Below, in pieces: positions 1-60,778 of a stretch of DNA of 60,778 nucleotides. The notes beneath the pieces are model-generated. The model was given only the letters and a program-made list of their open reading frames with translations, made no database searches and was not told the origin of the DNA. Within the stretch, counting starts at the first letter, position 1. Every line of letters starts with the position of its first letter. The position numbers and the translations under genes were made by a program. The DNA is taken from the IMG/VR virus record IMGVR_UViG_3300005529_000041, positions 1-60,778 of that record; one strand, 5' to 3'. This stretch comes from a virus.

Positions 1-34
1 AATCAGCGGATGCCACGCGAGCGATGAGGTGCAC

Positions 35-130
35 ATGGAAGTGTGCCACGAGGAATGCTTGCTGCTCCGAACCTATCGCGCGGGATACGCTGCGGCAGTC
101 GCAGATTTTCAAAAATCAACGCAATCTTGA
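35..130 (+). CDS. Small Cys-rich peptide, possibly cut by the window edge
   Basis: A 31-residue ORF starting at ATG 35 with a GAGG ribosome-binding site about 6 nt upstream and ending TGA at 128-130. It contains a C-H-E-E-C pair near its start. The frame is open to the window edge, and the upstream in-frame residues also carry C and H, so it may be the end of a longer zinc-binding protein. The next gene starts 10 nt later, which suggests an operon. The family is not recognised. Confidence 0.45.
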   Translation: MEVCHEECLLLRTYRAGYAAAVADFQKSTQS

Positions 131-140
131 GGAGCCCGCC

Positions 141-479
141 GTGACCGGCAGAGACCAGAAACCGGACCGCCCGATAGAGGACTTGCAGGCGGCTGACGAT
201 TTCCGCCGCACGCTGATCCCGCGCGCCGATGAGAACCGGCATGGCGTGAAGATCGGCCAGGACGACCGGACTTCGCCGCACGCTTATGTGATAACAATGG
301 GAATTATATACTTGACCCCCTTGACGCGACCGGGGAGTCATGTATATTGGGCATTGTCAGGCCGTGATTGGCCCGGCCCCAAAGGATACCGGCTCAGAGA
401 GCGCGGTCGAGATGGAGGACAAAATGACGATGCATCTCACCACCAGCTATATCGGCGATTATCGCGCGGATCGCGCTAA
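141..479 (+). CDS. Hypothetical protein, 3' end doubtful
   Basis: A GTG start at 141 has a GAGGAG box 6 nt upstream. The first 50 or so codons have the strong G/C third-position bias of the neighbouring genes (TGRDQKPDRPIEDLQAADDF...). After about 285 the bias disappears and the frame runs through the promoter at 321-348 into the next gene. In the +1 frame a double stop (TGA TAA) sits near 290. The real gene may therefore end there after a one-base indel, or it has lost its stop. Function unknown. Confidence 0.35.
   Translation: MTGRDQKPDRPIEDLQAADDFRRTLIPRADENRHGVKIGQDDRTSPHAYVITMGIIYLTPLTRPGSHVYWALSGRDWPGPKGYRLRERGRDGGQNDDASHHQLYRRLSRGSR
321..348 (+). promoter_or_regulatory. Sigma70-like promoter
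   Basis: TTGACG at 321-326 and TATATT at 343-348 are separated by 16 nt, close to the bacterial consensus. A second TTGACC lies at 312-317. The local sequence is AT-richer than its surroundings. It faces the small gene starting at 424, leaving a leader of about 70 nt. Confidence 0.55.
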
Positions 480-726
480 GCTTGCTGCCGAGATGGGCAA
501 TCTCGCCAGCGAATTTGGCCTCGCAGCAATCGGCCGCGAGTATCCGCGGCACATCATCCGCGGCAATGGCTACCGCTATGTGCGCGCCGGTAAATGGTAC
601 GCCGAATTGGCGGACGGTTCGCGCCGCGCGCTCACCGCAAAAGAACGTGCGGCAAAATCTCGGGTCGATATGTCCGCCCTCAGCACCTACGGGTCCGAGC
701 GGTTCGAGGCGCGCGATGTCTCGTGA
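424..726 (+). CDS. Hypothetical phage protein, 100 aa
   Basis: The start at ATG 424 is chosen for the GGAGG box 6-7 nt upstream. An in-frame start at 340 would overlap the promoter's -10 region. The protein is basic at its C-terminus, with a central aromatic stretch (GNGYRYVRAGKWYAELADG) and no membrane segment. It overlaps the next gene by 11 bp, so the two are probably translated together. The family is not recognised; placement suggests an early accessory gene. Confidence 0.6.
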   Translation: MTMHLTTSYIGDYRADRAKLAAEMGNLASEFGLAAIGREYPRHIIRGNGYRYVRAGKWYAELADGSRRALTAKERAAKSRVDMSALSTYGSERFEARDVS

Positions 727-1111
727 GCGTGCCCAGATCGACTTGGGTGGCCCCCTCCTGCGCGAGCGGGAGGGGTGCAAACTGACAGAGCGATCCTTGT
801 CCTCGCGCCTCTGCGAGGTCATCGAGCGACTGGGTCGCGTGACCGAGGCGGCGATGCCGAGCCTCACCGACACCGAATGGTCGCTCGTATGCTGGGCCGG
901 CTGGGATGCGCTCAATAGTGAGCGCATTCTATCGCGCGAGCGTCCTCAAGATATCGAGCCGCTGGCATGGCAGGCGATCATCGCCGAAGCGGCAGAGCGA
1001 GAGAGCGAGGTTCCCGGCCTCGCCAAGCGACTGCATGACATGAACCCCGTCGAGCGCGTGGCTGTACTGGAGCGCATCGAGGCATATGGACGCGCGGAGG
1101 CGATGCGATGA
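716..1111 (+). CDS. Hypothetical phage protein, 131 aa
   Basis: The start is ATG 716 inside the end of the preceding gene. The product is mostly helical, with a tryptophan-rich centre (TEWSLVCWAGWDALN) and a charged C-terminal half. No known catalytic motif is visible. The frame remains open for 45 more codons after the TGA at 1109-1111. The family is not recognised. Confidence 0.55.
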   Translation: MSRERAQIDLGGPLLREREGCKLTERSLSSRLCEVIERLGRVTEAAMPSLTDTEWSLVCWAGWDALNSERILSRERPQDIEPLAWQAIIAEAAERESEVPGLAKRLHDMNPVERVAVLERIEAYGRAEAMR

Positions 1112-1249
1112 GCGCTGCGCGCAATCGTTGTTGTTAGCAACGCGTCTTTTCACGGCAAGACGGACGAAGAGAATGAAGCGTTAAACGCAGCCGAGAAGCT
1201 GCTCGGCGACGCAGGGATCGACCCGATGATCCGCGAGGAGAGCGCATGA
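1112..1249 (+). other. In-frame open stretch after the stop of the preceding gene
   Basis: Forty-five codons continue in the same frame after the TGA of the preceding gene and end at TGA 1247-1249. The sequence (AIVVVSNASFHGKTDEENEA...) looks protein-like and has no ATG at its beginning. It may be a small gene with an unusual start, the remainder of a once longer gene, or a stop-readthrough extension. It is not called as a CDS. Confidence 0.3.
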
Positions 1250-1408
1250 GTTCACGGACGCGGCTGGGTTGCTGCAACATCTCTATACGAAGCGCTCCTA
1301 TGTTTCGCGAACTGACTGGGCGTGAACTTTGGTTGAACAAACGCGCCTATTCATGACGTAATCGCAGCCAGACTCCATGATATTCCAGCATCGTGAGATG
1401 TGAGCACC

Positions 1409-1456
1409 CCGTTTACACCGAAGATGTCGGGAGTTCGATCCTCTCACCGCCCACCA
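1409..1456 (+). other. attP: attP core: 3' half of a tRNA-Val(TAC) gene
   Basis: The segment has an anticodon loop TTTACAC, the 3' anticodon strand CGAAG, a T-arm GGGAG-TTCGATC-CTCTC, the acceptor strand CCGCCC and encoded ACCA. The 5' half (GGGCGG acceptor strand and TAGCTCAG D-arm) is missing. The 5' anticodon strand is CCCCG, which pairs poorly with CGAAG, so identity to the tRNA probably begins near 1409. The integrase stop codon is 59 bp away. Such a 3' tRNA fragment beside int is the usual attP of a tRNA-targeting tyrosine recombinase, because integration restores the tRNA. Confidence 0.8.
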
Positions 1457-1514
1457 TCTTTTCAATGACTTGCGGCGCGCTTTACGAAGTGCTCCCAGTT
1501 CCAAGAACTAGACG

Positions 1515-2753
1515 CTAGTCAATTTGCGTCTCAGGGTTGATGATCTTGGCGTCCGCAACCGCGTCAGGTGGCGCCGGCAACCCTTGCAGTCTGCGATCTA
1601 TTGCCGCTGCAACCGGCCTGAGCACGTCGACTCCTGGCTTGGCATAGATGCGGCGCGTCACATCCGGGCTGCCATGGGCCGCCAGGCGCGAGATCAAGTC
1701 CATCGGATAGCCTTCCTCCTCCGCCCAGCTGACGGCCGTGTGGCGCAGCGTGTGGGGCGTCACGTCGGTCACAAACCGCTGCTTGCCGGGGCGCGTGGGA
1801 TCTGGCTCGTAGGTTCCCAAGCCAGCGCGTTCCACGGCAGCTGCGAATGCCTTCCTGATGCTCTTGACGGGCTTGCCGTCCCATTCGATGACATGATCCG
1901 TCAGGGCGCCGTTCTTGGCCTCGAGAAGCGCTGCGCGTGCCTCCTCAGTCATGGGCACAAGGGCTCGCCCCTTCCTTGCCCTCTTGCTCAGCGGGTCGAC
2001 CTCCTGGCCCTTCTCAGCCCTGAGATCGATCGTCCAGGCGTAGAAGTCAATCTTCGTCCAAATGAGTTCAAGAATGGCCTCGGTGCGGCCGGCGGTTGTG
2101 AGGGCGATGATCACGTACAACCGCAGATGCGGCGTATTCTGACAGGCTTCCCGCAGGCGCAAGAATTCCTCGACCGTCAGGGGGCGCTTCTTTGGGTCCG
2201 GTTTGCGAGGAATCCAGATGTGTTTCTTGCGGTGGATCAGCTCGCGATCGAAGGCCCAGTTGAGCGCCGATCGAAGCCTAAGCAACTCTGTCCATACGGT
2301 GCCGACGCCGATCTTGAGGACAACCGCCTCTGGATTGCCGTCAGGGCCCTTGCGGGTGATCGTGCGGCCGTTGGCCAGTCTCTCGCGGGCGTAGTCGCGG
2401 CAGACATCATCGGTGATGTCGGCGACCCGCATACCCTCGAAACGCTTCTTGAGGGCTTTCCAGTTGTCATGGAACACGGCGATTAGCTTGCCGTCCTTGG
2501 CGCGGTCGGCGACATACTCTTCCCAGATCATGCCTACTGTCAGCCCGTCGCGGCCCTTCAGCGCTGCGAGGTTGCCAACGAAGCGATCAAGCGCGATTCG
2601 ACCCTCTGTCTCGTTGAAGACACCAAGTCGTCGTCGGTGTGGCCCGTCGCCGTCTTTCCAGACGACGACGGCTTCCGGTTGTCCGATCTTGGGGTTGAAG
2701 AGGGTTCCGAGTCGGTACTTCCCGACCTCATACTTCCGCCATTGTCTTGCCAT
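1515..2753 (-). CDS. int: Tyrosine-recombinase integrase
   Basis: A 412-residue phage integrase. An N-terminal basic arm-binding region (residues 1-60) and a core-binding SAM-like domain (about 70-185) precede the catalytic domain. The catalytic residues are visible: R223 in TTAGRTEA, H334-x-x-R337 in TPHTLRHT, H360 in AAHGSPDV and Y370 in RRIYAK. The ATG at 2753 is preferred to one at 2873 because the longer form adds a low-quality stretch that overlaps the excisionase-like gene; GGAGG lies 10 nt upstream of 2753. It is the last gene of the PL operon and lies beside attP, as expected. It would catalyse integration at a tRNA-Val gene. Confidence 0.95.
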   Translation of the reverse strand: MARQWRKYEVGKYRLGTLFNPKIGQPEAVVVWKDGDGPHRRRLGVFNETEGRIALDRFVGNLAALKGRDGLTVGMIWEEYVADRAKDGKLIAVFHDNWKALKKRFEGMRVADITDDVCRDYARERLANGRTITRKGPDGNPEAVVLKIGVGTVWTELLRLRSALNWAFDRELIHRKKHIWIPRKPDPKKRPLTVEEFLRLREACQNTPHLRLYVIIALTTAGRTEAILELIWTKIDFYAWTIDLRAEKGQEVDPLSKRARKGRALVPMTEEARAALLEAKNGALTDHVIEWDGKPVKSIRKAFAAAVERAGLGTYEPDPTRPGKQRFVTDVTPHTLRHTAVSWAEEEGYPMDLISRLAAHGSPDVTRRIYAKPGVDVLRPVAAAIDRRLQGLPAPPDAVADAKIINPETQID

Positions 2754-2929
2754 TGCTCGACGACCTCCGCCTTGATGCGCCACAGCTTTCCGCCGATAGT
2801 GAAAGCTGGCAGTCCGCCGGGCTCGCCCGCGACGAACTTGCGGATCAGAGCATAGATGGTTTCCTGGGAGCATTCCCAGTGCTCTGCAAGCCTCTGGACA
2901 GTGTAAGGTCGGCGCTCGAGATCAGCCAT
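2558..2929 (-). CDS. Excisionase-like HTH protein
   Basis: A 123-residue ORF whose first 65 residues form a MerR/AlpA-type DNA-binding domain (YTVQRLAEHWECSQETIYAL, then a wing-like LPAFTIGGKLWRIKAEVVEQW). This resembles phage excisionases that also control int. An AAGGAG box precedes ATG 2929. The last 60 residues lie out of frame inside int and look unselected (Ser/Arg-rich). The overlap is 196 bp, unusually long. Excisionases are normally 60-80 aa, so the functional part is probably the N-terminal half. Confidence 0.7.
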   Translation of the reverse strand: MADLERRPYTVQRLAEHWECSQETIYALIRKFVAGEPGGLPAFTIGGKLWRIKAEVVEQWQDNGGSMRSGSTDSEPSSTPRSDNRKPSSSGKTATGHTDDDLVSSTRQRVESRLIASLATSQR

Positions 2930-2941
2930 CGCATAGCTCCT

Positions 2942-3037
2942 TCATACGCCCGCCCTGACGGCGTAGCCCCAGACCAAACCGAGGCAGAGGCCGGAAGTGA
3001 AAGCCACGGCAAGAGCGGCGAAGATCATGATTCTCAT
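2942..3037 (-). CDS. 31-aa single-pass membrane peptide
   Basis: The product (MRIMIFAALAVAFTSGLCLG...) is almost entirely one hydrophobic helix with a short GYAVRAGV tail. Its ATG overlaps the stop of the upstream gene (ATGA), and its stop is 12 nt before the excisionase-like gene, so it sits in the same translationally coupled chain. Function unknown. Confidence 0.55.
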   Translation of the reverse strand: MRIMIFAALAVAFTSGLCLGLVWGYAVRAGV

Positions 3038-3267
3038 TCGCTCTCTGATCTTCGCAGGTCATCGGCAGTCAACCCCGCAAGCATGAAGGTGCGGACTTTC
3101 TCCTCGACGATAACCACCTTGTCAGCCTCGTGGTAGGGACGGCTTGTATTCCCGACAGTCCTTATCTTGTACGATCCAAACAGGAACTTGTTATCGACTG
3201 CTCTTCGCAAATCCTCGATCTCCTGAACGGTATATGTGCGCCCCCTCCTCTCCACCATCTCGCTCAC
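3034..3267 (-). CDS. Hypothetical protein, 77 aa
   Basis: GTG 3267 is chosen because it forms a GTGA overlap with the upstream stop and has GGGAGG 7 nt upstream. An ATG at 3282 would also be in frame. The product is soluble and charged, with an N-terminal YTVQEIEDLRRAV segment that could be a helix-turn-helix start. It ends in an ATGA overlap with the next gene. The family is not recognised. Confidence 0.6.
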   Translation of the reverse strand: MSEMVERRGRTYTVQEIEDLRRAVDNKFLFGSYKIRTVGNTSRPYHEADKVVIVEEKVRTFMLAGLTADDLRRSESE

Positions 3268-3479
3268 GGCTTTGCCTCCCATCCAGGGACATCCAGATCA
3301 TGCTTTGGGGTGTAGACTTCGCCAGTCGGGCGGGGCCAGTCGTCGATGGTGAGGGGCCTATCGGGCTTGCGCCGCTGGCGGTCGCGCTCGAAGCGCATGC
3401 CCTGCCAGAAGCAGATCGCGCTATTGAGGGCGATGACGAGCGCTAGTAGCCACGCCCATGGCGGCAGAATGATCGTCAT
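3264..3479 (-). CDS. Small membrane-anchored protein, 71 aa
   Basis: An N-terminal transmembrane helix (residues 4-25, PPWAWLLALVIALNSAICFW) is followed by a basic cytoplasmic tail with a D-W-P-R-P-T-G motif. It has no cleavable signal or lipobox. It is coupled to the next gene by a GTGA overlap. Function unknown. Confidence 0.6.
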   Translation of the reverse strand: MTIILPPWAWLLALVIALNSAICFWQGMRFERDRQRRKPDRPLTIDDWPRPTGEVYTPKHDLDVPGWEAKP

Positions 3480-3487
3480 CTCCGCTC

Positions 3488-3715
3488 CTATGACCTCGAC
3501 CCAGCAGGGACGCGAATCTTGATAAGGCGAGCCTTGATCAGCTCTTCGAGCCAGAACGTCTGCTCAATGCGGATTTCTGCCTCTTGGCTTTGCGATCTGC
3601 CGCTAAGAGTTGCGGCAGCGTCTAGCCGCCGTTTTGCTTCTGGCGTCACGCGCAGACTTAACGGCACGCGAGGCCCCGGCTCGCATCCCTTGGCTGGGCG
3701 ACCTCTCTTGCTCAT
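3488..3715 (-). CDS. Ribbon-helix-helix-like DNA-binding protein
   Basis: A 75-residue protein starting at ATG 3715, which overlaps the upstream stop as ATGA. The stretch PLSLRVTPEAKRRLDAAATL followed by GRSQSQEAEIRIEQTF has the beta-strand, helix, helix pattern of Arc/CopG-family repressors. It is basic at both ends. A GTG at 3727 is an alternative start. It probably controls transcription in the early region. Confidence 0.65.
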   Translation of the reverse strand: MSKRGRPAKGCEPGPRVPLSLRVTPEAKRRLDAAATLSGRSQSQEAEIRIEQTFWLEELIKARLIKIRVPAGSRS

Positions 3716-4029
3716 CGCCTTCCCCACGATCTCGATCTGCGATAAGCCTTCGGCACTACATGGTTGGCATAGCTGCGCTTGATGTGGGCGCTTTCGCCGT
3801 GATCGTCCCTTGTCTTGAGGGCATGACAGCCCTCGCAGAGGATTTGCAGGTTGTCGTCGTCGTCGGTGCCGCCACGCTCTAACGCGATGATGTGGTCAAC
3901 GTCGTATCTGTCGCCGGGACCGAGCTTGCGCTTGCAGGGGCCCTGGCAGCGCCCGTCAGCCCTGGCGAATATCTTCGCGAAACGCAGGGGCGTGATGGAA
4001 TGGCGGCGGTCGTGGTCGAAGGGGCTCAT
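3712..4029 (-). CDS. HNH endonuclease
   Basis: A 105-residue HNH nuclease with paired cysteines CQGPC and CEGC flanking the catalytic core DVDHIIALERGGTDDDDNLQ, where DH and the N of DNLQ are the conserved metal and catalytic positions. It is short enough to be a stand-alone phage HNH protein. In many phages such proteins sit beside the terminase and assist packaging, but here the gene lies in the early operon, so a homing or DNA-processing role is equally possible. It is coupled on both sides by ATGA overlaps. Confidence 0.88.
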   Translation of the reverse strand: MSPFDHDRRHSITPLRFAKIFARADGRCQGPCKRKLGPGDRYDVDHIIALERGGTDDDDNLQILCEGCHALKTRDDHGESAHIKRSYANHVVPKAYRRSRSWGRR

Positions 4030-4181
4030 GGAAGTTTCTCATTAGGTAGCCTTTGCGGAAGATAAATGCGGACCTCCACATCCCGCGCTTTGACAAGTAC
4101 GTCTAGCTCCTTGCCTTGCGGGAAACCGGGGTGCGGCCGCATGCCAGGAATGGGCGGATTGACTTTGATGGGTCGCGTCAT
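4026..4181 (-). CDS. Hypothetical protein, 51 aa
   Basis: ATG 4181 overlaps the upstream stop by 4 bp, and the stop overlaps the HNH start. The product begins MTRPIKVNPPIPGM and ends in a short beta-rich segment (EVRIYLPQ). The family is not recognised. Confidence 0.5.
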   Translation of the reverse strand: MTRPIKVNPPIPGMRPHPGFPQGKELDVLVKARDVEVRIYLPQRLPNEKLP

Positions 4182-4459
4182 GGCCGACCTCCATATGTGA
4201 ATGTCCTCGCCCTTGCTTTTCCCGATCCGAATTCGACGGCTGGCCTTGTCTTCGGAGGCGGAGCATCCGCGTCCACATCGACAAAGCTCTTGTGCAATTT
4301 GGTAGTGCTCTTGTAGCCGTCCCATTTCACGATCCAGCATGAGCCGGTCTTGTTCTCGCCGACCAGAATGCCTTGGCGGCCGTCGCCGCATCTGAAGGTG
4401 GCGGCCTTGCCCTTCTCATTCATGCGGACGCGGGTGCCGGCGAGGGGATGGGAGGTCAT
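4178..4459 (-). CDS. Hypothetical protein, 93 aa
   Basis: The ATG at 4459 shares one base with the stop of the phosphatase gene (TGATG). The N-terminal half looks like a small SH3-like beta barrel (LAGTRVRMNEKGKAATFRCG, then KTGSCWIVKWDGYKSTTKLH), as in small phage proteins with KOW/Tudor-like folds. The C-terminus is low-complexity. Function unknown. Confidence 0.55.
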   Translation of the reverse strand: MTSHPLAGTRVRMNEKGKAATFRCGDGRQGILVGENKTGSCWIVKWDGYKSTTKLHKSFVDVDADAPPPKTRPAVEFGSGKARARTFTYGGRP

Positions 4460-4896
4460 CAGAAGTCTCCATCCGCAACCTGCGCGCACGGAACTCCATT
4501 AGCTCGCCAAGTCGCGACAACGCGATCACGATCGTCAAAGGCCATTATGGGTATGAACCCATCTGCCTTAACTGCTGCCAATAGCTCAGCCTTCAGCACA
4601 TCGTCGTTGCGATGATCTCCGGCCCTGCGCATGTAGAGCGAGCCACCAGGAGCGCCGTGACGGTAAAGCCAGTCAACAGTTTCTTCGCGCACTTCGTCGC
4701 TTCGGCCGGAGACATAGACAATCACCGCTCCCGCGTCGGCTAAATGCTGCGCAAGCGTGATAATGTGCGTGATTGGCTTATCGTCAATGCACGCCGCGAA
4801 GAAGGATCGCCAGTCCTTGGGTGTCTTCTGGATATGTGGCAGCCGGTGCGAGCAATCCGCCAGCGTTCCATCGATGTCGAAGATGTAGCAGCGCAT
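4459..4896 (-). CDS. HAD-family polynucleotide 3'-phosphatase-like protein
   Basis: A 145-residue HAD phosphatase. The nucleophile motif is YIFDIDGTLAD (D8 and D10) and motif II is VYVSGRSDEVREETVDWLYR, the signature of the T4 polynucleotide-kinase phosphatase branch. A late acidic motif is AFDDRDRVV. It lacks a kinase P-loop, so it is phosphatase only. The family removes 3'-phosphates, and in T4 Pnkp also 2',3'-cyclic phosphates, from nucleic-acid ends. It lies among HNH and recombination genes, which fits a role in end repair. Confidence 0.8.
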   Translation of the reverse strand: MRCYIFDIDGTLADCSHRLPHIQKTPKDWRSFFAACIDDKPITHIITLAQHLADAGAVIVYVSGRSDEVREETVDWLYRHGAPGGSLYMRRAGDHRNDDVLKAELLAAVKADGFIPIMAFDDRDRVVATWRANGVPCAQVADGDF

Positions 4897-4898
4897 GG

Positions 4899-5099
4899 TT
4901 ACTTAATCTCCTCGGCGCGACGTTTGATGGTAGCCGCAAATTCCAATGCGGCAGCCTTATCCATACCGATCCACGCCGTTGGCTTGCCGAACGCGATAAT
5001 GACAGTCTTATCGCGGACGGCGATGCCGATGCGCAGGCCGCCTTCGTCATCATCGCGCAGCTTTCCGCGCGGAAAGTCTCCCGTCCCTCCGAGTTTCAT
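4899..5099 (-). CDS. Hypothetical protein, 66 aa
   Basis: ATG 5099 overlaps the upstream stop as ATGA. The product reads as two beta strands (GLRIGIAVRDKTVIIAFG) and an amphipathic C-terminal helix (DKAAALEFAATIKRRAEEI). Small proteins with this arrangement are common in Rhizobiales phages, but I cannot name a function. Confidence 0.55.
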   Translation of the reverse strand: MKLGGTGDFPRGKLRDDDEGGLRIGIAVRDKTVIIAFGKPTAWIGMDKAAALEFAATIKRRAEEIK

Positions 5100-5554
5100 G
5101 CCGCCCTCTCTGTAAGCAGCTGCTCGGCGCTGACGCCTAGTGCAGTCTCGATGATGTCTTGGATGGCGTCCCGGATCGGGCCGAACTCCCTTTGCGAGAC
5201 CTGGCTCCAGTTGATGCTCTTTGCTGTGAAGACTTCCACTCCGCCAGCGCTGACGCGAAGAGACGCATAGCCTCTCTTGCGATGACACGCCGCGTGCGTC
5301 GCCTCGATGGCCAGCCGGAATAGAGCCTTGACCGCCTCGCTTGCATCATCAGGATACGCAATGAACTCGACATCGTGGTGTCCCGCCTCTATCAGAAGCC
5401 ATGCTCTTAGGTGTTCTTCGCTGGTCGGCTGGAACGGGTGCCGTTCCGGCCAGTGCATGAAGGCTGCCCGCAGGAGGCCGAACAGTCTCCTATGATCCTG
5501 AAGCGACCGGGGACGCTTCTCGATCTCGCAGCCGCAATGCGGGCAGATGCTCAT
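5096..5554 (-). CDS. Phage protein with N-terminal zinc ribbon
   Basis: A 152-residue protein from ATG 5554; a TTG at 5563 is an alternative. It begins with a CPHCGCEI half zinc ribbon. The rest (LFGLLRAAFMHWPERHPFQP, then AKSINWSQVSQREFGPIRDA) resembles conserved early proteins of the DUF1367/NinB-neighbour type in other phages, which are linked to recombination. The resemblance is from memory only. It is coupled downstream by ATGA. Confidence 0.55.
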   Translation of the reverse strand: MSICPHCGCEIEKRPRSLQDHRRLFGLLRAAFMHWPERHPFQPTSEEHLRAWLLIEAGHHDVEFIAYPDDASEAVKALFRLAIEATHAACHRKRGYASLRVSAGGVEVFTAKSINWSQVSQREFGPIRDAIQDIIETALGVSAEQLLTERAA

Positions 5555-5559
5555 GGCGC

Positions 5560-6108
5560 TCAATCTGGGAGGAACCGCGATCGGATGCCAGTCGTGACGT
5601 GGTTCTTGCGCTTTGGTCCGCTGCTACTCTTCTTGGTGTAGTTGTAGCCCTTGCGTTTGGCGCGGGCGCCGATTGACTGGCTCGGCTGGATAGGCGTTAG
5701 CCGGTATGTGCCGGGCTCAAACTTGCCCCCCCGGTCAAAGGCGACGATCTCGGATCGCAATGCTGGTGTGGTCTGGTAGCGCAGCCACGTCCCGTCCTTC
5801 TGCTTGACGTAGGTCCGACCAGCATGAACGCGCGCTTCGGTGAAGCCCTCGCGGCAGAGTGCGCGTGCCGCTGCGCATGCGCTGGCGCTCTTCAGCGCCC
5901 CCGCTCTCACGTCATCCTTGGTGATCCTGATCTCAATCGGCTTGAGCCCATCGACGACCTTGCCGCCGCCGATCTTCATGCGTCGCGTGATGTTGTCAGA
6001 GACGGCCTTGGATGAGCGGCCGCCCTTCTTGGTGGCTTTCGTCCTGGAAATCTTCTCGTCCAGTTCTTGCAGCTCTGCATAAGACATATGTTCAAGCGCT
6101 TTCTGCAC
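5560..6108 (-). CDS. Hypothetical basic phage protein, 182 aa
   Basis: A GTG start at 6108 with AAAGGA 8 nt upstream; ATG 6087 is an alternative. The N-terminus is a short helix (MSYAELQELDEKISRTKATK) reminiscent of H-NS oligomerisation helices. The middle reads as a compact domain with a conserved-looking FDRGGKFEPGTYRLTP segment, and the C-terminus is strongly basic. It probably binds nucleic acid, but no family is assigned. Confidence 0.6.
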   Translation of the reverse strand: MQKALEHMSYAELQELDEKISRTKATKKGGRSSKAVSDNITRRMKIGGGKVVDGLKPIEIRITKDDVRAGALKSASACAAARALCREGFTEARVHAGRTYVKQKDGTWLRYQTTPALRSEIVAFDRGGKFEPGTYRLTPIQPSQSIGARAKRKGYNYTKKSSSGPKRKNHVTTGIRSRFLPD

Positions 6109-6132
6109 TGGTCTGGTCCTTTCTGTCGTGAG

Positions 6133-6300
6133 TTACTTCACCCGCTCCCGGATCACGAACGGCCGCACCGTCGCCTTCGGTAGGCCGACGAGGATGGCTA
6201 TATCTTCATAGCCGTAGCCGTCCCGCGCCAACTCGCGAATGACGCGAATGCGCTCAAAGGCCGTCAGCTGCTTCGGCTTGCTGTTGGGCTCGGGCATCAT
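6133..6300 (-). CDS. Small HTH protein, 55 aa
   Basis: A short ORF whose ATG 6300 overlaps the upstream stop (ATGA). Residues 14-50 (ERIRVIRELARDGYGYEDIA, then LVGLPKATVRPFV) are a clear homeodomain-like helix-turn-helix. Probably a small DNA-binding regulator. Confidence 0.65.
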   Translation of the reverse strand: MMPEPNSKPKQLTAFERIRVIRELARDGYGYEDIAILVGLPKATVRPFVIRERVK

Positions 6301-6755
6301 GGCGTCAGTCCTTTTTCTTCGTAGTATTCAAGCAATCCGTCCTCAATGGACGGCCCATCGTCGGGCTCGCGTGCTCGATCCAGCAGCCTCTTCGGCGGCC
6401 TTGGCGAATTATCCATGACCGTGACGATTGTATTGTCCTGAACTTTCAGCCTCACTCCATCAACGATCACCGCAGATGCGCCAGCCTTTATGGCTTCCCG
6501 CACGTCGTCGCTCAGAAGTCGCTTCTTGATGGACGCAACGTCGATACCCATTGCGCGCTCCAAGAAGCGCAGGATGGCGTGGTCCGATATGCGAGGCTCC
6601 GGCGCTGGGCGAAGACGCTTTTCCAACTCAGCGCGAACGGAGCCGAGACTCGCTCTAGCGTCGGCGAGATTGGTCTCAAGCTGCGCCATCAGAGACTGCA
6701 GGCGCGAGCTTTCGGCCTGGAGTTCTGTTATCGTCGCCGACGACAGGGTGATCAT
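6297..6755 (-). CDS. Coiled-coil protein with RelE/DUF4258-like C-terminal domain
   Basis: Residues 1-48 form a coiled coil (ITELQAESSRLQSLMAQLET). Residues 55-115 (RISDHAILRFLERAMGIDVA, then a beta-rich VIVDGVRLKVQDNTIVTVM) match the H-A-x-x-R-F pattern of small beta/alpha domains of the DUF4258 or BrnT/RelE-like type common beside recombination genes. The catalytic role is uncertain. It overlaps the YqaJ gene by 4 bp, so it may be an accessory of the exonuclease. Confidence 0.6.
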   Translation of the reverse strand: MITLSSATITELQAESSRLQSLMAQLETNLADARASLGSVRAELEKRLRPAPEPRISDHAILRFLERAMGIDVASIKKRLLSDDVREAIKAGASAVIVDGVRLKVQDNTIVTVMDNSPRPPKRLLDRAREPDDGPSIEDGLLEYYEEKGLTP

Positions 6756-7384
6756 GCGGCCTGCCTCCTGATCTCGTAGCGCTCACTGAGCTGGGCGATC
6801 TTGGCGTCAAGCTCAGTAAGGAAGTCCGCGACGTGCTTCTCCAACTCTGTAATCAGCTTGTCGTCGCGCGGGACGCGCTGGACGAACAGGCTCATGCTCT
6901 CAGGGAGGCGCGGGTCAAAGCTCACGAAGTCGCACCACTTGCGCTCAGTGCAGGCGATCTGCCACTGCATCTGCAGCAGGTATTTGTTGGGGATGGTCTG
7001 CCCCAGCAGAACCTCGATGTGCCCTGACGTGTTCGGGCACTTGAGCTCGACGAGACCATCATCTCCAATCATGCCGTCAGGCGAGGCGCCGCTCATGACA
7101 ATGCGCGGATGCGGGATGAAGCCGACCTCGACAACCTCCGCGTCTTTGTGGAAGGCATAGGCGGCCCTGGCCTGCTCCTCCGTCTCAGTGCCCCAGTTCA
7201 TCGCGGCATTGACGTACTTCTCAGCGGCTACCCCAGTCAGCCTCTCGGCGATCAGCTCGCCCATGTAGGTGGCGCGCGATGCGCCCCAACCCGTTTTGGT
7301 CTTGGCAACCACATCAGCCACGCGCGAAGCCGTGACGCGACCGAGACGCGCAGCGAACCATTCATCTGTGCGCTGGATGCTCAT
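6752..7384 (-). CDS. YqaJ-family viral recombinase exonuclease
   Basis: A 210-residue lambda-exonuclease-fold nuclease. Seen are RTDEWFAARLGRVTASRVAD at the N-terminus, GTETEEQARAAY, the acidic metal site SPDGMIGDDGLVELKCPN (D, then E-x-K), and LLQMQWQIACTERKWCDFVS. These are the ordered motifs of the PD-(D/E)xK YqaJ family, which digests one strand of double-stranded ends for single-strand annealing. It overlaps the ERF gene by 4 bp, so the two form a Red-like recombination pair. Confidence 0.93.
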   Translation of the reverse strand: MSIQRTDEWFAARLGRVTASRVADVVAKTKTGWGASRATYMGELIAERLTGVAAEKYVNAAMNWGTETEEQARAAYAFHKDAEVVEVGFIPHPRIVMSGASPDGMIGDDGLVELKCPNTSGHIEVLLGQTIPNKYLLQMQWQIACTERKWCDFVSFDPRLPESMSLFVQRVPRDDKLITELEKHVADFLTELDAKIAQLSERYEIRRQAA

Positions 7385-8157
7385 GTCCTTGCCTTCTTCT
7401 GTAGGGCGGCGACGGCGCGATCGAATGCGGCGGCTGGCAAGTCCTCCAACTTCGCCACTTTGAAGTAGGCGCAGAACCGGCCGATGTCGGAGTTGGTGTC
7501 GACGATGAGCGAGCGGATCTGGGTGATCTGCTCTTCGCTCACGACAGCAGCGCCAGCCCGCTTGCCGTCATCATCCTCGCCGCGAGACGTGAGGTTGAGT
7601 AGCGCTGCGGCCGTGTAGCGCTTGCCGTAGGCTGTGCTCGAGCCCACAGCCTGGACGGCATTCTTGCTACCGCTGGTGTCGATCGGCAGGTGCATCGTGG
7701 TATCTTCGGAATGCCCGTCGCGATGGCTCAGGATGCCTGTAACGGTGATCTTGTCGGCGTCCCGCCCAGTGCGGAAGCTCAGCGCGAAGCCGTGCTTTGC
7801 GAGGACCGGCTTGATGGCTTCGTTGATGTCTTCCCAGAGCGCGTAGGTCTGAGCCTTGTTGCCCTTGCCGATCTCGATCTTGCCGCGCTCGGCGATCACG
7901 GGAAGTTCTGTCTGCATCTCGGCGAGCGCCGACGTATAGGCAGCCTTGGCGCGCTGTGCCATGACGCGCTCCTGCATTGCCAGCAGGCGTTCCAGCTTGT
8001 CGATGTCGGCCGCCGGATTGAGCGCCACACGCTCGATCACCTGGATCAGAGCGGCGCCCTCTTGCAACGGAGCTGGCGCCTCGGCCTTGAGCTTGGCGAC
8101 GGCCTTGCCCTTCCGAGCATGGACCTCGCCCTCGATCACTTGCGCTGCTTCGCTCAT
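7381..8157 (-). CDS. erf: ERF-family single-strand annealing protein
   Basis: A 258-residue protein. The region from about residue 60 (LLAMQERVMAQRAKAAYTSA) through LPVIAERGKIEIGKGN, YALWEDINEAIKPVLAKHG and VQAVGSSTAYGKRYTAAALL carries the ERF core motifs. ERF proteins anneal complementary single strands, in P22 to circularise the incoming genome. The C-terminus (QITQIRSLIVDTNSDIGRFC) looks like a small helical binding domain. Partner of the adjacent YqaJ exonuclease. Confidence 0.92.
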   Translation of the reverse strand: MSEAAQVIEGEVHARKGKAVAKLKAEAPAPLQEGAALIQVIERVALNPAADIDKLERLLAMQERVMAQRAKAAYTSALAEMQTELPVIAERGKIEIGKGNKAQTYALWEDINEAIKPVLAKHGFALSFRTGRDADKITVTGILSHRDGHSEDTTMHLPIDTSGSKNAVQAVGSSTAYGKRYTAAALLNLTSRGEDDDGKRAGAAVVSEEQITQIRSLIVDTNSDIGRFCAYFKVAKLEDLPAAAFDRAVAALQKKART

Positions 8158-8372
8158 CGTCCAACTCCTTCCAACAGCTTGCGCAGAAACTTCGCCGCCT
8201 CATCTGCTCCGCCTCTGTCTGCGATCACCTTGACGTGCTCTCTGATGATGCCCTGACTGCGGAGGATGACGACGGAGTCGCGGAATTTGGTCATGATGGC
8301 ATCATGGGGCGTCTCGCGCTTGCGCGCGGCCCTGATGATGCGGCCCTCGTCAATGGCGATGACGTTGGTCAT
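8154..8372 (-). CDS. Hypothetical protein, 72 aa
   Basis: ATG 8372 overlaps the upstream stop as ATGA, and the stop overlaps erf the same way. The product is a charged alpha/beta protein (MTNVIAIDEGRIIRAARKRE...). The tight coupling suggests an accessory of the recombination pair, but the family is not recognised. Confidence 0.5.
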   Translation of the reverse strand: MTNVIAIDEGRIIRAARKRETPHDAIMTKFRDSVVILRSQGIIREHVKVIADRGGADEAAKFLRKLLEGVGR

Positions 8373-8599
8373 GCGGGCCAGCCTTGCAGATACTTGATCC
8401 AGTCGGCCTCCCGCCATACGTCCTCACCGCCAAGGCGCAACCTCACATCGCAGATGTGCGATTGGTTCGCCTCCGCAATGAGCCTGTCTAGGCTCTGTGC
8501 AGCCAGCTCGGTCAAAGATCGGCGCGGAAGGAACCAACCATGCTCGCCTTGGGTTGGTAGTGCGTCCGTCTTCTCAGTTCCGCCGATCAGCTCGCTCAC
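8369..8599 (-). CDS. Hypothetical protein, 76 aa
   Basis: A GTG start at 8599 forms a GTGA overlap with the preceding gene. The product ends in a compact segment (DVRLRLGGEDVWREADWIKY). No motif of known function. Confidence 0.5.
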   Translation of the reverse strand: MSELIGGTEKTDALPTQGEHGWFLPRRSLTELAAQSLDRLIAEANQSHICDVRLRLGGEDVWREADWIKYLQGWPA

Positions 8600-8796
8600 G
8601 ACGCCTTCTCCATCTCCAGCCCATGCTTCCTCGCCGCCTCTTCCGTGAGAGGCATCGCCGCATAGTTCGAATTGCTCTCGAATTCCTCCATCATCTCCGC
8701 GTAGGCGATACGCAAAGCGTCCTTTTCATCCTGGGCTTCGACAACCCGCTTGGAGTTGCTGAACCCGCTATCGTAGAAGATGATGAACTTGGGCAT
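8596..8796 (-). CDS. Hypothetical protein, 66 aa
   Basis: ATG 8796 has a GAGGAAG box 5 nt upstream. The product begins with a ferredoxin-like beta strand (MPKFIIFYDSGFSNSKRVVE) followed by two helices, a pattern of small phage proteins of unknown role. It ends in a GTGA overlap. Confidence 0.5.
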   Translation of the reverse strand: MPKFIIFYDSGFSNSKRVVEAQDEKDALRIAYAEMMEEFESNSNYAAMPLTEEAARKHGLEMEKAS

Positions 8797-8806
8797 ATGG
8801 ACTTCC

Positions 8807-9052
8807 TCAACTATTGAGAGCCGCAGCAATCTTTACGGCATAGGGGTGCGGCGTTAAATCCGGTGCTCTGGGGCCATATCCTGTCCGGCGACAACCGCCA
8901 CACGGAAGCTTTTCGACATGAATGTAGTCGTAGTTTTTGTGTCGATGATGCGCCACCGTGATCTTATGCCCATCCTCGCTAACTAGGCGATGGGCATAGC
9001 CCGTCTCTTCCAGCCCATGAGATACTGGCACTACTTCTATTTTCCACAGCAT
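8807..9052 (-). CDS. Hypothetical protein, 81 aa
   Basis: The ATG at 9052 directly abuts the stop of the small membrane gene upstream. The N-terminal part reads as beta strands (MLWKIEVVPVSHGLEETGYA). A CGGC pair and several histidines (AHHRHKNYDYIHVEKL) suggest metal binding. Function unknown. Confidence 0.5.
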   Translation of the reverse strand: MLWKIEVVPVSHGLEETGYAHRLVSEDGHKITVAHHRHKNYDYIHVEKLPCGGCRRTGYGPRAPDLTPHPYAVKIAAALNS

Positions 9053-9166
9053 CTAATGCAGCCTCCCCGTTGCCAGAACGAAGCACAAAGCTCCAAAGAT
9101 CGGCCCGATCATGCACAGCGCCGTGATCTGAGCCACAATCCACCAGAACTGCTGATTGTCGTCCAT
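9053..9166 (-). CDS. 37-aa single-pass membrane peptide
   Basis: MDDNQQFWW is followed by one hydrophobic helix (IVAQITALCMIGPIFGALCF) and a short tail. It lies flush against the next gene. It is one of several single-helix microproteins in this operon. Confidence 0.55.
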   Translation of the reverse strand: MDDNQQFWWIVAQITALCMIGPIFGALCFVLATGRLH

Positions 9167-9192
9167 TGTCTGTGTCCCTAGTGTTTTGAGTT

Positions 9193-9237
9193 GGCGGCCG
9201 GACTCCCCCAAGTGCCCCTCTGAGAAGCCCGGCCGCC
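9193..9237 (-). repeat. Inverted repeat in the 149-bp gap between operon genes
   Basis: GGCGGCCGG (9193-9201) and CCGGCCGCC (9229-9237) can form a 9-bp GC-only stem with a 27-nt loop and no T run. It fills part of the only sizeable gene-free gap in the PL operon (9167-9315). It may slow or stabilise the transcript. Nothing else is seen in the gap. Confidence 0.4.
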
Positions 9238-9315
9238 CCGTTGTGCGCTAGCGGAGACCAACCCCCGCATCTGGGTCTGCGACGCCACGCACTTCGGCCC
9301 CCCGCTCGGCCGAAC

Positions 9316-9992
<677 letters not shown>

Positions 9993-9996
<4 letters not shown>

Positions 9997-10289
9997 CTGC
10001 TCCAAGGGGCTTTCTCCCAGCGCTCGATTGCTTCCGGCGTGCATTCGGCGACACAGGTGATGTCGCGAAGCTCGATATTTGCGGCGGGGCCGATGCGCGC
10101 CCCATCGATTGGGCCGTTGCTGGCGAGGCCGAGGAAACCCTTCTGGTTGGCCGGCCAGTAGATGCAATTCCTGGCGCTTCGCAGCTTGATTGTCGCACCG
10201 TCCGTCTCGGTCGCGTAGCCGAAGAACACGCCGCGATGCTGCGTCGTTACGAGCACCGCCTTCTCTTTCCCGTTGGGTTTACTTGCCAT
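9993..10289 (-). CDS. DUF6948-like phage protein
   Basis: A 98-residue protein starting MASKPNGKEKAVLVTTQHRG, with a small beta domain (GVFFGYATETDGATIKLRSA, then NIELRDITCVAECTPEAIER). The sequence matches my memory of the DUF6948 family, usually placed directly before Gly-rich DUF7666-like genes as here. Function unknown. It overlaps both neighbours. Confidence 0.65.
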
Positions 10290-10510
10290 TACGCAATCCT
10301 TTCTTGCTGCCGATGAATTGATGGGACTGACGCCACTACTTTCTGTTTCTTCTTCCCGCCTTCGCGATAAATCCGGTAGCCGGCCTCGCTCAAGAGCCGC
10401 TCAATGATGAGGGCGGCATGGTCGGGGTTGCAGGCTCTGGCCTCGGCTCTTGCATAGGCGCGCGAAAGCTCCAGAATCATGCGGGCGCGGGCTTGTGGAT
10501 TCGGAGCCAT
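10289..10510 (-). CDS. Hypothetical protein, 73 aa
   Basis: The stop TAA shares a base with the next ATG (TAATG). The product is helical and alanine- and arginine-rich (ARARMILELSRAYARAEARA), with a basic KKKQK tail, so nucleic-acid binding is possible. The family is not recognised. Confidence 0.5.
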   Translation of the reverse strand: MAPNPQARARMILELSRAYARAEARACNPDHAALIIERLLSEAGYRIYREGGKKKQKVVASVPSIHRQQERIA

Positions 10511-10511
10511 G

Positions 10512-10607
10512 TCAGAAAATCCCGTTGGGAAAGAGCGAGGAGCCGAAGGCCATGATGCCGATTGCCCAGAGAGCCAGCGCTAGGCCGCATAGAAGGGTGC
10601 GGATCAT
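10512..10607 (-). CDS. 31-aa single-pass membrane peptide
   Basis: One hydrophobic helix (LLCGLALALWAIGIMAFGSS) spans most of the product. The ATG overlaps the stop of the first operon gene (ATGA), and the stop lies 1 nt before the next start. Third microprotein of this type in the operon. Confidence 0.55.
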   Translation of the reverse strand: MIRTLLCGLALALWAIGIMAFGSSLFPNGIF

Positions 10608-10684
10608 TGCGCCGGCCACTCGTCCAGGCCCTCGTCGTCGGTGAAGGTCGAGGCCGAGGATTGAACCCGCACAATGCTATTCAT
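10604..10684 (-). CDS. 26-aa leader-proximal peptide
   Basis: The first ORF of the PL transcript, with a strong GGAGGGACGG box before ATG 10684. It encodes MNSIVRVQSSASTFTDDEGL and six more residues. It is coupled to the next gene by ATGA. It may be a real microprotein or a leader peptide that brings ribosomes past the leader stem. Confidence 0.5.
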   Translation of the reverse strand: MNSIVRVQSSASTFTDDEGLDEWPAQ

Positions 10685-10708
10685 CCGTCCCTCCGTGCAA
10701 TCCGGTGA

Positions 10709-10802
10709 TCACCGAGGCGGTGAGATCGAGGGAGACGATCGCCGCTGTCGTCGTGGCGGGTTGGGGAGCGTCAGAACGAGCAGACGGCCACCGCCTCGGT
10801 GA
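10709..10802 (-). promoter_or_regulatory. Long-range stem in the PL leader
   Basis: TCACCGAGGCGGTG (10709-10722) is the exact reverse complement of CACCGCCTCGGTGA (10789-10802), a 14-bp perfect stem enclosing 66 nt. In the leftward transcript one arm lies within a few bases of the predicted +1 (about 10804) and the other ends 24 nt before the first start codon, so the whole leader would be clamped. It could protect the 5' end, act as an antitermination element or control translation. Confidence 0.6.
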
Positions 10803-10810
10803 CAGGAGGG

Positions 10811-10839
10811 ATATTGCGCTTATCGCAATTTCAGGTCAA
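10811..10839 (-). promoter_or_regulatory. PL: Leftward early promoter PL
   Basis: Read on the minus strand, TTGACC (10834-10839) and CAATAT (10811-10816) are separated by exactly 17 nt. The spacer contains operator OL1, starting 5 nt after the -35. It faces the 27-gene leftward operon. The same spacing and operator position recur at PR. Confidence 0.75.
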
Positions 10840-10876
10840 GCACGAACTTGCGACTTTCGCAATTATGTTTGCGCAA
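10814..10876. promoter_or_regulatory. Left operators OL1, OL2 and a compact third site
   Basis: TTGCGCTTATCGCAA (10814-10828) and TTGCGACTTTCGCAA (10848-10862) are perfect TTGCG-N5-CGCAA palindromes 34 bp apart. TTGCGCAA (10869-10876) carries the two half-sites without a spacer. They overlap and lie upstream of PL and are the likely binding sites of the adjacent repressor and Cro-like protein. Confidence 0.75.
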
Positions 10877-10916
10877 TGCGGGCCCACGTGACAAAATGGC
10901 CACGGGGAAAGCTGGC

Positions 10917-11636
10917 CTAGAAGCTGGTGGGCGTGAAAAACCCGACGACGACGCCGCGGAGCTCGACCTTCTCTTCGGGATCGGTGGAGGGGTATGGAAT
11001 GGCTGCCGTATCAGTCCCCTTGCCATTCAGGGGGCGCAATTCGATCTTGCCGCGGGAGATGTGGACGGTGCGGAGCGTGTCCTCGTAGACGCTTCCCCGC
11101 GTGCGCCGCACATGCACGGTGTCGTTGGCGCGCGGATGCTGACGAATGTCGCCGAAGCGGACGCAGATGACATAGCGGCCGTCAGCCTCGATCTTGCAGG
11201 CGTATTGATGCATCCCTCCAAGGCGTGGATCGTATGAAGGCGGGACGCGTTCTGCTAATGCCACGGATGCCCCCAACTCTCGCCATACGCTCGGCGCTAT
11301 AATTGCCTCGATCTTGACGCGGGGAGGCATTGTCTCCTCTTCCCCCAAGGAACTGCTCGGGGCCCTGCGTCTGTTGTTGCTCTCTGCTCGCGGCCCGAAT
11401 AGCTGAATAACTTCAGCAGGCACTTCAGTCTCAAGGTAGGCTGCGATGGCTCGCACCTCCTCGAGTTGGATGCGGCGCTGGTTCTTCATCATACGCGATA
11501 CCTGTGATGGATTCCTGCCGAGAGCGGCAGCCAGCCCCGCTTGGTTGTACTCCTTCCCTCTCTTCTTCACGCAATCATGAAGCCACTTCATCAGCTCGGG
11601 CGGATTGCCCGCTGACCCCCTCCGCCGCTTTGCCAT
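10917..11636 (-). CDS. cI: CI-like phage repressor
   Basis: A 239-residue repressor. The N-terminal helix-turn-helix is at about residues 30-56 (NQAGLAAALGRNPSQVSRMM). The C-terminal half reads as a LexA/CI-like beta domain (HQYACKIEADGRYVICVRFG, then the end RGVVVGFFTPTSF). I do not see the usual catalytic Ser (G-x-S-M) or the following Lys, so self-cleavage is doubtful. It lies between PL and PR, divergent from the Cro-like gene. It probably holds the lysogenic state. Confidence 0.85.
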   Translation of the reverse strand: MAKRRRGSAGNPPELMKWLHDCVKKRGKEYNQAGLAAALGRNPSQVSRMMKNQRRIQLEEVRAIAAYLETEVPAEVIQLFGPRAESNNRRRAPSSSLGEEETMPPRVKIEAIIAPSVWRELGASVALAERVPPSYDPRLGGMHQYACKIEADGRYVICVRFGDIRQHPRANDTVHVRRTRGSVYEDTLRTVHISRGKIELRPLNGKGTDTAAIPYPSTDPEEKVELRGVVVGFFTPTSF

Positions 11637-11706
11637 GGCGCGCTGCCCCCAACCTTGATCACGGGGGTCCTATACGCGACACGGTGAGACATACAATGCC
11701 GCAACC

Positions 11707-11776
11707 GTGGGAAAACCGCAACTAGAGCGTTGCGATTATCCCAAAGTAGCTTGACAGCAACTTGCGGTTTCTGCAA
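11707..11776. promoter_or_regulatory. Right operators OR1-OR3
   Basis: Three relatives of the OL palindrome lie between the divergent genes: TTGCGGTTTCTGCAA (11762-11776), TTGCGATTATCCCAA (11730-11744) and a weaker GTGGGAAAACCGCAA (11707-11721). Centres are 32 and 23 bp apart. The first lies in the PR spacer; the others would control the leftward repressor promoter. Graded similarity to the consensus suggests graded affinity, as in lambdoid switches. Confidence 0.65.
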
Positions 11777-11779
11777 CAT
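11751..11779 (+). promoter_or_regulatory. PR: Rightward early promoter PR
   Basis: TTGACA (11751-11756) and CAACAT (11774-11779) are 17 nt apart, with OR1 beginning 5 nt after the -35 exactly as at PL. The predicted +1 falls at about 11786-11787, on or next to the ATG of the Cro-like gene, and there is no ribosome-binding site. The message is therefore likely to be leaderless. Confidence 0.7.
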
Positions 11780-11786
11780 TGCCTGC

Positions 11787-12053
11787 ATGAGCGAGCGGAA
11801 ATACCTCGACCCTGCCTACAGCCTCATCAAGGCAGCCGCAGAGAACGGTTCTCTTGGGAGGGGCATCGACGCGGTGGCGGAAATCGTCGGGCGAAACCGG
11901 ACCAACGTCTACCGTTGGATGATCCCAACGGAGCGCGGCGGAACGGGTGGCCTCATTCCCACTGCCGCGCGGCGCAAGCTCCACGAACACGCTCGCCAGC
12001 ATCGCGGGCCAGCTTGGCTCCAGAGCTTCTTTGGTGAGGCTATAGCGGCGTAA
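11787..12053 (+). CDS. Cro/YdaS-like HTH regulator
   Basis: An 88-residue protein. Residues 24-58 (RGIDAVAEIVGRNRTNVYRW, then the G-G-L-I-P signature) match YdaS/Cro-type helix-turn-helix proteins. ATG 11787 is chosen because it fits PR and lies beyond the operator; the longer frame from 11730 would run through it. First gene of the rightward transcript and the likely Cro counterpart of the repressor. Confidence 0.85.
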   Translation: MSERKYLDPAYSLIKAAAENGSLGRGIDAVAEIVGRNRTNVYRWMIPTERGGTGGLIPTAARRKLHEHARQHRGPAWLQSFFGEAIAA

Positions 12054-12054
12054 C

Positions 12055-12106
12055 ACCTTGGATTTCCGACGCATTACTATCTTACGTTGCAGATAGTAAC
12101 CAAGGT
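12055..12106 (+). terminator. Strong hairpin after the Cro-like gene
   Basis: TTACTATCT (12074-12082) pairs perfectly with AGATAGTAA (12091-12099) around an 8-nt loop. ACCTTGG (12055-12061) pairs with CCAAGGT (12100-12106) outside it, leaving a 12-nt bulge on the 5' side. The stem begins 2 nt after the cro stop. No T tract follows, so it may be a regulated or factor-dependent terminator, or an RNA-processing site, rather than an intrinsic terminator. Confidence 0.55.
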
Positions 12107-12472
12107 TAGCGTCAAAATCCAGTCAAGTTTCGTTCCTGTTGCGTTGCTGTTCCATCACGTCTGCGTGAAGTTGCGTCGCACACCAAGCATCAGCGTTCTG
12201 CGCGTCACCCTCGCAGCATCGGCGGGATGCCGAACCGACGTCCATCCCGCCGCTCTATAGCGAGGCTCGGGAAGCGGCTCCCAGCCGGGCCGAGGCTCTG
12301 CAGAGCCAAAGCCCTTGGCGCGCAGAACACTGGTGCTCGTGGTCCGTGTGGGGTGGGCGGCCGGGACGCCCTAACGAACGACCCCACATGGCGCGAGGCG
12401 ACCGGCGCGCGCCAAGGCATCAGTTCCAGTTGCGTCCTTGAGTTTTCCAACTCCACTGAGGGAAGCAAGGCC
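12107..12472. other. Gap between the Cro-like gene and gcrA
   Basis: About 365 bp with no convincing gene. On the + strand one frame is open from about 12169 to a TGA at 12437-12439 (reading ...PLYSEAREAAPSRAEALQSQ...) but lacks an ATG, GTG or TTG near its beginning. It could be a relic or a gene with a rare start. The gcrA frame is also open back to 12227, but that extension lacks coding character. Confidence 0.35.
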
Positions 12473-13045
12473 GTGAGCTGGACACCAGAGCGCGTCGAGA
12501 CGCTGAAAAAGCTTTGGGCTGACGGCCTCAGCTGCTCTCAGATCGCAATGCGAATGAGTTGCAGAGAGCACCATGTCACGCGCAACGGAGTGATCGGCAA
12601 GGTGCATCGCCTGGGGCTTGCTGGTCGCGTCACCCTGCAGCGCAAGACATACAAAGCCTGTCGTGGCTCTGGCAAGCGGACGCAAAAACCGCCGCGGCCA
12701 TCGCGATTTGTCTTTGGACATGCGCAACTTGCGATGGCCATGGGCAAGGCCATTGCCGCAGAGCGCGAGGCCATCCAAGCCGGCCCCGATCTCGACGTGC
12801 CCGAGCACGAGCGCGTCCATCTCCTGGACCTGGATCGCCACCACTGCCGCTGGCCGTACGGGGACGGCCCTTACACCTTCTGCGGCAAGCACAGGATTCC
12901 CGGCAGTTCCTATTGCGAGTTCCACGCGGCTCGCTCAGCGGCGGCCGTCCAGCCAAGGCGCACCACCGACCTCACCCAGATCGGCAAGCCTCTCAAGATC
13001 AGGACCATGCTGCCGCTCTCCGCCTTCGACAAGGAGCTTGCGTGA
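12473..13045 (+). CDS. gcrA: GcrA-family cell-cycle regulator
   Basis: A 190-residue protein from GTG 12473. The N-terminal GcrA helix-turn-helix is clear (SWTPERVETLKKLWADGLSC, then VIGKVHRLGLAGR), with a few extra residues (MSCREHH) between its helices. The C-terminus carries the family's cysteine/histidine motif (CRWPYGDGPYTFCGKH, then YCEFHAARS). GcrA is an alphaproteobacterial sigma70 cofactor that reads methylated DNA. A phage copy could redirect host transcription or replication timing. It is coupled to the next gene by TGATG. Confidence 0.93.
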   Translation: MSWTPERVETLKKLWADGLSCSQIAMRMSCREHHVTRNGVIGKVHRLGLAGRVTLQRKTYKACRGSGKRTQKPPRPSRFVFGHAQLAMAMGKAIAAEREAIQAGPDLDVPEHERVHLLDLDRHHCRWPYGDGPYTFCGKHRIPGSSYCEFHAARSAAAVQPRRTTDLTQIGKPLKIRTMLPLSAFDKELA

Positions 13046-13272
13046 TGTCGCGCTTACCTTCGAAAAAACCGCGCGTCCTTGAACTTCACGATGCTGGCCT
13101 GAGCAATCCGCAAATCGCAGAGCGTCTTGGATGCAGCCAAGCTTACATCCGAGCGACGCTGCAGCGTGCCAAATTTGGCGGCTCCAGGCCCATCGATCTC
13201 GTTCACGGTGGCCGGAAAAAACCCGCGAAGGGCAGGAAGCACCGCTGGCCGGAAAGAATGGAGATCGCGTGA
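13045..13272 (+). CDS. Small HTH DNA-binding protein, 75 aa
   Basis: Starts at ATG 13045, sharing a base with the gcrA stop. Residues 8-40 (KPRVLELHDAGLSNPQIAER, then GCSQAYIRATLQ) form a helix-turn-helix of the resolvase/GcrA type, followed by a very basic tail. It overlaps the next gene as GTGA. Probably an early regulator acting with gcrA. Confidence 0.7.
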   Translation: MSRLPSKKPRVLELHDAGLSNPQIAERLGCSQAYIRATLQRAKFGGSRPIDLVHGGRKKPAKGRKHRWPERMEIA

Positions 13273-14282
13273 GCGTCCAGCCCAAAGCCTCGAGGATGGA
13301 GCGCCAGGTCCGCAACCAGGCGCGCGGCCTGTTTTGGGTCAGCGTCCTGTTGCTCATCTCTTGCGCCACCATGACCGGGCTGTTCGGCTGGAGCCAGGGC
13401 CGCACCCTGATCGAGAAGGCCGTCTTCCTGATCGGCCTCGTGGGTGCCGACCTCGGGGGCGCCTATCTCATGTCCACATCCGGCACGTGCTCCGCCAACA
13501 AGGAGCGCGGAGCTGCGGCCGGCGCCGCCGTGTTCGCCATGCTCTGCATGGTCCTGACCTTCACCGGCATCATCGGGTTCCAGAGCGAGAACCGTGAGAG
13601 CCAGGCCCAGGCGAGAGAGCGGGCGGCCAAGGTGGCAGAGAGCTTCGTCGATTGGGCCAAGAACACCACTGGCGAAGCCATGGCGCTCGAGAAGGTCAAG
13701 GAAGCCAAGAGCAAGGAGAAGCCCACCGGGGTCGCGTCGGCCTTCGCACTCGGCGTCGAGAACGTCGGCAAGGCTGTGGAGAAGCAAATCTCCATGCTGC
13801 AATCCGGAGAGCTCGCCGCAGTGGGCGATGGGCAAGCCACAACGATTGCCCGCATCACGGGTTTGCGCGAGGCCGACGCCAGGAGCTGGGCCATCAGCGG
13901 CACGTCGGCAGCGTTGCTTGTCATCCAGTACGCTTGCCTTTGGTATTACGGTTTCCTGCGGCACCGGATCGAGCCTGCCGTCACGTCCCTCAATCACGGT
14001 CCGCGAGCTTCCGAAAACGGCCGACACTTTCCGGACAGTGTCAGGAAAGTCGCCAAGCCCGAGGCCAAGTTGGACATACAGCAGCTGGTGGCCGCAAACA
14101 TCGAACTCTGCAACGAAGAATTGGCGGCAAGGTGGGGGGTTTCGGAGAGCGAAGCCAGCAAGTGGCAGTCCGAATTCGCCCGCGAGGGTCTGATGCGCCG
14201 TGTTCAGCGCGGGCGCCGCAAGGTCGCCGTCGCCCCGCTGCGCCAGATCAACGGCAATGGAGCCCATCTCAGCAGTGCGTAG
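13269..14282 (+). CDS. Membrane protein with C-terminal HTH domain
   Basis: A 337-residue protein from GTG 13269 (GTGA overlap). Helices at about 21-40, 51-68 and 84-104 are hydrophobic, a charged linker follows, and a fourth hydrophobic helix lies near 207-228 (AALLVIQYACLWYYGFL). The C-terminus (residues about 262-310, NEELAARWGVSESEASKWQS) reads as a winged HTH with a basic end. Membrane-anchored regulators of this shape are known in bacteria, but I do not recognise the family. It lies between gcrA and dnaB, so tethering of phage DNA or replication to the membrane is possible. Confidence 0.7.
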   Translation: MSVQPKASRMERQVRNQARGLFWVSVLLLISCATMTGLFGWSQGRTLIEKAVFLIGLVGADLGGAYLMSTSGTCSANKERGAAAGAAVFAMLCMVLTFTGIIGFQSENRESQAQARERAAKVAESFVDWAKNTTGEAMALEKVKEAKSKEKPTGVASAFALGVENVGKAVEKQISMLQSGELAAVGDGQATTIARITGLREADARSWAISGTSAALLVIQYACLWYYGFLRHRIEPAVTSLNHGPRASENGRHFPDSVRKVAKPEAKLDIQQLVAANIELCNEELAARWGVSESEASKWQSEFAREGLMRRVQRGRRKVAVAPLRQINGNGAHLSSA

Positions 14283-14287
14283 AAACG

Positions 14288-14318
14288 GCAAACCCCGCCT
14301 TGCCAGGACGGGGTTTGC
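14288..14318 (+). terminator. Hairpin before the helicase gene
   Basis: GCAAACCCCG (14288-14297) and CGGGGTTTGC (14309-14318) form a perfect 10-bp stem with an 11-nt loop, 6 nt after the preceding stop. No T run follows. It could be an attenuator that separates dnaB expression from the upstream genes. Confidence 0.5.
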
Positions 14319-14377
14319 GATCTGCCCGAGGTTTGCGTTGGCGGCCGGTGGAACGGCCTAACCAGAAAGGTCAACAC

Positions 14378-15808
14378 ATGCAAAGATACACAATAGAGAG
14401 CGTGCCGTCAACAGCCGATCCACAAGTTGAGCCGGCGCGCGTTCCCTACAACCTCGATGCCGAGCAAGCGGTCCTCGGATGCCTGCTCGTTTGGAATGAT
14501 GCGTTCGAGGACGTTCCGTTCCTGCGCGCCGACCACTTCTACGACCCGCTGCACCAGGCGATTTATTCCAGCATCTATCGGACGGTGAAGGCAGGCCGAC
14601 TTGCTAACCCCGTAACGCTCGCTTCGGAGTTTGAGCACGCAGAGAAGGTCGATAGGACCACCACTGTCCCGCAATACCTTGGTATGCTCGGCATCCACGC
14701 GGTGGCTCGCAAGCATGTCACCGAATACGCGCAAAGCGTGGTGGATCTCGCCACCAGGCGAAGCATGGTCCTCATCGGCGAGGATATGCTGGAGGACGCA
14801 TGCCGGGCCTCCTATGACATCAGCCCACAGGTTCTGATCGAGGAGATCGAAGCGCGGCTTTCCTCGCTGGCGGAAGATGGTCGGCAAGAGCTTGAGCCAA
14901 CAAAGACATTCGCCCAAGCTGCAAACGCCTTCCTCGAGGACGCGCGGGCTACGGCAGACGGCAAGCGCACTGGGCTTTCCACTGGATTTGTCGATCTGGA
15001 CGCCAAGCTCGGCGGCCTGCAAAGCACCGACCTGATCGTCCTCGCCGGCCGCCCATCGATGGGCAAGACCGCGCTGGCGACCAACATCGCCTTCCATGTG
15101 GCTCGTTCGCAGGCTCCCGTGCACTTCTTCTCGCTGGAGATGTCCGACAAGCAGATCGCCGGCCGCATCTTAGGCGAAGAGATCGAGGTTTCAGCGGGGG
15201 TGTTCCGACGCTCATCAACCGGAGCGCGCAGTCACATTCAGAAGCTGGCAGAAGCCGTCAAAGACCTTGCCGACGTACCGCTCTATCTGGATGACGTGGG
15301 CGGCCCGACGATTGCTCAGCTTGTCGCCAGGGCGCGGCGCGTCAAGCGCCGGCACAAGATCGGCCTGATCGTGGTGGATTACCTGCAGCTCATGCAGGCT
15401 TCGCGCCGTCGCGAGAACCGCGTCCAGGATATCACCGAGATCACCACCGGCCTCAAGGCGCTGGCCAAGGAGCTCCACGTTCCCGTCATCGCCCTTTCGC
15501 AGCTCTCGCGCGAGGTCGAGAAGCGCGACAACAAACGCCCACAACTGTCGGATTTGCGTGAGTCCGGCTCGATTGAGCAGGACGCCGACGTTGTGCTCTT
15601 CGTCTATCGCGACGAGTACTATCTTGAGCGCAAAGAGCCTCAGATCGCGGATGCCGGATATGGCGATTGGCTCAGGCAAATGGAAGCTGCCCGCGGCAAA
15701 GCCACGGTCATTGTGGGCAAGCATCGTCATGGTGAACTCGGCTCGATCGATCTTTCCTTCACTGGCGAACTGACTAGGTTTGGCAATCTGGCGAGGGAGG
15801 CACGCTGA
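14378..15808 (+). CDS. dnaB: Replicative DNA helicase, DnaB family
   Basis: A 476-residue helicase with both domains. The N-terminal DnaB domain (NLDAEQAVLGCLLVWNDAFE) is followed by the RecA-like core with Walker A GRPSMGKT (residues 224-231), Walker B IGLIVVDYLQLM, and the motif LSQLSREVEKRDNKRPQLSD with ESGSIEQDADVV. Length is that of cellular DnaB, so it is complete. ATG 14378 has an AAAGG box 8 nt upstream. It would unwind phage DNA after loading by the neighbouring initiator. Confidence 0.96.
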   Translation: MQRYTIESVPSTADPQVEPARVPYNLDAEQAVLGCLLVWNDAFEDVPFLRADHFYDPLHQAIYSSIYRTVKAGRLANPVTLASEFEHAEKVDRTTTVPQYLGMLGIHAVARKHVTEYAQSVVDLATRRSMVLIGEDMLEDACRASYDISPQVLIEEIEARLSSLAEDGRQELEPTKTFAQAANAFLEDARATADGKRTGLSTGFVDLDAKLGGLQSTDLIVLAGRPSMGKTALATNIAFHVARSQAPVHFFSLEMSDKQIAGRILGEEIEVSAGVFRRSSTGARSHIQKLAEAVKDLADVPLYLDDVGGPTIAQLVARARRVKRRHKIGLIVVDYLQLMQASRRRENRVQDITEITTGLKALAKELHVPVIALSQLSREVEKRDNKRPQLSDLRESGSIEQDADVVLFVYRDEYYLERKEPQIADAGYGDWLRQMEAARGKATVIVGKHRHGELGSIDLSFTGELTRFGNLAREAR

Positions 15809-16029
15809 TGACCTTCCTTGTACTCGGCTACATCCCCGACAACGCCGATGATGATCGCGACGGAGTACATACGCCGCTGCGCTCCGATGGTCATTATTTC
15901 GACGAGGAATCCGCCGTTGGCGTCGCTGAACTGTGGCGGCGCAAGCGGCTAGACCCTCGCGAACGGATCGTTGTCGTCGAGATCGTGAACGATGATGCAG
16001 ACAGCGATGGAGGCGACAATGGCCTCTAA
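15808..16029 (+). CDS. Hypothetical acidic protein, 73 aa
   Basis: The ATG shares a base with the dnaB stop (TGATG). The product is acidic (IPDNADDDRDGVHTPL...). Acidic proteins of this size next to replication genes can be helicase partners or DNA mimics, but this is a guess from charge only. It overlaps the initiator gene by 11 bp. Confidence 0.55.
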   Translation: MTFLVLGYIPDNADDDRDGVHTPLRSDGHYFDEESAVGVAELWRRKRLDPRERIVVVEIVNDDADSDGGDNGL

Positions 16030-17161
16030 TCGCTGGGTAGCTATCGATCCCGACATTCTGACCCATCCCCTCGTTGGCGCCGGCCAGCCCGTCGCGCCAG
16101 CAGACCCGAGCCGCGGCGCCTATTCCCGGATGGAGGCATGGGTCTGGATCATCTGCAACGCATCTTTCGCGGACCATACCGTCACCAACCGCGGGCGGAA
16201 GATGACGCTGAAGCGGGGCGACCTGCTGGGCGCATGGGCTTTCCTGGCTCATACGTTCAACTGGAGCGCCAAAACGGTACGGGCTTGGGTAGACAGGCTG
16301 ATCGAGGACAACATGCTCCAGCGTCGCGCTATCGAAGGCCAGAAGGCCACGAGCGCAGACGCTGATGACGATACCCAGTTCTACGGCAACCAGGCGACAA
16401 TCCTGGCTGTGGTAAACTACTGGAGGTTTCAATTCGACGGCGATACTACTTGCGCCGACAACAAGGGCAACCAAAAGGGCAACCAGTTGGGCAACCAGTT
16501 GGGCAACCAGTCTGCCGAGCTAAGTGCCTCACAAATCGCAGATAAATACATCTTGCAGCCGCAACAAGGGCAACCAGTTGGGCAACCAGTTGGGCAACCA
16601 AAAGGGCAACACATAACAATAGATACTCTAACTACTGTAGAGTCTAATAACAGAGGTTTGTCCGAAGCGAGTTCGGACGAGAAGGCCAAAAAGCCGAAGC
16701 GGAAGCGGCGGGAAACGCCCTACTCGGAAGCCTTCGAGGTCTTCTGGGCCGGATATCCCGATATCACCAACAACTCGAAGCCTAGAGCATTCGAGCAATG
16801 GGAGCGGCTGGGCGAGCCCGACCAGAACGCCGCCGTTACCAGCCTTCCGGCTTTCAATGCCTACTGTCGGAAGAACCCCGACTATCGATGCGTGCACGCC
16901 GAGCGATATCTGCGCGATCGTCGCTGGGAAAGCCATCTGCAGTCGCAGAGTTCTGTGCCCTGGTGGAAGGACAGCAAGCAGATCGCCCAGCTTACGCGGG
17001 ATCGCTGGCTGACCGGCATATCGAAATACGCCAACGGCGTGTGGGATGTCGGAAAGCTTGGGCCGCCACCAGGTCACCCGGAGTGCATCGTTCCGCCAGA
17101 ACTCGTGGCCGAAATGAGGTTGGCGGAAATCTACAACGAGAAGGGACTGAGGCGGCAATGA
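16019..17161 (+). CDS. Replication initiator (lambda O-like) carrying the origin
   Basis: A 380-residue protein from ATG 16019 (GGAGG 6 nt upstream). The N-terminal winged-helix region (LLGAWAFLAHTFNWSAKTVR, then WVDRLIEDNMLQRR) resembles phage initiators. The C-terminal domain (TPYSEAFEVFWAGYPDITNN to CVHAERYLRDRRWE) is the conserved part of phage replication proteins. Between them lies a low-complexity linker encoded by two clusters of 12-bp repeats. It follows dnaB and is coupled to the next gene by ATGA. It probably binds its own coding repeats and loads DnaB. Confidence 0.8.
   Translation: MASNRWVAIDPDILTHPLVGAGQPVAPADPSRGAYSRMEAWVWIICNASFADHTVTNRGRKMTLKRGDLLGAWAFLAHTFNWSAKTVRAWVDRLIEDNMLQRRAIEGQKATSADADDDTQFYGNQATILAVVNYWRFQFDGDTTCADNKGNQKGNQLGNQLGNQSAELSASQIADKYILQPQQGQPVGQPVGQPKGQHITIDTLTTVESNNRGLSEASSDEKAKKPKRKRRETPYSEAFEVFWAGYPDITNNSKPRAFEQWERLGEPDQNAAVTSLPAFNAYCRKNPDYRCVHAERYLRDRRWESHLQSQSSVPWWKDSKQIAQLTRDRWLTGISKYANGVWDVGKLGPPPGHPECIVPPELVAEMRLAEIYNEKGLRRQ
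16465..16655. other. ori: Probable replication origin: two iteron clusters plus AT-rich DNA
   Basis: Cluster 1 has four 12-bp units of GGGCAACCAGTT (variants end AAAA and AGTC) at 16465-16512. Cluster 2 has three units at 16568-16603 and a partial one to 16610. The two clusters are in different translation frames (GNQL versus GQPV repeats), so it is the DNA repeat that is conserved. An AT-rich stretch (16611-16655) follows, with an ACTCTA/TAGAGT inverted repeat at 16625-16643. This is the layout of lambda ori inside gene O. Confidence 0.75.
16660..16678. repeat. Inverted repeat bordering the origin
   Basis: GTCCGAA (16660-16666) and TTCGGAC (16672-16678) flank GCGAG. The hairpin lies just after the AT-rich segment and inside the initiator gene. 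It could bound the unwinding region. Confidence 0.4.
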
Positions 17162-17280
17162 TCGAGCTTCAAGAGCGAGAGCTGCTGGCCGATCTCTCCC
17201 GCGCATTGGAGACCGGCAGGAACGTCGAAGACGCAAGGCAAGCGCTGCGCGCCTTCTATTCGCAACTCGGCATGTACTGA
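17158..17280 (+). CDS. 40-aa helical protein
   Basis: The ATG overlaps the initiator stop (ATGA). The product (MIELQERELLADLSRALETG and 20 more residues) is predicted to be two helices. Function unknown; it may be an accessory of the initiator. Confidence 0.5.
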   Translation: MIELQERELLADLSRALETGRNVEDARQALRAFYSQLGMY

Positions 17281-17289
17281 GAGGCGGGA

Positions 17290-17490
17290 ATGACCATTGA
17301 GCACCATGACAATCGGCCAGCATTTGCAAAGTTTCTCTGGCGCGATACGACGCAAGAGCACTGGGCGTATTCCCTAGCGGTGGACGCGCTTGTCATGGCG
17401 GCGTGGTGGGGCAGCGTCGCTGCGGTCGCCTACGTGACGCGAGCATCGTGGATACACATGCTCGTCGGCGCCGTTTGCAGTCAATCGTGA
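17290..17490 (+). CDS. Small membrane protein, 66 aa
   Basis: A GAGGCGGGA box precedes ATG 17290. A hydrophobic segment at residues 28-50 (YSLAVDALVMAAWWGSVAAV) follows a soluble N-terminus. Unknown role. Confidence 0.55.
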   Translation: MTIEHHDNRPAFAKFLWRDTTQEHWAYSLAVDALVMAAWWGSVAAVAYVTRASWIHMLVGAVCSQS

Positions 17491-17501
17491 GGAGAGCAAG
17501 C

Positions 17502-17717
17502 ATGATCCCCCCATCCAACCTAGCAGAACGCGAAGAGGCGGCGAGGCTGTGGGAGGCCTGGCAGAAGGCTGAGGCGGCCCTGCAAGATGCTTCGCCGATG
17601 CTATCGGATGAAGATTACACCAAGCTGTGCAAGGCCGCCGTTGACGCCTGGGAAGCATTCAACAACCACCCACTCGCCGAAGAGTTGGAGCCAATCCTGC
17701 CGGAGGCAGCCGAATGA
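17502..17717 (+). CDS. Hypothetical helical protein, 71 aa
   Basis: ATG 17502 has GAGGAGAG upstream. The sequence is alanine- and glutamate-rich (NLAEREEAARLWEAWQKAEA), consistent with a helical bundle. It overlaps the next gene as ATGA. Confidence 0.55.
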   Translation: MIPPSNLAEREEAARLWEAWQKAEAALQDASPMLSDEDYTKLCKAAVDAWEAFNNHPLAEELEPILPEAAE

Positions 17718-17803
17718 ACGTCCGCATCATCACGTGGGCGTCAATGGTCATTGTCCCGCTGTCGGCAATCGTTGCCGCAGCGCTGATCGCCTTCACGAGT
17801 TAG
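17714..17803 (+). CDS. 29-aa single-pass membrane peptide
   Basis: The whole product is one hydrophobic helix (ITWASMVIVPLSAIVAAALI). Its ATG overlaps the previous stop. It is not in the lysis region, so a holin role is unlikely. Confidence 0.5.
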   Translation: MNVRIITWASMVIVPLSAIVAAALIAFTS

Positions 17804-17856
17804 TTGCGTCTCGCAGTGCGTTCCAAGTCCTTAACACAACAGCGGAGACGCAAGCC

Positions 17857-18540
17857 ATGAAAGCGCGAATTGTAGCCTACATGCAGAAGCATCGCCGAGG
17901 GTTCATCATGCTCGCGGCATTGGCTGGGGCGATGGCCATCGTCACGGTGGTCGGCACCAGCAAGTCGCACGCAGGGACGAGCTGGACCGGCTGTGGTGCT
18001 GGCGTGCACGGCGGCCTGATGGAAGGCGCCGTCAACCAGGGCCCGATCGACATCGGCTCGAGCGGCCAGACGGCTGGCGTGAGCGTGTTCTGCGACTATC
18101 AGATGGCGGCGCTCGTTGCCGGCCTGTTCGTGGATGCCGATCGCGTGTGGGGCGATCTGCATACCCTCGGCGCCAACTACGATCTGAGCGTCGGCGGCCG
18201 GCTCGGCATCCTGCCATCGCAGAACGCTCTCATCTACGGCCACAGCGAATGGACCCGCTTCTACACGACGGGGTTCCTCAACCAGGACGTTGACGCTTGG
18301 GGCGTCGGCGGCGGCATCGAGGTCAAGATTAAGGGCACGCCGGCCAGCGTCGATCTGCGCTACACCCACCAGTTCGTGGACAACAAGAACATCGCTCCCG
18401 GCGCTGACATTCGAGGCGACCAGATCCGCCTCGGCGTGAACTTCAAGATCGGCCCCAACCTGCAGCCGCAAATCTTCGACGACAGCCCGGAGCCTGTCCC
18501 GGCCTGCGATCCGAAGCTCGCCAACTGCAAGAAGCGGTAA
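17857..18540 (+). CDS. Outer-membrane beta-barrel protein
   Basis: A 227-residue protein with an N-terminal export signal: basic MKARIVAYMQKHRRG, a hydrophobic core, and a likely cut after SHA at residue 39. The mature part is an 8-strand-type barrel (VHGGLMEGAVN, YDLSVGGRLGIL, GVGGGIEVKIKGTPASVDLR, DQIRLGVNFKIG), as in OmpW/Opacity-like porins of Rhizobiales. The end CDPKLANCKK has two cysteines. It has its own leader after a 50-bp gap. A phage barrel may alter the host surface, for example excluding other phages. Confidence 0.8.
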   Translation: MKARIVAYMQKHRRGFIMLAALAGAMAIVTVVGTSKSHAGTSWTGCGAGVHGGLMEGAVNQGPIDIGSSGQTAGVSVFCDYQMAALVAGLFVDADRVWGDLHTLGANYDLSVGGRLGILPSQNALIYGHSEWTRFYTTGFLNQDVDAWGVGGGIEVKIKGTPASVDLRYTHQFVDNKNIAPGADIRGDQIRLGVNFKIGPNLQPQIFDDSPEPVPACDPKLANCKKR

Positions 18541-18690
18541 CACCCATCCCGGCGTCGGAACCCCTGAACCTTGTCAGAGCTCGCCATCTCCACGGCGTGG
18601 TGTCTTCCTCCCAAAGGGCTCCAAGGCTTAGAGGCACGTCAGAGCGTAGGCTGTTCCGGCGCCGGGTCAATTTCTGAAGGTTTCGCAGCA
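18541..18690. other. Gene-free gap
   Basis: 150 bp with no convincing ORF, promoter or strong hairpin seen. Confidence 0.4.
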
Positions 18691-18930
18691 ATGAGAATGT
18701 CCGACGCCAAGATCGCCCAGCTTGAGAAGCAGCTCGCCGACACCGACAAGCTCGCCGTCTACCAGGACACCAGGATCAAGTACCTGGAGGCGAAGCTAGC
18801 AAGAAAGGTCGGCGGCTACGTTCTGCATCGCGACGACATCACCGAGCTGGCCGCCATCTTTGACGAAACCAAAAGCATGAGGCTGGAAAGGTTCCTGGAT
18901 GAGCTGGAGCCGAGATGGAGGACGGAATGA
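18691..18930 (+). CDS. Coiled-coil protein, 79 aa
   Basis: ATG 18691 with GAAGG 10 nt upstream. Residues 3-40 form a coiled coil (KIAQLEKQLADTDKLAVYQD). A short folded tail follows (DDITELAAIFDETKSMRLER). It overlaps the next gene as ATGA. The family is not recognised. Confidence 0.6.
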   Translation: MRMSDAKIAQLEKQLADTDKLAVYQDTRIKYLEAKLARKVGGYVLHRDDITELAAIFDETKSMRLERFLDELEPRWRTE

Positions 18931-19535
18931 GCAACATTCTTCCGACGTTGCGCTATCTGTGGTTGACGATCCGCCACAAGACGTTTGTCTTCCGCGCCGG
19001 CCTTAAGACGCGCGCTCCGTTGTGGCGCTTGATTATCCATGATTGGAGCAAGTTCACGCCCGCCGAGGCGCCGCACTACGGGCGGCAGTTCTTTGGTTCG
19101 AAGGATGATCCTGACGGTTTCGCCCGCGCGTGGCTGCATCACCAGAACGTCAACCCGCACCACTGGGAATACTGGATCAGCCGCACCGGCCATGATCGCG
19201 CCTCGCATCTCAAGGGCGCTCTGCGCATGCCGATGTGGGCCGTGCGCGAGATGGTGGCCGACTGGATGGGAGCCTCGCGTGCTTACGGCGGCGAATGGCC
19301 GCGCGACTGGCAGTCGTGGGAGTGGTTGCAGGACAATCTTCGCAGCAAGGTGCTTCCGCGCGTGCACCCTGAGACGCGACAGGACATCCTCGACGTTCTG
19401 AGTGGCGTGCTTGGCACCTGCCGGTCGTGCCACGGCAACGGATACGCGACCACGGCAGGCGGCTCGTTCATTTACGAGCTGGATTGCCCCGACTGCATCG
19501 GCGAACCAGCATTGAAAAGAGAGGCCGTAGCATGA
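18927..19535 (+). CDS. DUF5662-family phage protein
   Basis: A 202-residue protein. The pattern HKTFVFRAGLKTRAPLWRLI, HDWSKFTPAEAPHYGRQFF, LHHQNVNPHHWEYW and MPMWAVREMVADWMGASRAY fits DUF5662, a histidine- and aspartate-rich helical family in phages that looks like a metal-dependent phosphohydrolase. A C-terminal zinc ribbon (CRSCHGNGY with CPDC) is added. GGAGG precedes ATG 18927. The substrate is unknown. Confidence 0.8.
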   Translation: MSNILPTLRYLWLTIRHKTFVFRAGLKTRAPLWRLIIHDWSKFTPAEAPHYGRQFFGSKDDPDGFARAWLHHQNVNPHHWEYWISRTGHDRASHLKGALRMPMWAVREMVADWMGASRAYGGEWPRDWQSWEWLQDNLRSKVLPRVHPETRQDILDVLSGVLGTCRSCHGNGYATTAGGSFIYELDCPDCIGEPALKREAVA

Positions 19536-19729
19536 AGCGCCCCAGCACCATCGAAGTCCTGCGCCGCCAGCTCAACACCGCCCGCCAGCGCATCCAGTAC
19601 CTCGAGGCCCAGCTCGACCATGCCCTAATCAAGCTGGAGGCCATCGAGGAGGAATCCCGCATCAAGGCGCAGACCGAGCACGCGCTTGCGCGTCGTCGCT
19701 CTTATGGAAACGGATACCTTGCGTCATGA
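19532..19729 (+). CDS. Coiled-coil protein, 65 aa
   Basis: ATG 19532 overlaps the previous stop. Most of the product is one coiled coil (TARQRIQYLEAQLDHALIKL). It is coupled downstream by ATGA. Unknown function. Confidence 0.55.
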   Translation: MKRPSTIEVLRRQLNTARQRIQYLEAQLDHALIKLEAIEEESRIKAQTEHALARRRSYGNGYLAS

Positions 19730-20265
19730 GAACCACCCTGATCACCCTAGCCCTGATCGTCGCCCCATTCAGCGTGGCGATGGGCCAGCCTGAATCCCAA
19801 TACTGGGCCACCCACAGGCGCTGCTATCGCCACGTCGATAGCTGGGGAGCTGTATCGTATCCATGTGTGAGATGGAGATCTCCGGTCAGGTACTACGCGC
19901 CGCCGCGACGGGACTGGGATGAGGAGCGATGGGAGCGCAGAGACCCAGCCCTCGAGCGAGGGGAGCATTGCAAGGGTTCTCCCGTCCGCGTCGTCGGCGA
20001 GCTCCACGTCACCAAGGAGGGCGCCCTCAACGCCGCCGTCCGGCAGTGGCAGGCAACCGTTCGCTATGACGAAGGCGAAAAGTTCATGGATATCGAGAAC
20101 GCACGCGGCTATCGCTGGCGTTGTGATCGAGCGTCCACGAATGAAACCACGCTCGGCAAGATCGGCGAGACGGTTGGCGCCGGCAGCGGCTTTCAGAAAC
20201 GCTGTGTAGTGCTGGCTACTCCATGTCGGATGCCCGTGCTGCGCGGAGACAGGGACGAGCGATGA
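19726..20265 (+). CDS. Secreted or periplasmic protein, 179 aa
   Basis: An N-terminal signal peptide (RTTLITLALIVAPFSVAMGQ) with cleavage likely near residue 20-24. The exported part is rich in Arg, Tyr and Trp, with four or more cysteines, and contains a middle domain (VRVVGELHVTKEGALNAAVR). Not recognised. It may act in the periplasm, for instance in superinfection exclusion. Confidence 0.6.
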   Translation: MRTTLITLALIVAPFSVAMGQPESQYWATHRRCYRHVDSWGAVSYPCVRWRSPVRYYAPPRRDWDEERWERRDPALERGEHCKGSPVRVVGELHVTKEGALNAAVRQWQATVRYDEGEKFMDIENARGYRWRCDRASTNETTLGKIGETVGAGSGFQKRCVVLATPCRMPVLRGDRDER

Positions 20266-21260
20266 GCCGCCGCAAGTCCAAGAAACCGACCGTTTCCTCT
20301 TTCGCCATCCTGAAGGCGGCGCTCCGCTCCTATTGGGAAGGCGATAAAGGCTATGACGCGGCCGACAACTCCCGCAAGTGCTACGATCTCGCCATCGAAA
20401 CGATGCGGGAAAGGCTGGAGTCGTTTCGGCGAGAGGATATCGGCCCACATAGGCTATACCTGGGGGACTGCAGGAAGATTGCCCCGCTGCTTCCGCAGGT
20501 CGATATGATCTTTACCGACCCTCCTTATGGCCATAATAACAACAACGACGGGGATTTGATCCACAATTGGGAGCGCGCCCTAGCGCGGCCTCTCGATTGT
20601 GGATCAAATCCCCGTCCAATCGCCAATGATGGGGCAGAGGAAGCGCAGGCTCTCGCGAATTGGCTCTTTGAGGCGGCGCCCAAGCTGCTAGCCCAGGGAG
20701 GCTGCTGCTGCTGCTGCGGCGGCGGCGGCGGCCCCGATCCGCAGTTTGCACGTTGGTCGCTGGAGATGGACCGCCATCTGGACTTCAAGCAGATGGTCGT
20801 ATGGGACAAGGGCCCGATGGGCATGGGCTGGCATTACCGCCGGTCCTACGAGACTGTGCTTGTGGGCCAGAAGCGCGGCGGCGCATGCAAATGGTACGAC
20901 GAAACGGACAGGATCGAGAATGTCATCCGGCCCGGATACCTCGGCATCCGCAAAGTTATCCCACAGGCGAGGGATCATCCAACTCCCAAGCCGCCCGAGC
21001 TGGCGCGGCACTTCATCCGCTTGCACACGAAGCCCAGAGAGTTAGTGCTTGATCCATTCACGGGAGGCGGTTCAACGGGCGTTGCCGCCGTTCTTGAGGG
21101 GCGCCGTTTCGTCGGCATTGAGATCGATCCGCAATGGTTCGATCTGGCCTGCCGCCGCATCGAAGAAGTCACCAAGCAATCCGATCTCTTCATAGAGCCA
21201 CCAAAGGATGAGCCGTCCCCGCAGCAGCTTGGCCTACTGGAGGTCGCCGAGAATGGCTAG
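20262..21260 (+). CDS. DNA adenine-N6 methyltransferase, beta class
   Basis: A 332-residue methyltransferase. Motif IV DPPYG is at residues 86-90, and motif I (DPFTGGGSTG, 264-273, with GRRFVGIEIDP) comes later, the order of the beta class that includes CcrM. An unusual run of five Cys and five Gly (residues 148-157) lies near the middle. I recall similar Cys-Gly runs in related phage enzymes. A 21-bp perfect DNA inverted repeat lies in the segment after DPPY. It starts by ATGA overlap. Target sequence unknown; protection from restriction or interplay with the phage GcrA are both plausible. Confidence 0.9.
   Translation: MSRRKSKKPTVSSFAILKAALRSYWEGDKGYDAADNSRKCYDLAIETMRERLESFRREDIGPHRLYLGDCRKIAPLLPQVDMIFTDPPYGHNNNNDGDLIHNWERALARPLDCGSNPRPIANDGAEEAQALANWLFEAAPKLLAQGGCCCCCGGGGGPDPQFARWSLEMDRHLDFKQMVVWDKGPMGMGWHYRRSYETVLVGQKRGGACKWYDETDRIENVIRPGYLGIRKVIPQARDHPTPKPPELARHFIRLHTKPRELVLDPFTGGGSTGVAAVLEGRRFVGIEIDPQWFDLACRRIEEVTKQSDLFIEPPKDEPSPQQLGLLEVAENG
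20547..20616. repeat. 21-bp perfect inverted repeat inside the methyltransferase gene
   Basis: The arm at 20547-20567 (GACGGGGATTTGATCCACAA plus T) is the exact reverse complement of 20596-20616. The loop is 28 nt and GC-rich. Both arms contain GATC. Because of the palindrome, the minus strand also encodes a DGDLIHN-like peptide here. Confidence 0.9.
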
Positions 21261-21621
21261 ACGCAAGCGCCAGCAAGGACCATCGCCAGAAGAGCTGGAG
21301 GCCAAAGCCGACGCCATCCTGGCGCAGGCCGACCGCGACATGATCAAGGCAATGGCTGAGAACGTCCAAGCTCTCTGCGACGGCTTCGCTCAACTGAAGC
21401 TGCCCAGCAATGACCCGGAATACCTCAAGACCCTGCAGACCAGCGAGGCCCGCAGGAATGCCATCGCCAACCAGATCGCCACCGTCCACGTCGTCCCCGA
21501 TGGCGGTGAGACCTGGATCGGCGTCAGCATCAACAACAGGCGCGACCATGCCGCAGCATTAGAGGTTGCCCGCCAGATGGGCGAGCACTTCGAGGCGAAG
21601 GTGATCACCCATGAGGCTTAG
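21253..21621 (+). CDS. Hypothetical protein, 122 aa
   Basis: ATG 21253 overlaps the methyltransferase stop by 8 bp. The N-terminal half is helical (EELEAKADAILAQADRDMIK). The C-terminal half is a small alpha/beta unit (VVPDGGETWIGVSINNRRDH). The family is not recognised. Confidence 0.55.
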   Translation: MARRKRQQGPSPEELEAKADAILAQADRDMIKAMAENVQALCDGFAQLKLPSNDPEYLKTLQTSEARRNAIANQIATVHVVPDGGETWIGVSINNRRDHAAALEVARQMGEHFEAKVITHEA

Positions 21622-21757
21622 CGGCATCTACATCAAGGGCTGGAAGATCGACAAGGACGGCAACTTTGTCCCCAATCGGAAGCGCCTCGACGTGTCCACG
21701 CGTCTCAAGCAGAAGAACTCTAAGCGCGTGCGCGTCGTCAAACGCAGGACTGCATGA
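21611..21757 (+). CDS. Basic 48-aa protein
   Basis: ATG 21611 lies in the end of the preceding gene. The product (MRLSGIYIKGWKIDKDGNFV...) has a beta-like start and a very basic C-terminus (KQKNSKRVRVVKRRT), suggesting RNA or DNA binding. It overlaps the NusG-like gene by 4 bp and may work with it. Confidence 0.6.
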   Translation: MRLSGIYIKGWKIDKDGNFVPNRKRLDVSTRLKQKNSKRVRVVKRRTA

Positions 21758-22281
21758 GCCAGATCAAGTGGGTCGTCCTCCGCACCCAGCCCATCCATCG
21801 CTGCGAGTTCAAGGTGCTCCACCGCATCACCCAGGCGGAGTACCCCGCTATGCTGCCGTGCGAAGTCGTCTACAAGAAGGAGCCCGGCAAGCGCCACCAT
21901 GTCCAATCCCGCTATGCCCTGTTCCCCACCTACGTTTTCGCCGGCCTGACGGATATTGGCCGCGATTACGACAGTTTGCGCGACAACATTCCCGAGATCA
22001 AAGGCATACTGTCCAGGAGTCGGGCACAATGGTCGCCCTATGTGCTCAGCGAGCCCGAGGTCGAATTCATCAAGAAGCGGGTGGATGAATCCACTGCAAT
22101 GACGGCCGTCGACTTCCACAAGGCTCTGAAGATCGGCAAAACCGTCGAGGTTTCAGTCGGCGGAACCGTTCAGACCACCAAGATCGATGCCATCACAAAA
22201 AAGGGTATCAGGGCCATGCTGCAAATGTTCGGCGCCATGCATGTCATCGAGGTTCCATTCTCGGCGGTGAAGGCCGCCTAG
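21754..22281 (+). CDS. NusG/RfaH-family transcription factor
   Basis: A 175-residue NusG paralogue. The N-terminal NGN domain is visible (IKWVVLRTQPIHRCEFKVLH, then RYALFPTYVFAGLTD and IPEIKGILSRS). The C-terminus (GKTVEVSVGGTVQTTKIDAI) has the KOW-type barrel pattern. It is the last gene before the hammerhead region and the terminase. NusG-like proteins bind RNA polymerase and can suppress termination, so this may switch on late genes, like the RfaH or Q functions. Confidence 0.85.
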   Translation: MSQIKWVVLRTQPIHRCEFKVLHRITQAEYPAMLPCEVVYKKEPGKRHHVQSRYALFPTYVFAGLTDIGRDYDSLRDNIPEIKGILSRSRAQWSPYVLSEPEVEFIKKRVDESTAMTAVDFHKALKIGKTVEVSVGGTVQTTKIDAITKKGIRAMLQMFGAMHVIEVPFSAVKAA

Positions 22282-22486
22282 CCACACCGGAAAAAATCCG
22301 CACATAGCGATAAGATTTTGCTTGCGTACAGTTGCGAACCATGAGACAGACTGCAATGTCAAAGTCGTGGCGGTGGCGTTGGTCGCATCGGCGTGCTGGC
22401 CTCTCCCATTGCCCATAAGCCGGGAGCCAAGGTGCCAGGGCCGCCATTCGAGGCGAAGCCCGAAGAGTGACCTGAGTAATCCCCAA
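22282..22486. promoter_or_regulatory. Gap before the RHH gene, with operator-like half-sites
   Basis: 205 bp without a convincing gene. Two TTGCG half-sites (22322-22326 and 22332-22336) are spaced by 5 bp as direct repeats, the same half-site and spacing as in OL/OR. No clear -35/-10 pair is seen. It could be a regulated late promoter region. Confidence 0.3.
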
Positions 22487-22702
22487 ATGGCCAATCCCGC
22501 AGTATCCCAGCCTGACGACGATCCGGACGACGCGATTTCCGGAGCTAGGCTTTTCATGGCCATCCGCCCGAGCATGCTGGCGGACATCGAAGACTTCAGA
22601 TTTGCAAACAGATACAAGTCACAAAGCGCTGCCGTTCGCAAACTGTTGGAGCTTGGACTGCGCACCGCAGCTTGGGAAGCGCAGAAAAAGCCCAAGGCAT
22701 GA
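22487..22702 (+). CDS. Ribbon-helix-helix-like protein, 71 aa
   Basis: From ATG 22487. After an acidic start (PAVSQPDDDPDDAI) the rest (RLFMAIRPSMLADIEDFRFA, then YKSQSAAVRKLLELGLRTA) has the beta-helix-helix pattern of Arc/MetJ-type regulators. A long basic tail follows. It probably regulates the late region. Confidence 0.6.
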   Translation: MANPAVSQPDDDPDDAISGARLFMAIRPSMLADIEDFRFANRYKSQSAAVRKLLELGLRTAAWEAQKKPKA

Positions 22703-22772
22703 TTTGCAACGAAAGTCAAGATGGAAACGCAGTCACACGCTCCCCAGTCCCGGTAGAGTTGGGAGCCCAATG

Positions 22773-22850
22773 CCGCCCGCTCGTAAAAGAGCGGACTGAT
22801 GAGCCTAAAGGCGAAACGCGAAAGCGTCTCTTAGGCCCTCCCTAGGGCGG
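22773..22850 (+). ncRNA. Type I hammerhead ribozyme
   Basis: The core is complete: CTGATGA at 22796-22802; stem II GCC/GGC (803-805/810-812) with loop TAAA; GAAA at 813-816; stem III CGC/GCG (817-819/824-826) closed by a GAAA tetraloop; then T827 and C828, the NUH site, with cleavage expected after C22828. Stem I begins with GGA/TCT (793-795/829-831). Beyond it hairpin GCTC/GAGC (779-792), hairpin TAGG/CCTA (832-844) and helix CCGCCC/GGGCGG (773-778/845-850) meet with no unpaired bases. It lies between the RHH gene and the packaging genes and would cut the late transcript. Confidence 0.87.
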
Positions 22851-22915
22851 TGGTTGTATGGAGGGGCAGGCCGGGGCGTTGTTTCACGTGCAACATAGGT
22901 AAGCTATCCTGACCC

Positions 22916-23101
22916 ATGCCTGCCCGCGAGATCATAGGCTATACATTGGCGCTAGCCGGCCTAGGATGCGCCGTGACGGCCGCCGCGCTTCAGGGTGGGG
23001 CTGTGGCAGCCTGGGGCGCCGCTGGCGCTGGACTGACTTCCCTGGCGGCTGTGATGGGGTACTCGGCGCGGACGCTGGCTCAACCAACGGTGACGAAATG
23101 A
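22916..23101 (+). CDS. Small two-helix membrane protein, 61 aa
   Basis: Hydrophobic segments at about residues 7-25 and 28-48 (IIGYTLALAGLGCAVTAAAL, then AAWGAAGAGLTSLAAVMGYS). It is the first gene after the hammerhead cleavage site. No strong ribosome-binding site is seen. Holin-like in size, but far from the lysis genes. Confidence 0.5.
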   Translation: MPAREIIGYTLALAGLGCAVTAAALQGGAVAAWGAAGAGLTSLAAVMGYSARTLAQPTVTK

Positions 23102-23391
23102 CGATCGGGTACACCTGTGGGTGCACATCTGAGACTTGCCGCCAGCACGGCTGTCAGGCCATGAAGCAGCAAGGCATCGGCGGGGGCGGTGGCGGAACTG
23201 GCGGAACTCGCGGCTGGATTTGCCCGCAGTGCGGGGCTGGCGTTTCCCCTTTCACTGATCGGTGCCCATGCACGGTGCGACCGCCTATGCACCCAAGCGT
23301 GGGCACGGGGACGATAACCGTTCCATTCGCTCCATCAACCAGCATAATATCTGGCGGGGCGGGCGGTGGCTTGGGCAGCACGCTCACCTGA
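23098..23391 (+). CDS. Cys/Gly-rich protein, 97 aa
   Basis: The ATG overlaps the previous stop. Cysteines come in pairs (TCGCTSETCRQHGC, then CPQCGAG and CPC), suggesting two zinc sites joined by a poly-Gly linker. The C-terminus is Gly/Ser-rich. The family is not recognised. Confidence 0.5.
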   Translation: MTIGYTCGCTSETCRQHGCQAMKQQGIGGGGGGTGGTRGWICPQCGAGVSPFTDRCPCTVRPPMHPSVGTGTITVPFAPSTSIISGGAGGGLGSTLT

Positions 23392-23429
23392 AGCATGACG
23401 GCCCCGGTGCCCTCATCGGGCTACCGAAG

Positions 23430-23503
23430 CCGTTACATTGCGCACGACGCACTACCAACGCTAACGCAACTCATCACGAAGTGCAATATCCCGTAACATT
23501 GTG
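23430..23503 (+). repeat. Direct repeat before terS, possible packaging or regulatory site
   Basis: CCGTTACATTGCG (23430-23442) and CCGTAACATTGTG (23491-23503) are 61 bp apart. They lie in the 120-bp gene-free gap directly before the small terminase. A pac/cos recognition site or regulator site is possible, but nothing proves it. Confidence 0.35.
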
Positions 23504-23511
23504 ACTCAAGT

Positions 23512-23949
23512 ATGGCTGAGACCGATCTCGATCCTCAAGAAACCGCCTTTGTCGCGGCCTATCTTGAGACCACAAACGCCTCAGAATCCTATCGCCGCTG
23601 CAATCCGAAGGCCAAGAAGTGGAAGCCGCAGGCCGTCCACGTCGAGGCATCGAGAATGCTGGCGCGCCCTAATGTGCGCCTAAGGCTTGCAGCTTTGCAG
23701 GCTAAGGTCGAAGAGAAGGGCTTGTTATCATTGGAAGAACACATGGAGGAGCTTAGGAACCTCCGTGAGCTCGCCAAGACCAACGGCCAGCTGAGCGCCG
23801 CTATCCAAGCCGAAGTGAAACGTGGCGAGCTGCGCCGGTTCTACGTGAAGCAGGTCGAGAGCGGCCAAGCTGGCGAGTTCTCCCGGATGAGCGACGAGGA
23901 GCTTGATGCGTTCCTGAACGATGAAGAATTGCCGGTCGTCACGCACTGA
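23512..23949 (+). CDS. terS: Terminase small subunit
   Basis: A 145-residue protein. The N-terminal helix-turn-helix (DPQETAFVAAYLETTNASES, then VHVEASRMLARPNVRLRLA) is typical of small terminases that recognise the packaging site. A central helical oligomerisation region and acidic C-terminus (SDEELDAFLNDEELP) follow. The large subunit starts 3 bp after the stop. Identification rests on fold pattern and position. Confidence 0.85.
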   Translation: MAETDLDPQETAFVAAYLETTNASESYRRCNPKAKKWKPQAVHVEASRMLARPNVRLRLAALQAKVEEKGLLSLEEHMEELRNLRELAKTNGQLSAAIQAEVKRGELRRFYVKQVESGQAGEFSRMSDEELDAFLNDEELPVVTH

Positions 23950-23952
23950 CGC

Positions 23953-25617
23953 ATGCACATCCGTTCCGCTGGGCGCCTGCTGAAAGAGCGCAAGGCCGCC
24001 GCCAAATGGGAAAAGCTGCTTCGGGAGGAAAGGAAACGCCAAGCGGACCTTGATGGTGGCCTGCTCCACTTCGTCCGCTACTTCTGGCATGTGCTCGAGC
24101 CCAGCAAGGAACTGGTAGAAGGCTGGGTGCTCCATGCGATCTGCGCCCATCTCGAGGCCGTAACGCGGGGCGAGATCAACCGGCTTCTGATCAATGTTCC
24201 GCCGGGCTTCATGAAGAGCATGCTGGTCAATGTTTTCTGGCCAGCATGGGAATGGTCGGCGGCCGGCCTGCCAAGCATCCGCTACGTGACGTTTTCATAT
24301 GCAGCGCATCTCACAGAGAGGGACAACGGCAAGTTTCGCGATCTGCTGCGCTCCAGAGAGTTTCACGAACTCTGGGGCCACGCCGTCACGCTGACGGAGG
24401 ATGGCAAGATCAGGGTGGCCAACGATGCCACAGGCTGGAAATTTGCATCCTCAGTCAAGGGCGTCGGCACGGGTGAGCGCGGCGATCGCGTAATCCTCGA
24501 TGACCCGCACAACGTCAAGGAAGGTGAAAGCGAGGCCGTCAGGTCGGAGACGGTTCGCTGGGTGCGGGAAGGCATGTCCAACCGCCTCAATGACATGGAG
24601 ACCGGCGTTATTGTATGCATTATGCAGCGTGTCCATGAGGAGGACGTTTCCAACGCGCTGATCGCCGATGATCTTGGCTATGTGCACCTGATGGTGCCGA
24701 TGGAGTTCGACCCGGCAAGGCGTTGCGGAACCGCGATCGGCTGGGAAGACCCGCGGGAAGACGACGGCGAGCTGGCTTGGCCTGAGCGTTTTTCCCCATC
24801 GGCGGTTGCCCAACTCAAGCGCACGCTAGGACCATACGCCTATTCCGGCCAGTATCAGCAGTCGCCAGAACCCCGCGGCGGCGGCATCATCAAGCGAGCA
24901 TGGTGGGGTACTTACGAGCTCGCGATCGGCGCCAAGCCAAAGCACAGGCCAGAGTTCGTCGTTGCTTCTCTTGATCCGGCCTTCACAGCCAAGCAGGAGA
25001 ACGACCCGAGCGGCTTCGTGATCCTCGGCATCTATCGGACCGAAAATGGTCAGCCGCGCATTCTGTTGATGCATGCATGGAAGAAGTGGCTGGAGCTTCA
25101 CGGCCAAACCCAGGATCGAGACCCCAAGGAAACCAATGTTGCCTTTCTGAGGCGAACCCAGCCGCATTGGGGTCTCGTCGAGCAAGTGGCGCACGATTGC
25201 ACGCGGTTGCGCGTCGACAGGCTACTGATCGAGGATAAGGCTTCCGGTCATTCAGTGGCCCAGGAGATCAGGCGGCTCTATTCGGATCGCGACTGGGGCG
25301 TGCAGCTCGTCAATCCAGGTTCACTGGACAAGAGGGCCAGAGCTTACGCCATTCAGCATCTCTTTGCTGATGGCCTGATCGAAGCGCCCTACGACGACAA
25401 GTCGGGCCAATTCCGCGAATGGGCGCAGATGGTCATTGACGAGGCAGCGAAGTTCCGCGGCCTGCCAGGAGATGAAGACAACCTTGTCGATGCTCTCACG
25501 CAGGGCCTGAAATACCTGCGGGACAACAACCTGATCGTGCGCCGCGAAGAGCGCGAATACAACGAGCGTGAATCCATGCTGCATCGTACGAAGCGTGAGC
25601 CGCTTTATCCAGTATAG
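23953..25617 (+). CDS. terL: Terminase large subunit
   Basis: A 554-residue packaging motor. The ATPase domain has Walker A NVPPGFMKSM (81-90) and Walker B GDRVILDDP (about 177-185). The RNase-H-like nuclease domain shows VVASLDPAF, LLIEDKASG and DNLVDALTQG, which supply the acidic metal ligands. The K in the P-loop is present, though the motif departs from the usual R-x-G-K. Length is normal. It cuts and translocates DNA into the prohead. Confidence 0.96.
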   Translation: MHIRSAGRLLKERKAAAKWEKLLREERKRQADLDGGLLHFVRYFWHVLEPSKELVEGWVLHAICAHLEAVTRGEINRLLINVPPGFMKSMLVNVFWPAWEWSAAGLPSIRYVTFSYAAHLTERDNGKFRDLLRSREFHELWGHAVTLTEDGKIRVANDATGWKFASSVKGVGTGERGDRVILDDPHNVKEGESEAVRSETVRWVREGMSNRLNDMETGVIVCIMQRVHEEDVSNALIADDLGYVHLMVPMEFDPARRCGTAIGWEDPREDDGELAWPERFSPSAVAQLKRTLGPYAYSGQYQQSPEPRGGGIIKRAWWGTYELAIGAKPKHRPEFVVASLDPAFTAKQENDPSGFVILGIYRTENGQPRILLMHAWKKWLELHGQTQDRDPKETNVAFLRRTQPHWGLVEQVAHDCTRLRVDRLLIEDKASGHSVAQEIRRLYSDRDWGVQLVNPGSLDKRARAYAIQHLFADGLIEAPYDDKSGQFREWAQMVIDEAAKFRGLPGDEDNLVDALTQGLKYLRDNNLIVRREEREYNERESMLHRTKREPLYPV

Positions 25618-25626
25618 GGAGCATTC

Positions 25627-25854
25627 ATGGCAGCAGACAGCAAGAACCAGCATTCCTGGCCCACCGGCTCCGATATCGTCGGCTCCGTCCAGCGCGGCCT
25701 CATGGAGCTCGTCTCCTATCTCAGCCAGCCGGTCGGCGACATCAATGTCGATGCCGCCTTGAAGCAGATGGACGACATGGCGTGGCGGCTATCGCATCTG
25801 CGGACGCAGCCGCCGGCCGAGGAAGCCAAGCAGGGTGAAGCGCGGGCGCATTGA
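25627..25854 (+). CDS. Hypothetical protein, 75 aa
   Basis: A GGGAGC box precedes ATG 25627. The product is helical (ADSKNQHSWPTGSDIVGSVQ...). It sits between terL and portal and shares a base with the portal start (TGATG). Unknown role. Confidence 0.55.
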   Translation: MAADSKNQHSWPTGSDIVGSVQRGLMELVSYLSQPVGDINVDAALKQMDDMAWRLSHLRTQPPAEEAKQGEARAH

Positions 25855-28196
25855 TGGCCTTTACTGACCTCACGCCTTCGCGGCAGCCCAAGCGCCGCAA
25901 GCGCAAGGCCAAGCAATCTCCGCCTGAGGACGGGCAGTCCCAGGATGTGGAGGTTGTGATCAATGGCCTTGGGTCTGAGCCGTCGCTCGACACGGCAACA
26001 GGCGCCATCACGATCCCGCATGACGATGGCAGTGTCACGGTTGATTTCGGTGGCAATCTCGACGAACCGGAAGACGCCGGCCCAACAGCACACGATGCCA
26101 ATCTCGCCGACAAGATCGACGAGATGGAGCAAACCCGCATCTGCGAGATGCTGCTCGAGGCCATCGAGGCGGACAAGAGCGATCGCCAGCAATGGGTGAC
26201 GCAGCGTGCCAGGCTGGTCGAGCTCCTAGGCATGAAGCTCGAGGAACCGAAAGCTGACGTATCCGGCTCGACCATGGGCATGAGCACGTCGGTGGTGCGC
26301 GATCCCATCCTGCTGGAGGCCGTCGAGCGCGGGCGCGCCAATGCGTTCGCCGAACTGTGTCCGGCCTCAGGCCCCGTCAAGGTCACGAACTGGGATGTGG
26401 ATCAGCCGGACTCCAACGATCTCGCTCAGGAGCTTGAAACCGATCTCAACTTCTATCTGGTCAGCAACGCGCCGGGGACAGCTACCGAGTATTATCCCGA
26501 CACCCGCTACATGCTGTGGTGGACGTATCTTGCGTCGGGCACGTTCAAGAAAGTGTACTGGTGTCCGCTGCGGCGCCGGCCGGTCTCCGAGTATGTGGCC
26601 GGAACCGATCTGATCGTCCCGACCAACGCCACCGATCTCAAGAACGCTGGCCGCATCACGCATGAAGTGTCGATGCGCCGCAGCGTGCTCAAGCGCATGC
26701 AGATTGCTGGCGTCTATCGGGACGTGACGCTCACTGACCCGATGCCGCCGACGCCGAATGCCGTCGATCAGAAGGTGTCCAACATCGACGGCCGCAAGGT
26801 CAAGCCACAGCGCCAGGAGGACGAGGATTATACGATTTATGAGTGCTATTGCGAGCTGGACATCCAAGGTCAACAGCATAAGGAGGATGGCAAGGTCACT
26901 GGCCTTCCTCTTCCCTACAAGGTGACCATCGAAGCCGACAGCCGCAAAATCCTCGAAATCCGCCGCAACTGGGACGAGGACGACGAAGACTATACCGCCA
27001 AGATTCCCTTCGTGCTGTTCCCGTTCTCGACGGGGCTCAGCCGCATCTACGGTTCCGGCCTTGGGCACATGGGCGGCAACATCGCCGCTGCTCTGACAGC
27101 CCTGCTGCGCATCTCCATCGATGCTGGCATGGCCGCCAACTATCCCGGCCTGATCAAGGCCAAGGGAACGGGACGCCAGCTCTCCAACGAGATTGCTGTT
27201 CCGCCTGGCGGTGCGATGGAGATCGACACTGGCGGCCTGCCGATCCAGCAGGCCGTCATGGGCATGCCCTACAAGGACGCCTCGCCCGTCGTCGTCGGTT
27301 TGATTGATCAGCTGCGCAATGTAGGGAGAGGATTGCTTGGCAGTGCCGATCTTCCCGTGGGCGAGGGCAACGCTGATGTGCCGGTCGGCACCATCCTCGC
27401 TACCATCGAGCAGGCCTTGAAGGTCATGGCCGGCGCCCACAAGGCGCTGCATGCTGCCCAGAAAGAGGAATTCCGGCTCCTGATGGAGCTGTTCAAGAAC
27501 GATCCCGAGGCTCTATGGCGCGGCAACAAGAAGCCCGCCATGGGTTCCGACAAGGAGATCAGGGTCCAGAAGTTCAAGGCGGCACTTGATCGCTTTGAGA
27601 TCACGCCACAGTCCGATCCCAACGTTCCATCAGCCATGCATCGCAAGCTGCTGGCACTCGGGTTCAAGCAGCTCACCATGGGAAACCCCGCCTACGATCC
27701 CGTCAAGGTCGACGAGTACGTGGCGCGCGAAGCCTATCAGATGGGAGAGCAGCAGTTCCGCTCATTCCTGGCGCCGCCGCAGCAAGCCCCGCCAGATCCA
27801 AAGATCGTGGCGGCACAGGCCAACGCTGCAGCGAAACAGGCTGCTGAGACGACCAAGCTGCAGATCGCGGCCATGCAGCAGAAGAGCAAGGATGCAGATG
27901 CGGAGCTCAAGTCCCGCGATCAAGAAATCCGCGGCCACGTGGAGCTGCTGAAGCTGCAGAATGCTGCGGCTGACCGTGAGAGCCAGGAGAACCTGGCCAT
28001 GGTCAACACGGCCAAGGAAATCATCCAGGCGACCTCCGTGCATCCGGAAACCGAGGGCGCCGTCGACGATCAGCTCAAACAGTGGCTGCCGTACATGCAG
28101 CCCCAGCACACGCAAGAGCCTCCGCAGGAGGACTGGCAAGACCTTGTGCACCCTGTAACGCAGCAACCTTTGCCGCCCGTAGGAGGCATGCAATGA
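25854..28196 (+). CDS. Portal protein (podovirus type)
   Basis: A 780-residue protein directly after the terminase. The basic and acidic N-terminus is followed by the portal core (FSTGLSRIYGSGLGHMGGNI, then RNVGRGLLGSADLPVGEGNA and LATIEQALKVMAGAHKALH). The C-terminal third is a long Gln/Lys coiled coil (KQAAETTKLQIAAMQQKSKD) and ends in a Pro-rich tail. The large size fits portals of short-tailed phages with an extended barrel. It forms the ring for DNA entry and tail attachment. Confidence 0.9.
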   Translation: MAFTDLTPSRQPKRRKRKAKQSPPEDGQSQDVEVVINGLGSEPSLDTATGAITIPHDDGSVTVDFGGNLDEPEDAGPTAHDANLADKIDEMEQTRICEMLLEAIEADKSDRQQWVTQRARLVELLGMKLEEPKADVSGSTMGMSTSVVRDPILLEAVERGRANAFAELCPASGPVKVTNWDVDQPDSNDLAQELETDLNFYLVSNAPGTATEYYPDTRYMLWWTYLASGTFKKVYWCPLRRRPVSEYVAGTDLIVPTNATDLKNAGRITHEVSMRRSVLKRMQIAGVYRDVTLTDPMPPTPNAVDQKVSNIDGRKVKPQRQEDEDYTIYECYCELDIQGQQHKEDGKVTGLPLPYKVTIEADSRKILEIRRNWDEDDEDYTAKIPFVLFPFSTGLSRIYGSGLGHMGGNIAAALTALLRISIDAGMAANYPGLIKAKGTGRQLSNEIAVPPGGAMEIDTGGLPIQQAVMGMPYKDASPVVVGLIDQLRNVGRGLLGSADLPVGEGNADVPVGTILATIEQALKVMAGAHKALHAAQKEEFRLLMELFKNDPEALWRGNKKPAMGSDKEIRVQKFKAALDRFEITPQSDPNVPSAMHRKLLALGFKQLTMGNPAYDPVKVDEYVAREAYQMGEQQFRSFLAPPQQAPPDPKIVAAQANAAAKQAAETTKLQIAAMQQKSKDADAELKSRDQEIRGHVELLKLQNAAADRESQENLAMVNTAKEIIQATSVHPETEGAVDDQLKQWLPYMQPQHTQEPPQEDWQDLVHPVTQQPLPPVGGMQ

Positions 28197-29053
28197 AAAT
28201 GTCGTCCATGGCCCGCATGGGCTCGTCCGGCAATACCAAGCTTCTCTCCAAGTACGGCGGCAAGCACAGGGACAAGCCCTACAAGTTCGCCAACGGCGGG
28301 GCGGTGCCCGGCCTGAAGCCGGCGCAACGGAAGGCCTATGCGGATGGTGGTCCCATCGATGGCATGCCGGCCCGCGCCCGCCTCGATCGCAAGGGCGGCA
28401 AGGCCAAGCCGAAGTCCAAGACCACGGTCAACGTGGTTGTCGCCGGCAAGGGCGATGGCGCACCCGCAATGCCGCCGGCTCCGATGGCTGGTCCTCCGAT
28501 GCCGCCCCCTGGGCCCGGCGGTCCGCCTATGCCGATGCGCAAGCATGGCGGCGCGGTGCAGCGGTTTGCCAGAGGTGGCAAGGTGCGCAAGCGTGCTGAT
28601 GGCGGCTGGACTGGCGAAGGCGATACGGGTCAACATCTGCGTGACAAAGCCGATGCCGCCAAAGGGCGCACTACATCGTCTGGTGTGGCTACTGGCGTAA
28701 TGTCTGGTTTACGAGCTGCCTCGAGGATGGCCCCAAGGCCGCTCAGAGCGCTTCTCAATGCGGGCATTGGGGAGGGTGCGCTTTCAACTGCAGTGAACGC
28801 TAAGGAAGCGCGATCTGCGGCTGAAGAGGCAGAAAAGGCCGAAGGCCGCAAGGACGGCGGCAGAATCAACTCCGACGCGGCCGAAGACAAGAAGATGGCG
28901 GCCAGCATGGTGCACAAGCATGAGCGCGACATGCACCATGCCAAGAAGCTGACGAAGTTCGCCAAGGGCGGACGCGTCAAGTTCGATGCTGGCGCTGGTT
29001 CCGGCGAAGGCCGCGAGGAGAAGGCCGAAGCCGTCGAGAGGCGCCGCAAGTGA
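28193..29053 (+). CDS. Low-complexity basic protein with A-D-G-G motifs
   Basis: A 286-residue protein coupled to portal by ATGA. It is Lys/Gly/Pro-rich and repeats a short motif: KFANGGAV, AYADGGPI, RFARGGKV, RADGGW and KFAKGGRV. It has a central Pro/Met stretch and a helical middle (AAEEAEKAEGRKDGG). The same motif appears in three ejection-module proteins. It is probably an internal virion protein or a chaperone, packaged with DNA judging from charge. The family is not recognised. Confidence 0.6.
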   Translation: MKMSSMARMGSSGNTKLLSKYGGKHRDKPYKFANGGAVPGLKPAQRKAYADGGPIDGMPARARLDRKGGKAKPKSKTTVNVVVAGKGDGAPAMPPAPMAGPPMPPPGPGGPPMPMRKHGGAVQRFARGGKVRKRADGGWTGEGDTGQHLRDKADAAKGRTTSSGVATGVMSGLRAASRMAPRPLRALLNAGIGEGALSTAVNAKEARSAAEEAEKAEGRKDGGRINSDAAEDKKMAASMVHKHERDMHHAKKLTKFAKGGRVKFDAGAGSGEGREEKAEAVERRRK

Positions 29054-29298
29054 GCCGCAAACTCAAGGCCGAGCTCGGCATCCCGGACATGGACAGCTTG
29101 CGCGAGGAGATCGACGCCCTGAAGGCGAAGATCGAGGCGCCAATGGTCCGCATGGTATGCGGCAACTGCACCCACTACAAGCCGTCCGTGACAAGCCAGA
29201 GCTGGGGGCATTGCACCAAGTCTGGCAAGGCCTTCCACGCCCCCATGCAGCGTTCCGATCTGGATTCCTGCACCTCGCATGAACCTGTCCAGCTATGA
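29050..29298 (+). CDS. Small protein with Cys4 cluster, 82 aa
   Basis: A GTG start overlapping the previous stop. An N-terminal helix (LREEIDALKAKIEAPMVRMV) precedes a four-cysteine segment (C-x2-C, then C and C; VCGNCTHYKP...WGHCTKS...LDSCTSH) that may bind a metal. Unknown role in the head region. Confidence 0.6.
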   Translation: MSRKLKAELGIPDMDSLREEIDALKAKIEAPMVRMVCGNCTHYKPSVTSQSWGHCTKSGKAFHAPMQRSDLDSCTSHEPVQL

Positions 29299-29527
29299 GT
29301 TCAAAGCGCTCGCCGACGTGGCGGCGCTGATCAAGGAACGCCTGCAATCCGAGTATACGAATGCTGGAGATGGCGTCGGCCTCAATCTCGAGGACGCGGC
29401 CGTCGCCGGCATGATGTGGGCAAAGCGTGTCGGCGCCGTCGCCGCCTACAAGGAAGCGTTGGCCATTTGCCAGTCCGTAGAGCGGCAATTGATGGGTGAG
29501 CCGAAGAAAGCCAAGAAGGAGACGTGA
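29279..29527 (+). CDS. Hypothetical helical protein, 82 aa
   Basis: Overlaps the preceding gene by 20 bp. Helical sequence (SYEFKALADVAALIKERLQS) with a basic end. It shares a base with the cochaperonin start. Unknown role. Confidence 0.55.
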   Translation: MNLSSYEFKALADVAALIKERLQSEYTNAGDGVGLNLEDAAVAGMMWAKRVGAVAAYKEALAICQSVERQLMGEPKKAKKET

Positions 29528-29964
29528 TGTCGGCATTGTTCGAGAGGAAAGTGACCAGCCTCGGCATTGGCGCCCGCATGAAGATGGTGCATGCCGAGGA
29601 CCCCAAGAAGAAATTGCTGGATGAGATCGGCGAGATTCCCGAGGGCCTTGTCAATCTCAACAAGGTGCTCGTTGCCATCTATCGGCGCCCCGAGAAGACG
29701 GTCGGCGGCATCATCCTGACCGACCGTGCCAATGACGAGGATGTCTGGCAGGGCAAAGTCGGGCTCATTGTGGCGATGGGTCCTAAGGCCTTTGTCGACG
29801 ACGACACGACCCAGTTTCATGGCCTCAAGTACGAGATCGGCGACTGGGTATGGTTCCGCGCCTCCGATGGTGAGGCCTGTCAGCTCAATGGCATTCCCTG
29901 CCGCATCTTCCGCGCCGAAGGCTTGATCAACGGCAGGCTTCCCGATCCTGATTGCGTGTGGTGA
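29527..29964 (+). CDS. GroES-like cochaperonin (Cpn10)
   Basis: A 145-residue protein whose core matches Cpn10: LNKVLVAIYRRPEKTVGGII (the VLV...VGGI strand and mobile-loop region), WQGKVGLIVAMGPKAF and YEIGDWVWFRASDG. Extra N- and C-terminal segments make it longer than bacterial GroES (about 95 aa). Phage cochaperonins such as T4 gp31 help host GroEL fold the major capsid protein; its place among head genes fits this. Confidence 0.82.
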   Translation: MSALFERKVTSLGIGARMKMVHAEDPKKKLLDEIGEIPEGLVNLNKVLVAIYRRPEKTVGGIILTDRANDEDVWQGKVGLIVAMGPKAFVDDDTTQFHGLKYEIGDWVWFRASDGEACQLNGIPCRIFRAEGLINGRLPDPDCVW

Positions 29965-29969
29965 GCGCC

Positions 29970-30446
29970 ATGAAAATCACAAGACGGAAGATTTGGACGC
30001 TGCTGGCGTCGGCTGCGGCCTCCATGGGTATTGGAGTACATGAATCGCACGATCCGCATCTGCTCTGGGCGCCTGAATCTCAGTCGCACATGGAAAGCGT
30101 TCGCGAAATGGCACAGAAGTTGGCACGCCCAATTGAGGCGCAAAACCAGAGACCAAATACGATCTTCGAATTAGACGCGTGGGTCGATCACGTAACAGAT
30201 AGTATATTGCTGAAGGCGTACCGGCGCGACAACATGCATATGCCCGTTCGCTCCAGAGGAGAGGAAATTGGGCTTGGAATAGCGATTACTAGAAAGAACA
30301 TCCAAGACAAATCGCGATCTGAATTGGAGACACTAATTGTGGACGCATGGCATCAGCTAACAAAAGCTGTCAATGATCATCCATATAACGACAAGCCTGA
30401 TGCCAAGATTATGAGTCTCGCGCAGCTTAAGGTGGGGAGCGTCTGA
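29970..30446 (+). CDS. Hypothetical protein of lower GC content, 158 aa
   Basis: ATG 29970, or GTG 29961 overlapping the previous stop. An N-terminal hydrophobic helix (IWTLLASAAASMGIGV) may be a signal or anchor. The body (NTIFELDAWVDHVTDSILLK) is not recognised. Many A/T third positions and codons such as ATA contrast with the neighbours, suggesting recent acquisition. Confidence 0.55.
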   Translation: MKITRRKIWTLLASAAASMGIGVHESHDPHLLWAPESQSHMESVREMAQKLARPIEAQNQRPNTIFELDAWVDHVTDSILLKAYRRDNMHMPVRSRGEEIGLGIAITRKNIQDKSRSELETLIVDAWHQLTKAVNDHPYNDKPDAKIMSLAQLKVGSV

Positions 30447-31432
30447 TGGACAGAGATGACGGACTGATGGTCGAGGTTGCGCTCGACGACATCGCCCTTG
30501 GACACGACGCGGACGGACTGCCGAAAACCGTTCCGGCTAAGCGCGAGGCGCTGGTCAAGAAGGATGATGATCGCATTCGCGCCCTTGAGCGTGAGCGAGA
30601 TGCAAAGGCCGCCGAGGCAGACGAGGCACGTCGAGCTGCTGAGAAGGCGGCCAGGCTTGCCGAAGAGCGTGGCGAGGAAATCACCAAGCTCGGCGGTGGC
30701 ATAGTCAACGCCCGCTATCATCATCTCATGGCTGAGATCGACGGCCACAAGGCGAAAGCCGAAGCGGCCGAGCGCGACATGGCGCGAGCAATGGAGGCTG
30801 GCGACGGCAATCTTCTCAGCAAGTCGCAGCGCCTGATGTCACAAGCCGAGGCGCAAATTGCCCTGCTCGAGCGCGAGAAGATCGAAGTTGAAGGTCATCT
30901 TCGCCGCAAGGCCGAGCCCGAGCAACGCGAACAGCAGCCAGCACGCGAAGAGCCAAAGCCGCGCGAATTGAGCACTGAAGAGAAGATCGCTCAATATCCC
31001 AAGGCCTCGCAGGACTGGCTCCGTGACCACATGGAATACGTCACGGACAGGAAGCTTAATGCCAAGCTGCAGGCAGCGGCCTACGAGGCTGAGCACGCCG
31101 AGGGATTGAAGCCGCACAGCGCAGAGTTCCTGGAGTTCCTAGAGCAGAGGCTCGGTCTTGCAGATGGAGGTGACGAAGTGGAAGAGGAAGACCCTCCGAA
31201 GGAGAAGGCGAGACCGAAGGTCGTCGCGGCGGCCCCAGTGTCGCGCAACGGCAGCGATGCTGGCGGATCGTCTCCCAACAAGATGCGCATCAAGCTGCAT
31301 CCTCACTTGGTGAAGGTCGCCAAGGAGATCGGCACGGACCCGGCCGTCTACGCCCAAGGCGTCCTGCGCGCCATCAAAGAGGGCAAGCTGCCCAAGAACT
31401 ACCTCGATGCCGACTATCCTCACGGAGCTTGA
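30446..31432 (+). CDS. Probable capsid scaffolding protein
   Basis: A 328-residue, highly charged, helical protein with long coiled coils (RIRALERERDAKAAEADEAR) and an acidic segment (DGGDEVEEEDPPKEKARP). The C-terminus is a small basic helical region (MRIKLHPHLVKVAKEIGTDP). Composition, length and position just before the capsid genes are typical of scaffolds. No sequence signature proves it. Confidence 0.7.
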   Translation: MDRDDGLMVEVALDDIALGHDADGLPKTVPAKREALVKKDDDRIRALERERDAKAAEADEARRAAEKAARLAEERGEEITKLGGGIVNARYHHLMAEIDGHKAKAEAAERDMARAMEAGDGNLLSKSQRLMSQAEAQIALLEREKIEVEGHLRRKAEPEQREQQPAREEPKPRELSTEEKIAQYPKASQDWLRDHMEYVTDRKLNAKLQAAAYEAEHAEGLKPHSAEFLEFLEQRLGLADGGDEVEEEDPPKEKARPKVVAAAPVSRNGSDAGGSSPNKMRIKLHPHLVKVAKEIGTDPAVYAQGVLRAIKEGKLPKNYLDADYPHGA

Positions 31433-31434
31433 CA

Positions 31435-32022
31435 ATGGCCGTCGCCACGAAAGCAAAAGCTAGCCCTTCTCGCGTCGCTGCCCCTCCGCGCACTGTAGAG
31501 CCGGAGCGAGTCGAGCGCCCAACGGCGGTGCCCAAGGATCGCGCCGTTGCCGTTGGCCGCGACGGCAAGCCGATCTGGCGCAAGTCGTTCGACACCGAGG
31601 ATCGCTTCCACATTCCTGCCGGCGTCGTTCCTGACGGCTGGATGTACGAGTGGAAGCGGAAATCCATCTTCGGCCAGCCCGACACGACACACCAAGTCAA
31701 TCTCCAACGCAATGGCTGGACGCCGGTTCCCGCAAGCAGGCATCCAGGCCTGTGGATGCCTGTCGACTACCCGGGCGCCGTTGAGATCGACGGCTTGGCG
31801 CTCATGGAGATCCCCATGGCGCTTTACCGGGAAGCCAAGCGTGACGAGAAGCGTGCGGCCGATGAAGCCGTGCGCGGCTCCCGCAAGAAGATGGGCATGG
31901 GCTATTCCAGCCCTGTCGCCGACCCCAGCAGCCCAGAGGCTCGCCGCGTGTCCGGTGTGAAGATCGAGGCGCCGGTCCCCGTTCTCAACCAGAACAAATA
32001 TGAATACACACTCGATGAGTAG
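31435..32022 (+). CDS. Hypothetical head-region protein, 195 aa
   Basis: From ATG 31435. A disordered Pro/Ala/Arg N-terminus is followed by a folded part (EDRFHIPAGVVPDGWMYEWK, LQRNGWTPVPASRHPGLWMP). Proteins of this type accompany capsid genes in short-tailed phages, but their role is unknown. A 140-bp gap follows. Confidence 0.6.
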   Translation: MAVATKAKASPSRVAAPPRTVEPERVERPTAVPKDRAVAVGRDGKPIWRKSFDTEDRFHIPAGVVPDGWMYEWKRKSIFGQPDTTHQVNLQRNGWTPVPASRHPGLWMPVDYPGAVEIDGLALMEIPMALYREAKRDEKRAADEAVRGSRKKMGMGYSSPVADPSSPEARRVSGVKIEAPVPVLNQNKYEYTLDE

Positions 32023-32044
32023 CTGAAGTCTCATTTCGTGAGTT

Positions 32045-32093
32045 TCGCAGCGCGCCGCTGCGACTTGTTCCTTCCCACTCGCCGGGTGCGAGT
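32045..32093 (+). terminator. Two hairpins upstream of the decoration/capsid genes
   Basis: TCGCAGCG/CGCTGCGA (32045-32052/32056-32063) is an 8-bp stem with a 3-nt loop, followed by CTTGTTCCTT. ACTCGC/GCGAGT (32077-32082/32088-32093) is a second, weaker stem. They fill the gap before the most highly expressed genes and may stabilise or insulate the capsid message. Confidence 0.5.
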
Positions 32094-32162
32094 CGAGTTG
32101 ATCGGGAAGTTGAGCCGCCGAGCCAATCGGCACCCAGCTTCACATGACAGGATCAGCTCGCC

Positions 32163-32774
32163 ATGGCGAACACCAATGCGCCGTTTGGGCTCCGTTATCT
32201 TGGTCTCAACGGGTCGAGCGCCGCGCCGACCATGGGCCAAGTGACTCTCAAGAACGGCATCCTCTACAGCGACACCACCAAAATCTACAGCGGCGACTTC
32301 GTCAAGATGCAGAGCACTGGGTATCTCACCCAGTGGACGAACGGAACCGCCGTATCGCAGCTCTGGGGCGTGTTCATCGGCTGCCGGTACTACAGCGTCA
32401 GCCAGAACAACATTCTCTATTCGCCCTACTGGGTTGGCGGCGACGCCGCGTCCGGCACGGTGGATGCGCAATTCATTCCCGGCATCCTGTCGCCTCCCGG
32501 CCTCTATGTCATCCAGACCGACGCGACTGGCATTACTCAGGCCGACATCGGCGCCACGGCTGACATCGTGGTCGGCACCGGCTCGACCGTGGGTGGCTGC
32601 TTCTCCGGCTCCTATCTCGACACGGGCGGCCTCAATGGCGCCGCAACGCAGCCGCTGCGCATTGAGGCTCTGTGGGCGGACTACATGGGCGGCCAGATCG
32701 GTCCCGGCACTGCTGCCGGCGCCTACAACTGGGCCGTCGTCTCGCTCAACGTCCAGCAGTCCACTGGCGTCTAA
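32163..32774 (+). CDS. Probable head decoration or structural protein
   Basis: A 203-residue beta-rich protein (NTNAPFGLRYLGLNGSSAAP, WGVFIGCRYYSVSQNNILYS, AGAYNWAVVSLNVQQSTGV). It immediately precedes the major capsid gene and has no charged coiled coil. This is the usual place and composition of a capsid-stabilising protein. Confidence 0.65.
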   Translation: MANTNAPFGLRYLGLNGSSAAPTMGQVTLKNGILYSDTTKIYSGDFVKMQSTGYLTQWTNGTAVSQLWGVFIGCRYYSVSQNNILYSPYWVGGDAASGTVDAQFIPGILSPPGLYVIQTDATGITQADIGATADIVVGTGSTVGGCFSGSYLDTGGLNGAATQPLRIEALWADYMGGQIGPGTAAGAYNWAVVSLNVQQSTGV

Positions 32775-32802
32775 CCACGTAGAGGCATGAGGAACTAACA
32801 CC

Positions 32803-33720
32803 ATGGCGATCAATCTCGCAGCAATCCGGGATGAGCTTCGCCCCGGCCTTTACGAGGTCGACGGCGAGTACCCGAACATCCCCACCGAGTACAAGCGCGT
32901 CTTCAAGCAGAAGGAGTCGACCCTCTCGGTCGAGCGCAAGACTCAGATGGCGTTTCTGAGCTATGCGCAGCTCAAGCAGGAAGGCGGCGCCACCGAGTTC
33001 GACAACAACGCCGGCCAGCGTTACGTCTACAACGCCGCCACCTACGAGGTCGGGCTTGGCTACGCGTGGACGCGCAAGGCCATCCGCGACAATCTCTACA
33101 AGAGCGAGTTCAAGCCCACCAACATGGGGCTTGCCAAGTCGTTCAAGGAGTTCTGGGAGTACCAGTGCTTCAACATCTTCAACAACGGCACGACCTACGA
33201 TGCCACCATCGGCGGTGACGGCAAGGCGTTGTTTGACCCCGCCCATCCCGTCGATCAGTCGACCTGGGCGAATACCTCGTCCACGCCGCAAGACCTCAAC
33301 GAGGCGTCGCTGCTCAATGCGTGCATCAAGATTCGCACGAACTGGGTGGACGAGCGCAACCTGAAGATCAGAGGCCGTCCGCGCAAGGACGGGCTCATGG
33401 TCCCGGTCCAGCTCATCCCGGTGGCGCAGCGCCTCACCAAGTCGGACTTGAGGCCTGGCACGGCCAACAACGACATCAACGCCATCAACACCATGGAAGG
33501 TGGCGTCACCGACTACATGGCCATCGACTACCTCACCAGTGCGTTTGCGTGGTTCGTCCTGACCGAGAACGACGGGCTCATCTTCTTCGAGCGCGATCCG
33601 TTCGAGACGGATATGTGGGTCGACAACGTGACCGATAACCTTCTGGTGAAGGGCTATCAGCGCGCCACCCCGACCTACAACGACCCGCGCGTTGCGTGGG
33701 GCGAGTTCCCGACTGCCTGA
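32803..33720 (+). CDS. Major capsid protein
   Basis: A 305-residue protein with the character of Mu gpT-like/HK97-fold capsids: an N-terminal loop (LYEVDGEYPNIPTEYKRVFK), a spine helix (KSEFKPTNMGLAKSFKEFWE), and a C-terminal A-domain (FAWFVLTENDGLIFFERDPF). Strong codon bias and its own gap upstream fit high expression. Name based on fold pattern and gene order. Confidence 0.85.
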   Translation: MAINLAAIRDELRPGLYEVDGEYPNIPTEYKRVFKQKESTLSVERKTQMAFLSYAQLKQEGGATEFDNNAGQRYVYNAATYEVGLGYAWTRKAIRDNLYKSEFKPTNMGLAKSFKEFWEYQCFNIFNNGTTYDATIGGDGKALFDPAHPVDQSTWANTSSTPQDLNEASLLNACIKIRTNWVDERNLKIRGRPRKDGLMVPVQLIPVAQRLTKSDLRPGTANNDINAINTMEGGVTDYMAIDYLTSAFAWFVLTENDGLIFFERDPFETDMWVDNVTDNLLVKGYQRATPTYNDPRVAWGEFPTA

Positions 33721-33735
33721 CGGAGGAATGCCTAG

Positions 33736-34746
33736 ATGGCTTATACCAACTTCCCCAACGGGATTACCAGCTTCGGTATTCCCATGGTTGGCGGCGTCGG
33801 CGGCATTCCCCTGACGGGGAACTGGTGGTTCGTGAATGCGACCACCGGCTCCGATGGCAACGCCAGCGCAGGATCAGGCGGAGCGACCCCAGACGCTCCG
33901 CTGCAGACACTCTCCTATGCCTATTCGTGTGCGGCGGAGGGCAACAACGATGTCGTCGTCCTGATGTCGTCGGAGACGACCTCGGCGCCGACACAGGGCA
34001 CGTTCCGGCTTTCGTCCCAGCTCGTCTGGGCGAAGTCGGCTGTGCACCTGATCGGCGTGACGGCGCCCACGATGATCGGCCAGCGTGCGCGCATTGCGCC
34101 GCCGACCACGGCAACGACCAACATCGCCGACATGTTGAAGGTGACGGCGCAGGGTTGTTTGTTCGCCAACTTCTCGATGTTCCAGGGCACGGGCCAGTCG
34201 TCCACTGCCGAGAAGTTGTGCCAGATCACCGGCCAGCGGAATGCGTTTGTCAACGTCGCATTCCAGGGCATGGGTTCGGCGAACGGAGCAGGGCAGGCCG
34301 GAAGTTACTGCATCTATCTCAACGGCGGGTCGGAGAACACGTTCATCGGCTGCCAAGTCGGTGTCGATACCGAGTCGCGAACTGCGGCCAATGCCAGCGT
34401 TCTGTTCGGCACGAGTGCCACTCGCAACATCTTCCAGGACTGCATCTTCCCGATGTATGCGGGAGCGAGCTCGCCGTTCTTCATCACGGCGGGTGCCACG
34501 TCCATCGATCGCTTTGCGTGGTTCAAGAACTGCCTGTTCGTCAACGCCATCGATTCGGCGGCGACGGCGATCACGGCGGCAGTCTCGAGCAATGCCTCGC
34601 AGGGCGGCGTCATCATCATGGACAACTGCACGGTGATCGGAGCCAACAACTATTCGGCCACCAATCCGGACGTGAATGTGAAGGTGTCCGGCTCGGTTCC
34701 GAATGGGCATACCTCCGGCATCGCGCTGTCGGCAGCGACCGCGTAA
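33736..34746 (+). CDS. Virion protein with beta-helix character
   Basis: A 336-residue protein. It repeats short strands with Asn/Gly turns (CLFANFSMFQ, NAFVNVAFQG, NTFIGCQVGV, NIFQDCIFPM, AWFKNCLFVN, GVIIMDNCTVIG), which is a right-handed beta-helix pattern. It sits between capsid and neck genes, so it may be a head fibre or decoration. No catalytic motif is evident. Confidence 0.7.
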   Translation: MAYTNFPNGITSFGIPMVGGVGGIPLTGNWWFVNATTGSDGNASAGSGGATPDAPLQTLSYAYSCAAEGNNDVVVLMSSETTSAPTQGTFRLSSQLVWAKSAVHLIGVTAPTMIGQRARIAPPTTATTNIADMLKVTAQGCLFANFSMFQGTGQSSTAEKLCQITGQRNAFVNVAFQGMGSANGAGQAGSYCIYLNGGSENTFIGCQVGVDTESRTAANASVLFGTSATRNIFQDCIFPMYAGASSPFFITAGATSIDRFAWFKNCLFVNAIDSAATAITAAVSSNASQGGVIIMDNCTVIGANNYSATNPDVNVKVSGSVPNGHTSGIALSAATA

Positions 34747-34750
34747 TCCC

Positions 34751-34954
34751 ATGAAGATGCCGAAGACATCGCGCTCGCGCGACCTTGGCGGGGGGATCAA
34801 AGCCCCCCGCTACGGGGTCAACGACAAGATCGAGAGGATGGCGGGGGGCAAGACTACCGGCATTGTCAAGCAGGATCAGATGCCGAAGTCCAACGCGGAC
34901 CCCGGTGACAAGTTTCCGGAGGTTCCAAAGCCTTACAGGCATACCTTCAAATGA
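34751..34954 (+). CDS. Small basic protein, 67 aa
   Basis: Starts 4 bp after the preceding stop. Basic and Pro-rich (SRSRDLGGGIKAPRYGVNDK). It is coupled to the next gene by ATGA. Unknown. Confidence 0.5.
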   Translation: MKMPKTSRSRDLGGGIKAPRYGVNDKIERMAGGKTTGIVKQDQMPKSNADPGDKFPEVPKPYRHTFK

Positions 34955-35235
34955 TCATGCGCAAGAAGAAAAAGCGGGTCGCGCTGGACGGAGAGCCGGC
35001 GCGGCCTCGCCTTGATCGCCCAGCGCGCGCAAGCGGCGGACCGCTCACCGCTAAGGCTCGCAATGCGATCAGCGACAAGAACTTTGCCCTTCCTGGCAGG
35101 CGCTATCCGATCGAGGACGCATCGCATGCGAGGAATGCGCTGGCGCGTGTTTCGCAGCATGGCTCTTCCGAAGAGAAGGCCAAGGTTCGCGCCAGAGTCC
35201 ACAGCAAATATCCCGGCATCGGCAAGGGGAAATAG
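34951..35235 (+). CDS. Small basic protein with a conserved H-A-R-N-A-L motif
   Basis: A 94-residue protein. The C-terminal part (FALPGRRYPIEDASHARNAL, then RVSQHGSSEEKAKVRARVHS) is a short helical domain I recall from many phage head proteins and protease-linked proteins, of unknown function. The N-terminus is very basic. Confidence 0.6.
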   Translation: MIMRKKKKRVALDGEPARPRLDRPARASGGPLTAKARNAISDKNFALPGRRYPIEDASHARNALARVSQHGSSEEKAKVRARVHSKYPGIGKGK

Positions 35236-35238
35236 CCT

Positions 35239-36219
35239 ATGGCCCGCCCCATCACGGTCCAGGTCGGCCCGCTCGCGTCGTCGTCGGCCAACAAGATCGC
35301 CACGTCTCAGAATCTGGCTGCCAGCACTGGCGGATATCTCGTTCTGAACGGTGCGGCCGGAACGGCGACCGCCAACAACATCTGCCAGTCGCAGACGCCA
35401 TCGGGCGCGGGCGCCCTGGCGCTCAATGGCTCCCTGGTCAGCAGCGGCATCGCTTATCTCGGCACACCGAAGCGCGTTTATGTGACGACGGCTGCCGATG
35501 AGACCGCCAAGACGTTTACCATTACCGGCACCAGCTACAATCCTGGTGGGGGCGTTTTCATTGTGGCCGAGACCATCACGGGCGCGAATGCTTCCGTCAC
35601 GTCCACCAACAATGTCTTCTGGACCGTGACCAGCATCACGGCTTCCGGGGCCACGACCGGAGCTATCACGGTCGGATGCTACGGATCAGCCACCCTGGAC
35701 ACGGCGCGGCGCGTGCTGTGGACCTGCGGCGGCAACGATACCGGCATCACGCTCACCCTGATCGGCAACGGCCTTTCAGGCATTCCGCAGACCGAGGTGA
35801 TCACCGGAGTGAGCGGCAGCACGGTCGCCAGCCAGCTCGATTTCCTGACCATCAGCTCAGCGCAGACATCGGGCGCGGTAGCGACGACGGCTATTCTCGG
35901 CACCAATGGCGTGGCGAGTTCGCCATGGGTGCAGTTCGACGAGTACAGCGCCATGGGTCCGACCGCGATCCAGGTGGACGGGTCCGGAACCGTCAACTGG
36001 ACGGTGCAGCAGACGCTCAACGATCCGGACTCCGCGACCAATCCGGTCAATGCGTACTCTGTCGATTGGGTCAACCATCCTGACAGCGCTCTGGTGGGCA
36101 GCGCGGTCACGACTGGCGTGCAGGGCAACTATGCCTATCCGCCGAAGTGGGCGCGGCTGCTGCTCAACAGTGGCACCGGCTCTGCCAAGATGACTGTCAT
36201 CCAGAACTATCAGAAGTAG
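35239..36219 (+). CDS. Structural protein, 326 aa
   Basis: Thr/Ser/Gly-rich beta protein without coiled coils (ITVQVGPLASSSANKIATSQ, FTITGTSYNPGGGVFIVAET). It is similar in composition to virion proteins that form rings or fibres. Exact role not known. Confidence 0.65.
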   Translation: MARPITVQVGPLASSSANKIATSQNLAASTGGYLVLNGAAGTATANNICQSQTPSGAGALALNGSLVSSGIAYLGTPKRVYVTTAADETAKTFTITGTSYNPGGGVFIVAETITGANASVTSTNNVFWTVTSITASGATTGAITVGCYGSATLDTARRVLWTCGGNDTGITLTLIGNGLSGIPQTEVITGVSGSTVASQLDFLTISSAQTSGAVATTAILGTNGVASSPWVQFDEYSAMGPTAIQVDGSGTVNWTVQQTLNDPDSATNPVNAYSVDWVNHPDSALVGSAVTTGVQGNYAYPPKWARLLLNSGTGSAKMTVIQNYQK

Positions 36220-36224
36220 GCGCC

Positions 36225-36404
36225 ATGCCTGGCTTGATCGACTCCACCACTGGGCTCGAATACGGCGCCGGCCTCAACTGGCTTGACGGAGGCCTCGGTG
36301 AGCCGGGCCTCACCAATCCCGTGATCATTCCGGAATCAACCATGATCACCGAAGCCGCCGACGTGATGATCACTGAGGCCGGTGACACGATGATCACGGA
36401 GTAG
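36225..36404 (+). CDS. 59-aa protein with MITEA repeats
   Basis: From ATG 36225. The C-terminal third repeats MITEAADV, MITEAGDT and MITE. The motif recalls the I-T-T-Q-D/G segment of the gene at 37569. A small virion or assembly protein is possible. Confidence 0.5.
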   Translation: MPGLIDSTTGLEYGAGLNWLDGGLGEPGLTNPVIIPESTMITEAADVMITEAGDTMITE

Positions 36405-36408
36405 CGCC

Positions 36409-36852
36409 ATGGCCAACGTCAAATGGTCGGCCTTTCCGGCCGGCTCTGCGATCTCCGGCACGGACGTGCCTGTGGGCGTACAGTCGGGTGCAAATGTGCA
36501 ATGGACCTTTAATCAGCTCGCCACTTTCGTGTGGGCTTCGCCTAGCCTCACTGGTACCGTCACGTCTGCGGGCGGTATCGTGTTTTCGACCGCGAGTGCG
36601 GGACCCACTTTCAAACGGGGCGCCAATGGACGAGTTGGAACTTTTACCGCCAATGGCGTGACGCCAGTTACGGTTTCCAACACGTCCATCGACATCACCG
36701 ACGCCATCATCATCTCGCTCAATACGGTCAGCGGCACGGTCGGAGCGCTCCCGACTATCCAGACTATTACCGCCAATACGGGCTTTACGGTGGCGGCAAC
36801 TGCGCTCGATACCTCGGTTTATAACTATGCGATCATTAAGAATGCGGCCTGA
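36409..36852 (+). CDS. Structural protein, 147 aa
   Basis: Begins MANVKWSAFPAGSAISGTDV and continues as a Thr/Val-rich beta protein. This start (KWSAF..G) resembles the particle-binding N-termini of some tail fibres and spikes. Probably a short fibre or attachment protein. Confidence 0.6.
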   Translation: MANVKWSAFPAGSAISGTDVPVGVQSGANVQWTFNQLATFVWASPSLTGTVTSAGGIVFSTASAGPTFKRGANGRVGTFTANGVTPVTVSNTSIDITDAIIISLNTVSGTVGALPTIQTITANTGFTVAATALDTSVYNYAIIKNAA

Positions 36853-36923
36853 CGAGACTTCAATGGAGCGCATCCATCTCTAGCTCTGGAACTTACTCCT
36901 ACGGGCCCGCCGCCTCCAACCTA

Positions 36924-37565
36924 ATGCTGACGGCCTTCGGCCGCATCGGCATCAGGCCGGCAGAGATCACGGCTCAGCATCTGAGCGACGCCAACAACGA
37001 GGCCAATCTCGTCCAGGTGAAGCTCGGCAATCGCCAGCCCAATCTCTGGACCGACGAACTCTACACGCAGACGCTCATCGAAGGCACGGCGACCTACACG
37101 CTTCCCGCGAGGCTCATCGCCATCCAGAACGCCTACATCTCCATCACGTCGGGAGGCGTGACGACGGATCGCGTGATCTGGCCGCTGAGCACGTTCGAGT
37201 ATTCGTCGATCCCCAACAAGACGATGGAGGCTCCGCCGACCTCCTACTGGTACAACCGTCAGATCACGCCGCAGATGACGATGTGGCCGGTTCCTGATGG
37301 CAGTGCCACATATGTCTTGAACCTCCGGGTCTGCCGGCAAATCCAGGATGCAAGCCTGCAAAGCGGCACAACGCTCGACCTTCCCTATCGCTGGCTTGAC
37401 GTGTGGGTGGCGGAACTCGCCTACCGGCTCTCGCGCATCTATGCGCCAGATCGCGAGGCCATGCGCAAGGTCGATGCCGAGGACGCATGGGCGAACGCGG
37501 CGACCGAGGATCAAGAGCGCGTGCCGATCTATATCCAAGGCGTGATGCAAAGCTACTGGCAGTAG
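36924..37565 (+). CDS. Neck/adaptor protein with a displaced start
   Basis: A 213-residue protein of the phage adaptor type (LTAFGRIGIRPAEITAQHLS, TYTLPARLIAIQNAYISITS, LRVCRQIQDASLQSGTTLDL). In frame upstream of ATG 36924 lie about 20 more codons that look conserved (SGTYSYGPAASNLM), but no ATG, GTG or TTG begins them. Either a rare start (CTG 36850 or ATC) is used or an indel has occurred. Probably a head-tail connector component. Confidence 0.7.
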   Translation: MLTAFGRIGIRPAEITAQHLSDANNEANLVQVKLGNRQPNLWTDELYTQTLIEGTATYTLPARLIAIQNAYISITSGGVTTDRVIWPLSTFEYSSIPNKTMEAPPTSYWYNRQITPQMTMWPVPDGSATYVLNLRVCRQIQDASLQSGTTLDLPYRWLDVWVAELAYRLSRIYAPDREAMRKVDAEDAWANAATEDQERVPIYIQGVMQSYWQ

Positions 37566-37568
37566 CCC

Positions 37569-37994
37569 ATGGCCTACCGCTGGCACCCGAAGTATTCTGA
37601 AACCGATCCAGATAGCCCGCGCGCTTGGGGAACCTGTGACCGTTGCGGCTTTATCTGGAACCTGCATCGCCTGCAATGGCAGTACGACTATCGAGGATCG
37701 CAACAGCTGCAGAACCTGCGCATTCTCGTGTGCCCGAAGTGCTACGACACGCCACAGCCTCAACTCTCTCCGGTGATCCTCTCGCCGGACCCGCCGCCGA
37801 TCTTCAACGCCAGGCCTGAGCCCTATGCGCTGGATGAGGACAACATTCTCGTCACGCAAGGCGGCGACACTATAACCACGCAAGACGGCACGCCCTTCAC
37901 CACATCCATTCCGAATCCGGCGACGCCGGCCAACGAAACACACCTGACGACCAACATTCCGTTGTCCGATCCGCCGCCGCCAGAAGAAGAATAA
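37569..37994 (+). CDS. Protein with zinc ribbon, 141 aa
   Basis: The N-terminal half has two CxxC pairs (GTCDRCGFIWNLHRLQWQYD, then LVCPKCYDTP), a zinc ribbon seen in a small head-region protein of many short-tailed phages. The C-terminus is Pro/Thr-rich with ITTQDGTPFTTS. Role unknown. Confidence 0.65.
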   Translation: MAYRWHPKYSETDPDSPRAWGTCDRCGFIWNLHRLQWQYDYRGSQQLQNLRILVCPKCYDTPQPQLSPVILSPDPPPIFNARPEPYALDEDNILVTQGGDTITTQDGTPFTTSIPNPATPANETHLTTNIPLSDPPPPEEE

Positions 37995-37997
37995 GGC

Positions 37998-38588
37998 ATG
38001 TCGGCTACCTATTACCTCGATCTCTATAACGGAGATCCAAGAGGTGGCGGATATTCGGTGCTCGAGGCCATCACTGGCTCGGCTACGCGGACGGACATTA
38101 CCAGCCAGTTGAGCCAATTGCCGGGGCAGGCAGTCATCGCCAACCCGGCAACCATCACGGTAACGACGGCGGCATCTAACCAGGCGAGCGTCAACTACGT
38201 CGCTCTGTTCGATAGCGCAACGGGCGGAACGCTGGTGCGCTCGGCGCCGATCGGAGCGGCTGGATACACATACGGGATCGCCAAAGGTAATCCGGTCGTC
38301 TTCAATCCTCTTGCGCTCAGTCTCAGTACACTCAATTCGCTGGCGGCACGCTTGCAGGCGCTGGCGGCAGTCGTCGCCGACCTGACATCGATCCCGGTGG
38401 ATCGGTTGGCCGCCATTCTGGCATCCAATGCGTCTTTGAGTGCCAATCTGCAGCTCGTTCGGCATCTGCAAGCGTCTCTTGCCTCGACGGCCACCCTGAC
38501 TGCGAGCCTCACCACAGTCGGCTTGGCGGGCCAGTGGGACTTCACCAATCCCGCGCAAAGCTCAGAAATCCTGACCTGCGGAATCTGA
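37998..38588 (+). CDS. Structural protein A of a tandem paralogous pair
   Basis: A 196-residue protein whose first 110 residues (YYLDLYNGDPRGGGYSVLEA, ITGSATRTDITSQLS, NYVALFDSATGGTLVRSAPI) are clearly related to the next gene. A helical heptad-like stretch (SLNSLAARLQALAAVVAD in spirit) is added at the C-terminus. Probably a small tail or head fibre protein. Confidence 0.65.
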   Translation: MSATYYLDLYNGDPRGGGYSVLEAITGSATRTDITSQLSQLPGQAVIANPATITVTTAASNQASVNYVALFDSATGGTLVRSAPIGAAGYTYGIAKGNPVVFNPLALSLSTLNSLAARLQALAAVVADLTSIPVDRLAAILASNASLSANLQLVRHLQASLASTATLTASLTTVGLAGQWDFTNPAQSSEILTCGI

Positions 38589-38592
38589 TCTC

Positions 38593-38988
38593 ATGTCCGT
38601 GATCGTCGTCGGCTACGAGAATGCGATCATCAACTATCTGCGCGGGGCCGGAGCGCCGACCGCGATCAGCGCCATCTATCTCGACCTCTACAACGGCGAT
38701 CCGCAGGGAGCGGGATCGTCCATCCTGTCTACCATCACTGGTTCGGCGACACGCTCAAGCATCACGTCGAGCCTGAGTGCGGCGTCTGGTGGGTCAACCT
38801 CCAACCCTTCGACCATCACGGTGACGGCCTCTGCGGCAGGAAGCGCGACGGCTTCTTATGTCGCCCTATTCGACGCGGCGACTGCTGGCAACCTCGTCAT
38901 GAGTGGCCCCTTGACCACGCCGAAGTCCATCACGGCGGGGGACACCGTGCAGTTTAACGCCGCCGCCCTCTCCATTTCCATCTCGTGA
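38593..38988 (+). CDS. Structural protein B of a tandem paralogous pair
   Basis: A 131-residue protein. IYLDLYNGDPQGAGSSILST, ITGSATRSSITSSLS and SYVALFDAATAGNLVMSGPL align with the preceding gene almost without gaps. Its own N-terminus (SVIVVGYENAIINYLRGAGA) is different. A duplicated virion module. Confidence 0.65.
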   Translation: MSVIVVGYENAIINYLRGAGAPTAISAIYLDLYNGDPQGAGSSILSTITGSATRSSITSSLSAASGGSTSNPSTITVTASAAGSATASYVALFDAATAGNLVMSGPLTTPKSITAGDTVQFNAAALSISIS

Positions 38989-38996
38989 TCTAAGCC

Positions 38997-40616
38997 ATGG
39001 CCAACAACATCAACGTCAAGGACGCTGCCGGCACCACGGTCACCGTGCAGAGTACGGACAATGCCGGCGTACAGCTTCCCGCGCATCAGGTGACGGATTC
39101 GACAGGGGCCAATGCTCTGGCTGTGGCGGCCTCTGGTGCAGCGAAGGTCGAAGGCGCGGGCACGGCAGGCTCGGCCTCGGGTGGTGTCGTAACGGTGCAG
39201 GGCGTCGCTTCCATGACGCCAGTGCAAGTGAGCCAAGCTACAGCCTCCAATCTCAATGCCCAGGTGGTCGGCAATGCCGCTTCTGGCGCTTCCGATTCCG
39301 GTAATCCGGTCAAGGCTGGCGGCAAATTCAATTCCACGCCCGTCACGCTGACGGATGGACAGCGCGGCGATCTTCAGCTCGACGCCTCGGGTTATCTCAA
39401 GGTGTCGCTGGCGGCAAGCCCTGCTACTAACACGTCGGTCAACGTCGCCCAGGTGGCGGGAGCGACAGCATCAACAGCAGCATCCGGCACGCTGAAAGTC
39501 GGTATTGTCGGCAACGCGGCTGCCACTCTCGACAGCACGGTAGGTGCTGGCACCGCGCCGACCAACGCCCTCGTCACGGGGGCAATCTACAACTCCACGG
39601 AGATCAGCCCGACTACGGGCCAAGCATTCGCGATCCAGGCTGATGCCAAGGGCCGCCAGCGGCAGGTGATCATGGATGCCGCCGGCAACACGCGCGGCGC
39701 CAACGTCACGGCGGCCAATGAGATGCTGATCGGTGGCTCGGGTTCGGCTGGTACCGCGTCATCTGCGGTCGTGACTGTGCAGGGTATCGCCAGCATGACC
39801 AAGCTGCTGGTCACGCCCGATGCTAACTCAGCGGTCAATGTGGCACAAGTGGGCGGCTCCAACGTCTCCACGGCCACGACTGGCGTGCAGAAAGTCGGCA
39901 TCGTCGGCAACGGCGGCGCCACGGTGGATTCGACCGTGGGTGCTGGAACAGCCCCGACCAATCAAGTCGTTGTCGGTGCGCTCTATAACTCGACGGAAAT
40001 CTCTCCGACCACGGGGCAGGCCTTTGCCCTGCAAGCCGATGCCAAGGGGCGCGTCCGGCAAGTACTCATGGACGCGGCGGGGAATACCCGTGGCGCCAAC
40101 GTCAATGCATCCAACCAGCTCTCGGTCATCGACGGCTCAACCAGCGCCACGGGATCGGCCGTTCCGGCGTCTGCGACCTACATTGCCGGCGATGCCGCAA
40201 CTGCGCTGCCGACTGCGGCGACGGCGGGCAATCTCACGGGCATGATGGTCGATAAGTTTGGCCGTCAGGTCCAGCTCGTCTCCACCGTCCGCGATCTGGT
40301 CGGCACGCAGACGACCACCATCTCCGCTTCCACGGCGGAGACGACCATTGTCACGGCGGCGGCCAGCGTGTTCAACGACCTGATCATGCTGATCGTCTCC
40401 AACACGTCAGCCTCGACCAACACGCGTATTGACTTCCGCGATACGACGGCGGGGTCAGTACTGTTCAGCCTGCAAAGCAACGGCGGCCAACCGCCGGTCG
40501 GATTCTGTCTGCCTACGCCAATCCCTCAGACCAGCGTCAATACCAACTGGACAGCGCAATGCGCCACGTCCACCACCGATATTAGGGTGTACGCAGTGTT
40601 CGCGAAGAATCGCTGA
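38997..40616 (+). CDS. Large repetitive virion fibre protein, 539 aa
   Basis: Thr/Ala/Gly-rich with an internal duplication: LDSTVGAGTAPTNALVTGAI and VDSTVGAGTAPTNQVVVGAL, each followed by YNSTEISPTTGQAFA(I/L)QAD and MDAAGNTRGANV. The repeats start about 140 residues apart. The C-terminal 120 residues (LVSTVRDLVGTQTTTISAST) are unique. Looks like an elongated fibre or head-associated protein. Confidence 0.7.
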   Translation: MANNINVKDAAGTTVTVQSTDNAGVQLPAHQVTDSTGANALAVAASGAAKVEGAGTAGSASGGVVTVQGVASMTPVQVSQATASNLNAQVVGNAASGASDSGNPVKAGGKFNSTPVTLTDGQRGDLQLDASGYLKVSLAASPATNTSVNVAQVAGATASTAASGTLKVGIVGNAAATLDSTVGAGTAPTNALVTGAIYNSTEISPTTGQAFAIQADAKGRQRQVIMDAAGNTRGANVTAANEMLIGGSGSAGTASSAVVTVQGIASMTKLLVTPDANSAVNVAQVGGSNVSTATTGVQKVGIVGNGGATVDSTVGAGTAPTNQVVVGALYNSTEISPTTGQAFALQADAKGRVRQVLMDAAGNTRGANVNASNQLSVIDGSTSATGSAVPASATYIAGDAATALPTAATAGNLTGMMVDKFGRQVQLVSTVRDLVGTQTTTISASTAETTIVTAAASVFNDLIMLIVSNTSASTNTRIDFRDTTAGSVLFSLQSNGGQPPVGFCLPTPIPQTSVNTNWTAQCATSTTDIRVYAVFAKNR

Positions 40617-41776
40617 TGATCCTGCCGCCCGATACGCCTGACCGCTGGGCACTTTTGAAGCGGGTCCAAAAAGCCAAGCGTCTGTTCTGGCGCTCGCGCT
40701 GGATGGCCATTGGTGGCGGCCTTGTCATCTCAGTTGGGCTGCACGCCTTTGTACTGCCAAATGGTCAGGGCGTCGAGGCGCGGGAACTGCTCTGGTGCCA
40801 AGGCGAACATTGCGACGATAATCCGCTCGTTCTGGCGACCACTGTTTTCCTGACGAGCGGCACCAGCTATTCGATCCCAGCAGATTGGTCTGCAACCAAT
40901 ACCATCGAGTGCCTAGGAGGAGGTGGCGCGGGCGGTGGCGGCACTGCGTCAGGCCCAGGCGGCGGCGGTGGGGCTGGCGCTTATGCCAAGTCGGTTAATC
41001 TTACGGGCCTCTCTGGTTCCGTCACGATTCAAGTTGGCGCAGCTGGCACAGGATCGGCTGGCGCCAACGGCAATGCAGGCACGGACACATGGTTCAACAG
41101 CGCCAGCTTCCCAGCTTCTGGGCAGGCCTGCGGGGCTAAGGCTGGCGCGGGCGGGAAAAGTGGCTCAGACGCCAGTCCCGGCGCGGGCGGCGCGGGCGGA
41201 ACGGCTGCCTCTAGTTATGCAACCGGGACCGGCAACGTCAAGAACTCTGGAGGAACAGGAGGGTCTTGGGCCGCCACTATCTCAAATAAAGCTGGAGGAT
41301 CAGGCGGTGGCGGTGCCCCAGGAGCCGCAGGCGCTGGAGGCGCTGGGGGTGCCGGTCAGGATGCCCTCAACGGCGGTGGTGGAGGCGGTGGGGGCAGCAA
41401 CGGAGGGACGGCGGGATCAGCTGGCTCCGGCGGTACGGGTGGCGGCGGTGGTACGGGCGGATCGTCGGGTGGCGCAGGTGGCGCTGGGGGCAACGGCGGC
41501 GCGCAAAATGATGGCACAGCAGGCAATGCGGGCGCCAACTTTGACGCCAGTCATGGCTCAGGTGGGGGTGGCGGCGGTGGGGGCGGCAGCAACCCAACTT
41601 CAGGCGGCGCGGGCGGAGCTGGAGGAAATTATGCCGCCGCAGGTGGTGGAGGTGGTGGCACCGGCGTTTCTAACACGGCCGGTGGTGCGGGCGCAGCTGG
41701 CCTCATCGTTGTGACGTATACACCTACGGCAACTGCTGTCGGTGGCAGCATGCGTCTGTTCTTGGGGGTCGGGTAA
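40616..41776 (+). CDS. Glycine-rich adhesin-like protein with N-terminal membrane-type helix
   Basis: A 386-residue protein. Residues 1-50 are basic then hydrophobic (WMAIGGGLVISVGLHAFVLP). A Gly_rich_2-like domain begins with SIPADWSATNTIECLGGGGA and ends GAAGLIVVTYTP. Between are long Gly-x-Gly stretches (GGAGGAGGNG). In T2/S16-type phages such stretches pack as polyglycine-II helices in receptor-binding tips. The hydrophobic N-terminus is unusual for a fibre. Confidence 0.7.
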   Translation: MILPPDTPDRWALLKRVQKAKRLFWRSRWMAIGGGLVISVGLHAFVLPNGQGVEARELLWCQGEHCDDNPLVLATTVFLTSGTSYSIPADWSATNTIECLGGGGAGGGGTASGPGGGGGAGAYAKSVNLTGLSGSVTIQVGAAGTGSAGANGNAGTDTWFNSASFPASGQACGAKAGAGGKSGSDASPGAGGAGGTAASSYATGTGNVKNSGGTGGSWAATISNKAGGSGGGGAPGAAGAGGAGGAGQDALNGGGGGGGGSNGGTAGSAGSGGTGGGGGTGGSSGGAGGAGGNGGAQNDGTAGNAGANFDASHGSGGGGGGGGGSNPTSGGAGGAGGNYAAAGGGGGGTGVSNTAGGAGAAGLIVVTYTPTATAVGGSMRLFLGVG

Positions 41777-41869
41777 CTCAGGCAGCCACCACAAGATGCC
41801 GTCTCCAAAATCCAACAGCATCGACAATCCTCCTTTGCGCTTGGCATTCAGCCTATCACACATCCTCCC

Positions 41870-44071
41870 ATGAGCAACACCAACATCCTCAACCTGCCCG
41901 TCGCGATTGCCCTTAGCGGCGATGAGTGGATCGGCCCTGTTGTGCAGGGCGGGACTGACAAGCGGGCACAGGTGGGACTGCTGGATAGCTTTACCCAAAG
42001 CGGAGGCCTGCAAAGCGTCAATCTTGTCTTCGCAGGGCCATCGTCAGGCTCGGCGGCGGCGCCGACGTTTCGCAGCCTCGTCAATGCCGACATTGCTGGA
42101 GCGGGTGCTGCGCTCACCAAGGCCGATGACACCAACGTTACGCTGACGCTTGGCGGCTCAGCCTCTACGGCCCTCGTCAATGCGGCGTCGCTGACGCTGG
42201 GATGGACGGGACAGTTGGCGATCAGCCGCGGCGGAACTGGACAGGCGACGGCTGCGGCCGGTTTTGATGCCTTGAGCCCCACGACCACACAAGGCGATCT
42301 TATCTATCGCAATGCCACGACCAATACCCGATTAGCCGCAGGAACGTCGGGCTATCTATTGCAGACTAACGGCGCGGGCAGCAACCCATCGTGGGCGGGG
42401 TTCCTACAGTCTGGCACTGGAGCGATCACGCGCACGTGGAACGCAAAAGTCGCCGAGGTCGCCTCCATCACGGACTTTGGCGCAGTGGCTGGCGACAGCA
42501 GCTCGGGCACCAAAACAGCCAACGCCGCCGCCATCGTGGCCGCTTGGACGGCCGCACCAGACATTCTCATCCCTACGGGCACCTTCTACACCGATCCAAT
42601 CACAGTTCCGTCTGGAGCCCGCAGCATCCGAGGCTACAATCCGGACACGTGTATTCTTTCTGGTCAGCCGACTGCAGGAAACTATCTGGTGACCTTCAAC
42701 CATGCCAGCCCGTTTCGAGCCGAGCGGCTCGGCATTTCGGTGGCGGTCGATGGTATTCAGACCGCCAACGGTCTGCGCGTCCAGAACGCGACCAGCGGCG
42801 CCATCCGAGATTGTCATCTTAGCGGTAGCATCGCGCTGCAATTCAACAGTTGCACGGATTTCGAGATTGAGGACAACCTAGTGACGGCGTGGTGGCAGTT
42901 TGGCATCCTTGGCACCGTCTGTACTCATATCACCATTACCGATAACGACGTGCGGCCTTGTTTTGACAATACGGGCGGGAATGCCATTGAGGTGTTAAAT
43001 GGCAATGGCGTCGTCATCACCGATAATGTGATTGACAAGCCTGCGGTTTTCGGTATCAACGCCCAAGCGCAAGGCGCTTCGTTGGTCGGGCTTGTGATCT
43101 GCAACAACCGGATCAAGGGCAACATTCGAGAAGCCATCATTGTCAGCACGTTTGACGCCGACGTAACCAATTTCATCGTCAACGATAATGTCTGTACATT
43201 CGACGAATATGGCGTTAGCCAGGACTACGGCATTGACATCATAGCCGCTTCAGATGGCTCCTTCACCGCCACCAACGGCGTGGTGTCAAACAACTTGGTT
43301 CGCAAGTCGGGCAAGAATGGCATTGAAATTGAGTATGCCAAATACATCACGATCAGCGGCAACACCATTGTTGATCCAGGGTCCTGGGTGGGCGCCTCCA
43401 GCGCCGAGAAGAACGGCATCGTGGCCGCCGGCCAGTACCTCAATATCGTCGGCAACGAGATCATTGATACGCTCGGCAACCTCGTTTATGCCATCAGCGA
43501 GCAAAGCGTTGGGACTAACAACACGTTTTCCGACAACACGGGAACGGTTGGATCGTCAGGCTTCTACAGCATCTCCGGTTCGACCTCGACCGCAGGGCGC
43601 GTCGCGACCAAGTTCATCCAAGGCGATTATCTCATCGCTGGGTCGGCAGTTCAAGTTTCGCACACTGGAGATACCAACAAGACAACTCTCGCCACCGTAA
43701 CGATCCCAGCAAATATCATGGGGTCGAATGGCTTTCTGCGCATATCGGCGATCTGGGGATTTGTCGGCACAGCGGGTGCAAAAACGTGCACCATCGAATT
43801 TGGAGGTACTGCCTATATAAATTCTGCATTCGGCGCGACAGCATTATCGGCACGCAGCGAACCAATTATCGCCAATCGCAACGCGACCAATTCGCAAGTC
43901 GGATTTGCGACTGGGCAAGTAAATTTTAGCTCGACCACAACAGGAGTGACCACCTCGGCCGTTGACACGACCGCCAACGTGAGCCTCATATTCACAGTAC
44001 AACTCGCCAACTCGGGCGACACGGCCTCTCTTGAGGGCTATCTCGTTGAACTTCTCTCCCCGTCATCCTAA
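41870..44071 (+). CDS. Tailspike / receptor-binding protein with beta-helix
   Basis: A 733-residue protein. The N-terminus (SNTNILNLPVAIALSGDEWI, with AISRGGTGQATAAAGFDALS) is the virion-attachment region of many tail fibres. Residues about 200-560 form a pectate-lyase-like parallel beta-helix (SITDFGAVAGDSSSGTKTAN, then HITITDNDVRP, GVVITDNVID, YITISGNTIVD, LNIVGNEIID). The C-terminus is a beta-sandwich. It may bind or cut surface polysaccharide; catalytic residues cannot be fixed. Confidence 0.85.
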   Translation: MSNTNILNLPVAIALSGDEWIGPVVQGGTDKRAQVGLLDSFTQSGGLQSVNLVFAGPSSGSAAAPTFRSLVNADIAGAGAALTKADDTNVTLTLGGSASTALVNAASLTLGWTGQLAISRGGTGQATAAAGFDALSPTTTQGDLIYRNATTNTRLAAGTSGYLLQTNGAGSNPSWAGFLQSGTGAITRTWNAKVAEVASITDFGAVAGDSSSGTKTANAAAIVAAWTAAPDILIPTGTFYTDPITVPSGARSIRGYNPDTCILSGQPTAGNYLVTFNHASPFRAERLGISVAVDGIQTANGLRVQNATSGAIRDCHLSGSIALQFNSCTDFEIEDNLVTAWWQFGILGTVCTHITITDNDVRPCFDNTGGNAIEVLNGNGVVITDNVIDKPAVFGINAQAQGASLVGLVICNNRIKGNIREAIIVSTFDADVTNFIVNDNVCTFDEYGVSQDYGIDIIAASDGSFTATNGVVSNNLVRKSGKNGIEIEYAKYITISGNTIVDPGSWVGASSAEKNGIVAAGQYLNIVGNEIIDTLGNLVYAISEQSVGTNNTFSDNTGTVGSSGFYSISGSTSTAGRVATKFIQGDYLIAGSAVQVSHTGDTNKTTLATVTIPANIMGSNGFLRISAIWGFVGTAGAKTCTIEFGGTAYINSAFGATALSARSEPIIANRNATNSQVGFATGQVNFSSTTTGVTTSAVDTTANVSLIFTVQLANSGDTASLEGYLVELLSPSS

Positions 44072-44085
44072 ATGGACCGCCACCA

Positions 44086-44313
44086 ATGACAGACAAACCT
44101 AATCCCGACCTCCAGCGCGCCAACGATATGCTCACCGCTATTGAGCAGGAGCGCAATTCGCTGGCCAACCGTCTCGTTCACGCTCAAGCTGATCTTGCCG
44201 CCGAGAAGCGCAAGAGCGCCGAGATGGCAGGGCGCGTGGTGGAGCTGGAGGCCAAGCTGGTGGCCAAATTCAGCAATGGTCACGCCGATAAGAGTGTCGA
44301 TGCAACGGCATAA
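44086..44313 (+). CDS. Coiled-coil protein, 75 aa
   Basis: Most of the protein is a coiled coil (DMLTAIEQERNSLANRLVHA, then AGRVVELEAKLVAKF). It follows the tailspike gene and may be an assembly factor for it. Confidence 0.6.
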   Translation: MTDKPNPDLQRANDMLTAIEQERNSLANRLVHAQADLAAEKRKSAEMAGRVVELEAKLVAKFSNGHADKSVDATA

Positions 44314-44328
44314 TAGGTCTCACCCATA

Positions 44329-45072
44329 ATGCCGACCTACACCGATTGGGTCACGGCCCTGTCCAGCATTCTGGTGGTCGACTCCACCAGCGCCGCCTTT
44401 CAAGCGATGTTGCCGACCTTCATCAACTATGCCGAGGGCCGGATATATCGCGAGTTGGACATGCTGGTGGCGAACGTGCGCGACAGCTCGTCATCGACCA
44501 CGGCCGGCGTGCGCAACTTCAATCTGCCGACCGGGATCGGGACATTCCTGATCGTGGATGGGATCAACGTCATCACGCCAGCATCGACGGCAGCAGACTC
44601 AGGAACGAGGAGCCGGCTTACCCCTGTCAGCCTGGATTTCCTTGATACGGTATGGCCGAGCTCGACGGGATCGACGGTGCCTCAGTTCTTCGCCTACTAC
44701 AGCCAGAACACCTATCTCAGCGGGGGCTCGGCCCAGAAGCAAGTGATGTTTGGGCCGTGGCCTGATGCCACCTACACGGTTGAGGTCATCGGCAAGATTC
44801 AGCCGGCGCCGCTATCCTCGACCAACACCAACACCTACCTCACCGATAATCTCTTCGATCTCTTCCTGGCGGCCACGGCAGTCGAAGCGACGGCCTGGCA
44901 GCAGAACTTCGGCGCCGCCGGAGCCGACAACCCGCAGATGCCGGCGACCTGGGAAGCGACCTATCAGACGCTGAAGGCTTCTGCGGCCACATGGGAAGCC
45001 AGGAAACGGTTCAGCGGCGCGTCATGGACGGCGAAGGCCGTCGAGCCGACAGCGGTTCCGCAGCGGGGATAA
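44329..45072 (+). CDS. Head-to-tail adaptor protein (SU10/P22 gp4-like)
   Basis: A 247-residue protein. MPTYTDWVTALSSILVVDST, MLPTFINYAEGRIYRELDML and LTPVSLDFLDTVWPS fit the SU10-type adaptor of short-tailed phages. LTDNLFDLFLAATAVEATAW is the helix that packs against the portal. It would ring the portal and receive the nozzle. Confidence 0.75.
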   Translation: MPTYTDWVTALSSILVVDSTSAAFQAMLPTFINYAEGRIYRELDMLVANVRDSSSSTTAGVRNFNLPTGIGTFLIVDGINVITPASTAADSGTRSRLTPVSLDFLDTVWPSSTGSTVPQFFAYYSQNTYLSGGSAQKQVMFGPWPDATYTVEVIGKIQPAPLSSTNTNTYLTDNLFDLFLAATAVEATAWQQNFGAAGADNPQMPATWEATYQTLKASAATWEARKRFSGASWTAKAVEPTAVPQRG

Positions 45073-45078
45073 GAAGCA

Positions 45079-45870
45079 ATGGCAACTCCGCTTATGGGAT
45101 ACTACGCCCCGGCTGATGGCGCCGATGCCGGAACCTGGGGGTCTAGCTGGAATAGCCAGGGTTCGACCTATCTTGACAACAACTTCGCGGGGCTGACGAC
45201 CAAATCCCTTTCCTCGTCCAATGTGACCTTGACGGCGGCAGAGGCCCGCAACCAGATGCTACGCCTGACAGGCGCCCTGCTTGCCGATATCACCATCGAT
45301 GCTGGCGTCAACCTGTGGAACGGCATTCGCTGCGTGGAGAACCTGACCTCCGGCAGCTTCTCCGTCACGCTATCCTACAATGGGACGTGCGTCATCCCAC
45401 AAGGCCGGCGGTGCCTTGTGTTCTTGGATTCCTCCAACGGACCGAGGATTGTCGCTATCGCGGGATCGTCAACGGCCGATCCCATTCCCTCAGGAAGCAC
45501 GACGCTTTGGTATCAGGCTACGGCTCCGGCTGGCTGGACGGCGGTGGCGCTCAATGACTACGCGATCAAGATCGTTACCAACGGCAGCGGCGGCGTCACG
45601 TCCGGTTCGGTGGCCTACTCTACCTTGTTTGCGCGCACAGCAACCGATGGATATACGCTGCTGGTGGCGGACATTCCCTCGCACACGCACTCCGGCAGCA
45701 TACCCGGCGGCACCAACAGCGGCCAGAACGCGGCCAACTACTCCGGCTCAACCATCCATAGCACCGACCTGTCTTACGTCACCAACGCAACCGGCGGGGG
45801 CGGCCCGCACAGCCATGGCCTGGATATGCGTGTGCAGACGGCAGCCTTCGTTCTGGCATCACGCAACTGA
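45079..45870 (+). CDS. Tail collar-domain protein
   Basis: A 263-residue protein. The C-terminal part is a phage tail-collar domain: TTLWYQATAPAGWTAVALND, then IPSHTHSGSIPG and GGGGPHSHGLDMR, where H-x-H pairs bind a metal, and AFVLASRN at the end. The N-terminus (GYYAPADGADAGTWGSSWNS) is the usual particle-binding segment. A short tail fibre. Confidence 0.85.
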   Translation: MATPLMGYYAPADGADAGTWGSSWNSQGSTYLDNNFAGLTTKSLSSSNVTLTAAEARNQMLRLTGALLADITIDAGVNLWNGIRCVENLTSGSFSVTLSYNGTCVIPQGRRCLVFLDSSNGPRIVAIAGSSTADPIPSGSTTLWYQATAPAGWTAVALNDYAIKIVTNGSGGVTSGSVAYSTLFARTATDGYTLLVADIPSHTHSGSIPGGTNSGQNAANYSGSTIHSTDLSYVTNATGGGGPHSHGLDMRVQTAAFVLASRN

Positions 45871-45876
45871 CGGCCC

Positions 45877-46227
45877 ATGTTTCCCGACAAGACCACCAAG
45901 TGCCACCGCACGGGCTTCCAGAAGACGTGCTTCGAGTGCGTAACGAAGCACGGCTGCCGGTTGTGGAAGCGCGTCACCCTAGTCGAGCGCAATCCGGAGA
46001 CTGGCGCCCAGATAGCGAAAGATCACTACGACTGCCTCGACAGTCAACAGGAGCTGTTCTGGAAAGACATGCTGCGCCGGCAACTGCAGACCACGGCAAC
46101 GGTCGACGAGCTGCGCAAGGAGGTCCACCAGGCCAACGACGTTGCCATGGTCGGCACGCTTGGTCGCATCAACGAGAAGATGGAAGCGTTGTCCGCCTCA
46201 GAGGCGCCGAAGCTGATCGAGAACTGA
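45877..46227 (+). CDS. Conserved tail-region protein with Cys cluster
   Basis: A 116-residue protein with four or more cysteines at its start (CHRTGFQKTCFECVTKHGCR) and a helical C-terminus (ELRKEVHQANDVAMVG). A protein of this layout precedes the nozzle gene in related podoviruses, as I recall. Unknown role. Confidence 0.6.
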   Translation: MFPDKTTKCHRTGFQKTCFECVTKHGCRLWKRVTLVERNPETGAQIAKDHYDCLDSQQELFWKDMLRRQLQTTATVDELRKEVHQANDVAMVGTLGRINEKMEALSASEAPKLIEN

Positions 46228-46231
46228 TGGA

Positions 46232-48298
46232 ATGCCGTTCTCTTCCGTCACGCTGAAGCCGGGAGTTGATGTCGAGTCCACGGCAACGCTGAGCCGAGCC
46301 AGCTATTCGACCTCCAACCTTGGCAGGTTCCGAGCCGGACTGTTCGAGAAGATCGGAGGATGGGTTCAATACTTCGGGCTTGCCATCCCTGGCGTTCCGA
46401 GGGCCTTGCAGGCATGGCAGGACTTGAATGGGCAGGCGCGGCTCGGGATCGGCACGACGACCAAGCTCGACCTGATCACGTCCGGCGTCCTCACCGATAT
46501 CACGCCGCAGATCAAGGTCACGGACTTCGCGCCGAAGTTCACGACCACGGCCAGCTCCGCCACGGTTACAGTTGACGATTCCAACATCGCCAACGTCACG
46601 ACGCTGGACACCATCGAGTTCATGACGCCAGTCTCGGTCGGCGGCATCATTCTTTCCGGCGTCTATCCGATCGCTCTCGTCACGGGGACCACGACCTATC
46701 GCATCACGGCTGCTTCCGCCGCTACTGGCAGCGTTACCAATGGCGGCGCCGTCCCGAGCTTCACAACGACCAACGGCTCGAGCGCCGTCTCCGTCACGCT
46801 CAATGATCACGGCCTGTCGGTCGGGTCGACGATCAATTTCCCGCTGTCGACGACGGTCGGCGGAATCACCATCACTGCGGGAACGTATCCAGTTACGAGC
46901 GTTACGTCGGCCAACGCGTTCGTGATCTCGGCAAGCCAGGCGGCATCGTCCGGCGCCACCGTGTCGATGAACTCCGGCAATGCCGAAATCAGATACTACA
47001 TTGCCATCGGGCCAGCTTCTGTATCCGGTACGGGCTGGGGCGTCAGCGGCTGGGGTGTGGTGCCGTGGGGAGGGACTGGAGCGGCGCCATCGTCGCAAAC
47101 CGGCACGCCGATCACGGCAACCGACTGGACGCTCGACAACTGGGGATCGACGCTTCTGTCCTGTCCGGCCAATGGCGGCATCTATCAGTGGACACCCGGT
47201 TCTGGTTACTCGAATTCGCAACTCCTGTCCGGAGCTCCAGTCTACAATGGCGGCATCTTTGTTGCGACGCCCTACCAGATTCTGATCGCCTGGGGCTCGA
47301 CGACGGAAAAGAACATCGGCATCGCCCAAGACCCGCTGACGTGGCGCGGCTCGGATATCCTTGATTACACCTACTGGACACCGGGCGGCACCAACCCAAG
47401 CACGGGAGACGCCAGCCAAGCCTACCAGAACCGCATTCCGACCGGCTCTGCCATCAAGGCCGGCATGGCAACGCCGAACCAAATTCTTCTGTGGACCGAT
47501 CTCGACCTGTGGTCGCTCAACTATCTGGGACCGCCACTGATCTGGGGTCAGCAGAAGATCGGATCAAACTGCGGTACGGTCGGGCGCCATGCCGTGGCGC
47601 AGATGGCGGGGATCGTCTACTGGTGGGGGCCGAAGAACTTCTACGCCATGGCCGGAGGATCGCCCCAGGTCATCCCGTGCAGCGTGTGGGATATCGTCTT
47701 CCAGAATCTCGACACTGCCAACATTTCCAAATGCTGGGTGGAAACTGTCACGAGTTTCAACGAGGTTTGGTTCTTCTATCCAAGCCAAAGCGGCGGCAGC
47801 GGAGAATGTGACAGCTACGCCAAGGTCAATGTTCTTGATGGGTCGTGGGATTACGGCTCACTGCCGCGATCGATCGGGATCGACCAATCGGTTCTCGGCA
47901 ATCCCATCATGGCGACGCCGGGAGGCGTCATCTACAGCCATGAAACCGGCTACGATGCTGATGGACAGGCACTGCAGCCAGCATTCTCGACAGGGTATTT
48001 CTATCTAGCGGAGGGCGAGGATTTCGTCTTCGTCGACCAGTTTCTGCCTGACTTCAAGTACGATACGGCGAGCGGGACGGCGACGAGCGCCACCGTGCAA
48101 GTCACCTTCAGCGTAATCAACTTCCAGGGCGACACGCCGCGTACCTATGGACCCTACAGCATGAGCGCATCGACGCAGAAGCTGGACGTGCGCTTCAGAG
48201 GGCGGCAGTTCGCCATCAGCATGACGAGCAATGATATCGGCAGCTTCTGGCGCATCGGCAAGCCACGCTTCCGCATCGCCACAAGCGGCAGGCGCTGA
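46232..48298 (+). CDS. Tail nozzle / stabilisation protein (P22 gp10-like)
   Basis: A 688-residue protein. It reads as a multi-blade beta structure (SSVTLKPGVDVESTATLSRA, GGWVQYFGLAIPGVPRALQA, LLWTDLDLWSLNYLGPPLIW, AGIVYWWGPKNFYAMAGGSP) typical of the tail nozzle or tubular-B family. The insert at about 100-240 is a Thr/Ser-rich beta domain. It closes the DNA channel below the adaptor. Confidence 0.85.
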   Translation: MPFSSVTLKPGVDVESTATLSRASYSTSNLGRFRAGLFEKIGGWVQYFGLAIPGVPRALQAWQDLNGQARLGIGTTTKLDLITSGVLTDITPQIKVTDFAPKFTTTASSATVTVDDSNIANVTTLDTIEFMTPVSVGGIILSGVYPIALVTGTTTYRITAASAATGSVTNGGAVPSFTTTNGSSAVSVTLNDHGLSVGSTINFPLSTTVGGITITAGTYPVTSVTSANAFVISASQAASSGATVSMNSGNAEIRYYIAIGPASVSGTGWGVSGWGVVPWGGTGAAPSSQTGTPITATDWTLDNWGSTLLSCPANGGIYQWTPGSGYSNSQLLSGAPVYNGGIFVATPYQILIAWGSTTEKNIGIAQDPLTWRGSDILDYTYWTPGGTNPSTGDASQAYQNRIPTGSAIKAGMATPNQILLWTDLDLWSLNYLGPPLIWGQQKIGSNCGTVGRHAVAQMAGIVYWWGPKNFYAMAGGSPQVIPCSVWDIVFQNLDTANISKCWVETVTSFNEVWFFYPSQSGGSGECDSYAKVNVLDGSWDYGSLPRSIGIDQSVLGNPIMATPGGVIYSHETGYDADGQALQPAFSTGYFYLAEGEDFVFVDQFLPDFKYDTASGTATSATVQVTFSVINFQGDTPRTYGPYSMSASTQKLDVRFRGRQFAISMTSNDIGSFWRIGKPRFRIATSGRR

Positions 48299-48507
48299 TG
48301 GCCGACGATCCGACAACCGCAAGCCAGTCGGCGCCATGGTTCACGCAGCAGCCGAGTAGCTCTGCCGGCCTCTCGACGACGGCCGACGATGCGAACATGA
48401 ACATCCAGCTCAATAAGATCGCCTCCGATCTTGGAACGCAAAGTGGCGATCTGGTGACTGCTATCAACGCCATTACGTCGGCGATCAACGCCAAGCCGAG
48501 TGCGTGA
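48298..48507 (+). CDS. Small protein, 69 aa
   Basis: Shares a base with the nozzle stop. Ser/Thr/Asn-rich with a C-terminal heptad helix (SDLGTQSGDLVTAINAITSA). It may be a small fibre or trimerisation element. Not recognised. Confidence 0.5.
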   Translation: MADDPTTASQSAPWFTQQPSSSAGLSTTADDANMNIQLNKIASDLGTQSGDLVTAINAITSAINAKPSA

Positions 48508-49328
48508 TGGCGCAGGACGCAACACCGACAACGCCGACGACGGCCGCCGACGTTGCCAACGCCAAGAACAGGAACCTCAGCCTATCGCAGGTCGCTCAAT
48601 CGCTGAGCACGGGGAATACGTCAGTCGTTGCCGCGCTGACTGCGATAGCGACGGCCGTCACGCAAAAGCTTCTGGGAGGTGTGGTCGGTACTTCGGCTAA
48701 CCGGCTGCTGCGCACCAAGACGGTCAGCAGCGGCAGCTCAGCAGGCTCGGTTCAGAATTCGCCCATCACTTGCGATGATTCCGGCAACATGTCCGGTGTC
48801 GGCAACGTCGTTTTCAACAACGGCAGCGGGATCGAGACCGACACCACGGCGGGACATACCGCCCTCGTCAGGGCCTACAATACCAACACGACAGCCTATG
48901 TCACTGGACTCACGGCAACTGCGGGCAACCCGCCGACATTCGATCTCAACTCGACGACGACTATCGGCAGCGTCGGCGTTGCCACCCTCAACACCAACAC
49001 CTGGAACCAGCAGCAAGGCTTCGCAACCGCAACCCTGACGGATGCGGCGACCATCTCCTGGAACCTGCAGACACAGCAGACAGCCAAGGTGACATTGGGC
49101 GGCAACAGAACGCTTGGCGCTCCTACCAATATGGTGGACGGCTTCACCTACATTCTTCGTGTGATCCAGGACGGAACGGGCAGCAGGACGCTGGCCTACA
49201 ATGCCGTGTTCAAATGGCCCGGAGGCGCCACGCCGACGCTGAGCACGGCCGCCAATGCCATCGATATCCTGACCTTCGTCAGCGACGGGACGAATATGTA
49301 TGGCGTGGCGCAGAAGGCTTTTGCCTGA
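48507..49328 (+). CDS. Virion fibre-like protein, 273 aa
   Basis: ATG 48507 in TGATG. The sequence TTAADVANAKNRNLSLSQVA is helical, and the rest is beta-rich (ATLTDAATISWNLQTQQTAK, then VTLGGNRTLGAPTNMVDGFT), a pattern of phage tip or fibre domains. Role inferred from context. Confidence 0.6.
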   Translation: MAQDATPTTPTTAADVANAKNRNLSLSQVAQSLSTGNTSVVAALTAIATAVTQKLLGGVVGTSANRLLRTKTVSSGSSAGSVQNSPITCDDSGNMSGVGNVVFNNGSGIETDTTAGHTALVRAYNTNTTAYVTGLTATAGNPPTFDLNSTTTIGSVGVATLNTNTWNQQQGFATATLTDAATISWNLQTQQTAKVTLGGNRTLGAPTNMVDGFTYILRVIQDGTGSRTLAYNAVFKWPGGATPTLSTAANAIDILTFVSDGTNMYGVAQKAFA

Positions 49329-49993
49329 TGCTGACATTTCCCAACACGCTCTACTCGGGCGGAGCGACGCGGACCTTCATCGGCTTCGCCACAGCGCAAG
49401 TGGGATCAGGCCCGGCCTATACATTCTCTGGCGTGACAGCGGCGCAGGCCGGATATCTGGTGCTCACCATCAATGGGGATTTCAATTCGAGCGGGCGCAC
49501 GCTATCCACAGTTACAGTCGGCGGTAATAGTGCAACATTACATGTCAATCAGCATGGCGATCAAACTTTAGGTACATCGATCGCGGCCGTTGCTGGCATT
49601 GCTGTTGGCGCTGGCGCCACGGGCAATATTGTCATCACCTTTTCCAATACCATGACAGGCGCATCATACGCCGCTTACCTACTGACGAGTCTTTCCAGCA
49701 ATACTCCTACGGCGACAGCTGGCAATGCGACAGTAGGGGCTGGAGGCGCGACTAGCATATCAACCTCCATCAACATCCCCGCCAATGGCGTTCTGATCGC
49801 CACAGCATCATGCGTGCAAACTTCTATCAGCTTGTCGGGGGCGACTTCGGATGGAACTCAAGTCGTCAATGGCATCTACCAATTCATTACCGGTTCTGAT
49901 CAGCAAATGAATGCCGAAACCGGGCGCTCCGTGTCGTCGAGCAAAGGTGGCGCGGCGTCATCTTACGCCATTGCTGCTGCGGCTTGGCACTGA
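49328..49993 (+). CDS. Structural protein, 221 aa
   Basis: ATG 49328 in TGATG. A beta-sandwich-like protein (LTFPNTLYSGGATRTFIGFA, AAQAGYLVLTINGDFNSSGR). Comparatively many A/T third positions in its middle part. Probably a fibre or decoration. Confidence 0.6.
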   Translation: MLTFPNTLYSGGATRTFIGFATAQVGSGPAYTFSGVTAAQAGYLVLTINGDFNSSGRTLSTVTVGGNSATLHVNQHGDQTLGTSIAAVAGIAVGAGATGNIVITFSNTMTGASYAAYLLTSLSSNTPTATAGNATVGAGGATSISTSINIPANGVLIATASCVQTSISLSGATSDGTQVVNGIYQFITGSDQQMNAETGRSVSSSKGGAASSYAIAAAAWH

Positions 49994-50008
49994 GAAGGAA
50001 GCATAAGC

Positions 50009-52036
50009 ATGCCTCTCATGAAGGGCAAGAGCCGCGAGGCCGTGTCATCCAACATAAAAACTGAGATGGCCGCTGGGAAGCCGCAGAAGCAAGCCGTGGC
50101 CATCGCCATGGATGTGGCGCGGCGCAATGCGTTTGCCGATGGCGGCGGGGTGAGCGACTACATCCCAGGTGCAGTGAAGGATTGGTGGTCTGGTCAGGGC
50201 GATGAGATGCGCCGACAGATGGCGCTCTCGCTGCCGGAGCGCCTAGGTGAAAACGTGAGCAAGGCTGGCACTTTCGGTGCCGAGATGACCGGAGTTCCCT
50301 CGATTTATCGAGCTGGCAAAGCCGCATCTCAAGGAGACTACGGGAGCGCAGCAATGGAAGTTGCGCCGCTGGCGCTTCCTCCAGTTTTTCGCGCCATTCC
50401 AAAGCCGGTGAAAACGATCGGAGCTGCTGGTCTGATCGGCGCCATACTTGGGCGTGATACGGAGGCGCAGCAGTCTCCGGCGGACGCGCGGAACGCGGAA
50501 ATTGCAAAGCTGCAGGCAGAAATAGCCAAGCATCAGTCGAGCATCGCGCAGACGATCAAGGACATTGGCGCGGCCAAATTCAGAGGTGTCGGCGAAGAGG
50601 CTGGCATGGCCCGGCAGAAGGCATTGGAGGAAGCCACTCGGCCATACAATGATGCCATTTCGCAAGCTCAAAAGCGCATCGCAGAGTTGCGGGCCCAGGG
50701 CGATGAGGCCCAAAACCGTCTCACGCGCGCAGAAGAGATGGCAAATCGTGCGCGGAAAGAAGAATTGGCACGCGGCAAGCCGTTCAATCAAACGCCAGTC
50801 GGCGAACAATGGGAGAAGGCAGGGCCTCTTGCTCCTGCTGCGGTGGGGCTCGGCACGGCGCTTATTGGCAGGTTAGGTCACGGTCCCAAGGTTGGGCTTT
50901 TGAAGCCTTTCCTCGAGGGGACTGCCGCTGGTGCGCTTTCGGCCAATATTCCAACTGGATGGGATGCATTCTTTTCGCCCGTGCGCAATCCAGAACGCAA
51001 GGCATGGGATGCCTACGCCGAAGAGCTGAAGCTTGCCCAGCACCCGCGTGCGCAAGAGTTTCTGGACTATGCAAAAACGAAAGACGAATACAACCCAACG
51101 CGGCGAGAAGCGCAGAAAGAGTTTTTTGATCCTGTGAAGGCCGCTGAGCGAATGGGGTTTGGCGCTGGAGAGGGCGCCACAGGAGCCGGACTTGGATTGG
51201 CTGGAGCTGTTGGTGGCGAACGGCTAGTGCAAGGCCTCAAGTCTCTTTACGGAAACCTACGAGGAGGGCCCAGAGGGCCGTTGCCACAACCCCCATCACC
51301 GGGAGGACCGGGGCCGCTGGGTTCTGCGGGAACAGCAATGGCGGAACCAACGCCGCTATCAGCATCAACAGAAAGCAGATTGCCTTTTCCCAGTCCAGCG
51401 GGCGTTCCCGAACTTCCGGCGCCACGTCAATTGCCCGCTCCCGAAGCTCTGCCCAGTTCACAGGCTGCATCGCCAATCCCCGAAGTGGTGATCCTAAAGA
51501 AAGGCAAGTCCGGCAAAACCCTACACGACAAGGGTAAATTTTCAAGCGAGAAGACCATCCGCGAACGGTACGGCAAGCAGCCACAGAACGAACCCGAAAC
51601 ACCGGAGAAAAGCTTCGGTGGCCGGATCGTCAGCCGCTACGCCGATGGCGGTTCTGTGGGCGGCGGCACTGGTCTTCTCCATAGCGACGTACCTGGCCGC
51701 ACCGATCATCTGCCTCTCAGCGTAAAGTCCGGGGCCTACATCGTTCCGGCCGACATCGTGTCAGCCCTCGGCGAAGGGAACACGCTGGCCGGATCGAAAG
51801 AGCTCGACCGCATGCTCGGCACCGGCCGTCCGCGTGATCCCAAAAGCTTCGCCAGTGGCGGCGACGTGCCGATCCTGGCGGCGGGCGGTGAATATCATGT
51901 CGAGCCCGAGGACGTTGCCCGTCTCGGCGGCGGCGACATGAGACACGGGCATGCCGTTCTGGACGCTCTGGTAAAGCAGGTCAGGTCCGGAGCCATCAAG
52001 CGGCTCAGGTCTCTGCCTGGGCCGGCAAAAGGCTAG
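50009..52036 (+). CDS. Large internal or ejection-module protein, 675 aa
   Basis: The N-terminal motif MPLMKGKSREAVSSNIKTEM with KPQKQAVAIAMDVARR is a small domain common at the start of phage proteins. ADGGGVSDYIPG, RYADGGSVGGGTG and SFASGGDVP are copies of the shared A-D-G-G motif. A coiled coil lies near residues 155-255, a Pro-rich linker follows, and the C-terminal domain reads LPLSVKSGAYIVPADIVSAL with GGEYHVEPEDVARLGGGDMR. Probably packaged in the head. Confidence 0.65.
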   Translation: MPLMKGKSREAVSSNIKTEMAAGKPQKQAVAIAMDVARRNAFADGGGVSDYIPGAVKDWWSGQGDEMRRQMALSLPERLGENVSKAGTFGAEMTGVPSIYRAGKAASQGDYGSAAMEVAPLALPPVFRAIPKPVKTIGAAGLIGAILGRDTEAQQSPADARNAEIAKLQAEIAKHQSSIAQTIKDIGAAKFRGVGEEAGMARQKALEEATRPYNDAISQAQKRIAELRAQGDEAQNRLTRAEEMANRARKEELARGKPFNQTPVGEQWEKAGPLAPAAVGLGTALIGRLGHGPKVGLLKPFLEGTAAGALSANIPTGWDAFFSPVRNPERKAWDAYAEELKLAQHPRAQEFLDYAKTKDEYNPTRREAQKEFFDPVKAAERMGFGAGEGATGAGLGLAGAVGGERLVQGLKSLYGNLRGGPRGPLPQPPSPGGPGPLGSAGTAMAEPTPLSASTESRLPFPSPAGVPELPAPRQLPAPEALPSSQAASPIPEVVILKKGKSGKTLHDKGKFSSEKTIRERYGKQPQNEPETPEKSFGGRIVSRYADGGSVGGGTGLLHSDVPGRTDHLPLSVKSGAYIVPADIVSALGEGNTLAGSKELDRMLGTGRPRDPKSFASGGDVPILAAGGEYHVEPEDVARLGGGDMRHGHAVLDALVKQVRSGAIKRLRSLPGPAKG

Positions 52037-52042
52037 TCATCC

Positions 52043-52549
52043 TTGGAAACGCGCGTGCGCCTCGCCGTCCCATCGGACGAAGACGAACTGATGGAGATGT
52101 ACCGCTCCCGCCATGCCGAAGTCGGGATGGCGAATGTCGACCTTGATGAAGAGCGCGTCAGGCATGCCTTGCGCCGTGGTCTGTGCCTGCAGAAGGGCAA
52201 TGACGGCACCTACGCTGGGTACCCGCTGCCAGCCTGGATCGGCGCCATTGGCGGTCCAGGCTGCATCGAAGGCGCTGCCTACGTGGCCCTTGAGCTGCCG
52301 TGGGATAGCTCGCACCCGATCCTTGTCGAGCGCTGGAATTACGTGCTTCCAGCCTATCGCAAGTCGTCCAACAGCCAGGAATTGATCGCGTTCTCGAAAG
52401 GCATGGCCGATGCCCTGCAAATTTATCCGCTGATCATGACATCGACGGATAGAGAGGCGGCCAAGTGGCGGATTTACACCCGCAAGATGGGGGCGCCGGT
52501 CGGCGCCACCTTCGTCTATGGAGGCGAGGCGCGTCATGGGCATATTTGA
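52043..52549 (+). CDS. GNAT-like acetyltransferase
   Basis: A 168-residue protein with a TTG start at 52043; GTG 52055 is an alternative. VRLAVPSDEDELMEMYRSRH is a GNAT strand-helix start and STDREAAKWRIYTRKMGAPV is the usual end. The acetyl-CoA loop (Q/R-x-x-G-x-G/A) is not clear. It lies among ejection genes and overlaps the next by 14 bp. The target is unknown. Confidence 0.6.
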   Translation: METRVRLAVPSDEDELMEMYRSRHAEVGMANVDLDEERVRHALRRGLCLQKGNDGTYAGYPLPAWIGAIGGPGCIEGAAYVALELPWDSSHPILVERWNYVLPAYRKSSNSQELIAFSKGMADALQIYPLIMTSTDREAAKWRIYTRKMGAPVGATFVYGGEARHGHI

Positions 52550-54317
52550 CATGCTGGGCAGCGTGTTCGGGGATCGCAAGGACACCACGACCAGCGGCCA
52601 ACAGAGCGGGCAGAGCACAAACACCGGCTATGCCAACGTCTGGAATCTGCCAGGTGTCCAGAGCTATTTCGGCAACCTGCTCAACCAGTTCGGGCAGACA
52701 CCGCAGTTCAACCAGTATCAGCTCGGGGCCGCCAATAGCCAGGCTGGAGCGGGCGCTAACCTCAATCCTGGCTTTTCGGCGGCGAGCACCATCGCCGGCC
52801 AGGGCATCAACCCGAGTTCGATCAGCGCCTTCATGAGCCCGTACACGCAAAGCGTGGTGGACGCGACCCAGAAGCAGTTCGACACGCAGAATGCCCTCCA
52901 GAACGCCCAGAATAGCGCCTACGCGGCCAAGGCGGGAGCGCTGACGGGTACGGGTGCCCAGAACCTTCGCGCCCAAACGCAGCTCGCCCAGCAGACCGCG
53001 CAGGCCCCTGTGATCGCCGGGCTCTACAATCAGGGCTACAACAATGCGGCCAACCTTGCGGGGCAATCTGCGGGGCTGCAACTGCAGGGTGCAAACACGC
53101 TTGGCGGCCTGACGGGGGCGCTGACGGGAGCCAATACTGCTGGCTTCGGCTTCGGCAATACCCTGTTCCAGACGCCCTACAATCTCGCCTCGCAGGGCGC
53201 GAGCACCATTGCCGGCTTTGGTGGACTGGGCGGCCAGACCCAGCAGGGAGCGTTCTCAGGTCAGCAGACCGGCACGCAGAACACCACTGCTTACAACCCT
53301 GGCGGCATCTTCGGAGGTTTGCTCGGCGGGGCGATCAAAGGGCTGCCGATGCTGTTCGCGGATGGCGGGCAGGTTCCGTCGCGCAGTTCGATGCCAGTGC
53401 ATCCGAAGCTCGAGCGGATGCTGGGCAAGCTGGAGCCCGTCCTTCACACCATGAAGCGCGCCCTGCGCAATGGCGGAGAGGTCAAGGGATACGACGATGG
53501 CGGCTGGGTGACGACGGTTACACCGGAGCCGACACCATCGTTCACGGACAAGCTCAGCAATGCTTTCGATGCCTTCGGCCAGGGCTACCGCCAATTCAAT
53601 CCGTCGCCCCAACAGCAAGGGCAACCGCAGCAGCCGCAGGGAAGTAGCGGCGACCTACTGAGCCAAAGAATGCAGGACTTGGCGCAGGGGCTGCGCAACA
53701 TTCGCGGCTATGACGACGGCGGAACAGTGGACAGCGGCAGCAACCTGCTTGGCTCCGTTCGCGACTACTTCGCCGACCCCAAACGCCAACAGCTCGGGAG
53801 CTATCTTGCCAGCATGCACGGCAGCCCGTTCGCGTCTTCAGAGGCAAATGCTTTGGCGCAACGGCAGGCCGATCTTGAGGCGGCACGGATGCTCGGTTCC
53901 CTGAATGGGCAGCCGACGCTTGAGGCGCGACGCCTTGCTCAGGAAGGCCAGCTTGCCACAGGTGCACTCAATGGCGTTCCGACCATCGCCGCCAAGCAAT
54001 ATGAACTTTCGGCCGCCAAGAACCCTGCACAGATCAAAGCGCTGGAAGCGCAGAGCGCAGAAGAGCAAATCCGCATCAAGGCAATCGAGCAGGCCAATGC
54101 TCTCTACCAGCAGCGCCTCAAGTCCATTGATGATATGGAGTCCCTTGAGCTCACTCCTGGAACGAACCGCGCTTTCTATGAACAGCAACGCGCAAACTTG
54201 GCGGCCTCTCATCAAGCGGAGCTGGACCGCTTGAGTTCTGGGGGCGCGTCGCGTCCAACGGCACCGCCCTCAGGTGTGCGCATGTGGAATCCAAACCTTC
54301 CCAACGGAGGGCTGTGA
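52536..54317 (+). CDS. Internal virion / ejection protein, 593 aa
   Basis: ATG 52536 (GGAGGCGAGG upstream). The first half is a Gln/Asn/Ala/Gly-rich helical repeat (NALQNAQNSAYAAKAGALTG), as in podovirus DNA-ejection proteins. A hydrophobic Gly-rich segment (GGIFGGLLGGAIKGLPMLFA) could insert in membranes. LFADGGQVPS, GGEVKGYDDGGWV and GYDDGGTVDS carry the shared motif. The last third is coiled coil. Confidence 0.7.
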   Translation: MGIFDMLGSVFGDRKDTTTSGQQSGQSTNTGYANVWNLPGVQSYFGNLLNQFGQTPQFNQYQLGAANSQAGAGANLNPGFSAASTIAGQGINPSSISAFMSPYTQSVVDATQKQFDTQNALQNAQNSAYAAKAGALTGTGAQNLRAQTQLAQQTAQAPVIAGLYNQGYNNAANLAGQSAGLQLQGANTLGGLTGALTGANTAGFGFGNTLFQTPYNLASQGASTIAGFGGLGGQTQQGAFSGQQTGTQNTTAYNPGGIFGGLLGGAIKGLPMLFADGGQVPSRSSMPVHPKLERMLGKLEPVLHTMKRALRNGGEVKGYDDGGWVTTVTPEPTPSFTDKLSNAFDAFGQGYRQFNPSPQQQGQPQQPQGSSGDLLSQRMQDLAQGLRNIRGYDDGGTVDSGSNLLGSVRDYFADPKRQQLGSYLASMHGSPFASSEANALAQRQADLEAARMLGSLNGQPTLEARRLAQEGQLATGALNGVPTIAAKQYELSAAKNPAQIKALEAQSAEEQIRIKAIEQANALYQQRLKSIDDMESLELTPGTNRAFYEQQRANLAASHQAELDRLSSGGASRPTAPPSGVRMWNPNLPNGGL

Positions 54318-54320
54318 GTC

Positions 54321-55238
54321 ATGGCCGACGAGCAGGTCATTCAGGATCCGGCTGGGGGCATCCATCGCTTTCCTGCGGAATGGACGCCAGCGCAAATCCA
54401 TGAGGAAATGACGCAGCGTTGGAATGATGCTCACCGCGGCGCTCAGCTTGTGCCCGGTCAATCAACGCAACCTCCCGGCACGCGCCCCGGCGGCTTCCAA
54501 CCACAGACCACGGCGCCGGAGGCCAGCATGGCGCCACTATCTCCGGAGGCCGAGCGCGCCAAGCGCATCATGATGCTGAAGACCATGCAGGGCGACAGAG
54601 CCGGCGTCATGGGAGCCACCAATCTCCTGCATTCGGAGCCGACCTACGTTCACCAGCAGGAGCAGTCGAAGAAATTGGGAGACTTGGCTGCCGAGCAGGC
54701 GGTGCGGCAGAGCGCTGGCAAGGCAATTCTTCCCGGAGTGGATGCGCTCCGATACATGATAGATCAGGCCTCAAAAGAGGATTGGGCTAACGCTGCGGGC
54801 GCCTACAATACAACGAAGATGCCGGCTCGTTCCGAGGTGCCTTTGTCATGGGGTGCTTGGAATGCTCCGGAAATGACGCCCACACAGGCGCGAGCGTCTT
54901 TCGGCTATTCTTGGGATAATCCAGCGAATCAAAGAGCATGGAACCTGCAGAACAATCTTGAGCATTTGATCGGCGCCCTTACGGATCAATATGTGTCTGC
55001 CGCTGGAAAAGGAATTGCCGGATCGGATGCGCGCATGGAGCTGTTCCGCGATCTGATGGGAGCCGTAAAGCGCGCTTCTACGCAACAGGAGGCCAAGGGG
55101 ATTCTCGATACTGCCGAAAATTCCATCCGTGATATGTTCAGGCTCCCAGCGCGCGTGCGCAATGATGAGGACTATAAACATCTTCCATCTGGCCGGGAGT
55201 TCGAAGGGCCTGACGGCAGGCTGCGGAGAAAGCCGTAA
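54321..55238 (+). CDS. Ejection-module protein, 305 aa
   Basis: The start EQVIQDPAGGIHRFPAEWTP with AQIHEEMTQRW resembles the short domain at the start of many phage internal proteins. The remainder is helical and Gln/Ala-rich. It shares a base with the next gene. Probably an internal head protein. Confidence 0.65.
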   Translation: MADEQVIQDPAGGIHRFPAEWTPAQIHEEMTQRWNDAHRGAQLVPGQSTQPPGTRPGGFQPQTTAPEASMAPLSPEAERAKRIMMLKTMQGDRAGVMGATNLLHSEPTYVHQQEQSKKLGDLAAEQAVRQSAGKAILPGVDALRYMIDQASKEDWANAAGAYNTTKMPARSEVPLSWGAWNAPEMTPTQARASFGYSWDNPANQRAWNLQNNLEHLIGALTDQYVSAAGKGIAGSDARMELFRDLMGAVKRASTQQEAKGILDTAENSIRDMFRLPARVRNDEDYKHLPSGREFEGPDGRLRRKP

Positions 55239-57682
55239 TGGCAGGCTGGGAAGACGCACCGATTGTCGAGTCGCCAAGTGGCGCTCCCAAGGCCGCATGG
55301 GAGCGCGCGCCTGTGACGGGCGGTGACAATCAGCCCATTCGGCAAGAGGCGGCGCCGCCTTCATCTCCAGATGCCGCAGGCCCGAGAAGAGCAACTTTGG
55401 AGTCGGCCTCGTCTGCTGGTCCCGGCGCCGCTCTGCAGGGTATGCACGACCTCGAAGCCGCAGCCCTGCAAGGCGTCAACCCGTATGCGACTTCCAAATA
55501 TTTCCCCTCCAGCCCAGAGATGAAGCCGCAGCTATTGGGCCACATAGAGGAATACGACTGGGGGCCAGGATACAGGATGGGAGACGCCAAGGATGGCGCT
55601 ATCCTGCGGGTCAATCCGCAGACGGATTTCATCGCGCGCAATCCTGATACGGGACGGCTCGCCGTCTACAGCCGGACGCCTCAAACGGATGAAAATCGTT
55701 TCGTTTCGGCATCGCGGCTCATCGCACCGAATCTTGCGGTGGGTCCAGTCACCAGTTCGATCCGCGCCATTCCCGAGGCAGCGCAGGTTGCTGCGCAGAC
55801 GTTGCCGCATAGCAGCGCGGCTCCGCCCGCAATCGTGGCGGGTGCGCGCACTCCGGGAATGGCTGGGACCGCCGCTGGCGCTCAGTTGGCCGCACAACGG
55901 GCTGCGGATGCCGCGCGAGACATTGAATCCTTTGAGCGTCTAGGAGTGCGCAAGCCGCCGATCGCCTTCAGTGAGGGCCCTGTTGCGGCGACAGGACAGA
56001 TGGTGTCGCGCATCCCTTATCTCGGCGCTCCAATCCATCGCTCGCTGACCGAAGCAGTAGCCGGAGCTGCCGAAGCAGCACGCAACATTTCAGGAGAGAT
56101 GGCGCCAGCCGCAAGCGCCGAGCGCGCTGGTCAAACGCTCCAGCAGGGATTGGACCGCTTCCGCACAGCGGGCGTGCGCGAACTCGAGCCGGGAGTGCTG
56201 TCGCAACAGGGCATCGAAGCGCGCGCTCCGGTTCAGCCGCGGCCGTTCATGTCTGCTGGAGCCTTGGAGCGGGCACAGCAGGCGGGACCGATTCGTGAAG
56301 AGCTAGGAGGAGGGTTCGCCCAGACCAACCGCAGCGTCCAGGTGCCAGCCGCCAGGCCACTGGATCAGACGCTCATGGCGCGGCGCGGCGCCGAGGACTT
56401 GAGCGACGCCGAACTTGCAAGGCTTATACGAGCCCCCGCCCAGGATACATCATTTGCCGCTCGATCCGAGGCTCTGTATGAAAAAGCGTGGCGCTCTGTT
56501 CCATCGTTTATGCGGATTGACGAAAGCGCCAATCCGACGCGCTTGGCAGCCACCAATACACGGGCGGCTCTCGGCCAAGTAGACAGAGCAATTGCCAACC
56601 AGATTGCAGGCCAAGGAACCATCAGCGGCGACCTTGCCGCACGCATTCGCAACCCGAGTGCGCATTTCAGCTTGGACGATCTGCGCGCCGTTCGCACCGA
56701 AGTTGGGCGAGCGTTGTCAAACTTCAGCCCTTATCAAGCAACCCTTGACCGAGGCCAGCTGCGTTCTCTTTATGCGGCGCTGTCTCGCGACATAGAAATC
56801 GGTCTGCAAGACATTGCCAACCGCGCATACTTGCGCACGCGCGTGAGCAACAACCGTCCGGACTACGTTGCGCCGGAAGTAGCGCTAAGGGCTGACCAGG
56901 CGTTGCGGGACTTTCGCACGGCAGATCGCTACTTCCGCCAAGGCATCGACCGCATGGATCGCTTTGCCAAGGTGGCGGGAATGGACAATCCCCAAGCGGC
57001 GGCAGGCATGCTCATGCGCTCTGCGCTGGACGGCACAAAAGGCAACATGGGGATGCTGCGCTCAGCCATGGCGGCGTTGCGGCCAGAGGAAAGAAGGCAA
57101 TTCTCGGCCTTGATGCTGGACGAGATGGGCAAGCCTACACCTAGCGCGCGCGGCATTGTCGAGCAGGTAGGATTCTCGCCAACGTCATTCATGACGCGCT
57201 GGAACCGGCTTGATCCCGGCGCCAAAGAATTGCTGTTTGGTGGAGAATTCCGGCAGGCAATGGATGATCTTACTCGCGTCGCCAGCCGACTTTCCAACCA
57301 GGAAGCACTTGCCAACACTTCCCGCTCCGGCACGGACATCATCAATTTTCTAATGATGGCTGGCGGGGGCGCCCTGTTCATGAGCAAGCAATTCGGCGCT
57401 CTTGCGGCGCTTGCGGGGCCGACTGCTGCCTTTTCGTTCTTGATGTCACGTCCTGCCTATGTCCGCTGGATCGCTCAGTATGCGCGTCTACGCGCCGCGA
57501 CTTTGCGGGCTCCGGTAAGCGATGCGGCGCCTAGAGCCTTGGTCCTCGTCAACCAGCTCCATCGGATGGCGCTGAAGGACCCGTCGTTGCTTCCAGCCTA
57601 TCGGGCTGTGGCGGCGGAACACGGGATCGGCGAAAGCCGCGAGGAGAAGAAGTCCGTAGAAGGTCAGCCCAGGCTCCACTAG
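55238..57682 (+). CDS. Large internal core / ejection protein, 814 aa
   Basis: Disordered Pro/Ala-rich N-terminus (GWEDAPIVESPSGAPKAAWE), a long helical body, and a hydrophobic hairpin near residues 708-742 (INFLMMAGGGALFMSKQFGA, then ALAGPTAAFSFLM) that may cross the host membrane. Such proteins are ejected with DNA and form a channel. It is the last and largest of the module. No lytic domain is seen. Confidence 0.7.
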   Translation: MAGWEDAPIVESPSGAPKAAWERAPVTGGDNQPIRQEAAPPSSPDAAGPRRATLESASSAGPGAALQGMHDLEAAALQGVNPYATSKYFPSSPEMKPQLLGHIEEYDWGPGYRMGDAKDGAILRVNPQTDFIARNPDTGRLAVYSRTPQTDENRFVSASRLIAPNLAVGPVTSSIRAIPEAAQVAAQTLPHSSAAPPAIVAGARTPGMAGTAAGAQLAAQRAADAARDIESFERLGVRKPPIAFSEGPVAATGQMVSRIPYLGAPIHRSLTEAVAGAAEAARNISGEMAPAASAERAGQTLQQGLDRFRTAGVRELEPGVLSQQGIEARAPVQPRPFMSAGALERAQQAGPIREELGGGFAQTNRSVQVPAARPLDQTLMARRGAEDLSDAELARLIRAPAQDTSFAARSEALYEKAWRSVPSFMRIDESANPTRLAATNTRAALGQVDRAIANQIAGQGTISGDLAARIRNPSAHFSLDDLRAVRTEVGRALSNFSPYQATLDRGQLRSLYAALSRDIEIGLQDIANRAYLRTRVSNNRPDYVAPEVALRADQALRDFRTADRYFRQGIDRMDRFAKVAGMDNPQAAAGMLMRSALDGTKGNMGMLRSAMAALRPEERRQFSALMLDEMGKPTPSARGIVEQVGFSPTSFMTRWNRLDPGAKELLFGGEFRQAMDDLTRVASRLSNQEALANTSRSGTDIINFLMMAGGGALFMSKQFGALAALAGPTAAFSFLMSRPAYVRWIAQYARLRAATLRAPVSDAAPRALVLVNQLHRMALKDPSLLPAYRAVAAEHGIGESREEKKSVEGQPRLH

Positions 57683-57777
57683 TGCAGCGATGAAAAGAAC
57701 GCAGCGTGTTGTGTTCTTCAGCATGATGTCGCTCGCCTAGTCGTCGAAGAAACTCCTAACCTAGCGCCATCTCCCTT
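57683..57777. other. Gap before the lysis cassette
   Basis: About 95 bp. No clear promoter or terminator; short hairpin potential only. Confidence 0.3.
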
Positions 57778-57846
57778 GTGAAGCGAGACATCATTCTCGG
57801 CCTTCTCGGAGGGCTGGCGGTAGCTATCGGCTGGTTCACGCTATGA
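57778..57846 (+). CDS. 22-aa hydrophobic peptide before the endolysin
   Basis: GTG 57778 opens VKRDIILGLLGGLAVAIGWF plus two residues: one membrane helix with a basic N-terminus. Its stop overlaps the endolysin ATG (ATGA), so it would be translated just before it. It is small for a holin; a holin partner, pinholin or leader is possible. Confidence 0.45.
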   Translation: MKRDIILGLLGGLAVAIGWFTL

Positions 57847-58682
57847 TGGATCGCTTTCCCGCTTGCCTCGCTGAAACCCTCAAGCTCGAGGGCGGCTACA
57901 GCAATATAAAGGAGGACCCTGGTGGCCCGACCATGTGCGGCATCATCCAGGTTGAGTACGATGCCTACCGTGATCGCTGCAAGCTGCCGCGGCAGAGCGT
58001 GCGCAAAATCACTCGCGAGGAATACACGGCGATCTACCGGGCCAACTACTGGGTGCCGATGCGGGCCGACGAGTTGCCGCCTGGCATCGATCTGGCGGCC
58101 TGGGACATGGCTGTGAACTCGGGATGCGGCCAGGCCATCAAATCGCTGCAGCGGGTGCTTGGTGTCGCGATCGATGGGCATCTCGGCTCGCTGACCATGG
58201 ATGCCATCCACAGGGCGGAGCCGACCCAGCTGATCCATGCCTACATGAATGAACGGCGCCGATTTCTCCGCCAGTTGGTAACTTTCTGGCGGTTCGGCCG
58301 AGGCTGGATGGCTCGGTGTGACGAGATCGAGGCGTCTGCTCTTGCGGCCGTGAGCGGCATGCCTGCTCAGTTCCATGCCGCCAGCGTAGAGCCCAGCTAT
58401 CTTCTCCCCGCTGATCCCGACGAGCGGAGTGCTGCGCAAGGCAAGGCCCCCGCCGAAACTCCCGCCCCTCCCGTCACCGCCGAAGCAGGATTGACGCTAG
58501 GGGGCCTCGGAGGGCTCAGCACGGCCGCTCCGCAAGTCATCGAGAAGGCAGCCGCCTCCGGAAAAGTGACCGCCACAAGCCTTCTGCTGGCCGTTCTGAC
58601 GGAACCCCTGTTCTGGGTGGGCATGGTGGCTCTGTGGGGAGCGGTGGCGGCCTACCTCTGGCGCCGGCAGCATCACGCATGA
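57843..58682 (+). CDS. Endolysin: GH108 muramidase with C-terminal membrane anchor
   Basis: A 279-residue protein. LKLEGGYSN with DPGGPTMCGI is the GH108 active-site region (Glu16), followed by YRANYWVPMRADELPPGIDL and the peptidoglycan-binding part (QAIKSLQRVLGVAIDGHLGS). After a Pro/Ala linker (residues 200-240), residues 256-274 (PLFWVGMVALWGAVAAYLW) form a membrane helix with a basic end. The family cleaves the glycan chain. A C-terminal anchor is unusual and may tie activity to membrane depolarisation. Confidence 0.9.
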   Translation: MMDRFPACLAETLKLEGGYSNIKEDPGGPTMCGIIQVEYDAYRDRCKLPRQSVRKITREEYTAIYRANYWVPMRADELPPGIDLAAWDMAVNSGCGQAIKSLQRVLGVAIDGHLGSLTMDAIHRAEPTQLIHAYMNERRRFLRQLVTFWRFGRGWMARCDEIEASALAAVSGMPAQFHAASVEPSYLLPADPDERSAAQGKAPAETPAPPVTAEAGLTLGGLGGLSTAAPQVIEKAAASGKVTATSLLLAVLTEPLFWVGMVALWGAVAAYLWRRQHHA

Positions 58683-59044
58683 TGTTCCTTCTCTCCCTCA
58701 TCTGGTGGAAGCAGAAGCTGACGGGCGTGACGGCCCAGGCGGTTGGGGTTGTTGTCCTCGTTGCCTTGGTGGTCGGCGGCATCGCCTGGCTCCGCCACGA
58801 TGCCCGCATGGACGAGCGCAATTCCTGGGAACTCCGGATGACCAAGGCCCGCTTGGCTCAGGCTGCCCTCAGAGCCCACAGGGAGAAAACCTCCCTGGCG
58901 ATCGGCTTCAGGGCCGAGAAGGCCCTCGGCGATGAACTCGACGTGCTCGCCAAGCAGAACGAAGAGCTGGAAAGGAAGCTGGCGGAGCGGCCGGTTCGAT
59001 CAGTGTGTTACCCGAAGGAAATCATACAGGGGTTGAATCGGTGA
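58679..59044 (+). CDS. Inner-membrane spanin (Rz-like)
   Basis: A 121-residue protein with one N-terminal membrane helix (AVGVVVLVALVVGGIAWLR) and a periplasmic coiled coil (SWELRMTKARLAQAALRAHR, DVLAKQNEELERKLAERPV). ATGA overlap with the endolysin and GTGA overlap with the lipoprotein gene. This is the i-spanin layout; it fuses inner and outer membranes with Rz1. Confidence 0.85.
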   Translation: MMFLLSLIWWKQKLTGVTAQAVGVVVLVALVVGGIAWLRHDARMDERNSWELRMTKARLAQAALRAHREKTSLAIGFRAEKALGDELDVLAKQNEELERKLAERPVRSVCYPKEIIQGLNR

Positions 59045-59346
59045 CGCGCCTGATTTCAACACTCGCGGTCTGCTTCGTTTTTGCCGGCTGCGTCAAAAAC
59101 TCTCAGCCTCCTGTCTATATCACGTCGGAAGCTCCAGAGCTACCCGAACAGTGCTTTCCACAACAAGTGCCGGCCATCCCCGAGCCGAAGCTCAAACCCA
59201 ACCAGGATGCCACCGACATCGATGCAGTAAGAGACCGGGAAGCATGGAAGCGTGCCTACCGCGTCGAGAAGTCCTATCGTTCCACCTGCGCCCAGCGTCT
59301 CAACGTGCTGTTCCCATCGAAAGAGAAGAGCAAGCCGACATCCTGA
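59041..59346 (+). CDS. Outer-membrane spanin lipoprotein (Rz1-like)
   Basis: GTG 59041 opens a 101-residue lipoprotein: signal TRLISTLAVCFVFAGC with a lipobox (FAGC) at Cys17. The mature part is Pro-rich (EAPELPEQCFPQQVPAIPEP). It starts in the last codons of Rz, so Rz and Rz1 are sequential rather than embedded. Confidence 0.85.
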   Translation: MTRLISTLAVCFVFAGCVKNSQPPVYITSEAPELPEQCFPQQVPAIPEPKLKPNQDATDIDAVRDREAWKRAYRVEKSYRSTCAQRLNVLFPSKEKSKPTS

Positions 59347-59361
59347 GGCCTAGAATGCGAC

Positions 59362-59688
59362 ATGGAGCTCGACAGAATAATTTTGATGCGCCAGCGTCAT
59401 CTCTTGGAGAGGCTGAAGCATCACCATGGCCGCCTGGAAGAGCATCATGGGCGCATTACCACGCTGGAATCGGCACCCAGCAAATCCAGCCTCTTGAACA
59501 GAACGACCAAGCTGGCGGAGGTCGGTGGTCAGATATATTCCCTTCTGCGGACCCTGTATCAAGCCTGGCCGCTCCTGGTGGCGCTGGCAATGGGAGCTTG
59601 GAAGCTACTATGGCCAGCGGTGCTTTGGCTCTGGCAGGAGTTGCTGCACGGAGTCAGACTGCTCGTCGCCTTGGGCATGCAGCATTGA
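59362..59688 (+). CDS. Holin-like membrane protein, 108 aa
   Basis: A histidine-rich coiled coil (RHLLERLKHHHGRLEEHHGR) precedes one or two hydrophobic segments (AWPLLVALAMGAWKLLWPAV). Codon usage is that of the neighbours. The best upstream box (TGAGG at 59344) suits an ATG at 59355 in another frame better than 59362. It lies in the lysis cassette, so it is a holin or antiholin candidate. Confidence 0.6.
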   Translation: MELDRIILMRQRHLLERLKHHHGRLEEHHGRITTLESAPSKSSLLNRTTKLAEVGGQIYSLLRTLYQAWPLLVALAMGAWKLLWPAVLWLWQELLHGVRLLVALGMQH

Positions 59689-59783
59689 GAGCGTGGCGCT
59701 GGTACGCGGAAAGCAAGACGCGGCGATGGATCATCAATGTCGTGTCTCTTGCGGCATGCGCGTTGATGGCGGTGTTTGTTTAG
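59685..59783 (+). CDS. 32-aa membrane peptide at the end of the cassette
   Basis: TTG 59685 overlaps the previous stop (TTGA). The product (RAWRWYAESKTRRWIINVVS then LAACALMAVFV) is a basic head plus one membrane helix. The same frame is open back to ATG 59355 as a 142-residue ORF, so it may instead be the end of a longer overlapping protein. Confidence 0.45.
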   Translation: MRAWRWYAESKTRRWIINVVSLAACALMAVFV

Positions 59784-59792
59784 CGGTCCCCG

Positions 59793-59948
59793 TTATCGCG
59801 TTCGCGGGTATCGCCGCTTGAGGTCGGCGATTGCTGCCGTTTCCGTGCGCCCGTGACCACTCTTGGTGTCGTCGTCCGCATACTGCGCGACCCACTCCAG
59901 ATGCCAGCCCGGCTCCGGGCGGCGCAGGTCAATCGTGATGATCTGCAT
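59793..59948 (-). CDS. Hypothetical protein, 51 aa
   Basis: ATG 59948 is chosen over one at 60035 because the longer form overlaps the next gene by 79 bp. MQIITIDLRRPEPGWHLEWV then AQYADDDTKSGHGRTETAAI. Last gene of the leftward right-end cluster; its stop is 10 bp from the converging lysis genes. Confidence 0.5.
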   Translation of the reverse strand: MQIITIDLRRPEPGWHLEWVAQYADDDTKSGHGRTETAAIADLKRRYPRTR

Positions 59949-59956
59949 CTCGGGCT

Positions 59957-60220
59957 TCAACTTTTTGAGAAATCGGTCATCGCATCCCGCATCTTCGCAG
60001 ATGCCGCCACTGTCCGTGATAGTGCCATTGCGCACTCGGCGAGGCGCGCGAGCTGGCGTAGGATTTCCACCGCGTCGCCAGGATCGGCGGTGAACCGCTT
60101 TTGCATCGCCTCGGCCGCCGCGTCGAGATCGAATGCCATGTCTTCCGCTCTTGCAGCGAGAGCCGCAATATCGGCCGCGGCCAGAGCTTCATTCTTGCGT
60201 GCCATCTGATCGGGCTCCAT
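59957..60220 (-). CDS. Hypothetical helical protein, 87 aa
   Basis: ATG directly follows the upstream stop (TAA ATG). Alanine-rich helices (ALAAADIAALAARAEDMAFD). Function unknown; small early-type gene. Confidence 0.55.
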   Translation of the reverse strand: MEPDQMARKNEALAAADIAALAARAEDMAFDLDAAAEAMQKRFTADPGDAVEILRQLARLAECAMALSRTVAASAKMRDAMTDFSKS

Positions 60221-60430
60221 TTATGCTTCGGGCTCGAAGCCCATGTCTCTGATGTCGCGGCGCAGCTGATCTGCCTGCAGATCGTACACTGCGCGTCGTC
60301 TCGCCTGCTCTTGCTCGTGCTCAATCCGCTCTTTCTGGTGCCGCAGCGTGCGATAGGGTTCTGGCTCCGCCATGCGGCGCAAGTGCTCGTCCTTCATGCG
60401 CTCAAGCTCGAATATACTCATGCGTCGCAT
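60221..60430 (-). CDS. Charged helical protein, 69 aa
   Basis: MRRMSIFELERMKDEHLRRM, then arginine- and glutamate-rich helix to DIRDMGFEPEA. ATG 60421 is an alternative start. Likely coiled coil; role unknown. Confidence 0.55.
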   Translation of the reverse strand: MRRMSIFELERMKDEHLRRMAEPEPYRTLRHQKERIEHEQEQARRRAVYDLQADQLRRDIRDMGFEPEA

Positions 60431-60448
60431 GGCAGTCTTTCCTCGCTC

Positions 60449-60646
60449 TCAATCCGGGATCACGGGCTCGATGCCGAAGTAAGCGATGCCGGCATTGTAC
60501 AGACGATGGCTGTTCTCGCTGCTCTGCATCTGCAGCCACGCGAGCAAAGCCGCCTCCATCTCTACCTCTTGCGCTTTGCGGATGCGCTCGCGCTCTGCTC
60601 GCGTATTTATGCGGGCCAGGACTTGACTTTCGGGCGTGCGCGACAT
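60449..60646 (-). CDS. Hypothetical protein, 65 aa
   Basis: ATG 60646 is chosen because the longer frame overlaps the zinc peptide gene. MSRTPESQVLARINTRAERE then helical ALLAWLQMQSSENSHRLYNA. Unknown role. Confidence 0.5.
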   Translation of the reverse strand: MSRTPESQVLARINTRAERERIRKAQEVEMEAALLAWLQMQSSENSHRLYNAGIAYFGIEPVIPD

Positions 60647-60659
60647 CGGGCCTCTCGTC

Positions 60660-60773
60660 TCAGACTTCCATCCGGCCTTCGGCGGTCGCCGGATGCGGCA
60701 ACGGTCCCTCGTGCTCGCACACTGCGCCCAGATCGCGCATGTCGAAGTAGCCGCCACATGCTCTGCACTGCAT
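60660..60773 (-). CDS. 37-aa zinc-finger-like peptide
   Basis: MQCRACGGYFDMRDLGAVCE, then HEGPLPHP and an acidic end. C3-x2-C6 and C19-x-H21 could bind one zinc. I recall near-identical peptides as stand-alone genes in Rhizobiales phages. First gene of the leftward right-end cluster; 5 bp remain to the window edge, so its promoter is not in view. Confidence 0.65.
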   Translation of the reverse strand: MQCRACGGYFDMRDLGAVCEHEGPLPHPATAEGRMEV

Positions 60774-60778
60774 GTAGT

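Follow-up and report, generated by a model that had tools for sequence, protein, structure and literature searches.

The window, a stretch of viral DNA of 60,778 nucleotides analysed here as a whole, probably carries one copy of a structured phage RNA of ~140 nt, in which a type I hammerhead ribozyme is mounted in a doubly pseudoknotted scaffold and matures or nicks an RNA with a function of its own. Sequence and covariation establish the hammerhead core and its stems, the four helices of the scaffold, and the existence of relatives that are circularly permuted or lack the hammerhead. Phages commonly carry hammerheads, and why they retain them is an open question. In this case the ribozyme occupies a constant position within a larger conserved RNA, and the fold of that RNA is found without a hammerhead and in circularly permuted form as well. 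A testable answer is that the hammerhead would mature structured phage RNA, beyond merely chopping mRNA. Laboratory tests are within reach because a query with the permuted form matched 403 of 5,426 complete E. coli genomes (~7%), many of them partially and 14 with at least 80% query coverage.

The hammerhead core and the scaffold around it

A complete type I hammerhead core was read at 22796-22828 (Table 1). The bases C3UGANGA9, G12A13A14 and H17 and the A15.1-U16.1 pair are present, stems II and III are closed by loops, and the ends leave through stem I. A full descriptor, comprising the core and three stems, matched once on the + strand and nowhere on the - strand, with every conserved core base and all three stems intact. 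An independent pattern search returned the same single site in the window and none in the reversed control. The first-pass annotation had proposed a type I hammerhead here, and its sequence and coordinates hold, this being the sole descriptor match in the 60,778 bases. The covariance search with RF00163 that it called for gave no RF00163 match; no Rfam family was matched in the window at the gathering threshold, and the best weak match was to RF00008 (23.2 bits, E = 0.013, compared to a gathering score of 48.5). The gathering score is a software threshold on short models and not a chemical requirement. We infer that the hammerhead would self-cleave at the predicted site, 22828^22829.

Table 1. 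Features of the element and neighbouring genes in the window.
Feature	Position	Strand	Basis
NusG-family transcription antiterminator gene, ~0.5 kb upstream	21754..22281	+	phrog_6386, E 5.6e-11; PF02357 NusG, E 3.5e-07
Small repressor-like gene, immediately upstream	22322..22702	+	phrog_4738 transcriptional repressor, E 3.4e-07
5' element TCACAC; first two bases are those of the 3' product strand TCTTAG	22733..22738	+	by eye in class B
P1 hairpin, GCTCCC (22739-22744)/GGGAGC (22761-22766)	22739..22766	+	covaries in classes A and B
PK2 5' strand GTCCCGGT, in P1 loop	22747..22754	+	descriptor, class A and B alignments
P2 (outer helix) 5' strand TGCCGCCC	22771..22778	+	descriptor, class A and B alignments
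Hairpin A, GCTC(GTAAAA)GAGC; absent from most relatives	22779..22792	+	sequence read, relatives compared
Stem I 5' strand GGA	22793..22795	+	descriptor
Hammerhead core CTGATGA (C3-A9)	22796..22802	+	descriptor and independent pattern search
Stem II, GCC(TAAA)GGC	22803..22812	+	descriptor
GAA (G12 A13 A14), followed by A15.1 at 22816	22813..22815	+	descriptor
Stem III, ACGC(GAAA)GCGT, A15.1-U16.1 pair included	22816..22827	+	descriptor
C17 (H17); predicted cleavage 22828^22829	22828	+	inferred from hammerhead chemistry
Stem I 3' strand TCT, where the 3' product would start with a 5'-OH	22829..22831	+	descriptor
Hairpin B, TAGG(CCCTC)CCTA; loop region holds PK1	22832..22844	+	sequence read, relatives compared
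PK1 5' strand CCCTCC, hairpin B loop region	22836..22841	+	descriptor, class A and B alignments
P2 3' strand GGGCGGTG	22845..22852	+	descriptor, class A and B alignments
PK1 3' strand GGAGGG, just 3' of P2	22860..22865	+	descriptor, class A and B alignments
PK2 3' strand GCCGGGGC	22870..22877	+	descriptor, class A and B alignments
TerS (23512), TerL (23953) and portal (25851) genes, downstream	23512..28196	+	phrog_51, phrog_38, phrog_1216

The hammerhead lies inside a doubly pseudoknotted RNA that spans ~22739-22877 (~140 nt). P1 is a hairpin 5' of P2, and PK2 joins the P1 loop to the 3' end of the element. The window has P1, PK2, P2 and PK1 in the order, direct or circularly permuted, that defines the proposed scaffold RNA. 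The first-pass annotation had the middle of this element right but overlooked P1, PK1 and PK2, and the conserved unit is larger than it described. Pattern scans of viral contigs for short-stem-II hammerheads yielded relatives that share the stem I arrangement, and it was from their flanks that the three further helices were recognized. A strict four-helix descriptor was then run on 316 unique hammerheads, with dinucleotide shuffles of each flank as the control. Scores of at least 64 were obtained for 34 of the 316, compared to 0.87 expected from shuffles, and the score of the window (72.0) exceeded all 4,740 shuffles (maximum 69.0); the helices are picked for best score, which inflates pairing, and the shuffles were handled identically. 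Some relatives also have a very long helix, P0, outside all the others (shuffle p < 0.05 in 13 of 37). P0 was rejected as a helix of the window (shuffle p = 0.23).

Thermodynamic folding alone misses the window hammerhead, as the active core is absent from the plain minimum-energy fold of a short fragment. In a longer fragment the active nested structure was placed at -38.2 kcal/mol compared to a nested optimum of -62.7. The two pseudoknot duplexes contribute -10.3 and -14.2, and adding them, as simple sums without loop costs, brings the active structure level with that optimum. A competing hairpin, GCCCT/AGGGC, had been put forward as a switch for cleavage. It does form when the short fragment is folded to its lowest energy, but no covariation was seen for it in the alignments read, and it was set aside: L086 has the pairing in weak form and L124 lacks it, whereas PK1 and P2, which the switch would break, do covary.

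Stem I was also described as a perfect four-way junction, and this is borne out: stem I (GGA/TCT), hairpin A, hairpin B and the outer helix abut with zero unpaired bases between them. The outer helix exists as reported but is 8 bp long (22771-22778/22845-22852), not 6 bp. Both hairpins reach at least 3 bp in 5 of 36 cases (the window, L086, L124, L128 and L328), and the place of hairpin A is taken in most relatives by a short single-stranded stretch such as ATTTT. Because both hairpins are so rarely formed, the four-way junction is a recurring minority elaboration, and the four scaffold helices are the rule. No clear loop complementarity for a stem I-stem II tertiary contact, the kind that fast cleavage calls for, was seen in the window. 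The proposal that a hairpin loop replaces that contact found no support; the loop of hairpin B is the 5' strand of PK1, and hairpin A might make such a contact.

Structural classes among the relatives

The window and nine relatives with the same topology make up class B (n = 10: the window, L086, L094, L097, L098, L110, L111, L118, L356 and L398). In a hand alignment of this class, 21 of 21 pairs are standard in all ten sequences, though the sequences differ, and more than one pair type is found at 20 of the 21. The helices were picked by hand, which makes this alignment illustrative; the controlled test is the four-helix descriptor compared to shuffles. In the comparison for compensatory changes that had been recommended, the outer helix P2 covaries and class B relatives keep all compared pairs.

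Class A carries two additional motifs: P1 is followed by ACAUCUGG and P2 by GGGGAAUAACUGG. Scanning for GGGGAAUAACUGG returned 93 viral stretches, 75 of which have a hammerhead core motif just upstream. Before duplicate removal the catalogue held 49 HHR+ class A members, 25 HHR+ class C members and at least 12 hammerhead-less class A members. In an alignment of 25 class A sequences, 94.2% of cells were paired compared to 71.7% when shuffled and at most 42.0% when slid, and covariation was 0.594 compared to 0.159 (shuffled) and at most 0.105 (slid). Covariation was strong in all four helices, with pairing of 99.3% for P1, 100% for PK1, 100% for P2 and 91.1% for PK2.

In class C the order is hammerhead, PK1, P2 3' strand, PK1', PK2', linker hairpin, NCGUGGG, P1, PK2, P1' and P2 5' strand. 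As judged from this order, class C is a circular permutation of the scaffold in which the hammerhead core keeps its type I order. An alignment of 14 class C sequences was 96.8% paired, with covariation of 0.380 compared to 0.118 in the control, and two-sided changes are present in the re-ordered P2. Hammerhead-less scaffolds (class A: L257, L260, L267, L269, L285, L318 and L323) retain the P1 motif, P2, the PK1 strands and the same flanking motifs. In such members, L257 for example, a few bases join P2 to the NCGYGGAG strand. In the case of L260, a 17-18 bp inverted repeat noted by eye closes the whole RNA (CTAAGTGCCTCGTGTCCG/CGGACACGAGGCACTTAG).

Neither AUCUGG after P1 nor GAAUAACUGG after P2, the motifs by which class A is recognized, occurs in the window. 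By its helices the window belongs with the topologically matching class B and not with class A. Classes A and B share a topology without sharing the motifs AUCUGG and GAAUAAC, and may have converged on it. In that event the forms that are permuted or lack a hammerhead, which come from classes A and C only, speak only indirectly for the window.

A short element 5' of P1 resembles the strand that follows the cleavage site. The base that opens it matches the one directly following the cleavage site in 38 of 46 class A members (shuffle mean 17.8; 0/5,000), 13 of 13 class C members and 10 of 11 hammerhead-less members, counts that are inflated by the relatedness of the members. In class B the first two bases of the two strands agree in 10 of 10 by eye, with one base of positional freedom. 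On one reading, the 5' element could replace the product strand in stem I after cleavage and make cleavage irreversible; hammerhead-less members do not obviously fit. Pairing of the 5' element with the 3' product strand was considered and dropped, as the class B strands are alike and not complementary. A TATAAT-like hexamer lies just before the 5' element in 7 of 57 class A members. Separate promoters for class A elements are possible, though not general.

The class A element of Mycobacterium phage Gaia (L343, ~2501-2609) adjoins tRNA-Ser and has the core TTGATAA, that is, C3U with G8A, a change that would preserve the 3-8 pair. That of Arthrobacter phage Karkharias (L342, 2471-2616) directly follows an unannotated tRNA-like T-arm, near the right genome end and before an HNH gene. 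Five contigs (L081, L082, L083, L088 and L089) carry several hammerheads each, with stem I GCCA/TGGC, and represent a different phage hammerhead group; their stem II loop GGCA could pair with a downstream TGCC.

Genomic context and possible functions

The proposed RNA would be transcribed rightward with the late leader and would then fold. The hammerhead would cut between 22828 and 22829, with P2 and PK2, of 8 bp each, keeping the pieces together. This would leave a nicked RNA, with its new 5'-OH end kept in the structure ahead of the terminase message. Maturing or nicking the scaffold RNA would be the main job of the hammerhead; that the late mRNA would have its 5' end separated and shielded would be a secondary effect. 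The late mRNA could plausibly carry a 5'-OH end. That the scaffold would have its own function is suggested because it is found beside tRNAs, between other genes, permuted and without the hammerhead. As a guess, the matured scaffold might be a stable trans-acting or end-protecting phage RNA. A single function for all members is uncertain because the context varies.

A phage hammerhead of the ordinary kind, cutting the late polycistronic transcript before terminase, could give the same arrangement, with P1, P2, PK1 and PK2 being no more than an unusual means of keeping it in its active shape at low magnesium. We consider this unlikely, though it deserves weight. The first-pass annotation correctly placed the element 5' of the packaging genes, a location common to several window-like relatives; in L356, L111, L398 and L110, as in the window, it is followed on its own strand by TerS, TerL or portal genes. 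PK1 adjoins stem I, and prophage hammerheads flanking genes and stabilized by pseudoknots have been reported (Perreault et al. 2011, PMC3088659). However, PK1 and PK2 pair with the 3' flank, unlike the published stem I-stem II pseudoknots, and the P1 motif, P2 and PK1 strands persist where there is no hammerhead to hold in shape. The element is also not always ahead of an mRNA.

Among the relatives, the element of L118 lies just after a TerL-like gene, and the neighbors in L094, L097 and L098 are mostly antisense by ORF calls. Part of the class A elements adjoin tRNA genes, as in Gaia and prophiGD24-3, and a tRNA gene is found within 400 nt of 10 of 49 HHR+ members. Enterobacter phage SDFMU_EhYP has the permuted form between its capsid and tail genes, and the E. 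coli matches listed have no annotated feature beneath them. The class A/C motif occurred once in a sample of 398 genomes from one phylum, and on that basis it is mainly phage-borne.

It is improbable that the element is a cis-acting leader RNA recognized by a neighboring antiterminator, with cleavage releasing or resetting it. A NusG-family gene does lie ~0.5 kb upstream in the window, and in an E. coli prophage (L347, NZ_CP096587, 4001-4281) the permuted form is flanked by genes for an antitermination protein and holin. In published abstracts, NusG paralogs with a small set of target operons are an established kind. Many members, however, have no antiterminator visible close by, being placed in tRNA arrays or at other sites, and a late-leader position alone explains the neighborhood. 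Used as bait, the antiterminator gene of the window found no relatives. It is very improbable that the element is a hammerhead-like or decayed sequence, inactive in this phage: some relatives have altered cores, such as that of Gaia, and inactive hammerhead-like RNAs have been listed (Perreault et al. 2011, PMC3088659), but the window keeps all conserved core bases, the stems and the four scaffold helices intact.

Two results count against the preferred reading, that of an RNA matured or nicked by its own hammerhead. A scan of the window region returned no sigma-70-like promoter or intrinsic terminator near the element and so gives no support to a separate transcript here. None of 80 TerL-relative loci carried a hammerhead, so the element is not needed by that module and moves independently of terminase. 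BLAST of the region against phages gave no match with 660 bases and one chance-level match with 156 bases. A GroES-like co-chaperonin gene (29524-29961, + strand; phrog_3188, E 6.8e-10) was noted downstream of the terminase and portal genes.

Comparison with known RNAs

Rfam, searched in gathering and E-value modes with the window, relatives and one hammerhead-less form, returned no family for the scaffold, and no description of it was found in the open-access literature, a body that excludes subscription papers and preprints. The HDV-like and twister-like topologies do not, to our knowledge, fit the element. The hammerhead is of a known kind, and the scaffold, as far as these comparisons reach, is without an earlier Rfam family or open-access description, although an earlier description is possible. 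The evidence is evenly balanced on a broader proposal: that the scaffold represents a new class of noncoding RNA in phages, naturally circularly permuted and doubly pseudoknotted, with a length of ~90-100 nt once the insert is discounted. The hammerhead would cut the same point of the fold in both permutations (the 5'-OH of NCGYGGAG in classes A and C) and would thereby mature the RNA, and hammerhead-less forms would perform the same function unbroken.

Compared to the type I hammerhead (RF00163), the window shares all core bases, three stems, A15.1-U16.1, C at H17 and ends through stem I. It differs in scoring below the gathering score, in having a four-way-junction stem I inside a P1/PK1/PK2 scaffold, and in that no stem I loop-stem II loop contact was identified.

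GOLLD and ROOL (PMC12286853) are, in the accessible part of that source, likewise structured, pseudoknotted phage RNAs of unknown function that are often near tRNA genes. They are far larger, and no embedded hammerhead is mentioned there. Neither Rfam model matched the window or 15 relatives at the gathering threshold.

The hammerheads of Perreault et al. 2011 (PMC3088659) resemble that of the window in being phage intergenic with pseudoknots near stem I. In the accessible text of that paper the pseudoknots link stems I and II, whereas in the window the 3' flank is the partner of both, one pseudoknot reaching it from stem I and the other from a separate hairpin, and no permuted or hammerhead-less scaffold was found there. 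Two phages named in that work, PaP3 and Bcep176, had no match to the hammerhead descriptors. The non-circularly permuted hammerheads of Eckert et al. 2023 (PMC10085705) demonstrate that hammerhead RNAs can be permuted, as here. In that case it is the hammerhead core that is rearranged, whereas here the circular permutation affects the scaffold around a core that keeps its type I order.
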